A stretch of DNA of 64,000 nt from Bacteroidales bacterium (GTDB lineage: Bacteria > Bacteroidota > Bacteroidia > Bacteroidales > UBA932): positions 1 to 64,000 of the forward strand of contig JAFRUH010000011.1 of the NCBI GenBank assembly GCA_017438975.1, written 5' to 3'. How positions within the stretch are numbered: the stretch's first letter is position 1; every line of letters begins with the position of its first letter. The translations under genes were made by a program, and so were the position numbers. Of the stretch, positions 1 to 64,000 are shown piece after piece. The notes under the pieces are model-generated. The model was not told the origin of the DNA. It did no database searches and saw only the letters and a list, made by a program, of their open reading frames with translations.

Positions 1-976
1 CTCCGGCGGCCAGCAGCAGCGTATCGCCATCGCACGTGCCATCATCAACAAGCCGAAGGTGCTCCTCCTCGACGAGCCCCTCGCCGCCCTGGACCTCAAG
101 ATGCGGAAGGACATGCAGATCGAACTGAAAGAGATGCACAAGAAGCTGGGCATCACCTTCATCTATGTCACCCACGACCAGGAAGAGGCCCTGACCCTGA
201 GCGACACGATCGTCGTCATGAACGAAGGGAAGATCCAGCAGATCGGCACCCCCGTCGACATCTACAACGAACCCGTCAACTCCTTCGTCGCCGATTTCAT
301 CGGGGAATCCAATATCCTGAACGGCACGATGATCCGCGACAGGGAGGTCAGTTTCATCGGTCACGATTTCGCCTGCGTGGACACCGGTTTCGGCGAGAAC
401 AATCCCGTCGACGTCGTCATCCGCCCCGAGGACATCTATTTCACCGAAGATCCGGCCAAGACCCAGTTCACGGCGACGGTCAAGTCCTGCGTGTTCAAGG
501 GCGTCCACTACGAGATGTTCGTCGATACAGACAGCGGAAACGAGCTGATGATCCAGGACTACGACGCCTATCCCGTCGGAAGCACCGTCCGCCTGTACAT
601 TGATCCGGATGACATCCAGGTCATGAAGAAAGAGCGTACGGCCAATGTCTTCGAAGGAATCGTTAAAGATTCGGAACATATAGAGATCGAGTCGCTTGAC
701 CAGGAATTTACCATCCAGAATCCCTTCCCGGCCGGAACTTCCGTCCGTATCACCATCCCTTTTGACAAGGTCGAACTCCTGGACAACCTGGACGAGGGTG
801 AGATCACCGGCGAGGTCCATTTCATCCTTTACAAGGGTGACCATTACCACCTGACCGTCAAGACCGAGACCGGCACCTATGTCTATGTCGATACGAACGA
901 CATCTGGGACAAGGGAGACCTCGTAGGCATCCACGTCGCACCCGAGAGCATTAAGATCGACAGGAAAGATGAGTAA
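1..976 (+). CDS. potA: PotA, polyamine ABC transporter ATPase (5' end outside window)
   Basis: ATPase subunit of a spermidine/putrescine-type importer, at the cytoplasmic face of the inner membrane. The window opens inside the gene: reading from base 2 gives the ABC signature [13 protein letters not shown], then Walker B (LLLDEP) and the H-loop in VTHDQEEA. Walker A lies upstream of the window. After the ATPase there are two TOBE-like beta-barrel stretches (VVIRPEDI... and again ...HVAPESIKI), so the C-terminus is longer than in the one-TOBE E. coli protein. The stop overlaps potB by 8 bases, which points to translational coupling in a potABCD operon. The duplicated TOBE region is my reading of repeated sequence character, not an alignment. 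Confidence 0.95.
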
Positions 977-1736
977 GCGCAGCAACTGGAGTATTCCGTA
1001 TCTGATCTTCCTGATCTTTTTCGTGGTCCTGCCGCTGATCCTGGTCCTGGTTTACGCCTTCCAGGACAACGCGGGACGGTTCACGCTGGGAAACATCACC
1101 AAGTTCTTCACCGACAAGGACGCGCTGAGCACCTTCGCCGTGTCCCTCGAGGTGGCCCTGGAGACGACCCTGCTCTGCATCCTGCTCGGATATCCGGCCG
1201 CATGGATCCTGGCCAACAAGAAATACAACCGGAGCGCGGTCACGATCGTCCTTTTCATCATGCCGATGTGGGTCAACGCCCTGATGCGGACCCTGGCGAC
1301 CGCCCAGCTCTTTACGATGTTCGACATCACGCTCGGAAAAGGGACCCTCCTCTTCGGTATGGTCTACGACTACCTCCCGTTCATGATCTACCCGATCTAC
1401 AACGTGCTGAGCCGGATGGATCCCTCCTATGCGGAGGCCGCGGAAGACCTCGGCGCCACCCCGGCGACCGTCTTCCGGAAGGTTACCGTTCCTCTTTCCA
1501 TGCCCGGTGTCGCAAGCGGCGTCCTGATGGTCTTCATGCCAACCGTCTCGACCTTCGCGATCTCCGAGTTCCTCACCAACAACAAGATCAAACTCTTCGG
1601 TACCATCATCCAGGAGAACATCAACTCCTCGATGTGGAACTACGGTGCGGCACTCGCCCTGGTCATGCTGATCATCATCGGCATCACTTCCCTGTTCTCG
1701 AAGGATAATGAAGAAGTTGAAGGAGGACTGATCTAG
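969..1736 (+). CDS. potB: PotB, polyamine ABC transporter permease
   Basis: Inner-membrane permease of the polyamine importer, 255 residues, close to the usual length. Several hydrophobic segments are visible, the first near residues 12-32. The coupling-helix EAA motif reads [20 protein letters not shown], the site where the permease meets the PotA ATPase. The ATG overlaps the potA stop, and only three bases separate its stop from potC. Family knowledge pairs it with PotC as the heterodimeric channel. Nothing looks truncated. Confidence 0.95.
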
Positions 1737-1739
1737 GCC

Positions 1740-2546
1740 ATGAAAAAGATACTCGCAAAAATCTATATCTGGGTCCTGCTGGTCATCCTGTACGCCCCGC
1801 TGGTATTCATCGCCATTTTCTCCTTCACGGAGAGCAAGGTGCTCGGGAACTGGCAGGGATTCTCCGTGAACCTGTACAAGAACCTCCTGACGGGGAACAT
1901 GCAGGGCAATTCCTCCCTTCTCTCGGCGGTTTACAACACCCTCCTCATAGCCCTCGTAGCCGCCGCGTTCTCGACCCTTCTCGGGACGATCGCGGCCATC
2001 GGGATCCATAACCTCAAGGGAGGCCGGAAAAAGGCCATCACCTTCCTGAACAACATCCCGATGATCAATCCGGACATCATCACGGGTGTCTCGCTGTTCC
2101 TGCTGTTCGTATTCCTGCGGATCAGCCAGGGCTATGTGAGCGTGATCCTGGCCCATATCACCTTCTGCACGCCTTACGTCGTCCTGAGCGTCCTGCCGAA
2201 ACTCAAGCAGATGAATCCGAACATCTACGAAGCGGCCCTGGACCTTGGCGCGACGCCTTCCCAGGCCCTCTGGAAGGTTATGGTGCCGGAACTCCGGCCG
2301 GGGATGGTCTCGGGGTTCATCCTGGCCTTTACGATGTCCCTGGACGATTTCGCCGTCACTTTCTTCACACGCGGCACGATCGGCCTCGACACCCTCTCTA
2401 CCTATATTTATACGGATGCCCGCAAGGGTGGTCTCACGCCGGAACTCCGGCCGCTGATGACCCTGATCTTCATACTCATCCTGGTCCTTCTGGTCATCAT
2501 CAATGTCCGCCAGGACCGCATGAACAAGAAACAAGCAGCACAATGA
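1740..2546 (+). CDS. potC: PotC, polyamine ABC transporter permease
   Basis: Second permease of the importer, 268 residues. It has an N-terminal hydrophobic helix (about residues 8-28), further membrane segments, and the EAA loop EAALDLGATPSQALWKVMVP. Its last codons overlap the potD start in an ATGA (2543-2546), so the whole transporter appears translationally coupled. Family knowledge gives the role; the sequence shows the fold markers and the gene order potA-potB-potC-potD. Confidence 0.95.
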   Translation: MKKILAKIYIWVLLVILYAPLVFIAIFSFTESKVLGNWQGFSVNLYKNLLTGNMQGNSSLLSAVYNTLLIALVAAAFSTLLGTIAAIGIHNLKGGRKKAITFLNNIPMINPDIITGVSLFLLFVFLRISQGYVSVILAHITFCTPYVVLSVLPKLKQMNPNIYEAALDLGATPSQALWKVMVPELRPGMVSGFILAFTMSLDDFAVTFFTRGTIGLDTLSTYIYTDARKGGLTPELRPLMTLIFILILVLLVIINVRQDRMNKKQAAQ

Positions 2547-3838
2547 AAAAACTCCTGACTTTCGCAGCGGCGGCCGTCCTGCTCTGCGGATGCGCCGAGA
2601 ACCGCGAAAATGTTCTCAAAGTGTACAACTGGTCCGACTACATCGATGAGACCGTCATCGGGGAATTCGAGCAGTGGTATGAGGCCGAGACCGGCGAAAA
2701 GGTCAAGGTCATCTACCAGACCTTCGACATCAACGAGACGATGCTCTCCAAGATCGAGAAAGGACATGAGGATTACGACGTCGTTTGCCCTTCCGATTAT
2801 ATCATCGAGCGGATGCTCCAGAATGACCTTCTGATTCCCCTCGACCGGGATTTCGGCAAGACCCCGAACTATATCGACGCGAACCTGTCCCCGTACATCC
2901 GCGCTTGTTTCGACAAGATGAACGGAAACGGGAAGAACGCGAACGATTACTCCGTCGGCTATATGTGGGGAACGACCGGCATCCTCTATAACGCGAAATA
3001 CGTCACGGATGAAGAGGCTTCCACCTGGGACGTCATCCGGAATCCCAAGTTTGCGGATAAGATCTTCATCAAGGATTCCGCCCGCGATATCTATTCGCAG
3101 ATTATCCTGAAAGTGAAGGAGAAGGAAATCGCCGAAGGGAAATATACCCTCGACGAGTTGATGAACTTCACTTCGGACGAGGACCTCGCAGCGGTCGAGG
3201 CCTACCTCAAGGAAGCGAAGGATCTCGTCGCAGGCTGGGAGGCCGATTTCGGAAAGGACCAGATGGTCCAGGAGCAGGGCTGGGTCAGTCTCAACTGGAG
3301 CGGCGACGGTGTCTGGGCGATCGAGGAAGCGAAAGAAGCGGGTGTCGACCTGCGTTTTTCGCTCCCGAAGGAAGGATTCACGGTCTGGTTTGACGGCTGG
3401 GTGATCCCGAAATACGCACAGAATGTAAAGGCTGCGAAGTACTGGATCAATTTCATGAGCCGGCCGGACATCGTTATCCGGAACGTCGAGGTCAGCGGCT
3501 ATGTCTCCGTCTGCGGTGCTCCCGAAGTAAGGGATGCCTTCACGGACGAGGATTACGAACCGATCGACCTCTCCTATTTCTTCACGCCTGCGGATACGGC
3601 GGTCTGCGCGAATCCGGTCCTCTATCCGGCGAAGGCCGACATCGAGCGTTCCACCCAGGAGCACGACTGGGGTGAGAACACGGAGAAACTGATTACGATG
3701 TGGTCGCGGATCAAAGGAGACAACGCGAGCGGCATGACCTATATTATTATAGCGATCGCCCTCGTGGCCCTCGTAGCTGCCCTCCTTGCAGGCAACGCAG
3801 CGAAGAGACGTAAAAGACGCGCCCGGAGGAGAAGATAG
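2543..3838 (+). CDS. potD: PotD-like polyamine-binding lipoprotein with C-terminal membrane anchor
   Basis: Substrate-binding protein of the importer, 431 residues. The N-terminus is a lipoprotein signal (MKKLLTF...LLCGC, Cys at about residue 17) followed by the family start VLKVYNWSDYIDE. The binding-protein body runs to about residue 395. Unusually, a hydrophobic helix (YIIIAIALVALVAALLA) and a strongly basic tail (KRRKRRARRRR) follow at the end. E. coli PotD (about 348 residues, soluble) has no such tail. This protein may therefore be held to the inner membrane at both ends, with the basic tail in the cytoplasm. A terminator follows about 30 bases after the stop. Confidence 0.93.
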   Translation: MKKLLTFAAAAVLLCGCAENRENVLKVYNWSDYIDETVIGEFEQWYEAETGEKVKVIYQTFDINETMLSKIEKGHEDYDVVCPSDYIIERMLQNDLLIPLDRDFGKTPNYIDANLSPYIRACFDKMNGNGKNANDYSVGYMWGTTGILYNAKYVTDEEASTWDVIRNPKFADKIFIKDSARDIYSQIILKVKEKEIAEGKYTLDELMNFTSDEDLAAVEAYLKEAKDLVAGWEADFGKDQMVQEQGWVSLNWSGDGVWAIEEAKEAGVDLRFSLPKEGFTVWFDGWVIPKYAQNVKAAKYWINFMSRPDIVIRNVEVSGYVSVCGAPEVRDAFTDEDYEPIDLSYFFTPADTAVCANPVLYPAKADIERSTQEHDWGENTEKLITMWSRIKGDNASGMTYIIIAIALVALVAALLAGNAAKRRKRRARRRR

Positions 3839-3866
3839 TTCTTCTTCCAAGCACCTATTGCAAATG

Positions 3867-3905
3867 AACCGCCAGCGGCCCCTCTCCGCTGGCGGTTCTT
3901 CTTTA
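3867..3905 (+). terminator. Rho-independent terminator after potABCD
   Basis: Perfect 12-bp stem (3867-3878 with 3886-3897), 7-base loop, followed by CTTCTTTAT. It lies 28 bases after the potD stop and ends the pot operon. Confidence 0.85.
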
Positions 3906-4004
3906 TCCTCCACACCGTTCCTTTCCAGAGAAGTCTTCGATGTGAGTGTGGGATTCCCTTCCCACGCACAGACATCCTTTTGTGGCTATCAAGGGATGGC
4001 ATGG

Positions 4005-4041
4005 TGCTCTTAAAGGTCCACTGGCGGGACCCTTAGGAGCA
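4005..4041. repeat. Imperfect palindrome, copy 1 of a pair
   Basis: Left arm TGCTCTTAAAGGTCCA (4005-4020) pairs with GGGACCCTTAGGAGCA (4026-4041), with mismatches. It is closely related in sequence to the palindrome 14 bases further on, so the two look like tandem copies of one repeat. The rest of the 388-base non-coding stretch between potD and ompA shows only two terminators and no credible gene. Confidence 0.7.
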
Positions 4042-4055
4042 TTTTGGGCTGTTTT

Positions 4056-4092
4056 TGCTCCTATCGGTCCAACGAATGGACCCATAGGAGCA
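4056..4092. repeat. Near-perfect 16-bp palindrome, copy 2 of a pair
   Basis: TGCTCCTATCGGTCCA (4056-4071) and TGGACCCATAGGAGCA (4077-4092) are complementary at 15 of 16 positions around a 5-base loop. No T-run follows on either strand, so it is not a standard terminator. Its kinship with the preceding palindrome suggests a REP-like repeat family. Confidence 0.75.
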
Positions 4093-4171
4093 CCGACGAG
4101 AGAAACGTAGCCTGGGAGAACGGAGAAATCGGATTGGGAAGGGGTGTGCCCCGAGCGGAGATGAGGGAAGA

Positions 4172-4205
4172 TACAAAAAGGGCTGACCGGTTGGGTCAGC
4201 CCTTT
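4172..4205 (-). terminator. Rho-independent terminator of the OmpA-family gene
   Basis: On the minus strand a 12-bp stem AAAGGGCTGACC/GGTCAGCCCTTT (4194-4205 with 4177-4188) with a 5-base loop is followed by a T-run. It lies about 20 bases past the stop of the porin gene. Confidence 0.85.
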
Positions 4206-4226
4206 GAATCTCAACAACAATCAGGA

Positions 4227-5489
4227 TTACTGGATCTTGATGGTGACGCTGCGGTTCTTCTCCGGAGTGTCATAGATGTTGTTGGTGTCACCTTCAGCGA
4301 GGGTGGAGATGCGATCTACGCTGATACCGAACTTCTCGACGAGAGCCTTCTTGACAGCGTCAGCACGGCGCTCGGAAAGCTTCTGGTTGAACTCGTGAGT
4401 ACCTTCCTGACGGCTGGCGGAACCAACGAGGAGAAGGACATCGGAGTCATTCTCGAGAGCGTTCTTGGCATAGAACTCGATGTGAGCCATTTCACGATCG
4501 GAGATCTTCGCAGAACCCTTGTCGAAGTAGACGATGGACGGAGTGGTGACCGTCTCGACAGCCTCGACGAACTTGCCATTGTCATAGACATAGAGCTGGC
4601 CGTTCTTGAGAGCGTCAAGCTTCGCAGCCTTGGCACCGAGGGTGTTGACCTGATCCTTGAGGGAACCGTTCTCCTTGGCGAGAGCGTTGACCTGATCCTG
4701 AAGAGCGTTGTACTGATCGACAGTGAAAGGAACAGGAACGACAACCGGGGTGATGGAGGTGTGGCGATCCCAACCGGTGCGGCCGAGGTTGAAGATAAGA
4801 CCGGCGGTGACGGAAGGAAGGATAGCCCAAACTTCGCTCTTGACGATCTTGTGAGTCGGAAGTTTATACTGGGAAGGCATACCGTTCTTGACGATCAGAC
4901 CGGTAGCATCGATATAAAGGTCGAGGCGGTTGCCGAGCCGGAGGTCGTTGAGGAGACCGAGGCCGAGACCCCACTCGCGGTTGCAATAGACACCCTTGTC
5001 ATAAGCGGGCTTGTAGTTGCCGCCCTTGGTCTGGATATAACCGGCACGGAAATAAGGAACGAAATCCCAGAAACGGGTTTCCTTGTAACCGCTGATGGCA
5101 TTGGAAATGTTCCAGAGGACATCAACGTTACCGGCGGCGAGACTGAGCTTGCCTTCAGCGTCGGACATGAACTCATAACCATTCTGGATAGCAGTGGTAA
5201 GGCCGAGGCCCTTGAATCCTACACGGGCACCGACAGACGGGGTGAACCACTTGCCGATGAAAGCATCAGCGGAGAGGGCGAACTTACCGTCAACACCATG
5301 TCCAAAGAAGGTGTTGACACCGGCGCCACCGCCGATGAACCAGTTGTCTGCGAAACCGTTGGTTTCGTAGGCACCGCGAACGACCTTGCCGTTTTCGTCA
5401 CGGTTGTTGTTCTCCTGAGCGTTTGCGCTGACGGAGAAAAGGAGACTTGCCGACGCAATAACTCCCAAAATCAAACGAATACTTCTCAT
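4227..5489 (-). CDS. OmpA-family outer membrane protein
   Basis: Outer-membrane beta-barrel protein that grips peptidoglycan, 420 residues. It has a signal peptide (MRSIRLILGVIASASLLFSVSANA), an N-terminal barrel of about 230 residues, a short heptad-like linker (QYNALQDQVNALAKENGSLK) and a C-terminal OmpA domain. That domain has a beta-strand FDKGSAKIS, then VGSASRQEGT and NQKLSERRADAVKKALV, matching the family's peptidoglycan-binding core. The gene has its own promoter (5544-5575) and terminator, so it is probably monocistronic and strongly expressed. Codon usage is very regular, as in abundant proteins. The ligand is inferred from the family. Confidence 0.93.
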   Translation of the reverse strand: MRSIRLILGVIASASLLFSVSANAQENNNRDENGKVVRGAYETNGFADNWFIGGGAGVNTFFGHGVDGKFALSADAFIGKWFTPSVGARVGFKGLGLTTAIQNGYEFMSDAEGKLSLAAGNVDVLWNISNAISGYKETRFWDFVPYFRAGYIQTKGGNYKPAYDKGVYCNREWGLGLGLLNDLRLGNRLDLYIDATGLIVKNGMPSQYKLPTHKIVKSEVWAILPSVTAGLIFNLGRTGWDRHTSITPVVVPVPFTVDQYNALQDQVNALAKENGSLKDQVNTLGAKAAKLDALKNGQLYVYDNGKFVEAVETVTTPSIVYFDKGSAKISDREMAHIEFYAKNALENDSDVLLLVGSASRQEGTHEFNQKLSERRADAVKKALVEKFGISVDRISTLAEGDTNNIYDTPEKNRSVTIKIQ

Positions 5490-5543
5490 AGATACTATAA
5501 AAATTTAAAAATTATTCGAACACACTATCTACTAAATCAAGTG

Positions 5544-5575
5544 CAAATATAAGCATATATTTTTTATCCGGCAAA
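5544..5575 (-). promoter_or_regulatory. Bacteroidota-type promoter of the OmpA-family gene
   Basis: On the minus strand, TTTG (complement of 5572-5575), a 20-base spacer, and TATATTTG (complement of 5544-5551) match the sigma-ABfr -33/-7 consensus exactly. The leader to the start codon is about 50 bases. Confidence 0.8.
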
Positions 5576-5586
5576 CTTTTTTGACT

Positions 5587-5594
5587 TATATTTG
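5587..5594 (+). promoter_or_regulatory. -7 element of the uvrB promoter
   Basis: TATATTTG matches TAnnTTTG. It lies only 18 bases before the chosen uvrB ATG at 5613, so the leader would be about a dozen bases. No good TTTG is seen at -33. The 13-base GTGCAAATATAAG at 5541-5553 is repeated inverted at 5585-5597, giving the two divergent promoters mirror symmetry. Confidence 0.7.
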
Positions 5595-5612
5595 CACAGA
5601 AATCGAAAAAAA

Positions 5613-7838
5613 ATGAAATTCAGACTGCATTCCGCATATAAGCCCTCCGGAGACCAGCCGGAAGCCATTGAGGGCCTCTGCAAGGCACTTTCCGATGGAA
5701 TTCCCGATGTAACTCTCTTAGGCGTAACGGGTTCCGGGAAAACTTTCACCATGGCCAATGTGATCGAAAGGCTCCAGAGACCGGCTCTGATCCTCAGCCA
5801 CAACAAGACGCTCGCCGCGCAGCTCTATGGTGAATTCAAAGCTTTTTTCCCGGAAAATGCCGTCGAATATTTCGTCTCCTACTATGATTATTACCAGCCC
5901 GAAGCCTATATTCCGGTCACCGACACCTATATCGAGAAGGACTTGAGCATCAACGACAAGATCGACGAACTTCGGGTCAGCGCCGCCTCCGCCCTCATGT
6001 CCGGCCGGAGGGACGTCATCGTCATCTCCAGCGTCTCCTGCCTCTACGGCATCGGCAATCCGGACGATTTCCATGACCAGACGGTCAAGGTCCAGAAGGG
6101 ACAGCAGCTCTCGATGACCCGGCTTCTGTACCAGATCGTGGATGCCCTTTATTATAGAACGGAGAGCGATTTCAAGCGCGGATCCTTCCGCGTCCGGGGC
6201 GATACGGTCGACATCTTCCTCGGCGGTGCGGACTATGCTGCCCGGATCGAATTCTTCGGGGACGAGGTCGACGCCATCTCCCTCATCGACCCGGTAACCG
6301 GGGCGACCCTGGAAAAGATGGACGAAATCCTGCTCTATCCGGCCAAAAACTTCGTAACCAGCAAGGAAAAGGGCGCCATGGCCGTCAGCCAGATCCAGGA
6401 CGACCTGGTCAAACAGGTCGAATATTTCGAATCCGTCGGGAAATACCTCGAAGCGAAAAGGCTCAAGCAGCGGGTGGAATACGACATCGAAATGATCAAG
6501 GAGATGGGATACTGCTCGGGAGTAGAGAACTATTCCCGTTACTTCGACGGGCGGAAACCCGGCCAGCGGCCCTTCACCCTGATCGACTATTTCCCGGACG
6601 ATTTCATCACGTTCATCGACGAAAGCCATGTTACCCTCCCGCAGGTACGTGCGATGTTCGGCGGGGACCATTCCCGCAAGGAGACCCTCGTGGAATACGG
6701 ATTCCGCCTTCCCGCCGCCAAGGACAACCGTCCGCTCACCTTCGATGAATTCGAGGCCGTAACCGGACAGAAAGTCTATGTCAGCGCCACGCCGGCGGAA
6801 TATGAACTTGAGAAATCCGAAGGACTCGTCGTCGAACAGATCGTCCGACCGACCGGCCTGCTGGATCCCCCGATCCAGGTCCGTCCGACCGTGAACCAGG
6901 TCGACGACCTCATGGAGGAGATCCGGCAGCGTGCGGAGCGGGACGAGCGGGTCCTGGTCACGACCCTCACCAAGCGGATGGCCGAGGAACTCGACAGCTA
7001 TTTCACGAAAGCGGGCATCCGGTGCCGGTACATCCATTCGGACGTGGACACGGCGGAGCGGGTCGAGATCATCGAAGACTTCAAGAACGGTCTCTTCGAC
7101 GTCCTGATCGGCGTCAACCTGCTCCGGGAAGGTCTTGACATTCCGACCGTTTCGCTGGTCGCCATCCTGGATGCGGACAAGGAGGGATTCCTCCGTTCCG
7201 GCCGGGCTCTGACCCAAACGGCCGGCCGTGCGGCCAGGAACATCAACGGACTCGTGATCATGTACGCGGATACGATCACCCAGTCCATGCAGGAAACCAT
7301 CTACGAGACCGACCGCCGGCGGAAAAAGCAGCAGGAATACAACAAACTGAACGGCATAATACCGACCCAGGTAAGCGCACGCCCGAACATCCTGATGAGT
7401 GAACTAGTCACCTCGAAGGACGACACCACCCATGTCAGCGGCTTCCTCCTCGGAGAGGACGAATCGGGGAAACCGGTCAATCCGCGGTTGAAAAACAGCG
7501 TCAGCGGCCATGTCAGCGCCGAAAACTCCGTCGCCGATCCGACCTATGTCCCGAACCCTTCCGACCTCGGCCGCGGAAGTGTTTCCGTCGGTCTCGGTCA
7601 CGATGCCAAGCGGCCGACCAACTCGGCTTTCGAGAACGGCGCGATCAAGGCGGATCTCGCGGCGGTCCTGCAGGACCCCGTCATCCGCTCGATGACGCGG
7701 GAGCAGGTCGAAAAAGCCACGGAAGAAGCGAAACGGAAGATGCAGAAGGCCGCGGCAGACCTGGACTTCGCCGCAGCCGCCCGTTTCCGCGACGAGATGT
7801 GGGCGCTGCAGCAATACCTCAAAGTCTGGAAAGACTGA
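5613..7838 (+). CDS. uvrB: UvrB, excinuclease ABC subunit B
   Basis: DNA-damage recognition helicase of nucleotide excision repair, 741 residues. Seen: Walker [15 protein letters not shown], the beta-hairpin region [18 protein letters not shown], the DEAD-like box [10 protein letters not shown], helicase motifs [18 protein letters not shown] and QTAGRAARN, and a C-terminal UVR domain ([20 protein letters not shown]) that binds UvrC/UvrA. The ATG at 5613 ([19 protein letters not shown]) fits the family start; an in-frame TTG at 5592 lies inside the -7 box and was rejected. About 90 residues of Gly/Ser/Asn-rich linker before the UVR domain make it longer than the E. coli protein (673 residues). 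Its stop lies in a long inverted repeat. Confidence 0.96.
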
Positions 7839-7956
7839 CCCCGGAAAGGGGCTCTCCCGGGAAACCCATGCCACCCTCGGCAATGTAAGAGGGAGGGACC
7901 CTTTAGGGAGGGGTCGCGAAGCGACGGTTTCCCGGGAGAGCCCCTTTCCGGGGTCA
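7836..7956. repeat. Perfect 31-bp inverted repeat spanning the uvrB and relA stop codons
   Basis: Arms 7836-7866 and 7926-7956 are exact reverse complements around a 59-base spacer. Each arm begins with TGA, which is the stop codon of uvrB on one side and of relA on the other. GAC directly flanks both ends (7833-7835 and 7957-7959), which would fit a 3-bp target duplication. The spacer holds a small hairpin, GTCGC-GAA-GCGAC (7913-7925). No T-runs follow. It could act as a bidirectional terminator, a REP-like element or a MITE-like insertion. Confidence 0.9.
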
Positions 7957-10098
7957 GACCCGGCCGACCTTGATGACCTGACGGAGGGCGCGGATCTGGG
8001 AAACGACCTTGTCCAGCTCCAGGTTCGAAGGCACCGAAATCTTCATCGCAACCTCGTAAGTCCCCGCACGCAGATTCTCCGAAACATTGAATGAACGGAT
8101 CGAAGCCCTGAAATTGTTCACGACCTCCATGATCCGGTTCAGGACCGAACCGTCCAGTTCGGCCGTCACCCGCAGGGACACCTGGAAAGTCCCCTTCGAA
8201 GGTACATCCGCCCAGCGGACCTTCTGGATCCGGTAGGGATACATCTCGATCAAACGGGCGGCGTTCGGACACGTAATCCGATGGATCTTGATCCCTTCGG
8301 CCCGCGTAACGAACCCGAACACATCATCTCCGAAGACCGGGTTGCAGCACTTCGCCATCCGGTAATCCAGCCCCTTGAGATCCTTGGCATTGATGACCAG
8401 GATATCGTCGTGGCCGTCCCCCTCGCCTTCCTGGAAGGTCTTCGCCGCCTCCGCCGCCTGGGCGGCTTCCAAAGCTTCCGCCCGGCGCCGGTCCTCGGTC
8501 AGGATATACTCCTTGATGACATTGATGTCCAGAGAGCCGTCCCCGATCGCCGCCATCATGCTCCGTTCGCTCGTAAAGCGGTTCCGCTTCATGAACTCGG
8601 TCATCATCTCATCCGGGAATTCCAGCTTCCAGTTCTTCAGGCGGCGGAAAAGCAGTTCCCTCCCGTCGGAAGCCTTCCGGAACTCGTCCTCGTTCATGGC
8701 GACCTTGATCCGGCTCCGCGCCTTCGCCGTCACGACATAGCCCAGCCAGTCCCGGGCCGGTTTCTGGTTCTTGCCCGTCTGGATCTCGACGACATCGCCC
8801 GTGCGCAGCTTTTCCTTGATCGGAACGGGTTTCCCGTTGACCTTGCCGCCGACGCAGTGATAACCGATGTTCGTATGGATATGGAAGGCGAAATCCAGGA
8901 CGGAGGACCCGTTCGGCAGGGTCCGGAGCTCCCCCGTCGGGGTGAAGATGAAGATATCTTTCTCAGGCGGCTGCGGCAGGTCCTCCGGGGCGTCCGTATC
9001 GGGATGTTCCAGGGCATAGCGGACCGCGGTCAGCCACTTGTCCATGCTCTCTTCGCGGCGGATCCCCTTGTAGGACCAGTGCGAAGCGAAGCCGTTCTCC
9101 GCCATCTCGTCCATCCGCCTGGTCCGGATCTGGACCTCCACATAGCTGTTGTCCTTGTTCCGGACCGTGATATGCAGGGATTCATAGCCGTTGGTCTTCG
9201 GATTCGTGATCCAGTCCCTCAGGCGCGAGGTGTCAGGTTCATATTCTTCCGTAACGAAGGAATAGACCCGCCAGCAGAGATCCTTCTCGACCTTCGGATC
9301 CTCCTCGCAGTCGATGATGAATCGGATGGCGAAAACGTCATAGACGCCCTCGAACGGGACCTTCTGCTTCTGCATCTTCGTCCAGATCGAATAGGCCGCC
9401 TTCGTGCGGATCTTCAGCTTGTATTTGATGCCGGCGTCGGAAAGCTTGTGCTTGAGGGGCTCGATAAACTCCGCCATCAGCTTTTCCCGGTCCTTTTCGG
9501 TCGCCTTCAACTTGTTGGTAATCAGGCGGTACTGCTCGGGTTCAGCATAGCTGAGATAGATATCCTCCATCTCCCGCTTCATATTGTAGAGGCCGAGCTG
9601 GTGGGCCAGCGGGATATAGAGCAGCAGCGTTTCCATGACCTTCCTTTCCCGGGAGGTCTTGGGAAAAATCTCCAGATGGCGCATGACCTCGAGCCGGTCC
9701 GCCAGTTTGAGCACCGTCACGCGGGGGTCGCGGGAATACTGGATGATCAGTTTCTTGTAGTTTTCCGCTTCCAGGCGGGTATCCTTCGGCTTGATCGTGG
9801 AAATCTTGTTCAATCCGTCGACCATCGTGTAGACGCTCCGGTCGAACTTCAGCCCGGCGATGTCCACGTCGGGATGCATCCGGACCGCTTCATGGAGGAA
9901 AACGGCGGCGACGCACTCCGGTGGCAGGCCGATCTCATCGGAGACGATGCGTGCGACGCCGAGGGGATGCTCGATGAAAGGTTTCCCGTCCCCCCTCACA
10001 TCGCCCTCCAGCGCCCGGGACGCCACACCAAAGGCCACCCGGATCAGTTCCCGGCCTTCAACGTTGTAGTTCGGGAACCATTCGTCAATCCTGTCCAT
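7954..10098 (-). CDS. relA: RelA-type (p)ppGpp synthetase with degenerate hydrolase domain
   Basis: Long RSH alarmone enzyme, 714 residues. The synthetase core is intact: KAAYSIWTKM, RLRDWITNPKTNGYESLH and VEVQIRT. It is followed by a TGS domain (IFIFTPTGELRTLPNG), a Cys-containing zinc-finger region (MAKCCNPVFGDD) and an ACT domain at the end. In the N-terminal HD hydrolase domain the first His is kept (EHPLGVA, residue 44). The HDxxED block reads HEAVRM (69-74), and the later DRLHNMR reads DRLEVMR (134-140). Several metal and catalytic positions are therefore replaced. Inference: synthetase only, with a separate SpoIT-like partner expected elsewhere. It is the last gene of a minus-strand run that starts with rpsA. 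Confidence 0.92.
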   Translation of the reverse strand: MDRIDEWFPNYNVEGRELIRVAFGVASRALEGDVRGDGKPFIEHPLGVARIVSDEIGLPPECVAAVFLHEAVRMHPDVDIAGLKFDRSVYTMVDGLNKISTIKPKDTRLEAENYKKLIIQYSRDPRVTVLKLADRLEVMRHLEIFPKTSRERKVMETLLLYIPLAHQLGLYNMKREMEDIYLSYAEPEQYRLITNKLKATEKDREKLMAEFIEPLKHKLSDAGIKYKLKIRTKAAYSIWTKMQKQKVPFEGVYDVFAIRFIIDCEEDPKVEKDLCWRVYSFVTEEYEPDTSRLRDWITNPKTNGYESLHITVRNKDNSYVEVQIRTRRMDEMAENGFASHWSYKGIRREESMDKWLTAVRYALEHPDTDAPEDLPQPPEKDIFIFTPTGELRTLPNGSSVLDFAFHIHTNIGYHCVGGKVNGKPVPIKEKLRTGDVVEIQTGKNQKPARDWLGYVVTAKARSRIKVAMNEDEFRKASDGRELLFRRLKNWKLEFPDEMMTEFMKRNRFTSERSMMAAIGDGSLDINVIKEYILTEDRRRAEALEAAQAAEAAKTFQEGEGDGHDDILVINAKDLKGLDYRMAKCCNPVFGDDVFGFVTRAEGIKIHRITCPNAARLIEMYPYRIQKVRWADVPSKGTFQVSLRVTAELDGSVLNRIMEVVNNFRASIRSFNVSENLRAGTYEVAMKISVPSNLELDKVVSQIRALRQVIKVGRV

Positions 10099-10106
10099 AC
10101 TCCAAC

Positions 10107-10961
10107 TTATTTTGAATAGACGTACAGTTCGTGGATTTCCCGATCGTATCCTTCATAGAAGCCCCTTGGCATACCGAGGATGATACGGGCTCCCCGGTTC
10201 GTAAGAACCGTCAGTTCCTTCTTGCCGGGATCATAGGTAAGGCCCTCGATCTCTCCGGTGCGGCGGAAATCGGTCATGGTCCTGAAAAGGGACGTTTCCG
10301 TCTTTTCCATGATTTTCCCGTCCTTGTCATAGAGTCCGCAGACGTACAGCCGGTCCGCCTCGTCTTTCTCCGCATCCCCGTCGTCGCAGGAAATGAGCAT
10401 CTTCCCGTCCATCACGCAGATTCCCTGCTGCAGGGCGGGAACCGGCGAGAGTTCCGTCCGCCCGAGATAGGCGGAGGTGGCAAGGTCGTAGCAGTAAAGG
10501 GCGTGGCCGTCCACCCAGTCGGCCATCCAGACATGCCCCCTGGCCGCATCGACGGCGAGGCCGCAGCATTCCACCTGGCCCGAGGCCGGCTCCCAGGGAA
10601 TGGCCCTGACATAGAGCAGCGTCCGGGCATCGTAGACCGCGACCTGGATGTTCTCACCCTTCCCGTCCATGAAATACTCGCATCCCGCATAGATTTCCCC
10701 GTCATGGACATCGATGTCCCCGATATGGTTGACGGGACCCTCCATCCCCTCGAACGGCGTTTCGTTCGAAGCGACCAGATGACCGGCGACGTCATATTTG
10801 TAAAGCGCTCCCGAGCCGGAAACATAGTAATAGTCCCCGTCGGTCGCGACGCCCTGGCGGCCGGCGACTTCGATGACCTCCTTCAGGACGAAGGGCTCCT
10901 TCCCGGAACGGTTGCAGGAAAGGGGAAGGACAAGGATGAGGAAGAGGAAGAAGCGTTTCAT
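10107..10961 (-). CDS. Beta-propeller lipoprotein of unknown function
   Basis: 284 residues with a lipoprotein signal (MKRFFLFLILVLPLSC). The body has repeated short strands with aromatic/Asp turns (GDYYYVSGSGALYKYD, IDVHDGEIYAG, GKMLISCDDGD, KKELTVLTNRG), the look of a YncE/NHL-like propeller. No catalytic signature is visible and I do not recognise a specific family. It sits 8 bases upstream of relA and 7 bases downstream of mltG, so it probably shares their transcript. An envelope role is inferred from the signal only. Confidence 0.7.
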   Translation of the reverse strand: MKRFFLFLILVLPLSCNRSGKEPFVLKEVIEVAGRQGVATDGDYYYVSGSGALYKYDVAGHLVASNETPFEGMEGPVNHIGDIDVHDGEIYAGCEYFMDGKGENIQVAVYDARTLLYVRAIPWEPASGQVECCGLAVDAARGHVWMADWVDGHALYCYDLATSAYLGRTELSPVPALQQGICVMDGKMLISCDDGDAEKDEADRLYVCGLYDKDGKIMEKTETSLFRTMTDFRRTGEIEGLTYDPGKKELTVLTNRGARIILGMPRGFYEGYDREIHELYVYSK

Positions 10962-10968
10962 ATCAACC

Positions 10969-12024
10969 TTATTTTTGAGAGGCTTTCTCCCGCAGCCGGT
11001 CCGTCAAGGCCTTTTGGAAAGCCCGGGCGTTCCGCTGATGCTCGGAAAACGTCGCGGCGAAAAGGTGCGAACCGTTGAAAGCGGGGTTGGCGCAGAAATA
11101 CAGGTAATTGTGCGATTCCGGGTTCAGGACGGCCTCGAGACAGGATTTCGGGGGGCAGGAAATCGGTCCGGGAGGGAGTCCGGGATAGAGATAGGTATTA
11201 TAGGGAGAATCGTATTCGAGATGGCGCCGGAGGATCCGGTTCAGGGTATAGCCGAAACAGTAGGCCACCGTCGGGTCCGCCTGGAGTTTCATTCCGACCC
11301 GGAGCCGGTTCAGGTAAACGCCCGCTATCGTCGGCTGTTCGGGGACATAGCGGGTCTCCCCGTCGACGATGGACGCCAGGATGGAGACCTCGTCCGGCGT
11401 AAGTCCCTGCTTGAAGGCCTTCTGGCGGCGTTCGGCCGTCCAGAAGCGGTCATGTTCCTCCTTGAACAGGGTCAGGATCTCCGGGACGGTCGAGGTCCAC
11501 AGGATTTGATACGTATCCGGAATGACCATGCAGAAAAAGCGGGTCGTATCGGTCCCGAACCGGGCGAGGGAATCGGGAGAGAACACATAGGCGGCGACAT
11601 CGGCCGAGTCTACCAGCATCTGCGCCCCGATCTTCCGGGACAGGACCTGTCGGGATCGGACACTGCCCGAGAGGGTCAGGTTCACGGGGGTCTGCCAGCC
11701 GAGTTTCAGCATCCTGGCCACATAGACGCTGGACAGACCCGGATCTACGGTATAATGTCCGACGCGGATCTTGTCGAGGGTCTTCTCGCGCTTGAACGAG
11801 CGTTTCAGGCTCGCCGGCTTCAGTACCTTTCCGGACGCGAGGATCGAGTCAAGGACGGCGGCGGGTTCCATGTCGGGATAGACATACAGTTCGAAACGGC
11901 CGGAGAAATTCGACTTTTTCCGGTCATAGATCTGATGATTGACGAAAAGGACCGCCGCCAGGAAGGCGACGGCTGCCGCGGCCACAGCGATCCACAGCAG
12001 GGGCTTTCCTTTTATCTTTTCCAT
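10969..12024 (-). CDS. mltG: MltG-like endolytic peptidoglycan transglycosylase
   Basis: 351 residues, anchored in the inner membrane by one helix near residues 10-28, with a periplasmic YceG/MltG domain. Family signatures are clear: ASIVDGETRYVPEQPTIAGV, YLNRLRVGMKLQADPTVAY, SPYNTYLYPGLPPGPISCP and NYLYFCANP near the end. MltG cuts nascent glycan strands and sets their length. Many homologues read ASIVEKET where this protein has ASIVDGET; the second Glu is kept. Which Glu is catalytic could not be settled by eye. The start overlaps the preceding GH73 gene by 13 bases. Confidence 0.92.
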   Translation of the reverse strand: MEKIKGKPLLWIAVAAAAVAFLAAVLFVNHQIYDRKKSNFSGRFELYVYPDMEPAAVLDSILASGKVLKPASLKRSFKREKTLDKIRVGHYTVDPGLSSVYVARMLKLGWQTPVNLTLSGSVRSRQVLSRKIGAQMLVDSADVAAYVFSPDSLARFGTDTTRFFCMVIPDTYQILWTSTVPEILTLFKEEHDRFWTAERRQKAFKQGLTPDEVSILASIVDGETRYVPEQPTIAGVYLNRLRVGMKLQADPTVAYCFGYTLNRILRRHLEYDSPYNTYLYPGLPPGPISCPPKSCLEAVLNPESHNYLYFCANPAFNGSHLFAATFSEHQRNARAFQKALTDRLREKASQK

Positions 12025-13049
12025 AATCTGAAACGTTTCCTGACCGGACGGAGCAGGAGTTCATCCCCTTCGCAGAGGCGGTCTCCCTCGCTCAACCCGT
12101 TCAGTTTCATAAGGTCCTTCTTGCGTACGGCAAAACGCTGGGCGATATCCCGGAGCTGTTCTCCGTCCTCTCCGACGATATACTTGTCCAGTCCCTTCGC
12201 CGCCATCTTCTTCTTCGCTTCCAGATAGACGACCGTCCCGGGGAGAAGAGGTTCCACATGGTCCAGGTCGTTGATCCGTAGGATCTCCTTGAGGAACAGT
12301 TTCCTTCCAGCCGCGATGCTTTCATAGGTTTCCCCTTCCACGGAGTAGAGGAAGGGCACGCCGTTTTTCGCATAGAGGGTCCGGGACAGGGAGAAGGAAC
12401 GCTCTTCGGCATAAGCGGGACGGTATACGGTCGCCTCTTCGATCTTGAGCGGGGATTCCGGAATCTCTGCGGGATAGGATTCTCCGTCCTCCAGCGAGAG
12501 GATCTCGCCCTTCGGAGCGGAGGAATAGACCTCTCCTACCGTCTTGGTATCATACTCATAGAGACGGTAGTCCTCGATATACCGGATAAGCTTCGGAGCA
12601 TAGGAGGGATCGGTTGCATAGCCCGCCTTCTTAAGTCCGTAAGCCCATGATTTATAATCTGTTACTGGATAATCAAACAGGAATTTGTAGCGGTCGTTGA
12701 AACGGAGGAAGTCGGAGTGGTCCCGGAAAGAATCCTCCGCCGCACCGTAGGCGCGGAAGCATTCGTTCTTCTCGTCGTCGTCCGCCCGGATGGTTTTTCC
12801 TTTCCACTTGCTGTGGCACTTGATGCCGAAATGGTTGTTCCCTTCGGTGGCCAGCCTCGACCGTCCGGATCCGGATTCCAACAGTCCCTGGGCAAGTGTG
12901 ATGCTCGCCGGAACGCCGGATCGGTACATCTCGGCGACGGCGATCCCGGAATACCGGGTGATGTAGTCCTCCTGGGGGCCGCTTCCGGCTCCAGCCTGAA
13001 GAACGGCCGCCAGCAACAGGACCGACAGCAGGGACACGATCTTTTTCAT
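12012..13049 (-). CDS. Secreted N-acetylglucosaminidase-type (GH73) hydrolase with LysM domains
   Basis: 345 residues. An N-terminal signal peptide is followed by a FlgJ/GH73-like muramidase domain. It shows PASITLAQGLLESGSGRS (catalytic Glu in LLESGSG), NNHFGIKC and SWAYGLKKAGYATDPSYAPK. The C-terminal third carries two LysM-like peptidoglycan-binding repeats; the clearer one is DIAQRFAVRKKDLMKLNGL. The ATG at 13049 (MKKIVSLL) or 13052 is preferred over the upstream TTG, because a strong promoter overlaps 13056-13085. It overlaps mltG, so two glycan-cutting enzymes are co-expressed. Hydrolysis of GlcNAc-MurNAc bonds is inferred from the family. Confidence 0.88.
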   Translation of the reverse strand: MKKIVSLLSVLLLAAVLQAGAGSGPQEDYITRYSGIAVAEMYRSGVPASITLAQGLLESGSGRSRLATEGNNHFGIKCHSKWKGKTIRADDDEKNECFRAYGAAEDSFRDHSDFLRFNDRYKFLFDYPVTDYKSWAYGLKKAGYATDPSYAPKLIRYIEDYRLYEYDTKTVGEVYSSAPKGEILSLEDGESYPAEIPESPLKIEEATVYRPAYAEERSFSLSRTLYAKNGVPFLYSVEGETYESIAAGRKLFLKEILRINDLDHVEPLLPGTVVYLEAKKKMAAKGLDKYIVGEDGEQLRDIAQRFAVRKKDLMKLNGLSEGDRLCEGDELLLRPVRKRFRLWKR

Positions 13050-13055
13050 CATGTC

Positions 13056-13085
13056 CAAATATAGGGATTATTTTCCGATTTCAAA
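13056..13085 (-). promoter_or_regulatory. Promoter of the GH73-mltG-propeller-relA genes
   Basis: On the minus strand TTTG (13082-13085), an 18-base spacer and TATATTTG (13056-13063) fit the Bacteroidota consensus. It lies in the last codons of rnz and ends 3-7 bases before the ATG, so this mRNA would be leaderless or nearly so. Confidence 0.7.
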
Positions 13086-13985
13086 AACATCGCCGTCGGA
13101 AGCGGCGACCGTGTCGGGAAAGACGGTCCGGCACTCGGCCTCATAGGCCGCGATGTCCCGGGAACGGGACGAATAATGTCCGATGATCAGACGGGAAACC
13201 CCGGCGCGGAGGGCCAGCGTGGCGGCCTGGATGGTCGTCGTATGATGCCTTTGCTCCGCCTGGGGGGCAAGTTCCTCCAGATAGGTCGTTTCGTGATAGA
13301 GGGTATGGACCCCGCGGAGCCAGACTTCCTCTTCCGGAAAGACGGCGGTATCCGAACAGTAGGCATAGCTCCTCGGGACGAAGGGCTTGTAAGCGAGTTC
13401 GGCGAGGGGAACGACCCCCTCGGGACGGACCAGGTCGCCGCCCTGCTTGATGGTTCCGATTTCGGCCAGGGTGAGACCGTACTGTGCAATGGCTTCCTTC
13501 CGGACATTCCAGAGCGGCTCCTTTTCCCGGAACAGATACCCGTAGGTCTCGACGCCGTGATTCAGGGGGAAGGCGGAAACGGACAGGGACCTGGTCTCGT
13601 AGATAACCTCCGGAGCGCTCATTTTCAAGGGGTTGAAGCGGATCTCGAATCCGAGTCCATCCCCGTAGTAGCTGAGATAAAACTTCAGGATCGGGCCGAA
13701 ATTGGCCGGGGCGTAGAGGTTCATCGGGGCCGTGCGCCCCTTCATGCCCAAGGTCGAAAGCAGGCCGAAGATCCCGAAAACATGGTCCCCATGGATATGA
13801 CTCAGGAAAATGGAGTCGATTTTCATCATCGGGACCCCGTAGCGGACCATCTGCCCCTGGGTCCCTTCACCGCAATCGATAAGGAACAAGCGCTCATGTA
13901 CCTGAAGTACCTGAGCGCTCTGGTTCCTTTCCAAGACGGGCATGGCCGAAGCCGTGCCCATCATGGTTACGGTAAAATTATTCAC
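13068..13985 (-). CDS. rnz: Ribonuclease Z
   Basis: Metallo-beta-lactamase-fold endonuclease that matures tRNA 3' ends, 305 residues, the normal size. The metal site SHIHGDH is present at about residue 60, with the N-terminal glycine/serine loop MMGTASAMPV, LIDCGEGTQ, then YCSDTA and the later IIGHYSSR. The start appears to be GTG at 13985, nested in the last codons of rpsA (8-base overlap). An ATG at 13964 would cut off the first strand. Coupling to the S1 gene ties tRNA maturation to ribosomal protein output. Confidence 0.94.
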   Translation of the reverse strand: MNNFTVTMMGTASAMPVLERNQSAQVLQVHERLFLIDCGEGTQGQMVRYGVPMMKIDSIFLSHIHGDHVFGIFGLLSTLGMKGRTAPMNLYAPANFGPILKFYLSYYGDGLGFEIRFNPLKMSAPEVIYETRSLSVSAFPLNHGVETYGYLFREKEPLWNVRKEAIAQYGLTLAEIGTIKQGGDLVRPEGVVPLAELAYKPFVPRSYAYCSDTAVFPEEEVWLRGVHTLYHETTYLEELAPQAEQRHHTTTIQAATLALRAGVSRLIIGHYSSRSRDIAAYEAECRTVFPDTVAASDGDVFEIGK

Positions 13986-15759
13986 CCTTCTCGAGTTTAT
14001 CCTTGAGGGCGGCCAGTTCGGAAATGTCTCCGAGCGTGGTCTTCTCGATGGTGCTGTTGACCTTCTTGATCGCCTTCTTGGTGCCTTCTACCTCGGCGTT
14101 CTCGCGGGCCGCCTTGGCCTCGGAGTAGGTGCGGAGGTGGGAAACACGGACGGTGCGGGTGCTTCTCCGGAGTTCGACGACCTTGACGGGGAGCTTGTCA
14201 CCGACGATCGCCGGCTTGCCGTCTTCCTTCACCATTTCACGGTTGAAGGCCGAAGCCTCGGTTCCGTCTTCGAAGGTAACGGTAGCGCCCTTGTCACCGG
14301 TGGCGGTAACAGTGGCCTCTACGACCGTACCGACCGGATACTTGGCCTCGAGCTCATCCCAAGGATTCGGGGTCAGCTGCTTGTGGCCGAGGCTGAGCTT
14401 GTGGTTCTGCTCGTCGAAGTCGAGGATGACGACATCGATGGAGTCGCCGGCCTGGACCATCTCGGACGGATGCTTGATCTTGTTCCAGCTGAGGTCGCTG
14501 ATGTGGATCAGGCCCTCGACGCCGTCCTCGAGTTCAGCGAATACGCCGAAGTTGGTGATGTTGCGGACGACGGCTTTCTGCTGGGAACCGACGGGATATT
14601 TCTCGCGGATGGACTCCCAGGGATTCTCGGTCAGCTGCTTCAGGCCGAGAGACATCTTGCGGGCCTCGCGGTCGAGCGTAAGGATGACGGCCTCGACTTC
14701 GTCGCCGAGCTTGAGGAACTCCTGCGCGCTGTGCAGACGCGGGGACCAGGACATCTCGGAAACATGGACAAGACCTTCGACGCCGGGAGCGACCTCGATG
14801 AATGCACCGTAGTCGGCGATGGCGACGACTTTGCCCTTGACGGTATCCCCGACCTTCAGGTCGGCGCTGAGGTTCTCCCAAGGATGGGCGGTCAGCTGCT
14901 TGAGACCCAGGGCGATACGCTTCTGCTGCTCATTGAAGTCAAGGACGACGACCTTGATCTTCTCATCGAGGGTGACAACCTCTTCCGGATGGTTGATACG
15001 GCCCCAGGAGAGATCGGTGATATGGATGAGACCGTCAACACCGCCGAGGTCGACGAATACGCCGTAGTTGGTGATGTTCTTGACGGTTCCTTCGAGAACC
15101 TGACCCTTCTCAAGCTTGGAGATGAGTTCGGCCCTCTTCTGCTCCTGCTCGGCCTCGAGCAGAGCCTTGTGGGATACGACGACATTGCGGAACTCCTGGT
15201 TGATCTTGACGATCTTGAAGTCCATGGTCGTATTGACATATACATCGTAGTCGCGGATCGGCTTGATATCGATCTGGGATCCCGGGAGGAACGCCTCGAT
15301 GCCGAAGACATCGACAATCATGCCGCCCTTGGTACGGGTCTTGACGAAGCCCTTGACGACATCGCCGGCCTCGTTGGCCGCATTGACCATGTCCCAGGAC
15401 TTGAGGGCGCGGGCCTTCCTGTGGGAGAGGATGAGCTGACCCTTGCGGTCTTCGGCGGCCTCGACGAGGACTTCCACCTTGTCACCGACCTTCAGGTCAG
15501 GGTTGTAACGGAATTCAGGAGCGGAGATGACGCCTTCGCTCTTGGCGCCGATGTTCACGACGACCTCTCTCTTGTTGATCGCGGTGACGGTTCCCTCGAC
15601 GACCTCGTTCTCGACGATGCGGGAGAGGGTCTGGTCATAGAGTTCTTCGTCTTTCTGCCTGTCTTCAGCGACGACACCGTCATTCTCGAAAGCATCCCAA
15701 TCGAAGTTTTCGGGATCTACCGATGCGTTGAGAGCGGTTTTTTTAATTTCTTCTGCCAT
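13978..15759 (-). CDS. rpsA: 30S ribosomal protein S1
   Basis: mRNA-binding ribosomal protein, 593 residues, with six S1 domains. The third to fifth are the most regular: YGVFVDLGGVDGLIHITDLSW, YGAFIEVAPGVEGLVHVSEM and FGVFAELEDGVEGLIHISDL. The first and sixth are divergent, and an acidic N-terminal extension precedes domain 1. Codon choice is highly biased, as expected for an abundant protein. It is followed with overlap by rnz and then by peptidoglycan genes. S1 in Bacteroidota works without the usual Shine-Dalgarno context; that is family knowledge, consistent with the absence of SD motifs here. Confidence 0.97.
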   Translation of the reverse strand: MAEEIKKTALNASVDPENFDWDAFENDGVVAEDRQKDEELYDQTLSRIVENEVVEGTVTAINKREVVVNIGAKSEGVISAPEFRYNPDLKVGDKVEVLVEAAEDRKGQLILSHRKARALKSWDMVNAANEAGDVVKGFVKTRTKGGMIVDVFGIEAFLPGSQIDIKPIRDYDVYVNTTMDFKIVKINQEFRNVVVSHKALLEAEQEQKRAELISKLEKGQVLEGTVKNITNYGVFVDLGGVDGLIHITDLSWGRINHPEEVVTLDEKIKVVVLDFNEQQKRIALGLKQLTAHPWENLSADLKVGDTVKGKVVAIADYGAFIEVAPGVEGLVHVSEMSWSPRLHSAQEFLKLGDEVEAVILTLDREARKMSLGLKQLTENPWESIREKYPVGSQQKAVVRNITNFGVFAELEDGVEGLIHISDLSWNKIKHPSEMVQAGDSIDVVILDFDEQNHKLSLGHKQLTPNPWDELEAKYPVGTVVEATVTATGDKGATVTFEDGTEASAFNREMVKEDGKPAIVGDKLPVKVVELRRSTRTVRVSHLRTYSEAKAARENAEVEGTKKAIKKVNSTIEKTTLGDISELAALKDKLEKGE

Positions 15760-15818
15760 AATTTGTTTTAATGAATCAAACTAGGGGTTAAACATTATTT
15801 TTCATGCTTGCCGGAAGG

Positions 15819-15849
15819 CAAAAAAAGCACGCCTCCGGAAAAAGCGTGC
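15819..15849 (-). terminator. Rho-independent terminator of corA
   Basis: On the minus strand the stem GCACGC/GCGTGC (15844-15849 with 15827-15832), with an 11-base loop, is followed by seven T's. It lies about 37 bases past the corA stop. Confidence 0.75.
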
Positions 15850-15885
15850 AAAAATAGGAAAAAATTTCGGTCGCACAAAATTTAT

Positions 15886-16851
15886 TTACAGCATTTTGCG
15901 CCTTTTGAAAATATACAGGATAACGATGAAAGACATCAGCATCACGCAGATGATGATGATCCAGTTCCAGGGCGACGCGTTCGGGTCGTCGGCGCCGATC
16001 ATCGGAAGCCTGACGTTCATGCCGTAAAAGCTCGCGATCAGGGTCGGCGGCATCAGGAGAACGGACACCAGCGTGAAGATCTTCATGATCCGGTTCTGGT
16101 CCAGATTGATGAGACCGACGACCGTATCCTGCAGGTATTCAAGACGTTCGAAGCAGAAATTGGTATGATTGATCAGGGACGAGATATCCTGCAGCATGAC
16201 GTTGAACCTTCCCTCCAGCCGGTCCGGGGTCTTCGGGCTCTTCAGGAGGTTGGAGATCAGGCGCTGCTTATCCACGACATTCTCCCGGACGATCATCGTA
16301 TTCTCCTGCAACTGGCTGATGTCGATCAGGAGGTCTTCGTTGATGTCTTCCTGCTCGTTGATCCGCTTGGCGTACTGGGAGATTTCCTTGGACAGGATCT
16401 CGATCATATCCGCATCGAGGTCGACACGCCTGTCCAGGATCGTCGCGAAGAGGGTGAACCCGTCGGGATACCGCTTCGGATTGGCCTGAAGGCGCATCTG
16501 GAGCTCGGTGAAACTGCGGATCGGAACCTCCCGGAGGGTCGTGAGCGAATCTTCCACAAGGGTAAAGGAAACGGCCTGCATCATATACTCTTCCGGGCCC
16601 GGGGTCAGGAAGTTGGTATTGGCGAAGATGGCGCCTTCCGTCTCGAAATAACGGGAGGAGCTTTCGATCTCTTCCGCCTGCGCGCGGCTCTGGATCTCCG
16701 TGCCGAGGAAGGACTCCACGGCCCTTTTTTCAGCGCCGGACGGATCGATGAGATCGATCCAGACGACATCTTCGATTTTAATCTTGGAAAAAACTTTCTC
16801 CGACTGGGAGACACTGATCATTCCGTTTTCTCTGTAGAAGATATTCAGCAC
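15886..16851 (-). CDS. corA: CorA-family magnesium/cobalt transporter
   Basis: Divalent-cation channel of the inner membrane, 321 residues. It has a long cytoplasmic helical domain and two C-terminal membrane helices. The first ends in the invariant GMN motif (ASFYGMNVRLP). The second (WIIIICVMLMSFIVILYIF) is followed by a short basic tail (KRRKML). The start codon is GTG at 16851 (MLNIFYRENG); the first ATG in frame is ten codons later. A promoter at 16940-16970 and a terminator after the stop make it a single-gene unit. Mg versus Co or Ni cannot be decided from sequence. Confidence 0.93.
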   Translation of the reverse strand: MLNIFYRENGMISVSQSEKVFSKIKIEDVVWIDLIDPSGAEKRAVESFLGTEIQSRAQAEEIESSSRYFETEGAIFANTNFLTPGPEEYMMQAVSFTLVEDSLTTLREVPIRSFTELQMRLQANPKRYPDGFTLFATILDRRVDLDADMIEILSKEISQYAKRINEQEDINEDLLIDISQLQENTMIVRENVVDKQRLISNLLKSPKTPDRLEGRFNVMLQDISSLINHTNFCFERLEYLQDTVVGLINLDQNRIMKIFTLVSVLLMPPTLIASFYGMNVRLPMIGADDPNASPWNWIIIICVMLMSFIVILYIFKRRKML

Positions 16852-16939
16852 ATCACTTCCTCCAGAATTTAGCTCCGGGCCAGTCGCTCCGGATGGATTT
16901 CACATAACAACCAGCCGCCATTACGGAAAAGACGGCCTG

Positions 16940-16970
16940 CAAATTTACATAAAAATCCGTAACATCCAAT
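16940..16970 (-). promoter_or_regulatory. Probable corA promoter
   Basis: Minus strand ATTG (16967-16970, one mismatch to TTTG), a 19-base spacer and TAAATTTG (16940-16947). It implies a leader of about 80 bases before the corA GTG. No riboswitch fold was recognised in that leader. Confidence 0.6.
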
Positions 16971-17008
16971 CCTTTCAGCTGATAAACTGAGAAAAAAGCG
17001 AGGACGTA

Positions 17009-18412
17009 TCAGACCTTCCCGTTCTCCGGATCGTGCGAATAAAGCACCGTCGGGTAGGATGCGTTGAAACAGGCCATGCACAGGTCCGTCCTTCTTCCCG
17101 CCCTGAGCAGTCCCTCCTCCGAAAGGAAGGCCAGGGAATCCACCTCGATGCAGCGGCGGACTTCTTCCGCCCCCATCCGGGATGAGATGAGTTCCGTATC
17201 GGACGAGATGTCTATGCCGTAGAAGCAGGGGTGCCGGAGCGGCGGGCTGGTGATGCGCATATGGATACCGGTTGCGCCAGCCTCCCTCAGCATCCGGGCG
17301 ATCTGGCGGGAGGTCGTACCGCGGACGATCGAATCGTCCAGCACGACAACGCTTTTTCCTTGCACGACCGAACGGACTGCGGACAATTTCATCCGGACAC
17401 CCGCCTCCCGGAGACTCTGGGTCGGCTGGATGAAAGTCCTCCCTACATACCCGTTTTTCACCAGGGCGGTTTCCAAGGGAATGCCGGAGGCTTTCGAGAA
17501 GCCGATCGCTGCGCTGAGACCGGAATCGGGCACCCCGGTTACCAGATCGGCCCGGACGGGACTCTCCTCGAAGAGGATCTTTCCGGATTCCTCCCTGAAA
17601 GCATGGACATTGATTCCTTCGATATCGCTGTCCGGCCGCGCGAAATAGATGTATTCCATCGCACACATGGCGTTCCGGCGGTCAAGCGAGTAGAAAGAGC
17701 TCCGAAGGCCATCCTCCCCGATTTCGATCACTTCACCGGGCAGGACATCCCGCTCGAATTCCGCCCCGGCCGCACGCAGGGCGCAGGTCTCGCTGCTGAC
17801 GACGAACCCTTTCCCCAGCCGGCCGACGGACAGGGGCCGGAACCCGTTTTTGTCCCGGCAGGCATACAGGCGATCCGGCGTCAGAACCAGGAGCGAAAAG
17901 GCGCCTTCGATCCGGTTGAGCGCCCTTCTGACGGAACCCTCGTCGATGCCCTTCCTCCCCGGCCCCTCCGCCGCAATCATATGGCCTGCGATTTCACTGT
18001 CTGAAGAAGACAGGAACAGGGCCCCGGATTTTCCGAGCATTCCCTTCAGTTCCTCCGCATTGACGAAGTTCCCGTTATGGGCAAGGGCATAGCGGCAGCC
18101 ATGACGGGAGAAGAGGAACGGCTGGATATTCTCGGTTTCCCTCCCTCCGGACGTTCCATAGCGGACATGTCCGATGGCGCAGCGGCAGGACGGTGCATGG
18201 CGTTTTCCTTCCGGGAATACCCGGGAAACGAGACCGGGTCCCTTGCTGACGGAAAGGGTTCCCGAAGCCTCCGTGAAAGCGACTCCGCACCCTTCCTGTC
18301 CCCGGTGCTGCAGGGAACTGAGACCGGTCAGGACCGTCTCGAAGGCATTCTCGACGCCGAATACGCCGAAAACGCCGCATTCTTCGTGCAAGGAATGGAA
18401 GCTTGTTTCCAT
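17009..18412 (-). CDS. purF: Amidophosphoribosyltransferase
   Basis: First committed enzyme of purine synthesis (PRPP + glutamine to phosphoribosylamine), 467 residues. An 11-residue propeptide precedes Cys12 (HEEC-GVFGVFG), the N-terminal nucleophile of the glutaminase. The PRPP loop is VVVLDDSIVRGTTS. The C-terminal CMACF and other Cys residues match the B. subtilis class, which carries a [4Fe-4S] cluster and a cleaved propeptide. The gene lies 16 bases after pyrG and probably shares its promoter, joining purine and CTP synthesis. Confidence 0.95.
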   Translation of the reverse strand: METSFHSLHEECGVFGVFGVENAFETVLTGLSSLQHRGQEGCGVAFTEASGTLSVSKGPGLVSRVFPEGKRHAPSCRCAIGHVRYGTSGGRETENIQPFLFSRHGCRYALAHNGNFVNAEELKGMLGKSGALFLSSSDSEIAGHMIAAEGPGRKGIDEGSVRRALNRIEGAFSLLVLTPDRLYACRDKNGFRPLSVGRLGKGFVVSSETCALRAAGAEFERDVLPGEVIEIGEDGLRSSFYSLDRRNAMCAMEYIYFARPDSDIEGINVHAFREESGKILFEESPVRADLVTGVPDSGLSAAIGFSKASGIPLETALVKNGYVGRTFIQPTQSLREAGVRMKLSAVRSVVQGKSVVVLDDSIVRGTTSRQIARMLREAGATGIHMRITSPPLRHPCFYGIDISSDTELISSRMGAEEVRRCIEVDSLAFLSEEGLLRAGRRTDLCMACFNASYPTVLYSHDPENGKV

Positions 18413-18428
18413 CTTTTTCCCGATCTTG

Positions 18429-20723
<2,295 letters not shown>

Positions 20724-20727
<4 letters not shown>

Positions 20728-21350
20728 GGCCTGAATTCCTGGCGGTTGACGATCGAGCGGCCGAGCGTCAGGCTGTCGGCGTACTCGAGGTCGTCCCCGA
20801 AACCGAGTCCCCGGGCGAGGGAGGAGATCCGCACCCCCGAGGAAGCGATCTGCCGGTAGATGTAAAAGGCGGTCGTCTCCCCTTCCACATCTCCGCTGAG
20901 CGCAAGGATGACCTCGGCCCCGGAAGGGTCCGGGAGGGAAGAGATCCGTTCCGTCAGCTCCCGGATCGTCAGGTCGGAGGGGCCGATGCCGTTGATGGGC
21001 GAAATGATGCCGCCGAGAACGTGGTACAGTCCGTGATACTGGCCGGTATTCTCGATGCTCATGACGTCCCGGACGCTCTCCACGACGCAGATCTGCGCCC
21101 GGTTCCTCGAACGGTCCGAGCAGATGGAGCATTCCTCCTCGTCGGATATCATCCGGCAGACCCGGCAGTAACGGACGTCGTCCCGGAGGGTGTCGATCGC
21201 CCGGGTGAAGTGGTGGACATTTTCCGCCGGCTGCTTCAGGAGATGGAGGGCAAGACGGAGGGCGCTCCTTCTCCCGACGCCCGGGAGGGAGCTGATCGCA
21301 TCGACCGCATCCTCGAGGATACGGGAGGGATACTGGCCGTAGTCCGCCAT
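20724..21350 (-). CDS. recR: Recombination mediator RecR
   Basis: RecFOR-pathway protein that loads RecA at gaps, 208 residues. It has a helix-hairpin-helix (LPGVGRRSALRLALHLL), a four-Cys zinc finger (CRVC...CSIC, about residues 62-77) and a Toprim domain with a GDVEGETTAFYI segment. It is one-base overlapped by the murQ stop (TGATG) and itself overlaps mntP. A repair gene inside a cell-wall salvage operon is probably only convenience of transcription. Confidence 0.95.
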
Positions 21351-22171
21351 CAGGCCTGCTCGGAAAGGTCGTTCCTGTACGCGGTCACGGCCGCACGGAC
21401 CTGTCCGTATTTCAGGAGGAGATCCCGGGCCATATCGTAATCGGCGATGCCCGTTTCGTCCATGATCATCCGGGTTCCCCGGTCGACCAGTTTGCTGTTG
21501 GACAGTTGCATGTCGACCATCTTGTTGCCGCGGACGTGGCCGAGACGGATCATGCAGGCGGTCGAAATCATGTTCAGGACCAGTTTCTCGGCGGTACCCG
21601 CTTTCATCCTGGTACTTCCCGTCACGAATTCAGGGCCCGTGACGACTTCGACCGGGATTTCCGTCGCTTCCGCGAGGGGACTGCCGGCGTTGCAGGTGAT
21701 GCATCCGGTCAGGAGTCCCCGGGAACGGGCTTCCCGGATTGCACCGATAACATAGGGTGTCGTACCGGAGGCCGCGATCCCGATGACGGTATCGTCCGGA
21801 TTCGCCTCGAAAGCCATGATGTCCTTCCATCCCTGGAGCGGATCGTCTTCCACGTTTTCGGCAGCCGTCCGGATGGCGGAATCACCGCCGGCCATCAGTC
21901 CGATGAAGGCATTGTAGACACCGTAGGTCGGAGGGATCTCGGACGCGTCGACGATGCCCAGGCGTCCGCTGGTCCCGGCGCCGATGTAGAAGACCCGGCC
22001 TCCGCGGCCCATCCTTTCAACGATGCCTTCCACCAGCTTTTCGATGTTGGGAAGTGCTTCGGCGACGGCGACGGGGACGGTACGGTCTTCCTGATTGATG
22101 CCCCGGAGGATTTCCAGGGTCGACATTTTGTCGAGGTTGTTGTAACGGGAGGATTGTTCAGTCGTTCTCAT
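21350..22171 (-). CDS. murQ: N-acetylmuramic acid 6-phosphate etherase
   Basis: Cleaves the lactyl ether of MurNAc-6-P to give GlcNAc-6-P and D-lactate, a cytoplasmic step of muropeptide recycling; 273 residues. The SIS sugar-phosphate fold is clear: FYIGAGTSGRLGIVDASE, GIAASGTTPYVIGA, and the family signature GPEFVTGSTRMKAGTAEKLV. The catalytic Glu is expected in the DASEIPPTYG loop. It overlaps the upstream kinase gene by ATGA, so substrate phosphorylation and ether cleavage are coupled. Confidence 0.96.
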   Translation of the reverse strand: MRTTEQSSRYNNLDKMSTLEILRGINQEDRTVPVAVAEALPNIEKLVEGIVERMGRGGRVFYIGAGTSGRLGIVDASEIPPTYGVYNAFIGLMAGGDSAIRTAAENVEDDPLQGWKDIMAFEANPDDTVIGIAASGTTPYVIGAIREARSRGLLTGCITCNAGSPLAEATEIPVEVVTGPEFVTGSTRMKAGTAEKLVLNMISTACMIRLGHVRGNKMVDMQLSNSKLVDRGTRMIMDETGIADYDMARDLLLKYGQVRAAVTAYRNDLSEQA

Positions 22172-23019
22172 GATTGATGATATTCTATGAGTCCTTCAAA
22201 AGGCGAAGGCATGATTCTGGAGAATGTCACGCCGTTGACCGCTCCGACTTTGCGGAGGATATCCCGGCAGGCGTAGCCGAAGCCGCCGACGATTCCGACC
22301 TGGTAACGGTCGATATCGTATTGCTTGAGCGACCGGTCGATGTAAGCCTTGAAATTGTTTTCCACCAGACGGGTCACATACTCGTCCTTACCGTAGAAAC
22401 TGAGGATATAGGGTGCGAACTGGCCGAGATACCCGGAAGGAGCGTTCCCGCGGTATACATTCTTTACGATCGTCGGATAATCGGCCTGATAGCGAGAGGC
22501 GAAATCCTTCGCGATATACTCCGGCATCTGGTTTTTGAGGAAATCAGCGACAAACAGTTTCCCGAGGACGGCGCCGCCGCCTTCGTCACCGAGGATGAAA
22601 CCCCCGCTGCTGATATTCTTGACGATCTTCTCCCCGTCGTAGAAACAGCTGTTCGAACCGGTGCCGAGGATTCCCGCGATGCCGGGTCCATGGCCGCAGA
22701 CGGCCCTCGCGGCGCCCAGGAGGTCGGATGCGAACTCCCTGGGAACGCCGGGGAACATCTCTTCGAACCTCCAGTCCAGACCCTTTGCTTCTTCCGGGAC
22801 TCCGCTGCCGCGGGAAACGATGCCGGCGGCATAGAAATGGATGGCCTCGAGGTTCTCCGGTTCCAGGGCAGCTACCGCCTCGTCCACGATAGGACGGATC
22901 GCGTCCATCGACATGGTCGCCAGGTTGATTCCGGCGGTCTTGACTCTTTTCTCAGACCCGTCAGGGCCTTTGGCGCACCAGTCGGTCTTGGTCGCGCCGC
23001 TCTCGATGATGATTTTCAT
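22168..23019 (-). CDS. BadF/BadG-family amino sugar kinase, probable MurNAc/GlcNAc kinase
   Basis: 283 residues of the ASKHA (BadF/BadG/BcrA) sugar-kinase fold. The N-terminal phosphate loop is IIESGATKTDW, the second phosphate site is GILGTGSNSCFYDG, followed by GGFILGDEGGGAVLGK, and the adenosine loop GIVGGFGYA lies near the end. Its ATGA overlap with murQ makes MurNAc the likely substrate, as for the MurK kinases of Clostridium and Tannerella; this is inference from context. GlcNAc is the main alternative. Its own start shares a base with the stop of the SGNH gene. Confidence 0.85.
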   Translation of the reverse strand: MKIIIESGATKTDWCAKGPDGSEKRVKTAGINLATMSMDAIRPIVDEAVAALEPENLEAIHFYAAGIVSRGSGVPEEAKGLDWRFEEMFPGVPREFASDLLGAARAVCGHGPGIAGILGTGSNSCFYDGEKIVKNISSGGFILGDEGGGAVLGKLFVADFLKNQMPEYIAKDFASRYQADYPTIVKNVYRGNAPSGYLGQFAPYILSFYGKDEYVTRLVENNFKAYIDRSLKQYDIDRYQVGIVGGFGYACRDILRKVGAVNGVTFSRIMPSPFEGLIEYHQS

Positions 23020-24134
23020 TATCTGTTCTTTTTCAGTGCTTTCTTGATAACCGGGGTGAGCAGGTCCGCATAATGGACCGCACCGAGATCCGTCAGGTGC
23101 GTTCCGTCGACGGTGTCATCCCCTTCCGGGCCGAGCATCCGGTCGGCCTTGACGTAATAGACGTTCTTCTCGCCGCTCCGAACGATCCGTTCGAATACGG
23201 CACGCTGGACGGCGGCCTTCTTCGCGAGGGTTTCCCGCTCTTTCAGGTCGAAGGCCTGGAAGGGATAGGGTGTCTGCTCCACGAAAATGACGGGGACCTT
23301 CGGATGGGCGTCCCGCAGGATGCGGAAGAAGGCTTCGGTCCTCTCCTCGATCCGCTCGGCCGTACAGTTCGGAGCGTTGTCCAGGACGAAGACCCCCGGA
23401 TCCTCCGCCGCGGCCATCCACTGCGCGATCTCGGGGTCGAGATGGGCATTCCCGCTGAACCCGAGATTGATGACCTCCCGGTCCAGCCGGCGGGCGATGA
23501 TATGGGTGAAGGCCATCCCCGGACGGGTCACGCAGCCTCCCTGGAGGATGCTGGTCCCGTACATGATGACCGGCTTCCGGATCGAAGGGCTGTCCAGGGC
23601 GGGTCCCTCGATGAGGGTGCCCTCCTCAATCCCGATCTCCAGGGCCTCGACCCCGTCGTAGAGGGAGAGATGGACCATGCATTCCTTCATCCCGGGTTCC
23701 ATGTTCCGGACGGAGCAGACATCGGTCACCGCCGTCTTTGCGGGGCGGCCGCTGCCGGCGAAACGCCACTGCTTCCCATCGTGGATATAGAGGTCCAGTC
23801 CACGGTCTCCGGTCGGAGACATATGGTTCATATAGTGGCTGTTCAGGGATTTCCAGCGCAGCCGGATCGACGGGGAATCGGTGCGGAAACGGACATAGAC
23901 GCCGGCGCTGTTCAGGCCGAGGCTCCAGACCGGACCGCGGGTCACCCCTTTCAGGGACGCGGGGAGACGGCTGTACCGCATCGCGGTATTGTCCGCGACC
24001 TTGCCGAAAACGGGAAGGGTCGCGGCGTCGACATACCGGTATCCATCGGCTTTGGCAGGCTCCTGCTGGGCGGAGAGGGTGAACGCCGCCAGCAAAAGAC
24101 CGAGTGCGAGAAGGAGGGTTCTTTTCATATTCAT
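23019..24134 (-). CDS. Secreted SGNH/GDSL hydrolase with N-terminal beta domain
   Basis: 371 residues with a signal peptide (MKRTLLLALGLLLAAFTLSAQ). An N-terminal beta-sandwich containing GLDLYIHDGKQWRF precedes an SGNH esterase domain. Block I is MYGTSILQGG (Ser in GTS), blocks II/III are NLGFSGNA, and block V is DGTHLTDLGAVHYAD with the Asp-His pair. Starts at 24134 (overlapping the pnuC stop as ATGA) and 24128 are both possible. The substrate is unknown; its place before MurNAc kinase and murQ allows a guess at de-esterification of envelope glycans. Confidence 0.85.
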   Translation of the reverse strand: MNMKRTLLLALGLLLAAFTLSAQQEPAKADGYRYVDAATLPVFGKVADNTAMRYSRLPASLKGVTRGPVWSLGLNSAGVYVRFRTDSPSIRLRWKSLNSHYMNHMSPTGDRGLDLYIHDGKQWRFAGSGRPAKTAVTDVCSVRNMEPGMKECMVHLSLYDGVEALEIGIEEGTLIEGPALDSPSIRKPVIMYGTSILQGGCVTRPGMAFTHIIARRLDREVINLGFSGNAHLDPEIAQWMAAAEDPGVFVLDNAPNCTAERIEERTEAFFRILRDAHPKVPVIFVEQTPYPFQAFDLKERETLAKKAAVQRAVFERIVRSGEKNVYYVKADRMLGPEGDDTVDGTHLTDLGAVHYADLLTPVIKKALKKNR

Positions 24135-24706
24135 TCGATATAGGATCCTTTTTTCATCCAGTGGAAATAGCCGTACACGGCGGAGAGGGCATAGGCCAGG
24201 TACAGGACCGCCATCCAGGGCATCCCCTGGTGCAAGCACAGGGCGGTGGACAGCATGTCGGCGACAATCCAGATCATCCACTGCTCCGGATAGGAACGGG
24301 CCAGCCACCAGGTTCCGACGGCGCTCATCACCGTCACCACGGCGTCGAGGATCGGGAAACTGTCTCCGGTCGCCCGGAGGACGGCGGCGAGGGCCAGGGA
24401 CCCGGCGACGAATACGGCCGCGCTCCAAAGGCCGGTCTTTTTTGTCAGGCGGTTCAGGTGGAGAGATCCTTCCCCGGCTGCCGCGCCGTCTTTCCGCCAC
24501 TCGCGGAGGCCGATCACCGACACGACGACGTAATAGATGTTCAGGCCCATCGATGCCCAGAGCCGCTGGGCGGCAAAGGAATATGCGCAGGCAGCACCGG
24601 TGAGGATCCCGATGATCCACATCAGGTTCTTCTGTCCGATCTCGAGTATGACATACAGGACACCGGTGACAAGCGCGAATATCTCTATGGCCTTGATCCA
24701 ATCCAT
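24131..24706 (-). CDS. PnuC-family vitamin/nucleoside transporter
   Basis: Inner-membrane transporter, 191 residues with about seven hydrophobic segments (AIEIFALVTGVLYVILEI first) and the PnuC-like WWLARSYPEQWMIWIVAD stretch. PnuC proteins carry nicotinamide riboside; relatives in Bacteroidota carry thiamine or other vitamins, and the sequence alone does not decide. The ATG at 24706 was chosen because a -7 promoter box sits at 24715-24722. It is the first gene of the overlapping unit ending in mntP. Confidence 0.88.
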   Translation of the reverse strand: MDWIKAIEIFALVTGVLYVILEIGQKNLMWIIGILTGAACAYSFAAQRLWASMGLNIYYVVVSVIGLREWRKDGAAAGEGSLHLNRLTKKTGLWSAAVFVAGSLALAAVLRATGDSFPILDAVVTVMSAVGTWWLARSYPEQWMIWIVADMLSTALCLHQGMPWMAVLYLAYALSAVYGYFHWMKKGSYIE

Positions 24707-24714
24707 ACAATCTG

Positions 24715-24746
24715 CAAATTTATCAATAAAATCGTATCTTTGCAAT
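24715..24746 (-). promoter_or_regulatory. Promoter of the pnuC...mntP operon
   Basis: Minus strand ATTG (24743-24746), 20-base spacer, TAAATTTG (24715-24722). The -7 box ends 8 bases before the pnuC ATG, so transcription would begin within a few bases of the start codon. Confidence 0.65.
24735..24742 (+). promoter_or_regulatory. -7 element of the FKBP-btuB promoter
   Basis: TATCTTTG matches TAnnTTTG, 27 bases before the FKBP ATG. It is interleaved with the divergent pnuC promoter: the pnuC -33 box abuts it. Confidence 0.65.
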
Positions 24747-24769
24747 CGGACAGCAACACACATTTTACC

Positions 24770-25375
24770 ATGGATAAAAAAAGTTACGCATTTGGAATGA
24801 GCCTGGCGGGGAACCTGCTTTCGTCAGGGGTCCACGGGCTCGAATTCGCAGATTTCATTGCCGGAATGAAGGCGATCCTCAAGGGTGAAAAACCCGCTCT
24901 TTCCGTAGAGGAAGCCGGCGAAGCGCTGGAACAGTTCTACGCGGAAATGGAGGCCGAGCAGCGCGAACGCTCCGCCGTAGCCGGAGCCGCCGCAAAGGAA
25001 GAAGGCGAGAAATTCCTCGCCGCCGTCGCCGGGGAAGAAGGCGTCCGCAAGACCGCGAGCGGACTGATGTACAAGGTACTAAAGGAAGGAAGCGGCCGGA
25101 AGCCGAAAGCCACCTCCCAGGTACGGTGCCATTACGAAGGGACCTTCCCCAACGGCCAGATCTTCGACAGTTCCTACAAGCGGGGCGAGCCGGCCGTCTT
25201 CGGCCTCAACCAGGTCATCAAGGGATGGACGGAAGGCCTGCAGCTTATGGCGGAAGGAGCAAAGTATGAACTCTATCTCCCCTACCATCTGGCCTACGGC
25301 GAAAACGGGGCCGGCGGGGCGATTCCCCCCTACAGCGCCCTCAAGTTCGTCGTCGAACTGCTTGAGGTTCTCTGA
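24770..25375 (+). CDS. FKBP-type peptidyl-prolyl isomerase
   Basis: Prolyl isomerase/chaperone, 201 residues, FklB/Mip-like architecture. A helical N-terminal dimerisation half (SYAFGMSLAGNLLSSG; heavily charged helix to about residue 95) is followed by an FKBP domain. The FKBP core shows VRCHYEGTFPNGQIFDSS, VIKGWTEGLQLM, YHLAYGENGAGG and IPPYSALKFVVELLEV. There is no signal peptide, so it is probably cytoplasmic. Its stop shares one base with the start of the TonB receptor gene, an unusual coupling that may help outer-membrane protein biogenesis or be incidental. Confidence 0.93.
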   Translation: MDKKSYAFGMSLAGNLLSSGVHGLEFADFIAGMKAILKGEKPALSVEEAGEALEQFYAEMEAEQRERSAVAGAAAKEEGEKFLAAVAGEEGVRKTASGLMYKVLKEGSGRKPKATSQVRCHYEGTFPNGQIFDSSYKRGEPAVFGLNQVIKGWTEGLQLMAEGAKYELYLPYHLAYGENGAGGAIPPYSALKFVVELLEVL

Positions 25376-27357
25376 TGAATCCCGCCGTCCTCCTGCTGGC
25401 ACTTTCCTTATCCGCTTCCTCCGAACAGGGAGCGGATTCGTTACGTGCCTCCCGGGTGACGGCGCTCCGGCAGACGGCGGTCGCTCCCCCTTCGGATACG
25501 GTACGCATGTTCCGCCTTCGCACGGGAGGAGATCTCGCCGACGCCCTCCGTGGATCGGGAGCCTTGATGGTCAAGGACTTCGGAGGGATCGGCGGACTGA
25601 AGACCGTCAATGTACGGAGTCTCGGCAGCGCCCATACGGGGGTCTTCCTGGATGGGATCGCCGTCGAGGACGCCCAGAACATGCAGGTCGATTTCGGACG
25701 CTTCTCCACGGACGACCTCCGGGCGGTCGAGGTCTATAACGGACAGAAGAGCGGCCGCCTCATGAGTGCGAAGGAATACGGAAGCGCCTCGGCCGTCTAT
25801 CTCGAGACTGCCCGGCCTGCGCGGAACCGGACGGTGCTGCGGATCCGCGGAGGCTCTTTCGGAACCGTCAACCCTTCGTTCACCCGGGAACAGATGCTCG
25901 GAGGGAAGACGGCCCTGCGTCTCTCCGCTTCCGCTCTCCGGTCTTCCGGAAAGTACCGGTTCCACCTCTCCCGCTATCTCGAAGGAGAGGACGGGCTGCT
26001 CCGCGGGTACGATACGGTGATGGTCCGGCAGAACGGCGATGTCAGCCGGGTCCAGGCCGAAGGACAGCTCTTCGGATCCGTCCGGGGCGGAGACTGGCAG
26101 GTCCTAGGATCCTTCCAATCCCTGGAACGGGGTTTCCCGGGGCCGGTGGTCCGGCGTCCTTCCGTCTTTCCGCTCAGCGCCGAGCGGCAGGAAGACCGCT
26201 CCGGCTTCGTCCAGGGGCTGTTCCGCAAGTCGGTTTCGGACCGGTACGCCATTGCCCTCCGAGGCAAGGCGGAAGACAGCCGGACCCATTATTCAACCCA
26301 CCCCGAGCTGAATCCGGCAGCCCTCCCCTATGACAACCGGTACCACCAGCAGTCGGCCTATCTCTCCGCGGCCCACCTCCTTTCCGTCGGGGAACGGCTG
26401 TCCTTCCATCTGGCGACGGACCTGCAGTATAACCGCCTGAAGGCCGATATCCTGCAATTCGCCGATCCTTCCCGCCTCACCTTTTTCGGAGCGGGCGGGG
26501 CGGACCTGGACCTCGGGGAACTCCGCCTGTCGGGAAGCCTTCTCTATACCGCCGCCTACGACCGTTTCCGGAAACAGGCCGGAGGATTCAGCCTGGAAAA
26601 CAGTTTCCGGGATGCCTGGACCCCGTCGCTGATCCTGTGCCTGGAGCCCCTTGAAGGGACCGTCCTGACGGCATTCGCGAAACGTTCCTGCCGGCTTCCC
26701 TCTTTCAATGACCTGTATTACACGCTGGTCGGGAACAGCCGGCTCCGGCCGGAAGACGCCCTCCAGTTCGGGGCCGGAATCCGTTCTTCCGTCCCGCTCG
26801 GATCCGGATGGACCCTCGGCGGCAGGGCGGAAGCGTTCGCCAACCGGGTCACGGACAAGATCATCGCCGTCCCGACCGCCAACCAGTTCCGGTGGACGAT
26901 GTACAATATCGGGAAGGTCGGGATCCTCGGTACCGACCTGGTCTTCGACCTTCGACGGGAGGGACCCGTCGAAGCAGGCCTATCCGCCCGATATACTTTC
27001 CAGAAAGCCCTGGACCGGTCCAATCCCGGATCGCTCACCTACGGGGACCAGATTCCCTATATCCCTGTCCACAGCGGTTCGCTCACCCTGGATCTCAAAT
27101 GGAAGGGTCTGACGGCGGAGTCCGTGACCGTCCTGACTGGAAAACGCTATTCCTCCAGCGCCAACATCCCGGATTACGCCGTGGATCCCTGGATGACGAC
27201 CGACCTGAGGCTTGCCTGCACCTTCCCGCTTCGGAAAGAGCGGGTCCTGACCCTCAGGATGAACCTCAACAACCTCCTCGGGCGGCAGTACGAGATCGTC
27301 CAGGGGTATCCCATGCCGGGATTCAATGTCATGGGATCCGCAGAATTTGCCTTCTAG
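25375..27357 (+). CDS. BtuB-like TonB-dependent outer-membrane receptor
   Basis: 660 residues. A short signal sequence is followed by a plug domain (GGLKTVNVRSLGSAHTGVFLDG; then DLRAVEVYNGQKSG) and a 22-strand-type barrel that ends in a terminal Phe (GSAEFAF). It lacks a CarboxypepD-like N-terminal extension, so it is not a SusC protein. The next gene resembles BtuG, the surface corrinoid-binding partner of BtuB in Bacteroides, so cobalamin or another corrinoid is the likely cargo. That assignment rests on context and on the plug/barrel class. No cobalamin riboswitch is visible upstream. Confidence 0.85.
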   Translation: MNPAVLLLALSLSASSEQGADSLRASRVTALRQTAVAPPSDTVRMFRLRTGGDLADALRGSGALMVKDFGGIGGLKTVNVRSLGSAHTGVFLDGIAVEDAQNMQVDFGRFSTDDLRAVEVYNGQKSGRLMSAKEYGSASAVYLETARPARNRTVLRIRGGSFGTVNPSFTREQMLGGKTALRLSASALRSSGKYRFHLSRYLEGEDGLLRGYDTVMVRQNGDVSRVQAEGQLFGSVRGGDWQVLGSFQSLERGFPGPVVRRPSVFPLSAERQEDRSGFVQGLFRKSVSDRYAIALRGKAEDSRTHYSTHPELNPAALPYDNRYHQQSAYLSAAHLLSVGERLSFHLATDLQYNRLKADILQFADPSRLTFFGAGGADLDLGELRLSGSLLYTAAYDRFRKQAGGFSLENSFRDAWTPSLILCLEPLEGTVLTAFAKRSCRLPSFNDLYYTLVGNSRLRPEDALQFGAGIRSSVPLGSGWTLGGRAEAFANRVTDKIIAVPTANQFRWTMYNIGKVGILGTDLVFDLRREGPVEAGLSARYTFQKALDRSNPGSLTYGDQIPYIPVHSGSLTLDLKWKGLTAESVTVLTGKRYSSSANIPDYAVDPWMTTDLRLACTFPLRKERVLTLRMNLNNLLGRQYEIVQGYPMPGFNVMGSAEFAF

Positions 27358-27360
27358 GGG

Positions 27361-27391
27361 TTTCATTTCCCGAGGGATTCTGCTATCTTTG
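27361..27391 (+). promoter_or_regulatory. Promoter upstream of the BtuG-like gene
   Basis: TTTC (27361-27364, one mismatch), a 19-base spacer and TATCTTTG (27384-27391). It gives the BtuG-like gene its own transcript start about 20 bases before its ATG, besides any readthrough from the receptor gene. Confidence 0.6.
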
Positions 27392-27417
27392 CATCAATCA
27401 TTTTGATGATACGTTCT

Positions 27418-28656
27418 ATGAAATGGAAAACACTGCTGGTTTTCAGCGGCATCCTGGTCTGTGCGGCCACCGGATGCAGAAAGGATCCCATCGTAGATCC
27501 TTTGCCTGTCGTCTCCGAGGATGAGGACCTCGCGGGCGAGTCTGTAACAGTAGGTGAAACGGGCTTCTTCACGAAACTCTTCGTACTCAACGAAGGGAAG
27601 ATGGGCACCAACAACGCCACACTGGATTTCTTCCGTTTTGCAAACGGAAAGTACGTCAGAAACGCATTTGACAGAATGAACCCCTCGCAGGCCCTCGGCC
27701 TCGGCGATGTCGGAAACGACATCAAGATCTGCGACGGAAAGATCTGGGCGGTCATCAACAACTCCGGCCTTGTCGAAGTCATGGACGCTTTCAACGAAAA
27801 GCATATCGCGACCATCCCGGTCCGCACTCCCCGGAACATCGCTTTCGACGGGAACTATGCCTATGTCACCTCCTACGCCGGCGCTTTCGTCAACTACCAG
27901 GCCGACTACACCGTCGGAGAGCACCTGATCTGCAAGGGACGGGTCTACAAGATCAACCGCAGTTCCTACGCGGTCGTCGATTCCGTGGACGTCGGCTACC
28001 AGCCGGAAGGCATCGCCTGGTACGACGGAAGGCTTTATGTCGCGAACAGCGGCGGCCTCTCCTATGCGGTCACCTACCAGTATGAATCGACCGTCAGCGT
28101 CATCGACGCCGGTTCCTTCAAGCCGATCGGGACCGTCGAGGTCGCCCCGAACCTAAAAGAGGTATTCGCCGATCCGGACGGGAACATCTACGTCACGAGC
28201 CTCGGGGACTATTACATGAACCACTCCGGGATATTCTCTTTCCGGCCCGGCGACACGAAAGCGACCCGTGTCCGGACGGAAGGGATGAACTGCAATGTAA
28301 CCTGCGCCGCACTGTCCACGCGTCCCGGCAATCCTGCCGTTCCCGGAAACGAGGTTTTCGTCATCGGGACGGAAGAGGAATGGAACTGGGATCCCGCGGC
28401 CGATAAGAATTACTATCTCTTCTCGGTCAGCGGCGGAAACAAGGTGACCCGCTATTCCTCCTTCCGGTATGACGGCAGCGTTCCTTACGGACTCTGCGCC
28501 GCGATGGAAGGGAGTGGCCTGAAGTATCTTTTCGTCGGGGACGCCGTCGATTATGTCAACCCGGGAGCGGTTTCCTGCTATGCGGCCGGAGACGGATTCA
28601 AACGGGTCTGGTCAACGACTTCCGGCGTAGACCCCGGCCATTTCTGCCTGTATTGA
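27418..28656 (+). CDS. BtuG-like surface beta-propeller lipoprotein (DUF5074)
   Basis: 412 residues with a lipoprotein signal (MKWKTLLVFSGILVCAATGC). The propeller begins LFVLNEGKMGTNNATLDFF and carries NDIKICDGKIWAVINNSG and YAYVTSYAGAF. I recognise this as the DUF5074/BtuG type, a seven-bladed propeller that caps BtuB and binds corrinoids very tightly in Bacteroides. The ATG at 27418 is preferred to 27403 because it gives a normal lipoprotein signal. Neighbours are the receptor (upstream) and murI (10 bases downstream). Ligand identity is inferred from the family. Confidence 0.85.
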   Translation: MKWKTLLVFSGILVCAATGCRKDPIVDPLPVVSEDEDLAGESVTVGETGFFTKLFVLNEGKMGTNNATLDFFRFANGKYVRNAFDRMNPSQALGLGDVGNDIKICDGKIWAVINNSGLVEVMDAFNEKHIATIPVRTPRNIAFDGNYAYVTSYAGAFVNYQADYTVGEHLICKGRVYKINRSSYAVVDSVDVGYQPEGIAWYDGRLYVANSGGLSYAVTYQYESTVSVIDAGSFKPIGTVEVAPNLKEVFADPDGNIYVTSLGDYYMNHSGIFSFRPGDTKATRVRTEGMNCNVTCAALSTRPGNPAVPGNEVFVIGTEEEWNWDPAADKNYYLFSVSGGNKVTRYSSFRYDGSVPYGLCAAMEGSGLKYLFVGDAVDYVNPGAVSCYAAGDGFKRVWSTTSGVDPGHFCLY

Positions 28657-28666
28657 TTGTATAATT

Positions 28667-29428
28667 ATGATAGGTATTTTCGACTCCGGCTCCGGCGGAA
28701 TGTCCGTCTTCAGGGAAATCGTCCGTCTGCTTCCCGAGGAAAAGTATGTCTATTTCTCGGACAATGCCCACTGTCCCTACGGGGAGAAGACGGCCGGATA
28801 TATCCAGGACCGCGCCAGGGCCATCACCACGACGCTGCTCGGGAAGGGATGCGGAATCATCGTCGTCGCCTGCAATACCGCGACGGCGGCGGCCATCCGC
28901 ACCCTCCGGACGGAGTTCCCCGACACTCCTTTCATCGGGATGGAACCGGCTGTCAAGCCGGCCGCTCTCGGAACGAAGACCGGGGTCATCGGCGTCCTGG
29001 CGACCGCAGGGACCCTCAAGGGATCGAAATACCTCAAGACGCGCGGAATCTACGAGGATGAAGTCCGGATCGTCGAGCATGTCGGCGAAGGCTTCGTGGA
29101 ACTCGTCGAGCGCGGGATCTTCACCGGTCCGGAAGCCGAAGAGACCGTCCGCAGGAGCCTCCGGCCCCTGTTGGACGAGGGAGCGGACACGATCGTTCTC
29201 GGGTGCACCCACTATCCTTTCCTCAGGGATACGATCCAGGCCATCGCCGGGCCGGATATCCGGATCATCGATCCCGCCCCCGCCGTCGCCCGCCAGACGC
29301 TGAGGGTCATGTCCGAAAAGGGCCTTTGCGACCCCTCCGGCTACGGAATCGAAATCCTCTCTTCCGGCGACCCGGCCTCCGTCCTGCAGATCTATTCGAT
29401 GGTCCGGCCGGACCAGGAAAAGGAATAA
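28667..29428 (+). CDS. murI: Glutamate racemase
   Basis: Supplies D-glutamate for peptidoglycan, 253 residues. Both catalytic cysteines are present in their family contexts, VVACNTATAAAI (about residue 68) and VLGCTHYPFL (about residue 184). The N-terminus is IGIFDSGSGGMSVF. It follows the BtuG-like gene by 10 bases and ends at a bidirectional hairpin terminator. The link to corrinoid uptake is probably only operon convenience. Confidence 0.96.
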   Translation: MIGIFDSGSGGMSVFREIVRLLPEEKYVYFSDNAHCPYGEKTAGYIQDRARAITTTLLGKGCGIIVVACNTATAAAIRTLRTEFPDTPFIGMEPAVKPAALGTKTGVIGVLATAGTLKGSKYLKTRGIYEDEVRIVEHVGEGFVELVERGIFTGPEAEETVRRSLRPLLDEGADTIVLGCTHYPFLRDTIQAIAGPDIRIIDPAPAVARQTLRVMSEKGLCDPSGYGIEILSSGDPASVLQIYSMVRPDQEKE

Positions 29429-29454
29429 AAAAAGGGCGGTCCCGAGGGCCGCCC
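29426..29454 (-). terminator. Bidirectional terminator between murI and the DUF6515 gene
   Basis: GGGCGG/CCGCCC stem (29434-29439 with 29449-29454), 9-base loop. On the minus strand it is followed by seven T's; on the plus strand by GATATTTTA. It therefore best serves the minus-strand gene and may also stop murI transcripts. Confidence 0.8.
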
Positions 29455-29476
29455 GATATTTTAGAGTACTCCGGAA

Positions 29477-31072
29477 TTACCGGTAAGGATTGTATTTGTT
29501 GTACAGGTCGCCGTACATCTGTCCGAGAACCTCAAGATAAGGCTGCGACTCGAAAAGCATCGTACGATAGACCGTGTTGTCTACCAGGTAGTACTCGACT
29601 CCGTTCATCACGATCGTCTCGTAATCTTCCGGGAGCGAAGTCACAAGGGCTCCGGCCGGAGGGATGATTACGGTATACTGACCGTTCTGCTCGATGTAGA
29701 ACACACCGTCCTGATAGAAGTAATTGGAGTTGGCGTACGCGTAGCTCTGGACCAGTCCGAGATTGTTGGCAATCTCGTAGGCGGACAGGGCCCGGGTGGA
29801 GTTCAGCGCATAGCTGGCATTCTGCCTGGCAATGGCTGCGTTGTTCTGGGCAATGATCCGGTTCTGAGCCGCTATCGTCTCATAATTGTCGAATACCGTC
29901 CGATAGGTCCAGTAATCCGAGCAATAGTAGGAGAAGCGTACGGAGTTGAAGATTGCCCTGTCGATCGCCCTGTCGATGATCGTCCCGAAAGGAGGACGGC
30001 ATACGACATAGACATTGCCGAAGAGTCTGTAGTAGATTCCATTGTAGAGGTAGTAATCGATACCCCAGTGGTGGATCCTGCGGTAGCGCGGAGGAATGTA
30101 ATTCACCCGGAAACCGTAGTAGTGAGGATGATCTGCGAAGAAGTGGTAAGGCCTGTCATAGGAGAGGAAGCCTCTCGAACGGGGCGGTACGCGGTGCAGG
30201 TCATGGTGGTCGTCGAGCATGAACTCGTGATCGTTGTAGCGGTAGTTGCCGCCCCGGTCACGATAGTTGTCCATCGGCTGACGCGTATCCGTGTTGTTGG
30301 AAACGGCCCCGCCGGTAAGTCCCTGACGGGTCACGTTGGAATTCTCACGGAGCGTTCCGCCGGAGGAACGGACGGTCGTGCCGGACTGGGTGGCGCGGGA
30401 AACCGTCGAGTTCTGACGGGATCCGGTCGTCGCGGACTGGGTCGCGGTGCCGGTGGCACGGGAGGTGGTTCCGGAAGAACGGACGGTCGTACCGGACTGG
30501 GTAGCACGCGAGGTGCTGCCGGACTGGGTAGCCCTGGAAGTCGATCCGCTCTGACGGGAAGTCGTCGTGCTCTGACGGGTCGTCGAACCCGACTGAGTCG
30601 CCGTTCCGCTCTGGCGCGAAGTCGTTCCGGACTGCGTAGCCCTGGAAGTCGTACCGCTCTGGCGGGAAGTCGTCGTGCTCTGACGGGTCGTAGAACCGGA
30701 CTGGGTCACGGTTCCGCTCTGGCGCGAAGTCGAACCCGACTGGGTGGCGCGGGAGGTGCTGCCGGACTGGGTAGCCCTGGAGGTCGAGCCGCTCTGGCGG
30801 GAAGTCGTCGTGCTCTGGCGGGTCGTGGTCCCCTGTCGGGAATACGACGGAGCGTTATAGGAAACAGACCGGGAAGATGAACCGGAAGAGACCCGGGAGG
30901 TACTTCCGGAAGAACTGCGGACCGAAGTAGAGGTAGAGCCTCTGGACGTCGAAGACGTAGTGGCACGGGAAGATGAAGAGCCGCCTCTTCTCGTCTGCTG
31001 GGCGAGGGCCGAAGGACTGAAGACCAGGGCCGTCGTCATCAGGATCGCTGCAAGTGTAGTAAATCTTCTCAT
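29477..31072 (-). CDS. Secreted DUF6515-type protein with long Ser/Thr/Gln/Arg repeat region
   Basis: 531 residues. A signal peptide (MRRFTTLAAILMTTALVFSPSALA) is followed by about 200 residues built of short units such as SGSTSRATQ, SGTTSRQ and TTRQSTTTSRQ. After a His/Tyr-rich segment (YYGFRVNYIPPRYRRIHHWG) comes a C-terminal domain with repeated YYL/YYR motifs (GVEYYLVDNTVY), which I recognise as DUF6515-like. Function unknown; a surface or wall-associated protein is likely. It lies 18 bases after the NamZ-like gene and ends at a terminator. The repeat region is a candidate for O-glycosylation and for length variation. Confidence 0.75.
   Translation of the reverse strand: MRRFTTLAAILMTTALVFSPSALAQQTRRGGSSSSRATTSSTSRGSTSTSVRSSSGSTSRVSSGSSSRSVSYNAPSYSRQGTTTRQSTTTSRQSGSTSRATQSGSTSRATQSGSTSRQSGTVTQSGSTTRQSTTTSRQSGTTSRATQSGTTSRQSGTATQSGSTTRQSTTTSRQSGSTSRATQSGSTSRATQSGTTVRSSGTTSRATGTATQSATTGSRQNSTVSRATQSGTTVRSSGGTLRENSNVTRQGLTGGAVSNNTDTRQPMDNYRDRGGNYRYNDHEFMLDDHHDLHRVPPRSRGFLSYDRPYHFFADHPHYYGFRVNYIPPRYRRIHHWGIDYYLYNGIYYRLFGNVYVVCRPPFGTIIDRAIDRAIFNSVRFSYYCSDYWTYRTVFDNYETIAAQNRIIAQNNAAIARQNASYALNSTRALSAYEIANNLGLVQSYAYANSNYFYQDGVFYIEQNGQYTVIIPPAGALVTSLPEDYETIVMNGVEYYLVDNTVYRTMLFESQPYLEVLGQMYGDLYNKYNPYR
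30355..30840. repeat. Degenerate tandem repeats encoding the Ser/Thr/Gln/Arg region
   Basis: Units of about 18-36 bases (for example CGGACTGGGTAGCCCTGGA and CTCTGGCGGGAAGTCGTC variants) recur many times in frame within the DUF6515 gene. All visible unit changes keep the reading frame, so copy number would change protein length, not cause frameshifts. Confidence 0.75.
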
Positions 31073-31090
31073 GACTCGTTATGTTTTAAG

Positions 31091-32332
31091 TTATTCGTAT
31101 AGGTAGTATTTTCTGGAAAGTTTCTTGAAAGTCTCGACATCTTTTTCCCAGTAGGATCGGATGTCTTCGACTTTCAACCGCTTCCCGAAATTCTCTCTTA
31201 CATAATCCGTACCACAAACGATATCGAACATCCGCAAACGTCCTGCTTCGGTAAAAGGATTGCGGTCCGGATAGAGTTCTCCGATCGCCTGCATGACGTA
31301 GAACTGGGTCAGCGTAAGGGAGGCGGCCTCGTAATCGGTATAAAAATACTGTACGCCGTTCAGGTCTTTTCCGGACAGGCCGCCGAAGAACGGCTTGTAA
31401 TGGATCGTGCGGAAAGCGATCCCCGGAAGATGGTAACTGTCCAGCTTCGCCTTGAGAAGATCGGCGTCGATCCACTCCGCCCCGAAGACCTGGAACGGGA
31501 GGGTGTACCCCACCCCGATGTTCAGGTAATTCTGGAACTCTCCGGCGATGCCGGCGGTCGGGTATCCGATGGCGGCGTCAGGGGACGGGATCTGCGGGGA
31601 AGGCAGGATCCAGGGAAGCCGGGTATCCACATAGGTCATTTCCCGTTTCCATCCTTTCATGGGCACGACGGTGAGCTTGCAGACGAGGGGCTTCTCATCG
31701 CCCTTCTCGCCGCAGTTCAGGCCCTCTTCGTTGATCAGAATCGCAAGTTCCCCGACGGTGAGCCCGTAGACATAGGGGATCTTGAACTCGCTCACGAACG
31801 AATGGAATCCCGGTTCCGTGCAGCAGCCTTCCACCTTCCTGCCGCCGAGGGGGTTCGGACGGTCGAGGACGACCACCTCGATCCCCTGCTCCGCACAGGC
31901 CCTCATCACGAGCCCGAGGGTGCTGATGAACGTATAGGAACGGGCCCCTACGTCCTGGATGTCATAGACCATGACGTCGACGCCCTTGAGCATCTCCGGA
32001 GACGGTTTCCGGAACTTTCCGTAGATCGAATAGACCGGAAGCCCGGTCGTGGGATCGGTGTAATCGCTCACCTTTCCTCCTGCATAGACATCCCCCCGGA
32101 CGCCGTGCTCGGGTCCGTACAGCGTCACGAGATTCACTTCAGGCGCCTCGAAGAGGATATCGATGGTCGAGCGGAGATGGCTGTCCACCCCGCTGGGATT
32201 GGTTACAAGACCGACTCTCTTTCCCTTGAGGCAGTCGAATCCGCGTTCGCGGAGCACTTCGATGCCGGGTTTGACCTGGGCCGAAAGGCTGAGAGACAGG
32301 AAAAGGGCCCCCAGCAGGAGTTTGAATTTCAT
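31091..32332 (-). CDS. namZ: NamZ-like exo-beta-N-acetylmuramidase (DUF1343, GH171)
   Basis: 413 residues with a signal peptide (MKFKLLLGALFLSLSLSAQ). The mature protein shows the DUF1343 pattern: RVGLVTNPSGVD, LYGPEHGVRGD, YDIQDVGARSYTFISTLG, VVLDRPNPLGG and SPQIPSPDAAIGYPTAG. The family founder, B. subtilis NamZ, releases MurNAc from the non-reducing ends of glycan chains. The ATG at 32332 is preferred over an upstream in-frame start because it begins the signal peptide. It follows an AmpG-like permease by 10 bases, which fits liberation and uptake of cell-wall sugars. The exact substrate is inferred. Confidence 0.88.
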   Translation of the reverse strand: MKFKLLLGALFLSLSLSAQVKPGIEVLRERGFDCLKGKRVGLVTNPSGVDSHLRSTIDILFEAPEVNLVTLYGPEHGVRGDVYAGGKVSDYTDPTTGLPVYSIYGKFRKPSPEMLKGVDVMVYDIQDVGARSYTFISTLGLVMRACAEQGIEVVVLDRPNPLGGRKVEGCCTEPGFHSFVSEFKIPYVYGLTVGELAILINEEGLNCGEKGDEKPLVCKLTVVPMKGWKREMTYVDTRLPWILPSPQIPSPDAAIGYPTAGIAGEFQNYLNIGVGYTLPFQVFGAEWIDADLLKAKLDSYHLPGIAFRTIHYKPFFGGLSGKDLNGVQYFYTDYEAASLTLTQFYVMQAIGELYPDRNPFTEAGRLRMFDIVCGTDYVRENFGKRLKVEDIRSYWEKDVETFKKLSRKYYLYE

Positions 32333-32342
32333 GGTACCGAGA

Positions 32343-33656
32343 TTATTTCTTTCCATATTCCGAGTTGATTTTTCTTCTGACCAGGATGGTCACGGCAAGG
32401 GTCGCGAAACAGCAGAGCATCACCATCCAGAAGAAATTGAGATAGCCGATGGACTCCTGGATGAACCCGGCGACGAATCCGGGGAGCATCATGCTGAGCG
32501 CCATGAAAGCCGTGCAGATGGCATAATGCGAGGTCTTGAACTCCCCGTCCGAGAAATACATCATATAGAGCGTATATGCCGTGAAGCCGAACCCGTAGCC
32601 GAACTGCTCGATCGCGATCGCGACGGCAATGACGACGAGGTTCGTCGGCTGGGCGGCGGCCAGGTAGACGAATGTCAGGCAGGGAAGGGTCATTCCGGCG
32701 GCCATCCACCAGAGCGCCTTCTTGAGGCCGACCCTCGAAGCGAAAATCCCGCCCAGGATACCGCCTGCGAGGAGGGCGATCACCCCGATCGTCCCGTAGA
32801 CGATGCCGACGGAATCCGTGCTGAGGCCGAGGCCGCCGTTCGCGACCTTGTCCACGAGGAAGGGCTGGCACAGCTTGATCAGGAAGCCTTCCGGAAGGCG
32901 GTACAGGAGCATGAACGCGATTGCGAGGAGGATCCCCGGCTTCGTGAAGAAGGTCTTGAACGAATTCCCCAGTTCGGAGAGGGTCGACGTCCCGTTTTCA
33001 CCGGTCACCCTGGGATGGTCCTCCGCACTGCGCGGAAGCATGAAGGTATGGTAGAGGGTGACGAGGAAGAAGATGACCGCGGCCACTGCGAGGGTCACCT
33101 GCCAGGACCAGGGAATGTTGCCCGAACTCCGCTCCACGCGGCCGGCGATGAACACAAGCACGCCCTGGCCGAAAACGGAGGAGATCCGGTAGAAGGTATT
33201 CCGGATTCCGATGAAGGCCGCCTGGCTGCTAGTGTCCTGCGCGAGCATATAGAACCCGTCCGCCGCAATGTCGTGCGTCGCGGAGGCGAAAGCCGCGATG
33301 ATGAACAGGACCAGCGTAAACCAGAAGATGCCAATCCCCGTGTTCCCGGAGGCGATGAGGTCCGGAGAGGGCTTCGGCAGCGTAAGGGTCAGGAGAATCA
33401 TCAGGGCCGTCAGGAGGGCCTGCATGGTGATGATCCACCACCGTTTCGTCTTGACGACATCTACGATCGGGCTCCAGAGTCCCTTGAGGAACCAGGGGAA
33501 ATAGAGGAGGGTCGTGAAGAAGGACATCTGCCCGTTCGGGACGCCCATCTTCGCAAACATCAGCACGGAGATGTTGTTGACGATGAAATAGGGAATTCCT
33601 TCCGCGAAGTAAAGCGTAGGAATCCAAAACCAGGGTGAGCTTTTTGTCTTATTCAT
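32343..33656 (-). CDS. AmpG-like major facilitator permease, probable muropeptide importer
   Basis: Inner-membrane MFS transporter, 437 residues, with about twelve hydrophobic segments. AmpG-type features are YFAEGIPYFIVNNISVL at the first helix, PWFLKGLWSPIVD in the first loop and ASATHDIAADGF in the fifth helix region. AmpG imports GlcNAc-anhMurNAc peptides in Gram-negatives. The gene overlaps the SpoIID-fusion gene by ATGA and precedes namZ, which supports a cell-wall fragment as the cargo. Family members with other cargos exist, so the substrate stays an inference. Confidence 0.85.
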   Translation of the reverse strand: MNKTKSSPWFWIPTLYFAEGIPYFIVNNISVLMFAKMGVPNGQMSFFTTLLYFPWFLKGLWSPIVDVVKTKRWWIITMQALLTALMILLTLTLPKPSPDLIASGNTGIGIFWFTLVLFIIAAFASATHDIAADGFYMLAQDTSSQAAFIGIRNTFYRISSVFGQGVLVFIAGRVERSSGNIPWSWQVTLAVAAVIFFLVTLYHTFMLPRSAEDHPRVTGENGTSTLSELGNSFKTFFTKPGILLAIAFMLLYRLPEGFLIKLCQPFLVDKVANGGLGLSTDSVGIVYGTIGVIALLAGGILGGIFASRVGLKKALWWMAAGMTLPCLTFVYLAAAQPTNLVVIAVAIAIEQFGYGFGFTAYTLYMMYFSDGEFKTSHYAICTAFMALSMMLPGFVAGFIQESIGYLNFFWMVMLCCFATLAVTILVRRKINSEYGKK

Positions 33657-36016
33657 GAGAATGGTCTTTCTAGGATTGAGCCCGGATAATAGTGCTGAAG
33701 GATCCGGTCATAGGAATAGCCGCGATAGGCCATCACGGCGGCCCCGATCTGGCAGAGGCCGACGCCGTGGCCCCATCCGGCTCCCGTCAGGATGACCCTG
33801 TCATCCTTGAATTCTACGATGAAAGCGGAGCTGAAAAGGTGAGATTCAGAAAGGAATTTTCTGATAATCAGTTCCTTCCCGACATCCATCGTCTGGTTGG
33901 TCCCGACGATGCGAAGCCGTTTGATCCGTCCCGACGTTCCCCGTTCCAGGGGGATGAGGTCCCGGATCGTCCCGAAATCGATTCCGCTCCGGCGGTGGAC
34001 CAGTTCGGACAGTTCGCCGACACTGTATTCGACCTTCCACCGGAAGAAATCCTTGGTTTCAAGGTCATAATCGTTCAGGACCTGCGACAGGATCGCATGG
34101 TCATGGGTATTGCAGAAGGCGTCGGGGGCGGAAAGGATCCACTCCCGGGCCTGATCTTCGTCGGTCAGGTCGGGGAACTCGTCGACCGGGCCGTCGCGGC
34201 GGGCGGCCAGATAGGGATGAGGGGTATCTTCCCAGCAGGTTCCGAACTCCTCCATCACCCCTCCGCAGCATTTGGAGAAGCGGGCGTCCACGATCTCCCC
34301 TTCGTACATCATGACCTGCCCCCAGGTCTCGTCAATGGCCGTCCGGACGTTCTCTCCGACGGCCCCGGTAAGGCCCTGGTAGCGCTGGCAATGGTCATCC
34401 GCACAGACATCGAAATGCTTGTGGTCGTCGTGGTCGAACCACTTGACCAGCTGCGGAATCCCGTTTTCATCCCCGTCGATGGAAGCACCGGCATGGAACC
34501 GGGCGTCGAGGTCGGTCACGACGGAAGGAAGGTCCGATACCTCCGGCGGCAGCGTACCCGCGGCCCGCTTCCTCCCGGCGATCTGGGACATTACCCAGGA
34601 ACGGGAGATCACCGCATGGGCCTTGAGGAACTCGAGCGTCGCCGAAGCCTTCATCTCCGACGAGATGACGCTGAGCAGATAATCCTCGACCCCGATGATG
34701 TTGACAGCCGTCACCTTGCCGTCTTCGACAATGAATTTCAGGGTTCCGGCAAACTTCTGGTCCTGTTTCCGCTGCCAGTGGAAATCCACACCGATCGTGA
34801 CGCCGTACAGGATGAAGGAAGGCTCGGCGAAGAGGGTCGAAATCGTCATCGCATCGAAAACGAGTTCGTCATAGAGGGCTCCGTTGTAATCGATCTTTCC
34901 CTCCCGGTAGGACACTTTCTGCGGTCCGGCACCGTCCGAAATGATTTCAAAGACGATTTCCTGCCCTGACATGATACCGACCTCCAGCTTCGGCTGCGTG
35001 CGGACCAGGCGCCATATGGTCCTCTCCTCCAGTTCTTTCGAGACGGAAACTTCGGAATAGATCTCCGTCAGCGTGACGGCGTCAAGCCGTTCGAAATCGC
35101 TCTCCCTCGGGGTGATGACATATCCGGCCATCTCGGCGGCACCGGCGCTGATGAGATAGCCATTCCCGCCTTCGTAATAATGGTGGGAGCGCACCTCGTT
35201 GCGGAGCGTCACGATGCAGCGGTACTCCCCTTCCGAGAAATAGGTGAAAGCGTTGAACCGCGGCTCCGTCTCTCCTTCCAGAAAGGGGGCGCAGTCCAGC
35301 AGGCGGTAGAACAGCTTGGCCATCGACTTCGACGTCCGCGCCCTAAGGGCGAAGACCCCGCGGGTGAAATGCTTGTAATGGAAGAGCTGGGCGTCCTGGA
35401 CGGACGTGATGTATTCGATGTCGTCCGCGATGGAATCCGGGACCGAACAGACCTCCGATGCATTGGGGACTCCGGCTTCCGGCTGGGCTTCCGACAGGAT
35501 GCGGAGCAGGCGGTCCACCGCCCTTTCCAGCGGGAGATACCCCTTCGGACAAGCCTGGAAATGGAGATGATAAGGGGCCGAGGCGCCGGCGGACGGGCCG
35601 TTGTACCAGATTACATAGTCATCCAGGTCACGGGCCATGTCCAGCATGTCGACGAAGCGGTGCCAGATCGACTGGGGGACATGATCCTCGCTGGCGAGGA
35701 GGATATGGTTCGGAAAAATGGGGAAATAATTGACCAGGATATCATATTTCCGGCCTTTCCGGCCTTCGAATTTAAGGCCGCGCTGCGCCTCGGGCCGGTT
35801 CTCGGCGCAAAGGAAACAGGAAGCCGGGGCCGGGGGGGCGTCCGCGGTTCCGGCTGTGCAGGACCCATAGCGGAGCGGGTTGTACTGGAGGGTCGTCATC
35901 AGCCCTCCGGAAGGGATCTGGCGGGTCTGGACGGACTTGAGCGCCCGGAAATTCGACGCCGCCTCCGGCCAAACGGAAAGCTGGTCGTGGACGAATTTGT
36001 CTATATCTACTGTCAT
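33653..36016 (-). CDS. Fusion of a GalT/GDP-sugar-phosphorylase-like domain (DUF4922) with a SpoIID domain
   Basis: 787 residues in two parts. Residues 1 to about 300 resemble nucleotide-sugar phosphorylases of the HIT/GalT superfamily: LQYNPLRYGS, FLCAENRPEAQRG, VNYFPIFPNHILLASEDH, and the active-site-like HLHFQ at 150-154. From about 330 on the protein is SpoIID/LytB-like: VEDYLLSVISSEM with the expected catalytic Glu at 454, LKAHAVISRSW, and GAGWGHGVGLCQIGA with YYPGS at the end. SpoIID proteins are lytic transglycosylases, normally secreted. No signal peptide or membrane helix is seen here, so it should be cytoplasmic. It overlaps the AmpG-like gene by 4 bases. I infer a role in processing imported wall fragments; the reaction is unknown. 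Confidence 0.85.
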   Translation of the reverse strand: MTVDIDKFVHDQLSVWPEAASNFRALKSVQTRQIPSGGLMTTLQYNPLRYGSCTAGTADAPPAPASCFLCAENRPEAQRGLKFEGRKGRKYDILVNYFPIFPNHILLASEDHVPQSIWHRFVDMLDMARDLDDYVIWYNGPSAGASAPYHLHFQACPKGYLPLERAVDRLLRILSEAQPEAGVPNASEVCSVPDSIADDIEYITSVQDAQLFHYKHFTRGVFALRARTSKSMAKLFYRLLDCAPFLEGETEPRFNAFTYFSEGEYRCIVTLRNEVRSHHYYEGGNGYLISAGAAEMAGYVITPRESDFERLDAVTLTEIYSEVSVSKELEERTIWRLVRTQPKLEVGIMSGQEIVFEIISDGAGPQKVSYREGKIDYNGALYDELVFDAMTISTLFAEPSFILYGVTIGVDFHWQRKQDQKFAGTLKFIVEDGKVTAVNIIGVEDYLLSVISSEMKASATLEFLKAHAVISRSWVMSQIAGRKRAAGTLPPEVSDLPSVVTDLDARFHAGASIDGDENGIPQLVKWFDHDDHKHFDVCADDHCQRYQGLTGAVGENVRTAIDETWGQVMMYEGEIVDARFSKCCGGVMEEFGTCWEDTPHPYLAARRDGPVDEFPDLTDEDQAREWILSAPDAFCNTHDHAILSQVLNDYDLETKDFFRWKVEYSVGELSELVHRRSGIDFGTIRDLIPLERGTSGRIKRLRIVGTNQTMDVGKELIIRKFLSESHLFSSAFIVEFKDDRVILTGAGWGHGVGLCQIGAAVMAYRGYSYDRILQHYYPGSILERPFS

Positions 36017-36043
36017 AACGGTTGCGGTTGCACCCGGGAAGTA

Positions 36044-36634
36044 CTACAGCAACGCCAGAAGCGTGTCTGAAATCTTCCCGAACTCTTCCTCAAAGTTAGG
36101 AGTAAATATGGATTTCTCAAAATTATCTTTGATTTCCGGATAGCTCCACCAACGGCCTTCGCTAACTTCCTCATTACAAGGGTTGATGCTGAAGTTTCCG
36201 ACGGCGGCGAAAACATTGGCGAGTTCCTTCTCGGTCTCGCTTTCGTGGACATAGCTCATCAGGTAGACCGGGTTCATTTCCGTCAGTCCGAGCTCTTCGC
36301 GGGTTTCCCGAAGGAGCGCCTCCAGGATCAGTTCGCCATAGGAGACATGCCCTCCGACGGCCGTGTCCCAGCGTCCCGGATAGAGATCCTTGGAAAGGGA
36401 CCTTTTCTGCACATACAGTTCCCCGTAGCGGTTGATCAAGTGCAGATGGACGACGGGATGGAGGACCTTCGATCCGCCATGGCAGTATTTTCTGGAGGCC
36501 TGGCCGATCACGAGGCCGTTCTCTTCCACGATGGGAAGCATCTCCTCCCCGTCCGACACGACGGGACCGGGAGAGTTGAAATTGGGGAACGGCAGGACGG
36601 GCGCCGGTCCGGAAGGATAGATCAGCTCGAACAT
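36044..36634 (-). CDS. Nudix hydrolase family protein
   Basis: 196 residues, cytoplasmic. The Nudix box is complete: GHVSYGE followed by LILEALL and RETREELGL (about residues 95-117). The N-terminal part HPVVHLHLINRYGELYVQKR and the overall size resemble isopentenyl-diphosphate-isomerase-like Nudix proteins. The ATG at 36634 is preferred over a TTG three codons upstream; it starts one base after the stop of the AspT-like gene. The substrate is unknown. Standing directly before the nucleotidyltransferase-SpoIID fusion, it could clear a nucleotide-sugar product, but that is speculation. Confidence 0.88.
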   Translation of the reverse strand: MFELIYPSGPAPVLPFPNFNSPGPVVSDGEEMLPIVEENGLVIGQASRKYCHGGSKVLHPVVHLHLINRYGELYVQKRSLSKDLYPGRWDTAVGGHVSYGELILEALLRETREELGLTEMNPVYLMSYVHESETEKELANVFAAVGNFSINPCNEEVSEGRWWSYPEIKDNFEKSIFTPNFEEEFGKISDTLLALL

Positions 36635-36635
36635 A

Positions 36636-38324
36636 TCAGGCAAGGGCGATCAGGATCATAACCTGCGCGACCAGGACCCGCATGAACATGGACAGCGGAT
36701 AGACGGTCGCGTAATTGACAGGAACATAATCGGTTCCATATGCCTCCTGTGCGAAGGCGAGGACGGGCGGATTCGTGGAAGAACCGATGACAAGGCCCAT
36801 CAGCTTGTAGAAATTCAACTTGCAGAGGTACCGGCCGACGAGGAACGTAATGACAGGAGGGATCAGGGTAATGGCCGCACCGTAGAGGATCCACCAGTAA
36901 CCGCCTCCGGTCAGGGAGGAGACGAAATCCTGTCCCGCCCCGAGGCCGACCGCCGCCAGGAAGAGCGAAATGCCGATCTCCCGGATCATCAGGTTGGCGC
37001 TCACGGTCGTATAGGTCGTGATCTTGAACTTCGGGCCGAAATGGCCCAGCAGGATGGCGACGATGAGCGGTCCGCCGGCCAGGCCCAGCTTGACGGGTTG
37101 CGGGACGCCGGGAAAACGGATCGGAATGGACCCGAGAAGGACGCCGAGGACGATCCCGAGAAAGATCGGAACCAGATTCGGACGGTTCAGGGCGTCGTTC
37201 GTATTGCCCACATAATCGGCGACCCGGTTGATTCCCTGCTCGGGACCGACGCAGATCAGGCCGTCCCCCATCTGGATGTACAGCCCCGGACGCGCCACCA
37301 GTTCGACGCCGGAGCGGATGATCCGGGTCACGGTGATTCCATAGTCGGAACGGAGCCGGAGGTCCCTCAGTTTCTTTCCGGTCAGCGAGGATTTGGTAAC
37401 CGTCACGCGCTTGACGACCATGTGATGGTCCTTCTCCCGCCATTCGCCGACATGCATCGGAATTTCTTCACCGAACAGGATCCTGGCCTTGTCCACGGCA
37501 TCCTGGGTAATGACCAGGAGGAGTTTATCCCCTTCTTCCAGGACGGTTTCTTTGTCCGGGAAGAGGATCTCGTCGCCTTTCATGATCCGGGAGACGACAA
37601 ACTGCTTCTCGCCGAACTCGTGGAGAACATCCCGGAGTTTCTTTCCGAAGATGGCGGGATTTTCGACCCGGACGTGCATCCGGCGGGCCTGCTCTCCCGT
37701 ATCTTCCTCTTCCAGAAGTTCCTTCTCCTCTTTCTTCAGGTCGACCTTGAAGAGGACTTTGGCGAGCATGACGGCGAGGATCAGTCCGAGGACGCCGAAA
37801 GGATAGGCGACGGCATAACCGCTGGCCATCTGCGCCGTCTGCGCGGCCGCTTCCGGCAGGGACATGCCCGAAGAGAGGCTGAGGTCACTGACCGTCTGCT
37901 GCGCGGCACCCAGTCCGGGCGTATTGGTCACGGCTCCGGACATGACCCCGACCAGGGTCGGAACATCCTCGCCCGAGAGAGCTGCGATGGCATAGGCGAC
38001 CGCCACGGCGAGGAGGATGTTCATCACTGCCAGCAGGTTCATCTTCACGCCCCCGCTCCGGAACGAATGGAAAAAGCCGGGACCGACCTGCAGGCCGATG
38101 GAAAAGACAAAGAGGATCAGGCCGAATTCCTTGACGAAATGGAGTATGCCGGGATCGGGGACAAGGCCGAAATGGCTGACCAGGATTCCGACGAAAAGGA
38201 TCCAGGTCGAGCCGAGGGTCACCCCTTTGAATTTGAATTTCCCCAGATAGAGTCCTGCCCCAATGACAAAGGAAAGGAGCAGGATCGCCTGTGCGGCTAC
38301 CGGTTTGAATAACAGATCATGCAT
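36636..38324 (-). CDS. AspT/YidE-family transporter with two TrkA-C domains
   Basis: 562-residue inner-membrane protein with two blocks of helices, each with the AspT duplication signature. The first is GVMSGAVTNTPGLGAAQ, the second GLVIGSSTNPPVLAFAQ. Between them lie two cytoplasmic TrkA-C regulatory domains (about residues 215-375; FGKKLRDV... and LTGKKLRDL...). Members include the aspartate/alanine exchanger AspT and uncharacterised YidE/YbjL. The substrate is unknown. Three bases separate it from the thioesterase gene upstream. Confidence 0.88.
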   Translation of the reverse strand: MHDLLFKPVAAQAILLLSFVIGAGLYLGKFKFKGVTLGSTWILFVGILVSHFGLVPDPGILHFVKEFGLILFVFSIGLQVGPGFFHSFRSGGVKMNLLAVMNILLAVAVAYAIAALSGEDVPTLVGVMSGAVTNTPGLGAAQQTVSDLSLSSGMSLPEAAAQTAQMASGYAVAYPFGVLGLILAVMLAKVLFKVDLKKEEKELLEEEDTGEQARRMHVRVENPAIFGKKLRDVLHEFGEKQFVVSRIMKGDEILFPDKETVLEEGDKLLLVITQDAVDKARILFGEEIPMHVGEWREKDHHMVVKRVTVTKSSLTGKKLRDLRLRSDYGITVTRIIRSGVELVARPGLYIQMGDGLICVGPEQGINRVADYVGNTNDALNRPNLVPIFLGIVLGVLLGSIPIRFPGVPQPVKLGLAGGPLIVAILLGHFGPKFKITTYTTVSANLMIREIGISLFLAAVGLGAGQDFVSSLTGGGYWWILYGAAITLIPPVITFLVGRYLCKLNFYKLMGLVIGSSTNPPVLAFAQEAYGTDYVPVNYATVYPLSMFMRVLVAQVMILIALA

Positions 38325-38327
38325 AAG

Positions 38328-39086
38328 CTACAGAACCAGTTTGACCGTAAAAGCGGATCTGCCGTCCACTTCCCCTTCCACGTAAAACACATCCTGTCCG
38401 GTCTCCCGCGCGGTAAAGAGCGCGACCTCGTCGCCCGGAACTGTTTCCTTGTTGAAATTGATATAGACATCCCGGACCCGGCGGGAGACCATCTCCCCGT
38501 AGTCCAGGGAATCCATCGCCCAGACGAGATACCTGGCGTTGTTGGCATGGCCGAGGATGTCAACATCCGAATAGGAGACCTTGCGGACGCCCGCCGGAAC
38601 CTTTTCCAACTCCTTGGGAATCGAGACTTTCGGAGCCGGTTCGGGGATGGCGTCATCGACCCTTTCCCGGTCGACGGACAACAGGCCGAGGGTCTCTTCG
38701 TCCCGGACGATCCGGCGGGTCTCGACATTGATGACCAGCCAGGAACTGGTCGCCGTCACCAGCGGACCGCCATCCTCGGAACGGAGGACGAAGTCACGGA
38801 GATAGAACAGGCCCTCCGCGCCTTTGTGCCAGGTATACAGATCGACCGTATCCCTCCATTTCGGAGGGGCGGTGAAACGGATATGCATCCGGGAAAGGAC
38901 CCAGGCAGTCTTGTGGCGCTGCAAGTCGTCATACCCGAAACCCAGTTCCTGGGCCGCCCAGTAAGCGATTTCCTGGGCCATATCCATAAAGGAGGCCGGC
39001 TTCAGATAAAAACAGGCATCCGTGTCATAGCAGGGAACACAGATGCGCTGGCGGAACCGGTATCCTTCTCTTTCTACATTACTCAT
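38328..39086 (-). CDS. Acyl-ACP thioesterase
   Basis: 252 residues, two hot-dog domains of the plant FatA/FatB-like bacterial family. The first holds YDTDACFYLKPASFMDMAQE, the second VSYSDVDILGHANNARYLVW, with the conserved Asp/Asn/His cluster. It should release free fatty acids from acyl-ACP in the cytoplasm. The ATG at 39086 overlaps the HU gene stop as ATGA and removes 40 meaningless upstream codons. The acyl length preference cannot be read from sequence. Confidence 0.9.
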   Translation of the reverse strand: MSNVEREGYRFRQRICVPCYDTDACFYLKPASFMDMAQEIAYWAAQELGFGYDDLQRHKTAWVLSRMHIRFTAPPKWRDTVDLYTWHKGAEGLFYLRDFVLRSEDGGPLVTATSSWLVINVETRRIVRDEETLGLLSVDRERVDDAIPEPAPKVSIPKELEKVPAGVRKVSYSDVDILGHANNARYLVWAMDSLDYGEMVSRRVRDVYINFNKETVPGDEVALFTARETGQDVFYVEGEVDGRSAFTVKLVL

Positions 39087-39892
39087 AACTTCAGCAATTC
39101 CAATTCTTCCCGGGTATATAGGAGACGGTCGGCAAGGTCCGGCGCCACCCGCCCGAGAATGGCAAGCAGGATCAGGAACAGGGCAAAGGCAGCCAGCAGG
39201 ATGCATGCGATGACCGCGACCCGCCTCCAGAAAGAAGGCGCCGGCACCGCCAGTGCTTCAGGCTCCGCCGGAACGACCGGTTCTTCCCGGGTCTCCCCCG
39301 CCGCGGACTCCTCCCCGGCAGGAAGCTCCTCGACCGAGGCGGCAGGAATCTCTTCGAACGGTTTTTCCTCAACAGGTTCTTCTTCGGCGGGTTTCTCTTC
39401 TGCCGGAGGAACGGGGGCGAAAGCGGCGGCGAGTTCCGAGACGGCGGAACTCACCTCCTCGGCCGTTTCCTGATGGGTCTTGAGCGATATCGGATAGAGA
39501 CCGAAACCCGTCGGATCGATATCCGGATTCTCGTCCGGGACGAAGAAAAAGTTATTCTCCCGGGTCGCCCTGAGCCTGCCCAGCCCCGGCAACGCCACGG
39601 CTTTCCGGCTCATCAGGGTTTCCCGCAGGCCGGAGAGGAATTCCGACAGGAGTTGCAGGGCCTCCTCCCTTGAAACACCGTTCGATGCGGCGTACAGGTC
39701 GGCCAGACGGGTATCGCCGCCTTCCCGGTGGGAGAAAGACAGTCTCCGGTACGGAGGGTTGATCGTATAGCCCTTGTCCGAAAAGGACGCCGGGACCACC
39801 TCGGCGACAAAAGAGCCGAGGCCCGGCAGGGTCACGGATTCCGTCTCGAGAATAATCTCCCGAACCAACTTTGAAAGCTGTTCTGCGTCCAT
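39083..39892 (-). CDS. HU/CCDC81-like domain protein with C-terminal membrane helix
   Basis: 269 residues. The N-terminal half looks like the Bacteroidota HU-CCDC81 arrangement: a first HU-like unit (QLSKLVREIILETESVTLPG; LPGLGSFVAE) and a second (REEALQLLSEFLSGLRETLM; VALPGLGRL). An acidic Glu/Pro/Ala-rich linker of about 75 residues leads to a single hydrophobic helix (VAVIACILLAAFALFLILLA) and a short tail. It may tether DNA or another partner to the membrane; function is not established. The ATG at 39892 lies 27 bases past a -7 box. It heads the operon running to NamZ and DUF6515. Confidence 0.78.
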   Translation of the reverse strand: MDAEQLSKLVREIILETESVTLPGLGSFVAEVVPASFSDKGYTINPPYRRLSFSHREGGDTRLADLYAASNGVSREEALQLLSEFLSGLRETLMSRKAVALPGLGRLRATRENNFFFVPDENPDIDPTGFGLYPISLKTHQETAEEVSSAVSELAAAFAPVPPAEEKPAEEEPVEEKPFEEIPAASVEELPAGEESAAGETREEPVVPAEPEALAVPAPSFWRRVAVIACILLAAFALFLILLAILGRVAPDLADRLLYTREELELLKL

Positions 39893-39918
39893 TCCTTCTT
39901 CAAATCTTTCAGCAGGCA

Positions 39919-39926
39919 CAAAGGTA
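39919..39926 (-). promoter_or_regulatory. -7 element upstream of the HU-domain gene
   Basis: Minus strand TACCTTTG matches TAnnTTTG, 27 bases before the ATG at 39892. A clear -33 box was not found. It probably drives the minus-strand run down to 29477. Confidence 0.55.
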
Positions 39927-39937
39927 CGAAAAAAAGT

Positions 39938-40111
39938 TTATTCCAGCGTCAGCTCTCTCTCCTCGAAAGGGATGGGATATGCCGTTATCCAGACCTCGGG
40001 AGAAAGCCCCTTCTGCCTGGGAGCGTCGTCTCAGCCCTTGAGTCCGAGCAGCCAGATCTCGACGTCGCGGCCGATCATCCCGTCGGTCATCACCGGTATC
40101 CTATGATTCAT
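39938..40111 (-). pseudogene. Short reading frame interrupted by an in-frame TGA
   Basis: From the ATG at 40111 the minus strand reads 26 codons (including GRDVEIWLLGLKG), a TGA at 40031-40033, then 30 more in-frame codons (including WITAYPIPFEERELTLE) to a TAA at 39938. The ATG follows the stop of the upstream gene by one base (TGATATG), the same spacing seen for a real gene pair at 36634, so it looks like a former operon member. I do not recognise the product. It may be a broken or truncated gene, a 26-residue peptide, or chance. The sequence shows only the frame and the stop. Confidence 0.4.
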
Positions 40112-40112
40112 A

Positions 40113-40685
40113 TCACTTCAATTCTTCCAACTCGGAATCGGATTTCTTGTAGATTTCTTCAGGTTTGAAGAAACGGGTGAGCATGGTGGCGATAACCTTG
40201 TCCTTGTAAACGAAAACAAAGTCGTAGTAGCCTGGAGCGACTTCATCGGGATGGAGGTAGAACGAACCCCACATGGCGGATTCATCACCGTCGGGGTCCT
40301 TGTTCAGTTCGCACTGCTGGATATAGCCGGGAGTCTCGTCGTTCAAGGAGTTTTTCAGGTAAAAACCCGGGTCCGCCCTGTGCGTGAAGACCATTACCTT
40401 GATGCCTGATCCCGCACCGGTCTGCGGATAGAACTCTATCCATTCGTCCAGTTCGAAAACAGCGCGGATTCCTTCGGCTGCATACGGTTTGTGGTTGAAA
40501 GCTTCAGTACCGCAACGGTTGCCGAGAAGACTCAGGGCGGTCATGACTGGCTGTTCCCCCTCTTTGAGGTTTACGAAATAGAGTTTGCCGAGAACCGTTG
40601 TATCCTGGGCCTGCGGGGAATTGGCGGCGCCGGCTGTCGCAAACACGGCGAATACCGCGGCTAAGAGTATGGATATTCTTTTCAT
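40113..40685 (-). CDS. Secreted protein of unknown function
   Basis: 190 residues with a signal peptide (MKRISILLAAVFAVFATAGA). The mature part is small, mostly beta-like, with two Cys residues (NRCGTEAF, QQCELNK) and a charged C-terminus. No family was recognised. It follows the alpha/beta hydrolase gene by 21 bases and is probably co-transcribed with it. Confidence 0.7.
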   Translation of the reverse strand: MKRISILLAAVFAVFATAGAANSPQAQDTTVLGKLYFVNLKEGEQPVMTALSLLGNRCGTEAFNHKPYAAEGIRAVFELDEWIEFYPQTGAGSGIKVMVFTHRADPGFYLKNSLNDETPGYIQQCELNKDPDGDESAMWGSFYLHPDEVAPGYYDFVFVYKDKVIATMLTRFFKPEEIYKKSDSELEELK

Positions 40686-40706
40686 AAAACTGATGTTGTT
40701 AAATTC

Positions 40707-41714
40707 TTACAGGGTCTTTGCAAAGAGACGCAGGCTCTTCGTATACATGTCTGCGCCCGCATAGGATTTTCCGATGGAGTGGGTGACATTCTTGTACGTC
40801 ACCACCTTCACATTTTTGATTCCCGCCCCGGCGAGGGCCTCGCGGTAGCGGCGTGCATTGTCCGGGCCGGCGGTAATGTCGGCGGTGCCGGTGAACAGGA
40901 TCACCTTGTAAGACAGGCCGGTCTTGGATTCCGCTATCTTGACGGGCGAGAAGCGGTCGATGTACTCCGGGTTCCATCCGTTCAGGAACACGTCGTAGCG
41001 CTGATGCTTCGCCACGTTGGACTCGGGAGCGTAAACGCTCATCGTATACGGCAGGTCATAGGCCCCATACCAGCCCGCATAGGCCTTGGTCTGCGGGAAA
41101 TGCATGGCGCAGCAGGCCGAAAGATGCCCGCCGGCGGAACTGCCCACGAAACCGATCCGTTCGGGATCGATGCCGAACTCCTCGGCCCGTGAAAGCACAT
41201 ATTCTACGGCGTCATAACAGTCGCCGACCGTGTCTTCCATCCGCACCCCGGGGGCGCTGGCCATGGAGTACTCGATACTGACGACGGTAATCCCGTACTT
41301 GCCTGCAAGGGTTTTGCAAAAGGCGGCAGCTGCTTTATAAGTTCCTGAATACCAGGCGCCTCCATGGATATGAAACACAACGGGCGAGTTGCTCCGCCCC
41401 GACCTGTATACCATCAGGGGAAGATCGTCGCCGGTCACGCTTTTCTTATACACGAAGGTTTCGGGAACGACCTTTTCCATCGCAGCGTTGTTGTATGCCG
41501 GCACCTTGGATTCATAGGGGACGAGTGCCTTGGGGAGCCGGTACGGATCGCCGATCAGAGCCTCATATTCCTTGGCGTTCTTTATCGAATAACCGCCGTC
41601 GCTATTCTCGACCAGGGCCATTCCGTAGCGGTTGTAAATGCCTGCCGCCTGAATCGGCGTCAGCGAAAAGGTCGAAGCGACCAACGCAAAAAGGAGTACT
41701 TTCAGGAACTTCAT
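40707..41714 (-). CDS. Secreted alpha/beta hydrolase (HSL/carboxylesterase-like)
   Basis: 335 residues with a signal peptide (MKFLKVLLFALVASTFSLTPIQA). The oxyanion motif HIHGGAWYSG, nucleophile elbow GFVGSSAGGH, acidic residue in TGTADITAG and the His in NVTHSIG make a complete catalytic set. It resembles the esterases/lipases of the hormone-sensitive-lipase class; the substrate is unknown. The ATG at 41714 starts the signal peptide; the longer frame to 41777 runs into the promoter and the tRNA terminator and was rejected. Confidence 0.87.
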   Translation of the reverse strand: MKFLKVLLFALVASTFSLTPIQAAGIYNRYGMALVENSDGGYSIKNAKEYEALIGDPYRLPKALVPYESKVPAYNNAAMEKVVPETFVYKKSVTGDDLPLMVYRSGRSNSPVVFHIHGGAWYSGTYKAAAAFCKTLAGKYGITVVSIEYSMASAPGVRMEDTVGDCYDAVEYVLSRAEEFGIDPERIGFVGSSAGGHLSACCAMHFPQTKAYAGWYGAYDLPYTMSVYAPESNVAKHQRYDVFLNGWNPEYIDRFSPVKIAESKTGLSYKVILFTGTADITAGPDNARRYREALAGAGIKNVKVVTYKNVTHSIGKSYAGADMYTKSLRLFAKTL

Positions 41715-41737
41715 ATCATCAGGCTTTAATATGAGTT

Positions 41738-41769
41738 CAAGTATACGCAATTTACGGCACAAAAACAAA
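41738..41769 (-). promoter_or_regulatory. Promoter of the alpha/beta hydrolase gene
   Basis: Minus strand TTTG (41766-41769), 20-base spacer, TATACTTG (41738-41745, one mismatch). The -33 box lies inside the T-run of the tRNA-Asn terminator, so the two signals are packed together. Confidence 0.6.
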
Positions 41770-41801
41770 TCAAGCACCTACGTTTCCGTAAGTGCTTGAT
41801 T
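41761..41801 (-). terminator. Rho-independent terminator of tRNA-Asn
   Basis: A 15-bp stem with one mismatch (41787-41801 with 41768-41782) and a 4-base TTTC loop is followed on the minus strand by TTTGTTTTTG. It lies about 10 bases past the tRNA 3' end. Confidence 0.8.
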
Positions 41802-41809
41802 TTAAGATG

Positions 41810-41883
41810 CTCCCCAGCTAGGACTTGAACCTAGGACCCCCTGATTAACAGTCAGGTGCTCTAACCAACTGAGCTACTGAGGA
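41810..41883 (-). tRNA. tRNA-Asn (anticodon GTT)
   Basis: 74 bases on the minus strand including a G discriminator. The acceptor stem pairs TCCTCAG with CTGGGGA (one G-T pair). The anticodon loop reads CTGTTAA, anticodon GTT. The D-loop has GTTGGTTAGA, and the T-arm has GGTTCAAGTCC. CCA is not encoded. It has its own promoter (41927-41957) and terminator. Confidence 0.96.
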
Positions 41884-41926
41884 ATATTGTACAGCCTTGG
41901 CTGCTTCCCTTTTCCTTTCGGGATTG

Positions 41927-41957
41927 CAAAGGTACTACAAAAACTTGATTATGCAAA
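41927..41957 (-). promoter_or_regulatory. Promoter of tRNA-Asn
   Basis: Minus strand TTTG (41954-41957), 19-base spacer, TACCTTTG (41927-41934), a full consensus match, with a leader of about 40 bases before the tRNA. Confidence 0.75.
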
Positions 41958-41987
41958 TTTTTTTGCAATTTTTTTGGACCCGTCCCG

Positions 41988-42824
41988 TCATTGAACGGAA
42001 CTGCCGCCGATCTCCTTGAACGAGCTGAACGAGTAACCTCTCGCCTTCAAGCCGTCGATGATTTCCCCGAGGCGGGTATAGGTCCGGTCCGCATCCTTCC
42101 GGTCGGGATACCGCATCGCATGGACAAGGAGGATCACCCCGTTCAGGCTTTCTTTCCTGTCAAGGTCCCAGATGCTGTCGATGATCGTGTCCCCGTCGAT
42201 GAAATTCGGAGCGCCTTCCGGAGCCCAGTCCTCCCCGGTCAGGATCCCGGGCGTCGGATTGACCAGCTTGTAACCCAGTTCCCTGAGGATTCCCGCCGAG
42301 AACTCGTTGTAATACTCATAGGGTGGAATCATCCAGGAGAACTCTTCCTTCTTCAGGCCGAGTCCCGTCAGTTCCGCCTCCATCCCCGCGATGTCGTTCT
42401 TCAGGGAGTCCGCCGTGACAAGGTTGACGCTGCGGTCCTCCTCCGAGCAGAGCAGGAGGTGCTTGTTGGAATGGGCGGAAAGATAATGGCCTTCCCGGAT
42501 AATCCTTTTCAGGGGTTCCTTATACCTGTCGACCCGGAAGCATTCCCCGGTCGGGAAGAAAGAACCTTTGACGCCTTTCTCTTTCAGCACGTCCAGGACG
42601 GGAACGATTCCGTCAAAATTCTCGAAGGCGCCTTCGTCGTTCCGGCTGTAATGCGCCGTGAATACCAGATAGACGGTTTTTTCATCCGGATTCATCCGGG
42701 TGATGACCCCGTATTCGTCGGTCTGCGCCCCCTGCAGGGGATCCGAAGGGCGCCGGTTGCAACCTGCCGCGACGAGCAAAACCGCAGACAGGAGGAATAA
42801 TTGGAAAATGGCTCTGACTTTCAT
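41988..42824 (-). CDS. Polysaccharide deacetylase-like lipoprotein (NodB fold)
   Basis: 278 residues with a lipoprotein signal (LLVAAGC). NodB-type elements: VYLVFTAHYSRNDEG in place of the usual first Asp-containing motif, GSFFPTGECF, the metal-binding SAHSNKHL (His-x3-His), and WMIPPYEYYN. The Asp normally directly after VFTA is replaced by His, with Asp/Glu a few residues later. The C-terminal His is expected in LLVHAMRYP. It probably removes acetyl groups from an envelope or dietary glycan, but activity is uncertain because of the altered first motif. It stands alone between tRNA-Asn and the Gly-rich gene. Confidence 0.8.
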   Translation of the reverse strand: MKVRAIFQLFLLSAVLLVAAGCNRRPSDPLQGAQTDEYGVITRMNPDEKTVYLVFTAHYSRNDEGAFENFDGIVPVLDVLKEKGVKGSFFPTGECFRVDRYKEPLKRIIREGHYLSAHSNKHLLLCSEEDRSVNLVTADSLKNDIAGMEAELTGLGLKKEEFSWMIPPYEYYNEFSAGILRELGYKLVNPTPGILTGEDWAPEGAPNFIDGDTIIDSIWDLDRKESLNGVILLVHAMRYPDRKDADRTYTRLGEIIDGLKARGYSFSSFKEIGGSSVQ

Positions 42825-42858
42825 CGGTATGGAATTATATGGGTGGAATAGGCGCTCC

Positions 42859-43365
42859 TTAGAACTTGATGGAAAGGGCGATGCCGTTGAGTCTCCGGTT
42901 ATTGGATATGATCATGGGGATACCGGCCCCCAGGGCGACGATGCCCGCCCCGGCGGTGATCAGTCCCGCCGTTGTATAAGGTTTTCCCGCAGACGCTCCG
43001 CTTTCCGCCGCATCATGGGCCGTATCCGGCCCGCCGATGCTGCCTACGACGGCCCCGGTCGCCGCCCCGATGACACTGGTGGCAATCCCGATCAAAGTCA
43101 GCGCGCCCCCACCCAGGGCGGCCACACTGCCGCCGACCGTGAGCCCGATGCCGAGATTCCTTCCCGACACGGCCTTGTTCCAGGCCGGATTGAAGTCGGT
43201 TCCATCGATGTTGGATAGAAGAAGGATCTGCTGTTCAGGAGAAATCCGCTCCCCGTCGACCTTCAGATGGGTTCCCGAGCGGGTAACCGTTCCCGGAACG
43301 GCGTACTGGGCCCATGCCCCCAAACTGAAGAGGAGAAGGAAAAGCGTACAGAACAATCTTTTCAT
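42859..43365 (-). CDS. Small envelope protein with Gly-rich membrane segments, unknown function
   Basis: 168 residues. A signal peptide (MKRLFCTLFLLLFSLGAWAQ) is followed by a short polar region (GERISPEQQILLLSNIDG) and two glycine/alanine-rich hydrophobic stretches (LGIGLTVGGSVAALGGG...; TAGLITAGAGIVALGAGIP). No family was recognised with certainty. The Gly-zipper-like segments suggest a membrane-inserted protein. Located 34 bases upstream of the deacetylase, possibly co-transcribed. Confidence 0.65.
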   Translation of the reverse strand: MKRLFCTLFLLLFSLGAWAQYAVPGTVTRSGTHLKVDGERISPEQQILLLSNIDGTDFNPAWNKAVSGRNLGIGLTVGGSVAALGGGALTLIGIATSVIGAATGAVVGSIGGPDTAHDAAESGASAGKPYTTAGLITAGAGIVALGAGIPMIISNNRRLNGIALSIKF

Positions 43366-43411
43366 GCGGTTAACCGTAAAGAATTAATGACCCAAGATAA
43401 GCATTTTTTAT

Positions 43412-43419
43412 TAAATTTG
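43412..43419 (+). promoter_or_regulatory. -7 element of the metallophosphoesterase gene
   Basis: TAAATTTG matches TAnnTTTG, 26 bases before the ATG. No TTTG at -33 was seen. Confidence 0.55.
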
Positions 43420-43445
43420 TACGCAGTAACCATTTTATACGATCC

Positions 43446-44408
43446 ATGAGTACCAGAAGAGACTTCATGAAACAGCTGGCGGGAGCCGGTGCGCTCATCG
43501 CCACCTCCCAACTGCCGGCTTTCGCAGAGGACAACCCGGAAATCTTCCCCGAAAGAGGAAGGTATGAGCGGTTGTCCCTGAGCTACGGCGTGGTCCATAT
43601 CGGACTGGAAAAGCCCTTTTCGATCCTGCACATATCCGACTCGCACCTGACCGCCGCCTATGAGCATGAGAACGAGAAAAAGCAGAAACTGCACACCAGA
43701 CGGACCAAGACCTTCGGCGGGAGACAGGAAGAAGCCCTTGCCGACGCCCTCGCCTGGGCAAAGCAGCACGTCGACTTCGTCGTCCATACCGGCGACCTGA
43801 TCGACTGGCAGAGCGAGGCGAACTTCCACCTGGTCAGGAAGTTCTTCGGGGACTCCTATATCGGTTCCCTGGGCAACCACGAGTTCAGCCCCGACATGGG
43901 ATACAGCGAGCCGAAGGAAGAGCACACCGAGGCCTTCAAGGACAGGACGCGGGACCTTCTCCAGAGCGTCTATCCCTTCGACGTCCGGTTCCAGTCCCAG
44001 GTCGTGAACGGGGTGAATTTCATCACCCTGGACGACGTATACGGCTATGTCACGAAAGAGCAGGTCAAACGGTTCAAGAAAGAAGTGAAAAAGGGATTCC
44101 CGATCGTGCTCTGCATGCACGTTCCGTTCTTCTCAGACGACATGTGGCGCGCCAACGTCCGCTTCTGGGACGACAAGGGGCCTATGAACTACAGCGCCCT
44201 ACCGGAAATCAAGAGCGCCTACAAGGTCCAGCAGGAGGATAAGGTGACCCGGGACTTCATCTCCTACCTGAAGAAGGAGAAGCTTCTCAAATGCATCCTA
44301 GCAGGCCATCTGCATTACGATGTCCAGGACCAGTTCTCCCCTACCTGCCGGCAATATGTCGTCGCCGGAAGTTTCCTCTTCCACGGCGAAGAAATCCTTT
44401 TCATCTGA
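43446..44408 (+). CDS. Exported metallophosphoesterase (Tat-like signal)
   Basis: 320 residues of the calcineurin-like phosphoesterase family. Metal-site motifs in order: LHISDSHLT, VVHTGDLIDW, GNHEF, HVPFF and GHLHYD. The N-terminus STRRDFMKQLAGAGALI has a twin-arginine pattern, so export by the Tat system is likely. The substrate is unknown. The next gene starts one base after its stop. Confidence 0.88.
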   Translation: MSTRRDFMKQLAGAGALIATSQLPAFAEDNPEIFPERGRYERLSLSYGVVHIGLEKPFSILHISDSHLTAAYEHENEKKQKLHTRRTKTFGGRQEEALADALAWAKQHVDFVVHTGDLIDWQSEANFHLVRKFFGDSYIGSLGNHEFSPDMGYSEPKEEHTEAFKDRTRDLLQSVYPFDVRFQSQVVNGVNFITLDDVYGYVTKEQVKRFKKEVKKGFPIVLCMHVPFFSDDMWRANVRFWDDKGPMNYSALPEIKSAYKVQQEDKVTRDFISYLKKEKLLKCILAGHLHYDVQDQFSPTCRQYVVAGSFLFHGEEILFI

Positions 44409-44409
44409 T

Positions 44410-45270
44410 ATGGACATCCTGAAAACACTGGCCGTCGCGGGGGCGCTCGCCCTCGGAACGGCCCTCCTGCCCTCCTGCAACACCGGGGCACCCGTCAAGA
44501 CCGAAACCCTGGAATACGCGGATTCCACCGCCCACGCCTACGTGACCGTCCACCTGGAACTGCCCGAAGCGGTCACGGGGAAAGCCGGAAAGATCCGCGA
44601 AACGCTGATTGACGTCATGGACCGCCAGATGAGTGCGGTCGCCCCTGGTGAAGACGGGAGACTGTTCCCCGCCTATGAGGGAGACAGGACGAAGACGGAC
44701 GAACTCTTCACTTATTACCGTCAGCAGCTCATGCAAGTCATCGGCCGGCTCTCCCAGGAAGACGCCGACAGCCGGATCGCGTATATGGAAAACCCGGCTG
44801 AATCCGAAATGCCATCGTGGGGATACGAATTCAATCTCGAAAAGATTGCCGACACGGACCGTTACGCCGTCTTCTCCTCCCACAATTATCTCTATATGGG
44901 CGGAGCCCACGGAGGAGTCACGGGAGAGGGTTCGCTGACATTCGACAAAAAAGACGGACACCTGGTCCAATCCTTCCTCCGGCCGGACTGTCTCGACGAG
45001 ATCCAGCCCCTGCTCCGGCAGGGCCTGATGCGCTATTATGGAGAAAACGGTGAGGATTTCCCGGAAGAAAAGCTGATGGAACGCCTGCAGATCGAAGGGG
45101 ACAGAATTCCCCTTCCAGCCTGGAGCCCTTTCCCCACCGAAGAAGGCCTGACCTTTACCTACCAGCAGTACGAAATCGCCTGCTACGCCGATGGAATGCC
45201 CTCGTTCACAATTCCTTACAAGGATATCCTGCCCTTTATCGACAAAGAGGCGAAGAAACTGGTCAAATAA
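44410..45270 (+). CDS. DUF3298-type lipoprotein
   Basis: 286 residues with a lipoprotein signal (LGTALLPSC). The mature part has YLYMGGAHGGVTGEGSLTF, the typical DUF3298 core also found at the C-terminus of RsiV, and ends in IPYKDILPFID. In RsiV this fold binds lysozyme; a lysozyme-sensing or binding role here is only a possibility. The ATG at 44410 (MDILKTLAV) was chosen because it begins the signal and follows the phosphoesterase stop by one base. Confidence 0.8.
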   Translation: MDILKTLAVAGALALGTALLPSCNTGAPVKTETLEYADSTAHAYVTVHLELPEAVTGKAGKIRETLIDVMDRQMSAVAPGEDGRLFPAYEGDRTKTDELFTYYRQQLMQVIGRLSQEDADSRIAYMENPAESEMPSWGYEFNLEKIADTDRYAVFSSHNYLYMGGAHGGVTGEGSLTFDKKDGHLVQSFLRPDCLDEIQPLLRQGLMRYYGENGEDFPEEKLMERLQIEGDRIPLPAWSPFPTEEGLTFTYQQYEIACYADGMPSFTIPYKDILPFIDKEAKKLVK

Positions 45271-45282
45271 TAATCAATTGTT

Positions 45283-46038
45283 ATGAACATCAATCAAGTT
45301 GGAATCAAAAAAATCATCCGTCTTGTGCTGACGGTAGCGGTCCTTCTCCTGGTCGTGAGGCTGTGTACCAGCAACTTGGGGAGCGTCATCAACCTCCCCG
45401 GCGGTCTGGGCCAGGAGAGCAGTAACGATTCGGAAGGATCCGGGGGCTGGTTCAGTCCGAAAGGACAGACCGGCGGAACGACGTCAAACGTGGACGAACT
45501 GGACATCAAGGAACTGGAAAGGGAAATGGGCATCGGGACAAACAAAGGTCCCGCCACCACGACCACCACGACTACCACGACTACGACTTCTTCGGCATCA
45601 TCTCCCCTCGCCTTCAAGGGTATTCCCATGACCGGCACGCTTTCGGTTTTCGGGACGGAACTGGTCAAGGCAGGATTCAAGAATGCCGGGAACGGCACCT
45701 ATACCGGTGATTTCGCCGGATACAGCGGATGCAAGATAACGCCGTCCGGCAACAATCCGGTCCAGGAAGTCCGCGTCGATTTCCCGGTCATCTCCGATTG
45801 GGACGCCCTTGAGAAGGCCTATGATTCCCTTCAGGCCTCCCTTACCCAGAAATATGGGATCGAGCCGCAGACCTCGAGCGGCAGCAATGTCGCCGTCTAT
45901 AACCTTCCTAACGGAACCATCACCCTGGACGCCGATGTAAAGGACCGCTCCACCTGGCACGTGATCCTGAAATACGCGAATTCCCTTTCGCTTGCCACGC
46001 CCGGCACCCTTGGAAGGAATCCCATCGACGACCTGTAA
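45283..46038 (+). CDS. Membrane-anchored protein with a poly-Thr linker, unknown function
   Basis: 251 residues. One N-terminal helix (IIRLVLTVAVLLLVVRL) is followed by a low-complexity Gly/Ser region, an uninterrupted run of 11 Thr (about residues 91-101) and a compact C-terminal domain (IPMTGTLSVFGTELVKAGF; YSGCKITPSGNNPVQEVRVD; TWHVILKYANSLSLA). No family was recognised. Third gene of the phosphoesterase/DUF3298 group, with a terminator after it. Confidence 0.65.
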   Translation: MNINQVGIKKIIRLVLTVAVLLLVVRLCTSNLGSVINLPGGLGQESSNDSEGSGGWFSPKGQTGGTTSNVDELDIKELEREMGIGTNKGPATTTTTTTTTTTSSASSPLAFKGIPMTGTLSVFGTELVKAGFKNAGNGTYTGDFAGYSGCKITPSGNNPVQEVRVDFPVISDWDALEKAYDSLQASLTQKYGIEPQTSSGSNVAVYNLPNGTITLDADVKDRSTWHVILKYANSLSLATPGTLGRNPIDDL

Positions 46039-46062
46039 AGAACCAACTGATCCGATATATAA

Positions 46063-46099
46063 AAGAAGGCGGCCGGAAACGGTCGCCTTCTTGCCTTTG
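46063..46099 (+). terminator. Rho-independent terminator after the poly-Thr gene
   Basis: 13-bp stem with one mismatch (46063-46075 with 46080-46092), GAAA tetraloop, then GCCTTTG on the plus strand. It ends one base before the tRNA-Leu 3' end on the other strand. Confidence 0.75.
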
Positions 46100-46183
46100 T
46101 GCGCGAAATCAGAGTCGAACTGACACGCCCTTGCGGGCACTACCTCCTGAGAGTAGCGCGTCTACCAATTTCGCCATTCGCGC
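46100..46183 (-). tRNA. tRNA-Leu (anticodon CAG)
   Basis: 84 bases on the minus strand, class II with a long variable arm (TGCCCGCAAGGGCGT). The acceptor stem pairs GCGCGAA with TTCGCGC, discriminator A. The anticodon loop reads CTCAGGA, anticodon CAG. The T-arm contains AGTTCGACTCT. CCA is not encoded. Confidence 0.95.
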
Positions 46184-46195
46184 TTCAAGGGAATG

Positions 46196-46226
46196 CAAAA
46201 TTACAACTTTTTTTTGAATCTCCAAA
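46196..46226 (-). promoter_or_regulatory. Promoter of tRNA-Leu
   Basis: Minus strand TTTG (46223-46226), 19-base spacer, TAATTTTG (46196-46203), full consensus, ending 12 bases before the tRNA 5' end. Confidence 0.75.
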
Positions 46227-46246
46227 AAATGAGAGGGGAAATGCAC

Positions 46247-47056
46247 TCAGAAAACGACTTCGTGACGGATCCCGTCCTTCCATCCGCCCCCGGTAACGAG
46301 GATGTCGGTCAGCGCGCAGTCGACCTCGACTGTCAGGTCGCCGAGATCCCGGGCGGTCCAGTCGTACCCGGTCGCCGCGATATACTCTCCGAGGGCGAAG
46401 GTCCGGATCCCGCCGCCTTCTGACCGGACTTCCAACCGCAGCGAATCATCCGTCTGACGGGGCAGGAAGACCCTGTATTCCCTCACCAGCGGTCTCGTCC
46501 CGCCCTGCAGGGGAACCCCGATCGGCGGGATGCAGGAAAAATCCCCCTCCAGCGGCTCTCCCGGCCCTGAATAGCCCCCGATATGCCCCCGGATGGTCAT
46601 CGTATAGGGAGCCAGGGCTCCGAATGGTCCGTCGATCCGGAGCGTCAGGCAGCAGTAATCCTTCTGGGGAAGCACCTTGCAGAAAGCCGTTTCCCCGTCC
46701 GTATCGACGTCCCCGCGCCACCAGGTCAAGGGCGGGGAGCCGTGGCCGGCGGGAATCTCCACCCCGCTGTCAAACATCCCTTCGTCGCCGGCCACGACCC
46801 ATACCCTGACCCGTTTGTCGGGAACCACAATCTGAAAGAAACCGGAGCAATCCTCTTCATCCAACCATCCGGTATAATCCGTACGCTCCCCTTCCACCCG
46901 CAGCAGCACGGGGTAGTCCTCGTCACGGACTTTCTCCCGCACCGCCGTCAGGTCCAGGCCCAGCGCACAGGGACATCCGCTCCGGTCCTCCTTGACGCTG
47001 CAGGACAGCGGAAGGACCGAAACTACGAGCAGGCACATGATCCGTTCAAAACACAT
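46247..47056 (-). CDS. FimB/Mfa2-like fimbrial anchor lipoprotein
   Basis: 269 residues with a lipoprotein signal (LLVVSVLPLSC) and the signature-like SVKEDRSGCPC just after the lipid-carrying Cys, as in Mfa2/FimB anchors of Bacteroidales type V pili. Two beta-rich halves follow, the usual fimbrillin layout. The ATG at 47056 is preferred to the TTG at 47068. It overlaps the DUF3575 gene by 11 bases. No major fimbrillin gene lies beside it, so the locus may make a short appendage or a surface receptor. Confidence 0.75.
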   Translation of the reverse strand: MCFERIMCLLVVSVLPLSCSVKEDRSGCPCALGLDLTAVREKVRDEDYPVLLRVEGERTDYTGWLDEEDCSGFFQIVVPDKRVRVWVVAGDEGMFDSGVEIPAGHGSPPLTWWRGDVDTDGETAFCKVLPQKDYCCLTLRIDGPFGALAPYTMTIRGHIGGYSGPGEPLEGDFSCIPPIGVPLQGGTRPLVREYRVFLPRQTDDSLRLEVRSEGGGIRTFALGEYIAATGYDWTARDLGDLTVEVDCALTDILVTGGGWKDGIRHEVVF

Positions 47057-47600
47057 ACACAAGCGCAAGGATCATGTCATTGGGGAGGAAGAATACCTTC
47101 TCCCCCGCATCGGTGGTCAGGCCGCAGACCGGACAGGCATAGACCGTATACCGGTCATAGCCGCCCCAGAAGCCGATCCCGAAATCCAGGTTCAGGTGCG
47201 GATGGAGCATATAGGAATACCCGGCCGAAAGGCCCGCCCCGTAGCGGTCCCCCTCCCTCGTTTCGGGAGAGACGATCCCGCCGCGGTTGTATTCCTGGTA
47301 CTGGAGGCTGCCGGCCATCCACCATCCCGAATACACGTTCCAGGGCCAGTACCGGACCCCTGCCCGGTAGAGCTGCTGCCGAGCGGAAACCGGCTCCGGC
47401 GTCCCCGCCCGGAAGAGGAAGGGGTTGTACTTCATCCCCGCATCGACGCTCCAGCGGCGCGACAGGGCCGCCGAGGCCGTGATGTTCATCGTCCCGAACC
47501 CGGCATAGTCCGCGACATTGGTCCCGACGCTGTAGTTCTGGGCCGCCAGGGGTAGCAGGAAAAAGAGCGAACCCGTCAGGCAAATCAATATCCTTTTCAT
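47046..47600 (-). CDS. DUF3575-type outer-membrane barrel protein
   Basis: 184 residues with a signal peptide (MKRILICLTGSLFFLLPLAAQ) and alternating strands ending in aromatic residues (MILALVYVF). Segments such as RWSVDAGMKYNPFLF and YSGWWMAGSLQYQEYN match DUF3575 proteins, which accompany fimbrillin genes in Bacteroidales. The ATG at 47600 comes two bases after the upstream stop. Role inferred: outer-membrane partner of the fimbria-like lipoproteins. Confidence 0.78.
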   Translation of the reverse strand: MKRILICLTGSLFFLLPLAAQNYSVGTNVADYAGFGTMNITASAALSRRWSVDAGMKYNPFLFRAGTPEPVSARQQLYRAGVRYWPWNVYSGWWMAGSLQYQEYNRGGIVSPETREGDRYGAGLSAGYSYMLHPHLNLDFGIGFWGGYDRYTVYACPVCGLTTDAGEKVFFLPNDMILALVYVF

Positions 47601-47602
47601 GG

Positions 47603-49174
47603 TCAATTGTCTGAATATCTGTCAAATACTTGGTCGATGACGCTTTGGTATCCCGGATACAGGGAATTCAGTTTATCCCGGAGCTTATCCCGGCTGTCCA
47701 CCTCGGAGGTCAGTGCCCGGAAGATCTGCTCCCGGCCCAGTCCCCGCTCGTCCAAATACCGAAGGATCTGGGGGCGGAACCAGAAGGAACTCCCGAAGGT
47801 CGGTGTCACGCCGCCGTAACGCTCCCGGAACATCTTCGCCTGGTTGAAATAGGCCCACATCTCGCCCACCTCGCAGCATCCGGCATCCTTGTCAGACCCC
47901 GTCCCGTAGCTCTCCCCGCCCGAAAGCACGAAAGAAGCGATAATATAGGCGATGTAGCGGTCCCAGTAGGCGTTTCCGACCTGGGCGTAGTGGCTGGCAT
48001 GGGACATCTCATGGGTCACGGCCTGGTAGAGATCGGCGTACTCGACGGCGTCTTTCGTGCCGATCGTAATGTCCGGGACAAAATGCCGGAGGATCCCGGT
48101 GTAGTTCCCGAGATACTCGGTCAGGAGCTTGTTCTCCAGGAAGGCGCCGTGATGGAGCATGCAGGTGCTGCTGGAAGACAGGTGCGGGAAAATCCAGAAC
48201 CTCAGGTCCTTGGGCGGAGCCTTGATGTCCATGTCCTCCTCCTTGCACCGTTCGTAATACTCGTAGGCGGCGTTGTTGACGACGCAGCGGCGGAACAGGG
48301 CGCCGTCCGATGCGGAGGTGACGTTCAGGTCGACTCCCTCCGGTCCGTTCTTTCCGAGGGTCGAGACGGAAGCGGGGACCAGGATCAGGTTGATTCCGAT
48401 CCCGAAGCCCTTCTCATTCTTGAAAACCAGCCGGTAACGCGGTTCGGTCGAGAAGGATGCCGGAATCTCGTAATAGCCGTCCCGGTCCGTCCAGGCCGAC
48501 GAAAACTTGACGAAGGTATTGCAGGAAACCCGCACGCCCGCGACCCCGAACGGCTTCCCCCCGTTGGCGTCCGGATCCTCGATCGTAATCCGTCCGGAAG
48601 GATGGAAACTCTCCCCGCGCACCGCCGGGACAAGCAGGTCCGCATTGCCCGTCAGCCGGTACGACTCGCGTTCGACCGCCTCCCAGTCTATTCCGTCTCC
48701 ACCCCGCGTCGGCCCCGCATGCTCGGCGATGTAGCACTGGTCGATCAGCTCGCAGCGGATTCCCTCGGGGAGGCTGAAACCGGCCGGAACGACCGTGTAC
48801 TGCCAGGTAATCAGGTCCTTCCCCACTTCCGGGTCATGGTAATAATCCCCTTCCCGGACGATCTGGTAATCCAGCGGATGGTCGAAGAGCTGGAGTCCCA
48901 GGGCGACCAGTTCCTCGTACTGGTCCTTCGTAGGAAGGATCCGGACATAAAGGTCCGTCGGAGTAATGTCCACGCGCTCGGCACGGGTCGGATAGAGGGA
49001 TTGCAGGGCGCGGGTGATGTTCCTGACGGCGTAGGGATCCTCCATGCGCCCGCCCAGTTCGATCATCCCGTGGTAGACCGCCCCTGCCGTGCCCGGGGTC
49101 TCCGGGGAGAGGACCTCCTTCCGGCAGGCGACAAGCAGCGGCAGGATCAGCAGCCAAAGGTGAAGTTGTTTCAT
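47603..49174 (-). CDS. Surface lipoprotein with zinc-metallopeptidase motif (HExxH)
   Basis: 523 residues with a lipoprotein signal (MKQLHLWLLILPLLVAC). A regulatory-like beta domain in the middle (GVRVSCNTFVKFSSAWTDRDG YYEIPA region) precedes a domain with HEMSHASHY and, about 50 residues later, CCEVGEMWAYF, which could give the third zinc ligand. This would be a gluzincin-type peptidase at the surface. It is first in a three-gene unit with the DUF3575 and Mfa2-like genes. Proteolysis is inferred from the motif; a processing role for fimbria-like subunits is possible. Confidence 0.75.
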   Translation of the reverse strand: MKQLHLWLLILPLLVACRKEVLSPETPGTAGAVYHGMIELGGRMEDPYAVRNITRALQSLYPTRAERVDITPTDLYVRILPTKDQYEELVALGLQLFDHPLDYQIVREGDYYHDPEVGKDLITWQYTVVPAGFSLPEGIRCELIDQCYIAEHAGPTRGGDGIDWEAVERESYRLTGNADLLVPAVRGESFHPSGRITIEDPDANGGKPFGVAGVRVSCNTFVKFSSAWTDRDGYYEIPASFSTEPRYRLVFKNEKGFGIGINLILVPASVSTLGKNGPEGVDLNVTSASDGALFRRCVVNNAAYEYYERCKEEDMDIKAPPKDLRFWIFPHLSSSSTCMLHHGAFLENKLLTEYLGNYTGILRHFVPDITIGTKDAVEYADLYQAVTHEMSHASHYAQVGNAYWDRYIAYIIASFVLSGGESYGTGSDKDAGCCEVGEMWAYFNQAKMFRERYGGVTPTFGSSFWFRPQILRYLDERGLGREQIFRALTSEVDSRDKLRDKLNSLYPGYQSVIDQVFDRYSDN

Positions 49175-49192
49175 AGTCCGATCATTTTTCCG

Positions 49193-49200
49193 CAAAGCTA
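49193..49200 (-). promoter_or_regulatory. -7 element of the metallopeptidase/DUF3575/Mfa2-like operon
   Basis: Minus strand TAGCTTTG matches TAnnTTTG, 19 bases before the ATG at 49174. The -33 region is weak. Confidence 0.55.
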
Positions 49201-49256
49201 CGGGAGAAGAGCCGTTTGCAGAAAAATCAAACGTTTAAGTTCCAAAATCGGCCGCT

Positions 49257-49288
49257 CTTGCGGATGAGAGGCCGATTTATTATCTTTG
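49257..49288 (+). promoter_or_regulatory. Promoter of the histidine phosphatase gene
   Basis: CTTG (49257-49260, one mismatch), 20-base spacer, TATCTTTG (49281-49288); leader about 17 bases to the ATG. Confidence 0.65.
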
Positions 49289-49310
49289 CAGACGGTAATA
49301 TCTGTAAATA

Positions 49311-50609
49311 ATGAAACATCCTTTCCGTCCCCTGCTCCTTGCCGCCGCATTCCTGGTCCTTACCCAAACGGTTCACGCACAGATGGATCCGTCCCGATAT
49401 GACACCGATCCGGACTGGGGCACAAGCGTTTATCATCCCTATGTCTTTCCGGAGATCCGGGATACGAAGGCACCCCGGGGATTCAAGCCGTTCTACATCA
49501 GTCATTACGGTCGCCACGGCTCCCGCCACCAGACGGAAAGCAACGGGAAATACGCCTATGAAATCCTCTCGAAAGCGGACAGCGAAGGAATCCTGACCGA
49601 CAAGGGAAAGGCGTTATACAAAGATGTCAAGACCCTTTATGATGAGCACGTCGGGCTCTGGGGAGAACTGACCGGGAGGGGCGCCCGGGAGCACCGCCTG
49701 CTCGCCCGCCGCATGCGCTCCCGCTTCCCCGCCGTCTTCCGAGGCCGGAAGCGCAGGGAGGTCTTCTGCCAGGCCAGCACGGTCCCGAGATGTATCGTCA
49801 GCATGGCGAACTTCACGTCCAGCCTCCAGCGCGAATCCCCCCGCCTCAACTTCGACTATGTGACCGGTGAGAAATACCTGGACATCCTCGCCCACAGTTT
49901 CTACAAGTCCAGTGAGATCTTCGCAGCCGACAACCGTCTCTTCGATTCCCTCGTCCGGGCGAACTTCAATTCCGACCGCTTCTTCCGGACCTTCTTTACC
50001 GGGAACAAGGAAAAAGTCGGGGCGGTCGTCTCCGATACCACCCGCTTCTTCAAGGCCCTCTACACCGCCGGCGCCGTCTGCGGATGCCTTGAAATACCGG
50101 GCCTCAACCTCTACAAGAACCACCTGACCAAAGACGAGGTCATCCCCCTCGCGAATGCCTACAACAACCGGATCTTCGGCAACTACGGCCACTCGATCGA
50201 ATTCGGAAACCGCTGCTCCTGGGCAGCGAAATGGCTCCTGGAGGATATCGTGACCCGGGCCGACCGAGCCCTCGAGCCGGAAAGCGGCATCGCCGCCGAC
50301 CTCCGGTTCGGCCACGACACCGGAATCATGCCCCTCGCCGCCCTGATCCGCCTGGAAGGCTTCGACAAACCGGTTTCCAGGTTCGAAGCCCACAAGTACT
50401 TCGACACCTCCGTCATGATGACGATGGCGACCAACATCCAGTTCATCTTCTACCGGAACCGCACCGGAGAAGTCCTTGTGAAGATCCTCTATAACGAAAA
50501 AGAGACCCTCCTGGCAGGTATTCCCGCCTATGAAGGTCCCTTTTACCGTTGGAGCGAGCTGAGAGCGTATTTCGAATCGCTCTTCGCCGACAAATCGGAT
50601 CCGGTCTAG
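49311..50609 (+). CDS. Secreted histidine-acid phosphatase family protein (MINPP/phytase-like)
   Basis: 432 residues with a signal peptide (MKHPFRPLLLAAAFLVLTQTVHA). The catalytic motif YGRHGSR sits at residues 67-72, and the distal RFGHDTGIMPL supplies the His-Asp pair. The layout resembles multiple-inositol-polyphosphate phosphatases and other branch-2 histidine phosphatases; MINPPs usually read HAE where this has HDT, so phytate as the substrate is uncertain. The stop overlaps that of deoC tail to tail by 4 bases. Confidence 0.85.
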   Translation: MKHPFRPLLLAAAFLVLTQTVHAQMDPSRYDTDPDWGTSVYHPYVFPEIRDTKAPRGFKPFYISHYGRHGSRHQTESNGKYAYEILSKADSEGILTDKGKALYKDVKTLYDEHVGLWGELTGRGAREHRLLARRMRSRFPAVFRGRKRREVFCQASTVPRCIVSMANFTSSLQRESPRLNFDYVTGEKYLDILAHSFYKSSEIFAADNRLFDSLVRANFNSDRFFRTFFTGNKEKVGAVVSDTTRFFKALYTAGAVCGCLEIPGLNLYKNHLTKDEVIPLANAYNNRIFGNYGHSIEFGNRCSWAAKWLLEDIVTRADRALEPESGIAADLRFGHDTGIMPLAALIRLEGFDKPVSRFEAHKYFDTSVMMTMATNIQFIFYRNRTGEVLVKILYNEKETLLAGIPAYEGPFYRWSELRAYFESLFADKSDPV

Positions 50610-51493
50610 AAGAAGGATACGGTCTTCTGCTCGACCGCGGAAAGCAGCTGGTTGGCGAGCCGGCTGACACCGAGCCGGAACAGGTCCTTGTTCAGCCACT
50701 CCTTTCCGAGGATCGAAGACACGATGGAATAGTAGCAGACGGCGTCCATCGCGGAGGAAATGCCTCCCGCGGCCTTGAATCCGACCTTCCTTCCCGTCTT
50801 CTCGTAGAAAAGCTTGATGCAGTCGCACATGATCACCGCCGCCGTCGGGGTGGCGTTGACCTCGACCTTTCCCGTAGAAGTCTTGATGAAATCCGCACCG
50901 TTCTCCATCGCGAGGAAAGAAGCCTCGGCGATGAGTTCGGGAGTCACCAGCAGACCGGTCTCGAGGATGACCTTGAGAATGATCTTTCGCTCCGGGAAGA
51001 CATGGTCGATGCAGGAGCGGGCGGCGGCGATTTCCTGGCCGGCCGTCTCCAGGTCCCCTGCAAGGAAAGAGTTGAGAGCCAATACGATATCCACCTCATC
51101 AGCACCGGCGCGGACCGCCTTTTCAATCTCGAGAAGTTTCACGTCGAGGAAACTCTGCGAGGTCGGGAAGCAACCCGCCGTCACCGTAACATGGACCTCC
51201 GGGCAATGGCAGCACTCCCTGAGGACAGCGGCGAAATTCGGATAGACACAGACCGAAGCGGGATAAGGGAAATCCGGGTATTCCACCTTGAAGGCGTTGA
51301 CCTTTTCCATCAGCTTCGTGACCGACTCGTTCGTATCGGTCGTCTTGAGGGTCGTAAGGTCCATGAGGCCGAAGCACTCCTTGTAAATGGTTTCGGAGGC
51401 GACGCTCTCCAGATTGGCGGCGATGACCTCGAGCCGCCTTTCGATCGATTCTTTGTCCGGAACGTATCCGTACTTGTTCAATAATGTAGACAT
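50606..51493 (-). CDS. deoC: Deoxyribose-phosphate aldolase
   Basis: Class I aldolase of deoxynucleoside breakdown, 295 residues, a little longer than the E. coli enzyme because of an N-terminal helical extension. The Schiff-base Lys is in FIKTSTGK, the second active-site Lys in VGFKAAGG, and an active-site Asp is expected in EVDIVLALN. The ATG at 51493 was chosen over upstream frame that runs into the radical SAM gene. Last gene of the ftsY-pheT run. Confidence 0.95.
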   Translation of the reverse strand: MSTLLNKYGYVPDKESIERRLEVIAANLESVASETIYKECFGLMDLTTLKTTDTNESVTKLMEKVNAFKVEYPDFPYPASVCVYPNFAAVLRECCHCPEVHVTVTAGCFPTSQSFLDVKLLEIEKAVRAGADEVDIVLALNSFLAGDLETAGQEIAAARSCIDHVFPERKIILKVILETGLLVTPELIAEASFLAMENGADFIKTSTGKVEVNATPTAAVIMCDCIKLFYEKTGRKVGFKAAGGISSAMDAVCYYSIVSSILGKEWLNKDLFRLGVSRLANQLLSAVEQKTVSFF

Positions 51494-51504
51494 ATCCTGA
51501 AAAA

Positions 51505-52254
51505 TTATCCTTTGATCTGAATGTTGAATCCTTCTTCGAGAAGCGGAAGGACGAGCGTCCTCATCTCCTCCGCCGTATATTTCCGCAGCCCTTCGGCCGG
51601 TGTCTCCCGGTCGATTGTATAGACCATCACCTCCCTCGGCCGGAGATGCCGGACGATGTCCATCCACCTTTCCGCCATCGCGGCCGAATCGACCCCGGGT
51701 CCCCGCAGGAACATCGTCTGGAGCACGAAATCCCCCTTGAACTTCTCCATGTTGCGGACTACGGCCTCGACGCTGTAGCGCCCCTGGGGCCGGTTGATCT
51801 TCTTCGCGTCCTCCGTCGTGACCGCGTCCAGCTTGAGGATCGGATTATCAACCTTCCGGAGCGCCTCGAAGACTTCTTTCCGTCCGAGACGGGTCGCATT
51901 GGTCAGCACCGAAACCTTCGCCAGCGGATAGTACAGATCCCGCAGCTTGAGAACGTCTTCCACCATCCGGGGGAACTCGGGATTGAGCGTCGGCTCCCCG
52001 TCCCCGCTGAAGGTGATCGAATCGATCGGGGTCCCCTCCTCCAGGCACTCGGTCAGTTTGGCGGCAAGCGCCGTCTTGAGCTCCCGGGCCGAAGGGAGCC
52101 TCGTGTCGGCTCGGCCGTCCCTGTTCCATCCGCATTCGCAGTAGATGCAGTCGAAATTGCACAGTTTCCCTTTCTCGGGAAGGACGTTGATCCCGAGCGA
52201 GGATCCGAGCCGCCTCGAGAATATCGGACCGAAAACCAATTCTTCCCGCATCAT
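51505..52254 (-). CDS. Radical SAM protein (COG0731-like)
   Basis: 249 residues. The [4Fe-4S]/SAM motif is CNFDCIYCECGW (Cys-x3-Cys-x2-Cys, residues 32-39). Before it stands FGPIFSRRLGSSLGIN, and after it the SAM-binding SITFSGDGEPTLNPEF. This pattern belongs to the COG0731 group, related to wyosine-pathway enzymes, but the bacterial members are uncharacterised. It lies 3 bases after the amidohydrolase gene. The reaction is unknown. Confidence 0.88.
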   Translation of the reverse strand: MMREELVFGPIFSRRLGSSLGINVLPEKGKLCNFDCIYCECGWNRDGRADTRLPSARELKTALAAKLTECLEEGTPIDSITFSGDGEPTLNPEFPRMVEDVLKLRDLYYPLAKVSVLTNATRLGRKEVFEALRKVDNPILKLDAVTTEDAKKINRPQGRYSVEAVVRNMEKFKGDFVLQTMFLRGPGVDSAAMAERWMDIVRHLRPREVMVYTIDRETPAEGLRKYTAEEMRTLVLPLLEEGFNIQIKG

Positions 52255-52257
52255 AGG

Positions 52258-53433
52258 CTATATGAGTCTTTGGGAACGGCTGGAGCAGGTCAGCTGCCCC
52301 TCCGTTCCGAGATGATCGATCAAAACCAGCCCCGGACGCTTTCCGGGAACCAGGGCGCCCAGTTCCGGCCGGGCCAGGAAATCCGCCCCGTTCCGGCAGG
52401 CCCACGTGAGGAGTTCCCCGAGGGAAAGCCCCTCGAAATTCTCCTGCAGACAGAAGAGTTCCTTCACCATGTCGAGATCGTCGTTGCTTGAAAGCGAGTC
52501 GGTTCCGACGCAGAGTGTCAGTCCGTTCCGCCGCATCAGCGGGACGGGCGGCAGGGCGTTGTGGATATAGATGTTCGAGAGTGGACAGAGGGCGATGTAA
52601 GGATGGTCCATGACCGCTTTCACGGCATCGATGCCCTCCTGGTCCATGCAGACTTCGTGGACGAGAAGGATATGTTCCCGGAGCGGGGCGGGACGGGCTG
52701 CCAGGAGCCGGTCGATGAAATACAGGAGGGAGGACTTCCCCGTAACGGGAGGGACGCTCATCCCGGCCGCCCGGCGGTTCTCCCACATCGGCCCGGAGCC
52801 TTTCCGGACCATTTCCTCTTCCTCCTCTGTTTCCTCACTGTGGAACGACAGGAAGCCGCTTTTCAGCCCTTCCGCGGACGAGGCCGTCACAAGTTCCGGG
52901 CTCATCGTATAGCAGGCGTGCGGGGTCGGAGCCGCGTCGAGCCCGTATGCGCGGGCCTTCTCCTGCAGGGCGAGGACTCCTTCCATGACCCCGGCGCAGT
53001 CCTCCGATTCGGTCCCGAAGACCTCGAGGAAGGTGCGCGTGTACATCGGATGATCCGCCTTGACGGCGAAGGAATCGTCGCAATTGCTGATATCGGCCAT
53101 CGCCGATACGCCCCGCTCCCACATCAGGTCCATCGCATCCCGCAGGTTCCGGACCTTCTCTTCCCTGGGTTTCGTATCCCGGAGCGCATTGATCTGGTCG
53201 ATGAACCCCGCCATGCCGGTTCCCTTCCGGAAGAGGCCCTTCATATAAGAGAGTTCGACGTGGCAATGGGCATTGACGAAACCGGGCGCAAGGGCTCCCG
53301 CGAGGACGGGTTCATCCGCTCCGCACACCCCAGTGCGAAGGACGGTCCCGTCTTCGTCCATCTCTACAAATCCCCTTCTCAGAGGCGTTTCCGAGTCAAG
53401 GGTATAAAGATATTCCGCAGCGAAACGTTTCAT
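52258..53433 (-). CDS. Amidohydrolase/deaminase family protein
   Basis: 391 residues, metal-dependent hydrolase of the SsnA/chlorohydrolase/MqnX type. Metal ligands: GFVNAHCHVELSYMK, FHSEE, VHEVCMD and GTDSLSSNDDLDM. Such enzymes deaminate purine-containing compounds (aminodeoxyfutalosine, S-adenosylhomocysteine, guanine). The exact substrate is unclear; the neighbouring radical SAM gene recalls futalosine-pathway loci, but no menaquinone genes are visible here. It overlaps the DUF4296 gene by ATGA. Confidence 0.85.
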   Translation of the reverse strand: MKRFAAEYLYTLDSETPLRRGFVEMDEDGTVLRTGVCGADEPVLAGALAPGFVNAHCHVELSYMKGLFRKGTGMAGFIDQINALRDTKPREEKVRNLRDAMDLMWERGVSAMADISNCDDSFAVKADHPMYTRTFLEVFGTESEDCAGVMEGVLALQEKARAYGLDAAPTPHACYTMSPELVTASSAEGLKSGFLSFHSEETEEEEEMVRKGSGPMWENRRAAGMSVPPVTGKSSLLYFIDRLLAARPAPLREHILLVHEVCMDQEGIDAVKAVMDHPYIALCPLSNIYIHNALPPVPLMRRNGLTLCVGTDSLSSNDDLDMVKELFCLQENFEGLSLGELLTWACRNGADFLARPELGALVPGKRPGLVLIDHLGTEGQLTCSSRSQRLI

Positions 53434-54191
53434 CTGTGTCTTCTTACTGGAGTTTCCGTCGTCCTCCGGCGGTGGGATCTCCTTCTCGCCGTATCTCTTT
53501 GGGTCGGGGTCGGAACGAGTTCGATGACTTCCTGGTCGACCGGTTCGGCTTCCGCCTCAACCTCTTCCCTGGCCTCCTGGGGGCGTTCCTTCAACTGGGG
53601 CGTGGCCAGAGTATCCAGCTTGAGCGTATCCCGGCGCAGGGTGTCCACGCGGAGCGAATCCGGCAGCCGGACAATCATCTCAGGGCCCCGGAAGACCGTA
53701 TCTTTCGAATAATCGGTCAGATAGATTTCCAGATCCTCGTTGACCATGACCCGGGGCCATCCGTGGAAAATCGAATCCCGGGAGAAACGCGCCAGGACCT
53801 TCTTCACGGGCGGAGCCGCGTGCAGGTGCAGGCTCTCGAGATAATGCTCCCGTTCCAGCACCTTGTCGAGGAGCTTGATCTCCTTGTCGAGCTTCACGCC
53901 GGCCCTCCGCATGATCTTGGAATAGATATTCGGCTCCCGCATATACCGGGTCTCGCTCTTGAGATAATCGTCGGTCGTATAGCCGTAGCGGCGAAAAATC
54001 GGTTCATAGACGAGGGCCGTATCGGTCGTCTTGTTGACCTCCTGGTGGATCCGCAGCCACTGGTCCGTCAGGATCATCTCGACGGAAATGTCCGCGAACT
54101 TCTTCTTCGGGATGATCCGGGCCCGGTGGCAGGATGTCACCGAAAGGGCCAGGAGCGCCGCACAAATGGCTATGGACCGGAAAGGATGCAT
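53430..54191 (-). CDS. DUF4296 lipoprotein
   Basis: 253 residues with a lipoprotein signal (LALSVTSC). The N-terminal IIPKKKFADISVEMILTDQW and GYTTDDYLKSETRYM match DUF4296, a family restricted to Bacteroidota. The C-terminal third is low complexity with Glu/Val and an Arg-rich end. Function unknown. It shares one base with the pheT stop and overlaps the amidohydrolase. Confidence 0.83.
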   Translation of the reverse strand: MHPFRSIAICAALLALSVTSCHRARIIPKKKFADISVEMILTDQWLRIHQEVNKTTDTALVYEPIFRRYGYTTDDYLKSETRYMREPNIYSKIMRRAGVKLDKEIKLLDKVLEREHYLESLHLHAAPPVKKVLARFSRDSIFHGWPRVMVNEDLEIYLTDYSKDTVFRGPEMIVRLPDSLRVDTLRRDTLKLDTLATPQLKERPQEAREEVEAEAEPVDQEVIELVPTPTQRDTARRRSHRRRTTETPVRRHR

Positions 54192-56635
54192 TATCTCAGA
54201 GTCGCACCGAATTTGTTCTGGAAGACGGAGAGGATCCGGTTCATGGCATTTTCCACGTCCGCATCCGTCAGGGTCTTCTCGATATCCTGCAATACAAAAT
54301 TCATGGCATACTGCTTCTTCCCCGCAGGAATCTTGTCCCCGCGGTAGACATCGAAGAGCGAAACGCTCTTGAGCAGCTTCTTGCCGGCCTTGAACGCGGC
54401 CTTGCGGAGGTCCGCATACGGGACGGATTCGTCGAGCAGCAGCGCCAGGTCGCGGCGCACTTCCGGGAACTTCGGGAGTTCCTTGAAGCTGAACTTGTCC
54501 CGCTTGACGAGGGAGAAGAGAACCTGCCAGTTGATCTCTGCGGCGAAGACCGGCTGCTTGATGCCGAAACGCTTCGCGAGGGCCGGGAGGACCGTACCGA
54601 AAGTCACAAGCACCTTCGGCTCCTTCCCGGGCAGGGAGTAGACGAGGCCTTCCGAGAAGATGTCCGAAGGGGCGGCCGAGCAGAACAGGGTCTGCGGATC
54701 GATCCGGTAACGCTTGAGGATCATCTCGACATAGGCCTTGAGTTGGAAGAAATCGCTCTTTTCGGCCGGGTTGCGCCAGGCTTTCTCCGGGGTTCCGGTC
54801 AGGAGCAGGGAGAAGTTCTGATGCTCTTCATACCCTTCCAGCTTAGTGCCGTCCTTTTCCGGAAGCCGCTGATAGACAGAGCCGTATTCGAAAATCTTCA
54901 TCGAAGAGATCTGGCGGTTGATATTGTAGGCGATGACCTCGAGACCGTTCAGGATCAGCGTCTGTCGCATCACGTTCAAGTCGGAGCTGAGCGGGTTGAC
55001 GATATGGACGCAGCGCTCGGCCGGGAAAGTCTGCAGGTTCGTATAATACTCCTCCTTCGTGAGGGAATTGTTCATCGTCTCGACGAAGCCGTTGGCGGCG
55101 AGAAGGTTCGAGATGTTGTTCCGGATCGCTTCCGGCTCCGGGGACGGGGTCGGGTTCACCGACATCCTGAGACTCTCCGGAAGTTCGATGTTGTTGTACC
55201 CGTAGATGCGGAGGATTTCCTCGACGACATCGCACTCGCGGTAGACGTCGACCATGTAGGTCGGGGCCGCGACGAGGGCTCCGCCTTCATGTTTTTCAAC
55301 GAATTCGTAATTCAGGGCGGATAGGATCTTCTCAATCGTTTCGTGACCGATCTTCTTGCCGATGAACCGCTCGATCCGGTCATAGTCGAGGTCGATCCGC
55401 TTCCGGTCCATCCGGACGGGATAGCTTTCCTGGATCTTTCCGACGACCTCTCCCCCGGCGAGTTCGAGGATCAGCAGCGCGGCCCGCTTAGCGGCGTACA
55501 TCGCAGCCTCGGGATCGGCGCCCCGCTCGAAGCGGAAGGACGCATCCGTGGAGAGCTGCTGGCGCTTGGCGGTCTTCCGGACGGAAGCCGGATCGAAATA
55601 GGCCCCCTCGATGAAGACATTGACCGTGCTGCCGGTCACGCCGGAATCATCCCCGCCGAACACGCCGGCGATGCACATCGGGCCTTCGGCGTCTGCGATG
55701 ACCATATCCGTCGCGTCCAGCGTACGCTCGATCCCGTCGAGGGTGCGGATCTTCTCGCCCTGGGAGGCCCTGCGGACAATTACCTTCCCGCCCTTGATCT
55801 TGTCGGCGTCAAAGGTATGCAGGGGCTGGCCGGTCTCAAAGAGGACGAAGTTGGAGATATCGACGATATTGTTGATCGGACGGAGACCGACCGCGAGGAG
55901 TTTCTTCTGCAGCCATTCCGGGGAAGGAGCCGCCTTTGCACCGCGGACCGTAATTCCGACATAACGTGGAGCGCCTTCTGTATCAAGTACTTCCACGGGC
56001 ATCGCTTCGCCTTCTCCTTCGCGGAAAGCGTCCACGGAAGGAAGGGTCAGGCGGCAAGGAAGATCACGGGATTTGAGATAGGCGTAGAGGTCGCGGGCCA
56101 CACCGATATGGGAGGCTCCGTCGATCCGGTTCGCCGTCAGTTCGATCTCGATGACGGCCTCCTCGGCGAGGTGCAGGTACTCCTTGGCGGGAGTCCCGAC
56201 TACCGCTTCCGGCTCGAGGACCATGATCCCGGCATGGTCCGTGCCGATGCCGAGTTCATCCTCCGCGCAGATCATGCCGAAGGACTCGACCCCGCGGATC
56301 TTGGATTTCTTGATCTTGAAATCCCCGGGAAGGACCGTTCCGAGACGGGCGAAAAGCACTTTCTGTCCGGCCGCCACGTTCGGAGCGCCGCAGACGACGG
56401 TCAGCAGTTCCCCGCTGCCGTCATCGACCTTGGTGATGTGCAGGTGGTCTGAATCCGGATGGGCCTCGCACTCCACCACTTTCGCAACGACGACTCCGGC
56501 GAGTCCGCCGGGAATCTCTTCCTGGACCGTCACGGAATCCACTTCCAATCCAATCGATGTAATCGCCTCGGCCATCTGGTCCGGGGTCAGGTCGCACTCA
56601 AGATAATCCTTGAGCCAATGGTACGAAATCTTCAT
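54191..56635 (-). CDS. pheT: Phenylalanyl-tRNA synthetase beta subunit
   Basis: 814 residues, the usual size. Order of parts: N-terminal B1 (MKISYHWLKDYLECDLTPDQ), tRNA-binding/EMAP-like domain (GVVVAKVVECEAHPDSDHLH), B3/B4 editing domain, B5 domain, catalytic-like core, and the C-terminal anticodon-binding domain (FPEVRRDLALLLDESVPYAD; DVYRGDKIPAGKKQYAMNF). The alpha subunit gene is not in this window. It follows ftsY by 6 bases. Confidence 0.96.
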   Translation of the reverse strand: MKISYHWLKDYLECDLTPDQMAEAITSIGLEVDSVTVQEEIPGGLAGVVVAKVVECEAHPDSDHLHITKVDDGSGELLTVVCGAPNVAAGQKVLFARLGTVLPGDFKIKKSKIRGVESFGMICAEDELGIGTDHAGIMVLEPEAVVGTPAKEYLHLAEEAVIEIELTANRIDGASHIGVARDLYAYLKSRDLPCRLTLPSVDAFREGEGEAMPVEVLDTEGAPRYVGITVRGAKAAPSPEWLQKKLLAVGLRPINNIVDISNFVLFETGQPLHTFDADKIKGGKVIVRRASQGEKIRTLDGIERTLDATDMVIADAEGPMCIAGVFGGDDSGVTGSTVNVFIEGAYFDPASVRKTAKRQQLSTDASFRFERGADPEAAMYAAKRAALLILELAGGEVVGKIQESYPVRMDRKRIDLDYDRIERFIGKKIGHETIEKILSALNYEFVEKHEGGALVAAPTYMVDVYRECDVVEEILRIYGYNNIELPESLRMSVNPTPSPEPEAIRNNISNLLAANGFVETMNNSLTKEEYYTNLQTFPAERCVHIVNPLSSDLNVMRQTLILNGLEVIAYNINRQISSMKIFEYGSVYQRLPEKDGTKLEGYEEHQNFSLLLTGTPEKAWRNPAEKSDFFQLKAYVEMILKRYRIDPQTLFCSAAPSDIFSEGLVYSLPGKEPKVLVTFGTVLPALAKRFGIKQPVFAAEINWQVLFSLVKRDKFSFKELPKFPEVRRDLALLLDESVPYADLRKAAFKAGKKLLKSVSLFDVYRGDKIPAGKKQYAMNFVLQDIEKTLTDADVENAMNRILSVFQNKFGATLR

Positions 56636-56641
56636 GTCTAT

Positions 56642-57574
56642 TTATTTTTCAATATCTTCTTTTGAGAAAAGGGAACTCACGAACTCCTTCTTGTCGAATA
56701 CTTTCAGGTCATCCACTCCTTCCCCGATGCCGAGGAACTTGATCGGGAAACGGAACTGGTCGACGATGCCGACGACCACCCCGCCCTTCGCGCTGCCGTC
56801 GAGCTTGGTGACGGCAAGGGCGGTTACGTCGGTAGCCTTCGAGAATTCCTTGGCCTGGACGAAGGCGTTCTGTCCGGTCGAGCCGTCGAGGACGAGCAGG
56901 ACTTCGTGCGGGCCGTCGGGGACGACCTTCCGGATGACGTTCCGGATCTTCGTCAGTTCGTTCATCAGGTCGATCCGGTTATGGAGCCGGCCGGCCGTAT
57001 CGATCAGGACGACATCCGCACCTTTCGCGACCGCTGAGCGCACGGAATCATAGGCCACCGAGGCGGGATCCGAGCCCATCCCCTGCTTGACGATGTCCGC
57101 TCCGGCGCGTTCGGCCCAGATGACAAGCTGTTCGACGGCGGCGGCGCGGAAGGTATCGGCTGCCCCGATGACGACCTTCTTTCCCTGGGCGGCGAGCATG
57201 GAAGCGATCTTGCCGATCGTCGTCGTCTTCCCGACCCCGTTCACGCCGACAACCAGGACGACATAGGGTTTCTTCGTGAAGTCGAAGACCTGCACCGGAG
57301 CCTCTTCCCCATTGACGTTCAGGAGCTTCCCGATTTCGTCCCGAAGGATGTCGACCAGTTCGTCCATATTCATGAACTTGTCGCGCTCGACCCGGTCCTC
57401 CAGGTTGTCGATCAGCTTGAGAGTCGTATCGACGCCCATGTCCGACGAAAGCAACGCCTCCTCGATCGCATCGAGCACATCCTCGTCGACCTTTGACTTG
57501 CCGACGATCGCCCTCGAAAGCTTCTGGAAGAAGTTCTGGTTGGTCTTCTTGACCCCTTTATCGAAAATTCCCAT
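56642..57574 (-). CDS. ftsY: Signal recognition particle receptor FtsY
   Basis: GTPase that docks SRP-bound ribosomes at the membrane, 310 residues. NG-domain motifs: G1 GVNGVGKTTTIGKIA, ADTFRAAAVEQL, G3 DTAGR, and G4 TKLDGSAKGGVV. The acidic A domain of the E. coli protein is absent, as is normal in many bacteria. First gene of the minus-strand run ftsY-pheT-DUF4296-amidohydrolase-radical SAM-deoC. Confidence 0.96.
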   Translation of the reverse strand: MGIFDKGVKKTNQNFFQKLSRAIVGKSKVDEDVLDAIEEALLSSDMGVDTTLKLIDNLEDRVERDKFMNMDELVDILRDEIGKLLNVNGEEAPVQVFDFTKKPYVVLVVGVNGVGKTTTIGKIASMLAAQGKKVVIGAADTFRAAAVEQLVIWAERAGADIVKQGMGSDPASVAYDSVRSAVAKGADVVLIDTAGRLHNRIDLMNELTKIRNVIRKVVPDGPHEVLLVLDGSTGQNAFVQAKEFSKATDVTALAVTKLDGSAKGGVVVGIVDQFRFPIKFLGIGEGVDDLKVFDKKEFVSSLFSKEDIEK

Positions 57575-57593
57575 AAGAAATCCCTTTAACTTG

Positions 57594-57601
57594 CAAATAT
57601 A
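57594..57601 (-). promoter_or_regulatory. -7 element of the ftsY operon promoter
   Basis: Minus strand TATATTTG matches TAnnTTTG, 19 bases before the ATG. The -33 candidate is GTTG with a 20-base spacer, only a partial match. Confidence 0.6.
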
Positions 57602-57650
57602 CGGAATTTCTCACGGGAATACAACACAAGCCGCGCCCCTCACAAAAACC

Positions 57651-57775
57651 GCCAATATCGTGGGTCGAACCGGCGACTAGGTCCCGGCCGCCCACAGCGA
57701 GGGCCAAAATCGTGGGCGGGACCGCAGTCAAAACCCGGCCGCCCACAATAACCGTCAAAATCGTGGGCGGGATGT
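57651..57775. repeat. Tandem repeats of about 51 bp carrying GTGGGCGG/CCGCCCAC palindromes
   Basis: Unit starts at 57651, 57703 and 57754 (GCCAATATCG, GCCAAAATCG, GTCAAAATCG), so about 2.4 copies of 51-52 bases. Each unit has a right-hand CCGCCCAC that pairs with the next unit's GTGGGCGG. The rest of the 289-base gap between ftsY and the TonB receptor gene shows no gene. The repeats lie where base composition changes from GC-rich to more AT-rich. Confidence 0.8.
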
Positions 57776-57863
57776 TGTCTCGAAGAATAACTGCCGGAGT
57801 GATCAGAAAACGTAACCGGCATGGAACCCCGCAAAACTGTTCGCCCTGTCACTGACCGTGTAA

Positions 57864-59906
57864 TCAGAACGAGAGACGATAGCTGATACTTGGCATGATC
57901 GGGAGAAGAGAGATTCGCTTCCACCCTCTCTCCTCCGCGTCATACGTGATCATGAAAGGATTGTGCTGGTTTGTTAAATTATAGATTCCAAGATTCAGTT
58001 CCTGCAAGAACCGGAGACCTTGCCATTTGGTATACCATCCCGCATCCCAGCGGAAAAACATAGGCATCTGATAATTATTCGTGGTTCCATAAATATCAAT
58101 CCAGACCCGGTCTTTATCCAGAAGCGGAATCCCATACTTTCCGGCTGGGACCGTCTCCCAACAACCAGACTGCAGCGTCAAGAAGGTGGTGACGCCCGTT
58201 TCATGGTTCAAATTCTTTCGTAAGACATACTTCCCGTATAGATTCAGGATATGCCGCCTGTCAAATTTAGCTGGGAACCGTTTCCCCTCGTTGAGCCGTG
58301 CGAAATAGCGGTCTGTCTTTGAAAGCGTATAGGCTCCGTGAGCGGAAAAACGGCTCCCCGAATAGCGATATGTGGCCTCCAGGCCATAGGAGAGCCCATC
58401 TCCGACACATACTGAAGAACGCCAGTCTGCCAGCGCCGCCCGGAACAGACTTCCGGCATCCATGAAATGGACAAGATTGTCCATCTTCTTCCAGTAACCG
58501 CCCATTCTGAATGCATGATTGCTCCTTTCGCCGAAAAGACCGGCATAGTACTGACGCATCGTCTCAGGGGGATGTCGTTCATCGGAAGGGACAACCATAT
58601 CTAGAGCCCATCCCACCGGAATCCCTTCCAAAGTGTGATAATACTGAACCCGATCGTCGTACGTAAGCTCAAACCCCAACCAGAAGATGGGGGACCATCT
58701 CAGATAGGCACCGTATTCATGGTTTTTGAAGAATCCATGCATATTATATCTCCATGCGGCACGTACCGAGAGCTGGTTCATACGTTCATACGCTGCCTGG
58801 GCGTGCCAGGTTTCCGTTTCCGCATCCATCCGGTTGTCCACAATCGGAATCTCCCTCCCCGCTGAAAGTTCATTGCCGGCATACGAAGTGGATGATCCGG
58901 GGTTGAATCCCGCCCACCGCCGGGAATAGCCTCCAGATAAGGTCCATCCCCCATGAAGTATGGCCATAACTCCATCCAATCCTTTTTCCCGAAGACTGTC
59001 CCTGATCATGAAGGTATTCTCGACCCCCATCGCCGTCTTCACCTGACGCTGGTCCGATGTCTTCAGATCGGCATACGCAGATGCAGAGAACCGTATCTTC
59101 CAAAAATTCCATTCCCAACGTGACAATGCGATCTGGTTCTGCCAGCCCATCCTTTCATTCAAATTATCATGAAAGGAGAAAAGATACTCGTCCCCGCTTT
59201 GGAAATAGCTTCCTTCCAGACTGCTTCCTTTCCAAAGACGAACTTTGATCTTCCCATACAGATCATGGATTGAAGCGTCGACATCCCGGATACCCTTCAG
59301 GCGCCCTTCAAGCAGTTTCGCTTCCCAACCCGCCGGCGACCAACGTCCAGCCGCGACAAGACCCACCCTCTCTTTTATGACCGGAACTTTGATGGACGCC
59401 CCAGCCATAAAGTTACTGATACTTGCAGAGGCCCTGAAAAACGACATATCTGCCGGCGTCGAACGTAAGAGGACATGGGACGAGGTGAGATTCCCTTCAT
59501 CAGAGGCAAAGCCGCCAACCCTGAATACCGTTTCGGAAACAACATCATTTGAAAAAACGGACATCAGACCCAGGAGATGACTCCCCGCATATACCGGCAC
59601 TCCGTCAATAGTAACAATGTTACTGCCGAGATTTCCACCCCTGACATACAGTGCCGACGATCCGTCCGCACCGGTCGCCACCCCCGGGAGCATCTGAATA
59701 TATTTGTAATAATCTCCCTCACCTGTCGGGGAAACCATCGCACGGATTTCCGGAGCCCGAACCAAGATCGCGCCAGTCGTCCGGACGGGCCTGACATCTT
59801 CCTTCATGGCGGCATGGAGCGTGTCCCGCAACTCGGAGGTTTGCTGCGCAAAAGACAGAATCGATAGAAACGCCATTAAGAACCCCGCAAGAATCGTCTT
59901 ATTCAT
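57864..59906 (-). CDS. TonB-dependent outer-membrane receptor paired with DUF4249
   Basis: 680 residues with a signal peptide (MNKTILAGFLMAFLSILSFAQ). The plug region shows YKYIQMLPGVATGADGSS, LYVRGGNLGSNIVTIDGVPV and SETVFRVGGF; the rest is a barrel ending in YRLSF with a terminal Phe. No CarboxypepD-like extension is seen. The ATG at 59906 overlaps the DUF4249 stop as ATGA; 59918 is an alternative. DUF4249/receptor pairs are common in Bacteroidota, with mostly unknown cargo. Last gene of the AT-richer locus. Confidence 0.87.
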   Translation of the reverse strand: MNKTILAGFLMAFLSILSFAQQTSELRDTLHAAMKEDVRPVRTTGAILVRAPEIRAMVSPTGEGDYYKYIQMLPGVATGADGSSALYVRGGNLGSNIVTIDGVPVYAGSHLLGLMSVFSNDVVSETVFRVGGFASDEGNLTSSHVLLRSTPADMSFFRASASISNFMAGASIKVPVIKERVGLVAAGRWSPAGWEAKLLEGRLKGIRDVDASIHDLYGKIKVRLWKGSSLEGSYFQSGDEYLFSFHDNLNERMGWQNQIALSRWEWNFWKIRFSASAYADLKTSDQRQVKTAMGVENTFMIRDSLREKGLDGVMAILHGGWTLSGGYSRRWAGFNPGSSTSYAGNELSAGREIPIVDNRMDAETETWHAQAAYERMNQLSVRAAWRYNMHGFFKNHEYGAYLRWSPIFWLGFELTYDDRVQYYHTLEGIPVGWALDMVVPSDERHPPETMRQYYAGLFGERSNHAFRMGGYWKKMDNLVHFMDAGSLFRAALADWRSSVCVGDGLSYGLEATYRYSGSRFSAHGAYTLSKTDRYFARLNEGKRFPAKFDRRHILNLYGKYVLRKNLNHETGVTTFLTLQSGCWETVPAGKYGIPLLDKDRVWIDIYGTTNNYQMPMFFRWDAGWYTKWQGLRFLQELNLGIYNLTNQHNPFMITYDAEERGWKRISLLPIMPSISYRLSF

Positions 59907-61033
59907 TTTGTTATCCATTGCAACCCTATGGACCCGTCTTCTTCGATGCAATACTCATAGTCGTGGTGATAGGGAAAGATATGTATGGACTCTGCCCCGA
60001 AAAACCCCTTCGCCCCGCCAAGGATATTGCACGCTACTTCTTGGCGATTATACATTGTCTCAAAAAGATCCCCTGATTCGATACTGAGACCCTTCTTATA
60101 TATATCTTTTAGAAACTGATCATAGTCGTCAGAAACGACACGGATTTCAGTAAACAGTTCTGGCCGGTATCCAGTTTCATCCCGGTGACGGATCGCATAT
60201 TCTGAATCATATTCACCCAGGACGAAAAACAACACCCGCTTTTCAGCATCCGGGACAATCGTCCAATCTTTCAATTCTTTTGCGTTCTCCGAACGGTCCT
60301 GCTCTGTTTCGGTTTCTCTTGGAAAATGGATTCGAACCGCTCTCCAATACAATCTGGAGTCGGGATTTAGATAAGGATAAAAAGTATGGCTGTAACGAGA
60401 ATTCATCCCAGCCTTATCCCATACATCCGAGCGAAAACAGGCCAAGTCTGAAAGACAAAGCGGCGTAGCGTTAAATGCATCAACGAATGGATGGGTTGTT
60501 GTTAGAAACTCACTATAATGCCGTTCACCTTCGGAGAGCAAGTGATACTGGGTAATCCAATATGAGATCGGTCCGGTGAGAATGGTGTCTCCTTTTTCTT
60601 TTTCAATCATTCTGGATACCCGATACAGGTTCCAGCCGTCCTGTCGAAAAACCTCCCACTTCTCCGGATAATCAGCCTGGGCTGTAAATCTCTGACCAGT
60701 AGACAATTCGACCTCAAGGTGACATCGTTGTCCATACAAAACTGAAAACTCTGATGTCTCCCAGACACCTTCTCCTTTGTAGTGAAAGTCCATTGATCTT
60801 GCCTCTGTCGTATAAAGACGAGCACGGACGACTTCTTCCTCCGGTATCGGAATCAGCGTCTCGCCCTCAGAAGGAAGGGCGGCGCGCAAAAGCTGCATCC
60901 TCTGAACGCTGGACGTATCGTTCAGTACACAATACACCACAACCGGCTTCTCCTCCTTCGGATCCATGACAATCGTCTCCACACAAGACATGGCCAGGAG
61001 GCAACAGAGAGAGAAATAAAAGAAGTGTTTCAT
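59903..61033 (-). CDS. DUF4249 family lipoprotein
   Basis: 376 residues with a lipoprotein signal (LCCLLAMSC). DUF4249 character: VETIVMDPKEEKPVVVYCVL at the start, EEVVRARLYTTEA, and a C-terminal half with IRVVSDDYDQFLKDIY and NILGGAKGFFGAESIH. It is the surface partner of the TonB receptor that follows with overlap. Ligand unknown. The gene is AT-richer than the left part of the window. Confidence 0.85.
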   Translation of the reverse strand: MKHFFYFSLCCLLAMSCVETIVMDPKEEKPVVVYCVLNDTSSVQRMQLLRAALPSEGETLIPIPEEEVVRARLYTTEARSMDFHYKGEGVWETSEFSVLYGQRCHLEVELSTGQRFTAQADYPEKWEVFRQDGWNLYRVSRMIEKEKGDTILTGPISYWITQYHLLSEGERHYSEFLTTTHPFVDAFNATPLCLSDLACFRSDVWDKAGMNSRYSHTFYPYLNPDSRLYWRAVRIHFPRETETEQDRSENAKELKDWTIVPDAEKRVLFFVLGEYDSEYAIRHRDETGYRPELFTEIRVVSDDYDQFLKDIYKKGLSIESGDLFETMYNRQEVACNILGGAKGFFGAESIHIFPYHHDYEYCIEEDGSIGLQWITK

Positions 61034-61039
61034 GCTTAA

Positions 61040-61591
61040 TCAAAACACCCAGCCGGCGGAAACGTAGTAGGCCGGCTGCGCGGCCCGGAAAATATGGGAA
61101 CAATAATGATGGTGGCCGAATGTCAGGCGAAGATGACGGAACAATTCCAAACCCGCCCGACAATGGAGATCAAAGCCCCATTTTTTCCAGCTGTGACCAT
61201 CGCTTAACTTTGCAAAGTCATACTGAGGCCCGGCCCCGACGCCGAAAAACGGCGAGACGACCGATCCTGAAAACGGGTTATACTCGGCAAGGATGTTCAA
61301 CGCCTGCGTGACCCCTTTTGACGCGAGCATATTGTAGCCGTCTTCGTCTACTCCTATCAAGGTATCGCTCCAATTCGGCATCAGCTGATACTGCGCGGCA
61401 AGGGAAAGGCCCTTCCGAACATTGTAGCGATACTCGCCGTATAGAATCATGGCGTTATGGCCCCCTCCGTCGCCGTCCTTCGTCATCTTGTCCATGAACG
61501 AAACGCCGCCTCCGAATTCGAACGAACTCTTGTTCTGGGCCCCGAGCATCACCGGGACCACGATCAGAATCATTGCAAGAAATCTTTTCAT
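61040..61591 (-). CDS. Small outer-membrane beta-barrel protein
   Basis: 183 residues with a signal peptide (MKRFLAMILIVVPVMLGAQ). Alternating strands (FEFGGGVSFMDKM; AMILYGEYRYNVRKGLSLAAQ; LFRHLRLTFGHHHYCSH) end in an aromatic residue (YYVSAGWVF), as in 8-stranded barrels. No specific family was recognised. It lies 6 bases before DUF4249 and 16 bases after the lipoprotein gene. Confidence 0.75.
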   Translation of the reverse strand: MKRFLAMILIVVPVMLGAQNKSSFEFGGGVSFMDKMTKDGDGGGHNAMILYGEYRYNVRKGLSLAAQYQLMPNWSDTLIGVDEDGYNMLASKGVTQALNILAEYNPFSGSVVSPFFGVGAGPQYDFAKLSDGHSWKKWGFDLHCRAGLELFRHLRLTFGHHHYCSHIFRAAQPAYYVSAGWVF

Positions 61592-61607
61592 TTTTCCCCC
61601 TTGTTCA

Positions 61608-62150
61608 TTACTGGTCTAAACCTAAATTCTCTCCCGTCAGATCGAAAAAGAAAACGATTTGATTTACATAGTGGCTAAAGTCGGGAAAAACTACGTCGGG
61701 AATAGAACTTTGGTTTATGTCAAACAACTGTATTCCTCCTTGTTTATAATCTGCCGCGTACCAGGTTTTCAACAGTTTCTTCTCTCCGTCTTTTAGTGAG
61801 AAAACAGATAATGCCGCGCCGTCAACATTCTGAACCAAATCCTCTATTGTGATGGAGTATGGTCCTCTCTCTTGTTTTATAAAATCTTTGTTCGACATAG
61901 CCGGCATCGTATTAGCGGCTATGATCGCACTGTTTTTCACTTTGATCTCCCCTATGCTCACAACGGACGAGCCGGAAATATAGGGGTTATACTTTTGCAG
62001 GAAAGAAACGCAATTGGTCTCAATGGCCAAGGGTTCATCCGTCTGGTTTCGAATGGCGAAAAGGACTGTCATCTGTCCTCTATTCTCAAAAATGCAGGAT
62101 GTCGCAGATAACAAAATGACTGCTAAACAAATAAGTTGCTTCGGCTTCAT
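61608..62150 (-). CDS. Lipoprotein of unknown function
   Basis: 180 residues with a lipoprotein signal (VILLSATSC). The mature part has a beta-sandwich look (TVLFAIRNQTDEPLAIETN; PYSITIEDLVQNVDG; NQIVFFFDLTGE). Unrecognised. Base composition is markedly AT-rich. It sits between the small peptide gene (30 bases upstream) and the barrel gene. Confidence 0.72.
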   Translation of the reverse strand: MKPKQLICLAVILLSATSCIFENRGQMTVLFAIRNQTDEPLAIETNCVSFLQKYNPYISGSSVVSIGEIKVKNSAIIAANTMPAMSNKDFIKQERGPYSITIEDLVQNVDGAALSVFSLKDGEKKLLKTWYAADYKQGGIQLFDINQSSIPDVVFPDFSHYVNQIVFFFDLTGENLGLDQ

Positions 62151-62180
62151 AACTAAAACGAATGAATTATTGACACACTG

Positions 62181-62390
62181 TCAGTTTAACCCACATTCTT
62201 CGGCGTTTTCTTTATTATAGATGCAATTCCAGGCCGATTCGTTGCAACGCCCCTCCGGGTCTTGAACATGCGCTTGTGGTGGAACCACTTGCCGATGTGA
62301 AGAGGATGGTTCCGCAAACGACCTTGCCGTTGCCGCACATGTCACGACCAAAAGTAGGACGGACATCAGGAAAAGTATTTTCTTTGCCAT
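62181..62390 (-). CDS. Small secreted Cys-containing peptide
   Basis: 69 residues. A signal sequence (MAKKILFLMSVLLLVVTCAA) is followed by about 45 residues, ending in a segment with three Cys (GRCNESAWNCIYNKENAEEC). The mature part resembles in size and layout the small exported peptides next to TPR regulators and propeller genes in Bacteroidales, but it lacks the NVEALA motif. The ATG at 62390 was chosen because a good promoter with a dyad lies just upstream; the longer frame to 62474 would cross it. First gene of the receptor operon. A signal or toxin role is speculation. Confidence 0.65.
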   Translation of the reverse strand: MAKKILFLMSVLLLVVTCAATARSFAEPSSSHRQVVPPQAHVQDPEGRCNESAWNCIYNKENAEECGLN

Positions 62391-62411
62391 AAATGATATA
62401 ATAATGTTCGG

Positions 62412-62443
62412 CAAAGGTAAAGGCACGACAAAAGAATCACAAT
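62412..62443 (-). promoter_or_regulatory. Promoter of the peptide-lipoprotein-barrel-DUF4249-receptor operon
   Basis: Minus strand ATTG (62440-62443, one mismatch), 20-base spacer, TACCTTTG (62412-62419). The leader is about 18 bases. The -33 box overlaps a perfect dyad (62437-62455). Confidence 0.65.
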
Positions 62444-62455
62444 CAAGAATTGTGA
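62437..62455. promoter_or_regulatory. Operator-like dyad TCACAAT-n5-ATTGTGA
   Basis: Perfect 7-bp inverted arms (62437-62443 and 62449-62455) with a 5-base centre, covering the -33 box of the promoter. A second small palindrome, CTGAT-A-ATCAG, lies at 62475-62485. A binding site for the adjacent HTH regulator is plausible. Confidence 0.55.
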
Positions 62456-62495
62456 CAAACAATAATGTAAACAACTGATAATCAGATAGCGATCT

Positions 62496-64000
62496 CTATT
62501 TCTTTGTGACAAGAGCCAACAAAGATGTCGCAGCGGGGGTTCCTTGACTCTTTAATTTAGCGGACAACCTGCTCTTTCTTTTGCGAACTAAATCATAATC
62601 AAGCCCGGACAAGAAAGCGACATGATGATTATCAAAACCGGACAAGAACAAAACCAGCAGACGAAAATCTGTTTCATCGAGTCGTTTCCCTTTCTCCGCC
62701 AGGTTCGAAGACTCATCGCGTAACTGCGAAATCAGATGATCGTTGCATGCATCCGTTTCTTCTTCTAACTTGACAAGCATTTCCCGATCTTTTCGCAATT
62801 CGTGAAGCTGAGCCCTGAATTTCTCTAGTATCTCACCCTCCGTAGCGAACTCTCCTTTACGCCGTTCTTTCTTGAAATTATCCGTCTCCCAAAATAAATA
62901 ACTGTTTGAAAGGGTCTTTAAAATTCTAAGCTTATCCCTATACTGATTGATAACAAGTGTTTGTAACCGATTTTTTGATTTCTCGGTGAAAGATAGATTA
63001 TCACTCAATTCAGCCGCTCTTGTAAGAGCTTCTGTTAAAGCAAGCCGGCTTTTCCGGTACCATGACAATAGCATACCGATCATAAAGAAAGCTAAAAGAG
63101 AGATCAATACGAACAATAACTTCTGTTTGTCAGAGCGTAATTTCTCCGTTATCAGCCTTTCGTTTTGATGCAAGGTCAAGGAATACGCTACCGAATTATT
63201 CAACTTGACATGAATCAGAGAATCTTCATAAAACATAGTTGAGGCAAAACAATCCACGGCTTCTTCATAAAGGCTATGACGAATTCTTGCAACTCTGTAT
63301 TTGTTATAATTCACCTCCGCCGAATCCTTCCGAGAAGAGCATCGTTTATCGGCGCACTGCAAATAGTAATTCACTGAATCTTGTATCCCCAATAATGAAT
63401 AACCATATCCCAAGTTACTATAATCCAATGGAGAGAACTCTCTTCGATGGTCCGACGACGCTGTTTGATAAGCAGAAATGATTCTCATTCCGTCTCTATC
63501 CTCCCATGCGCTGATTATTTGGGCTTGGATAAGAGTTACCGATCTTCTCAAGTTTTGATCGATTGTGACATCGGATAGCAATAAATCACATAATTGATTT
63601 GCCTCATTTGCCATTCTATTTCCATACAAATACGCTATCTTGTCAAAGAGGCAATAATCTTTATACTGTTTTTTACCACATATGTCAAAATAATCAATGG
63701 CTTTATCAATTTCCAACAATGCATGGCGGTTATCATAAACTCCTCTATAAACAGACGCTTGATTTCGAGAAATAAGCCCCTGATAAAAAACATTCCCTAT
63801 CCTCTCTGCCGACTCTTCCGCTTCTGTCAGGGATATGATCGCCGAGGTCCATTGCTCCGCATTGATCTGCACACGTCCCAACGAATACCAGGCGAGCATC
63901 CTGTGTCGATCCGATCCCTTTGTATCGTAATATTCGACAGCGACCCGAGCAATCGAGTCATTCGTAAAGTCATGGTAAGTCTTATCAGCGGCCAGGCTGT
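62496..64000 (-). CDS. Membrane-bound TPR protein with C-terminal HTH, regulator (5' end outside window)
   Basis: At least 501 residues are visible; the frame stays open to the right edge of the window. The N-terminal part is made of TPR-like helices (AVEYYDTKGSDRHRMLAWYS; VQINAEQWTSAIISLTEAEE; YLQCADKRC). One membrane helix (LLFVLISLLAFFMIGMLLSWY) follows, then a coiled cytoplasmic stretch and a LuxR-like helix-turn-helix (DFRLLVLFLSGFDNHHVAFL and LDYDLVRKRKSRL). The layout suits a sensor with periplasmic TPRs and a cytoplasmic DNA-binding end. It is AT-rich and lies 105 bases upstream of the peptide gene, the likely target. Confidence 0.82.
   Translation of the reverse strand, partial: SLAADKTYHDFTNDSIARVAVEYYDTKGSDRHRMLAWYSLGRVQINAEQWTSAIISLTEAEESAERIGNVFYQGLISRNQASVYRGVYDNRHALLEIDKAIDYFDICGKKQYKDYCLFDKIAYLYGNRMANEANQLCDLLLSDVTIDQNLRRSVTLIQAQIISAWEDRDGMRIISAYQTASSDHRREFSPLDYSNLGYGYSLLGIQDSVNYYLQCADKRCSSRKDSAEVNYNKYRVARIRHSLYEEAVDCFASTMFYEDSLIHVKLNNSVAYSLTLHQNERLITEKLRSDKQKLLFVLISLLAFFMIGMLLSWYRKSRLALTEALTRAAELSDNLSFTEKSKNRLQTLVINQYRDKLRILKTLSNSYLFWETDNFKKERRKGEFATEGEILEKFRAQLHELRKDREMLVKLEEETDACNDHLISQLRDESSNLAEKGKRLDETDFRLLVLFLSGFDNHHVAFLSGLDYDLVRKRKSRLSAKLKSQGTPAATSLLALVTKK

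Follow-up and report, generated by a model that had tools for sequence, protein, structure and literature searches.

In the AnmK route of peptidoglycan-sugar recycling, anhMurNAc is acted on by the kinase AnmK and then by MurQ. The HxHxQ motif occurs in GalT, Ap4A phosphorylase and ADP-glucose phosphorylase, and GalT works via a covalent His-nucleotidyl intermediate. SpoIID of C. difficile requires its catalytic Glu and the zinc ligands C140 and H145 for activity in vitro, and its product is GlcNAc-anhMurNAc.

The closest described gene set is the Tannerella forsythia operon Tanf_08345-08385, gtf-gtf-lytB-ampG-ybbC-murTKQ, which is reported to be co-transcribed, was described in 2017, and has been called glycosylation-related (PMC5388701, PMC7670621). 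Its AmpG, which was tested experimentally, imports GlcNAc-anhMurNAc and GlcNAc-MurNAc, its cargo reportedly being mainly peptide-free disaccharides, and ampG is upregulated on peptidoglycan (PMC5388701, PMC7670621). No AnmK ortholog is predicted in T. forsythia; growth on GlcNAc-anhMurNAc is reported, free anhMurNAc supports only restricted growth, and OD reaches about 0.8 on GlcNAc-anhMurNAc-peptides versus about 1.3 on GlcNAc-MurNAc-peptides (PMC5388701, PMC7670621). Lytic transglycosylase activity was reported in cell extracts, and the available portions of these two papers yielded no test of the second "gtf" or of "lytB" (PMC5388701, PMC7670621). Among open-licence papers and listings, as far as their text was available, none was found that joins SpoIID with AmpG, AnmK or Bacteroides to this module. 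For AnmK with Bacteroides or Bacteroidetes, the available records were the T. forsythia work and GH3 enzymes, and the open-licence titles found for DUF4922 concern plant GGP alone.

This operon has the same genes in the same order as the window, the 64-kb stretch of Bacteroidales DNA analysed here (gtf, a second gtf that is DUF4922 by position, lytB as SpoIID, ampG, ybbC as NamZ, murT, murK, and murQ), and the window proteins are 34-61% identical to their T. forsythia counterparts. The linkage of these genes is therefore not new. The two loci differ in that DUF4922 and SpoIID are separate genes in T. forsythia but fused in the window. In addition, no GT2 match was found within the 64-kb window, and a gap of about 8 kb separates namZ from murK-murQ there.

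The fusion gene and its neighbours

We examined the frame, its two domains, its start and its flanking genes, whose coordinates are collected in Table 1. As the preliminary description had claimed, the reading frame spans 787 codons. It lies uninterrupted on the minus strand, and it recurs unbroken in other genomes: a single long fusion frame is present in 19 genomes of the same genus, its own genome counted. Because the third-position GC level is even across the DUF4922/SpoIID joint (0.73-0.82) and the one-frame fusion recurs elsewhere, a frameshift or a mis-joining of two genes was ruled out. The AlphaFold2 model of the fusion had a pLDDT of 90.6 and a pTM of 0.89. The two domains are adjoining separate genes in Bacteroides, Tannerella and others, and triple fusions with a GT2 glycosyltransferase occur at three loci. 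At least 568 homologue loci were matched and the 80 best of them were used, a set that therefore leans to close kin.

Table 1. Features of the window around the fusion gene
Feature	Positions	Strand	Basis
DUF4922-SpoIID fusion, 787 aa (P0001)	33653..36016	minus	ORF, Pfam/NCBIfam profiles, AlphaFold2
DUF4922 domain, GalT/Ap4A-phosphorylase fold	35549..35995	minus	Pfam, genome match coordinates, conservation, Foldseek
SpoIID half with extra N-terminal part	33656..35011	minus	Profiles, conservation, Foldseek
AmpG-like MFS permease	32343..33656	minus	Profiles; 48% identity to T. forsythia AmpG
NamZ exo-muramidase, signal-peptide-like start	31091..32356	minus	Pfam; 60% identity to T. forsythia operon NamZ
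Nudix protein	36044..36643	minus	Best NCBIfam matches below cut-off: IPP isomerase, YfcD
MurK-like kinase	22168..23019	minus	36% identity to T. forsythia MurK, 39% to second kinase gene upstream
MurQ etherase	21350..22171	minus	TIGR00274, 306.5 bits vs cut-off 302; 61% identity to T. forsythia MurQ

The active-site motifs noted earlier in both halves are present and conserved across homologues. Pfam DUF4922 matched residues 8-156 (E 3.6e-43), a region with the HxHxQ motif at 150-154 (H150-L-H-F-Q154), C67xxC70, H104 and H112, and HxH was kept in all 115 readable rows of the alignment. Foldseek aligned this half with Apa2 (4i5t, TMt 0.59), 2h39 (0.43) and GalT (0.34). It thus has both the HxHxQ motif and the fold of the GalT-like HIT superfamily, in common with GalT, Ap4A phosphorylase and ADP-glucose phosphorylase; unlike Ap4A phosphorylase, its sequence falls under the Pfam Ap4A_phos_N cut-off (20.9 versus 23.1).

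In the SpoIID half, Pfam SpoIID (PF08486) matched residues 432-571 (E 1.1e-21; 77.7 bits against a cut-off of 23), and the NCBIfam SpoIID_LytB domain TIGR02669 scored 167.7 bits, above its cut-off of 83.3. S-S-E454-M and GAGWGHGVGLCQ are both present. The catalytic-type E454 and each of the zinc-type ligands H532, C538, H542 and C543, which correspond to H134, C140, H145 and C146 of the C. difficile protein, were kept in 106/106 rows; within GxGHGVG, G749 and H750 were kept in 105/106 and G751 in 104/106, with one gap. Fold (TMt 0.76 to 5i1t), catalytic Glu and GxGHGVG are shared with SpoIID of Bacillus and Clostridium (5i1t, 4rwr), the zinc-type ligands matching the C. difficile form. Unlike those proteins, the window protein is signal-less, has an extra N-terminal part, is fused to or paired with DUF4922, and stays below the cut-off of the sporulation SpoIID equivalog TIGR02870 (122.3 versus 234.75).

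The reported absence of an export signal was borne out. The open frame extends at most 9 codons above the fusion ATG (796 versus 787 codons), and the N-terminal hydrophobicity peak of the fusions did not exceed 1.5 (n=61), far below the median of 2.7 for NamZ (n=59). On account of their length, 5 SpoIID rows out of 106 were excluded from these figures: a cut row, a row with a long start and the three triple fusions. A hidden upstream signal peptide was thereby ruled out. No signal-like start was seen in the stand-alone or fused SpoIID forms measured, whereas two ordinary-type SpoIID proteins of the same order, read individually, both had one. The fusion thus lacks the start expected of an exported SpoIID/LytB-domain protein, and its location is probably cytosolic.

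The coordinates also confirm the neighbourhood first described, an overlapping AmpG-like gene followed by NamZ, with a Nudix gene upstream. The AmpG-like gene overlaps the fusion gene by 4 bases and the NamZ gene overlaps the AmpG-like gene by 14; the Nudix gene, a frequent upstream neighbour of the fusion in the window's clade, ends 27 bases before it. The AmpG-like gene missed the NCBIfam AmpG subfamily cut-off (174.9 versus 350), and the MurK-like kinase had no Pfam match at E 0.01. A promoter and terminator scan gave no matches in excess of chance.

Distribution of DUF4922, AnmK and MurQ

Surveys covered 218 genomes of the window's order and, outside it, 293 of a 296-genome phylum sample. 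Signal-less SpoIID was scored by a best E below 1e-60 with model A1; calling these proteins signal-less assumes that they are like those examined at the N-terminus. The two SpoIID classes were well separated, the weakest carrier and the strongest other match being 3e-81 and 7e-17 in the order and 1e-171 and 2e-19 in the phylum. DUF4922 was found in 47/48 carriers of the order and 40/40 of the phylum. Among non-carriers it was found in 0/170 and 1/256 once one match of the order (G488) and three of the phylum (G067, G176 and G200), all scoring below 30 bits, were set aside; G488, G067 and G200 pass Pfam's DUF4922 cut-off, and counting the weak matches gives 1/170 and 4/256. Signal-less SpoIID and DUF4922 are therefore near-obligate partners.

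AnmK and the signal-less SpoIID largely exclude each other in the window's order, where AnmK was found in 5/48 carriers versus 144/170 others, a weak match in G256 (1e-10) being scored as present. The 218 genomes divide into 5 with both, 43 with SpoIID only, 144 with AnmK only and 26 with neither (Fisher 8e-22, overstated with kinship ignored); by family code the division is 5/22/83/10 of 120, a family number read from the run of codes (5e-12, likewise overstated). Where the sole SpoIID was of the weak, ordinary type, AnmK was present in 73/77 genomes. Outside the order the exclusion is weaker, with AnmK in 15/37 carriers versus 191/256 others (7e-5, again overstated by ignoring kinship). These p-values overstate the association because AnmK absence is clustered by clade, and the exclusion may be partly a clade effect. 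Contrasts within families were few: f121 fits the exclusion (G390 with SpoIID alone, G493 with AnmK alone), f88 contradicts it (G357 with both, the 90% complete G468 with neither), and f78, f117 and f140 were uninformative. The control Bacteroides ihuae had AnmK, DUF4922 and a SpoIID match of unassigned type.

MurQ was found in 26/48 carriers versus 21/170 others of the order, with matches of E above 1e-40 taken as other SIS-domain proteins and some counted matches lying under the curated cut-off. MurQ is thus linked to the module but not required; because 22/48 carriers have neither AnmK nor MurQ, the module is not tied to MurQ.

Candidate reactions of the module

A cytosolic enzyme that makes anhMurNAc should need AnmK, and the carriers in the order are mostly without it; we therefore read the module as a consumer of anhMurNAc. 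Our preferred reading, a tentative one, places the fusion in the cytosol as the core of a module for recycling peptidoglycan sugars in Bacteroidota (GT2-DUF4922-SpoIID, represented here by DUF4922-SpoIID). The module would act behind AmpG and stand in for AnmK, with SpoIID acting in reverse on GlcNAc-anhMurNAc. AmpG would bring this peptide-free disaccharide, the normal SpoIID product, into the cytosol, where the SpoIID domain would bind it and run the transglycosylase half-reaction backwards. Once Glu454 had protonated the 1,6-anhydro bridge, the ring would be opened by an acceptor, in the simplest case water. The resulting GlcNAc-MurNAc/MurNAc would feed MurK-MurQ or a UDP-MurNAc route. By analogy with GalT, DUF4922 may handle the sugar-1-phosphate or nucleotide-sugar side via a covalent His-nucleotidyl intermediate. 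The module would share with the AnmK route its input, anhMurNAc, and its place in the cell; unlike that route, its domains and proposed chemistry are unrelated, and the window's genome (G000, 98.5% complete) has no AnmK match, with MurQ present. The carriers that keep AnmK beside the signal-less SpoIID, 5 in the order and 15/37 outside it, count against replacement, as do the restricted growth of T. forsythia on free anhMurNAc and its lower OD on GlcNAc-anhMurNAc-peptides; and plain ring-opening by SpoIID leaves the obligatory DUF4922 unexplained.

A synthetic module is unlikely but has several points in its favour. Here a glycan would be built or modified by GT2 and DUF4922 and bound or trimmed by SpoIID, with the AnmK pattern reflecting clade membership. 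The GT2 partner resembles by fold the UDP-sugar polymerase K4CP and TarS/TarP; it adjoins or is fused in 47/64 loci with at least 3 kb upstream, GT2 and DUF4922 labels coming from separate queries; a GT4-type gene follows SpoIID in L085, L089 and L091; and the T. forsythia operon has been labelled as related to glycosylation. Such a role fits poorly with a gene set containing ampG, namZ, murT, murK and murQ, with the reported response of T. forsythia ampG to peptidoglycan, and with the part of the window's clade where no GT2 adjoins. Less likely again is an energy-conserving anabolic route, with phosphate opening the anhydro ring to MurNAc-1-phosphate and DUF4922 converting this to UDP-MurNAc in GalT fashion. 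It would explain both the obligatory DUF4922 and the carriers devoid of AnmK and MurQ, and it suits the Apa2/GalT-type fold. However, retention at C1 during phosphorolysis would give the beta-phosphate and not the required alpha-phosphate, and no phosphate-using SpoIID is known to us. A separate UDP-MurNAc route may exist: MurU-like nucleotidyltransferases were matched in 80/80 genomes scanned, namely all 48 carriers plus 32 AnmK-only genomes out of 144, but none lay above the MurU cut-off, which makes this match uninformative. We rate lower still its fully ATP-free form, in which SpoIID would phosphorolyse GlcNAc-anhMurNAc and the GalT-like half nucleotidylate MurNAc-1-phosphate, yielding UDP-MurNAc without AnmK, AmgK, MurU, MurQ or MurA.

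The reaction first suggested, in which a lytic transglycosylase in the cytosol would break longer imported glycan down to anhMurNAc and DUF4922 would exchange the product with a nucleotide sugar, ranks below these and is quite unlikely, even with an intact SpoIID active site and adjoining ampG and namZ. The main cargo reported for the AmpG orthologue is a disaccharide with no internal MurNAc-GlcNAc bond for SpoIID to cleave, and glycan cutting is therefore unsupported; in the order's carriers, mostly without AnmK, anhMurNAc would moreover be a dead end. What survives of the recycling route beyond the known ones is a muropeptide-recycling gene set that probably provides a route beside AnmK, not tied to MurQ; nucleotide-sugar exchange by the DUF4922 half is possible. 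Non-classical export of an ordinary periplasmic lytic transglycosylase could account for the activity reported from T. forsythia extracts, but it is very improbable for a SpoIID fused to a nucleotide-using fold, given the starts of the signal-less and ordinary forms described above.

Implications for peptidoglycan recycling

How T. forsythia uses the anhydro-sugar without AnmK is a published question, and replacement of AnmK by the module makes it testable, since the gene pattern singles out two proteins for assay and predicts their occurrence. If the ATP-free salvage were true, it would be a third route of muramic-acid recycling, spread through Bacteroidota. If our preferred reading is true, two genes of the published operon, annotated as "glycosyltransferase" and "amidase enhancer", would be re-annotated, many Bacteroidales would use a recycling step absent from standard schemes, and a family known for cutting the cell wall outside the cytoplasm would have been turned round inside it.

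The fusion frame and its neighbourhood

The preliminary description had reported a nucleotide-sugar phosphorylase-like domain fused to SpoIID. Inspection of the window confirmed one unbroken frame, in which Pfam recognized both DUF4922 and SpoIID, with an Ap4A phosphorylase match below threshold. The two domains are fused in relatives too, and the fusion was matched in 32 of 41 genomes (own and relatives). An artefact joining two genes, considered at that stage, was not borne out: among same-genus genomes, counting the window's own, 24 of 25 match the fusion. In 19 the frame exceeds 650 codons, although in one of these a stop falls within the aligned stretch; the remaining five have shorter frames.

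The minus-strand gene order is Nudix, fusion, AmpG-like permease and NamZ; the permease gene shares 4 bases with the fusion, and some 8 kb past NamZ come a MurK-like gene and MurQ. The genome itself (2.80 Mb, 33 contigs, 98.5% complete) has one SpoIID domain and gave no match to the anhydroMurNAc kinase AnmK.

Features of the window and of selected loci (L) in relatives
Feature	Coordinates	Strand	Remarks
DUF4922-SpoIID fusion	36016..33653	−	787 codons without interruption
DUF4922 (Pfam)	residues 8-156		E 3.6e-43
SpoIID (Pfam)	residues 432-571		E 1.1e-21
Glutamate racemase (MurI)-like gene	28667..29428	+	presumed from motif alone; close to the recycling genes; look-alikes belong to a family present in 10/14 same-genus loci
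Exported-looking protein	29477..31072	−	adjoins NamZ; many near-identical Ser/Thr/Gln-rich 'SGSTSRATQ' repeats; similar low-complexity protein after NamZ in L062 and L069
Transporter-like protein	36636..38324	−	562 aa; upstream of Nudix; by eye like a family of 4 same-genus loci, e.g. L062:12343-14031
GT2-DUF4922 fusion	L082:7183-9663		genome G270, whose SpoIID sits on a separate contig
FAD/Fe-S oxidase and NagX/HGSNAT-like membrane protein	L083:13343-17357		also L131, L150, L154, L158; replace MurT, between NamZ and MurK, full gene set
AmpG neighbours of ~600-635 aa	L078:10389-12182		also L080, L081, L096; long mid-protein insert

Among the best 80 of at least 568 loci, taken from named records, DUF4922 and SpoIID were fused in 47 and SpoIID was separate in 30; GT2, DUF4922 and SpoIID formed a single frame in three (L174, L178 and L177, the last truncated at a contig edge). 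GT2-DUF4922 fusions occur in L126, L138, L172 and L169 (in part), and in L082, outside the best 80. A quick tree built from 106 SpoIID domains requires five changes of the fused state, gain and loss being indistinguishable; well-supported branches force at least two of them. All 50 members of the window's clade are fused, including two records named Candidatus Cryptobacteroides.

The reported placement beside ampG and namZ recurs across loci: AmpG lies no more than 300 bases away in 65 of the 72 with at least 1.5 kb downstream, and NamZ within 4 kb in 53 of the 65 with at least 3.5 kb. MurQ was found in 17/56 loci with at least 9 kb downstream. Where at least 3 kb upstream was available (64 loci), DUF4922 was fused or upstream in 63, GT2 or Nudix present in 62, and GT2 fused or adjacent in 47. 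The GT2 fold is polymerase-like (GT2-DUF4922 model: pLDDT 89.1, pTM 0.70); since GT2 is non-adjacent in part of the window's clade, its role there may be that of an aid and not a requirement. In L085, L089 and L091 (family f51), a GT4-type glycosyltransferase family, assigned by a profile search on L085 only, follows SpoIID in place of AmpG. The oxidase of the L083-type loci is presumably of D-lactate dehydrogenase type; MurQ yields D-lactate.

Active sites and predicted location

The active-site residues are kept across homologues. In DUF4922, H150 and H152 were invariant in 115/115 readable rows (Q154 in 114), as were C67, C70, H104 and H112; we take it that C67xxC70, H112 and H150 could form a GalT-like zinc site. 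In SpoIID, E454, H532, C538, H542 and C543 were invariant (106/106), and E454 lines up with the SEM/GEM-motif Glu of solved SpoIID structures. The structure model of the fusion (pLDDT 90.6, pTM 0.89) matched SpoIID 5i1t (TMt 0.76) and yeast Apa2 (0.59) in Foldseek, followed by GalT and ADP-glucose phosphorylase. The in vitro activity of C. difficile SpoIID is reported to require E101, C140 and H145, the last two being zinc ligands, and GlcNAc-anhMurNAc to be what SpoIID frees from denuded glycan (PMC6221140).

The proposed absence of an export signal held up. The N-terminal hydrophobicity peak was at most 1.5 in fusions (n=61) and at most 1.98 in stand-alone SpoIID proteins (n=40, two reaching at least 1.9), compared with a median of 2.7 for NamZ (52/59 at least 1.9). 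All 11 stand-alone proteins of a first set start right at the domain. Both ordinary SpoIID proteins examined (weak matches, window's order) have a signal-like start. Because neither the stand-alone nor the fused proteins measured show such a start, the location of this SpoIID type is predicted to be cytosolic.

Co-occurrence with DUF4922 and scarcity of AnmK

The signal-less SpoIID type was present in 48 of 218 genomes of the window's order. DUF4922 accompanied it in 47 and, one weak match aside, was found in none of the 170 non-carriers. The sole carrier lacking a DUF4922 match, G414, is 93% complete. In the phylum sample (296 genomes) DUF4922 was present in 40/40 carriers and occurred without signal-less SpoIID in one genome (G263), with three weak matches elsewhere. 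SpoIID and DUF4922 are inherited together even when apart, as in L076/L077, L089 and L091.

AnmK was found in 5/48 carriers versus 144/170 others in the order (p 8e-22) and, a weaker effect, in 15/37 carriers versus 191/256 others outside it (p 7e-5), p-values that overstate the association because Fisher tests ignore descent. Counted by family code in the order, AnmK occurred in 5/27 with signal-less SpoIID versus 83/93 others; among genomes with the ordinary weak type alone, it occurred in 73/77. Against exclusion stand Bacteroides ihuae, with AnmK, DUF4922 and a SpoIID match, and family f88, one within-family contrast that runs the wrong way. Outside the order, families f31, f33, f36, f47 and f51 are split, which may reflect repeated loss. 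AnmK and MurQ are both absent in 22/48 carriers of the order.

A proposed recycling route and the Tannerella forsythia operon

SpoIID releases the very molecule that AmpG carries, and half of that molecule is the AnmK substrate; in the cytosol, SpoIID would thus come upon its own product. The preliminary description had an imported glycan cut in the cytosol. Its outline, a cytosolic recycling route, was right; the direction, cutting, is probably wrong, given that the order's carriers mostly lack AnmK, the enzyme that would otherwise consume the SpoIID product. The simplest reading is that SpoIID of the signal-less type opens the anhydro ring. With 22 of the 48 carriers lacking both AnmK and MurQ, the product would not be destined for MurQ alone, and the strict pairing of DUF4922 with SpoIID implies a nucleotide step in the same path.

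The T. forsythia locus (L164, contig NZ_JUET01000082) shares with the window 52% identity in the SpoIID half, 34% in the DUF4922 half, 48% in AmpG, 60% in NamZ, 36% in the MurK-like protein and 61% in MurQ. Tanf_08345-08385 is reported as a single transcript, in which the genes that we assigned by position to GT2 and DUF4922 are each labelled 'glycosyltransferase' and that at the SpoIID position 'amidase enhancer precursor' (PMC5388701). MurK, a second kinase and the intervening PGN-scavenging operon have been described (PMC10465942). The operon is already known, apart from its middle genes, and the module represents a new form of peptidoglycan recycling rather than a new type of system. T. 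forsythia AmpG takes up GlcNAc-anhMurNAc and GlcNAc-MurNAc, mostly peptide-free, and the same report states that AnmK is not predicted and that how anhMurNAc is processed further has yet to be explored (PMC7670621). The module converts that stated question to a few assays.
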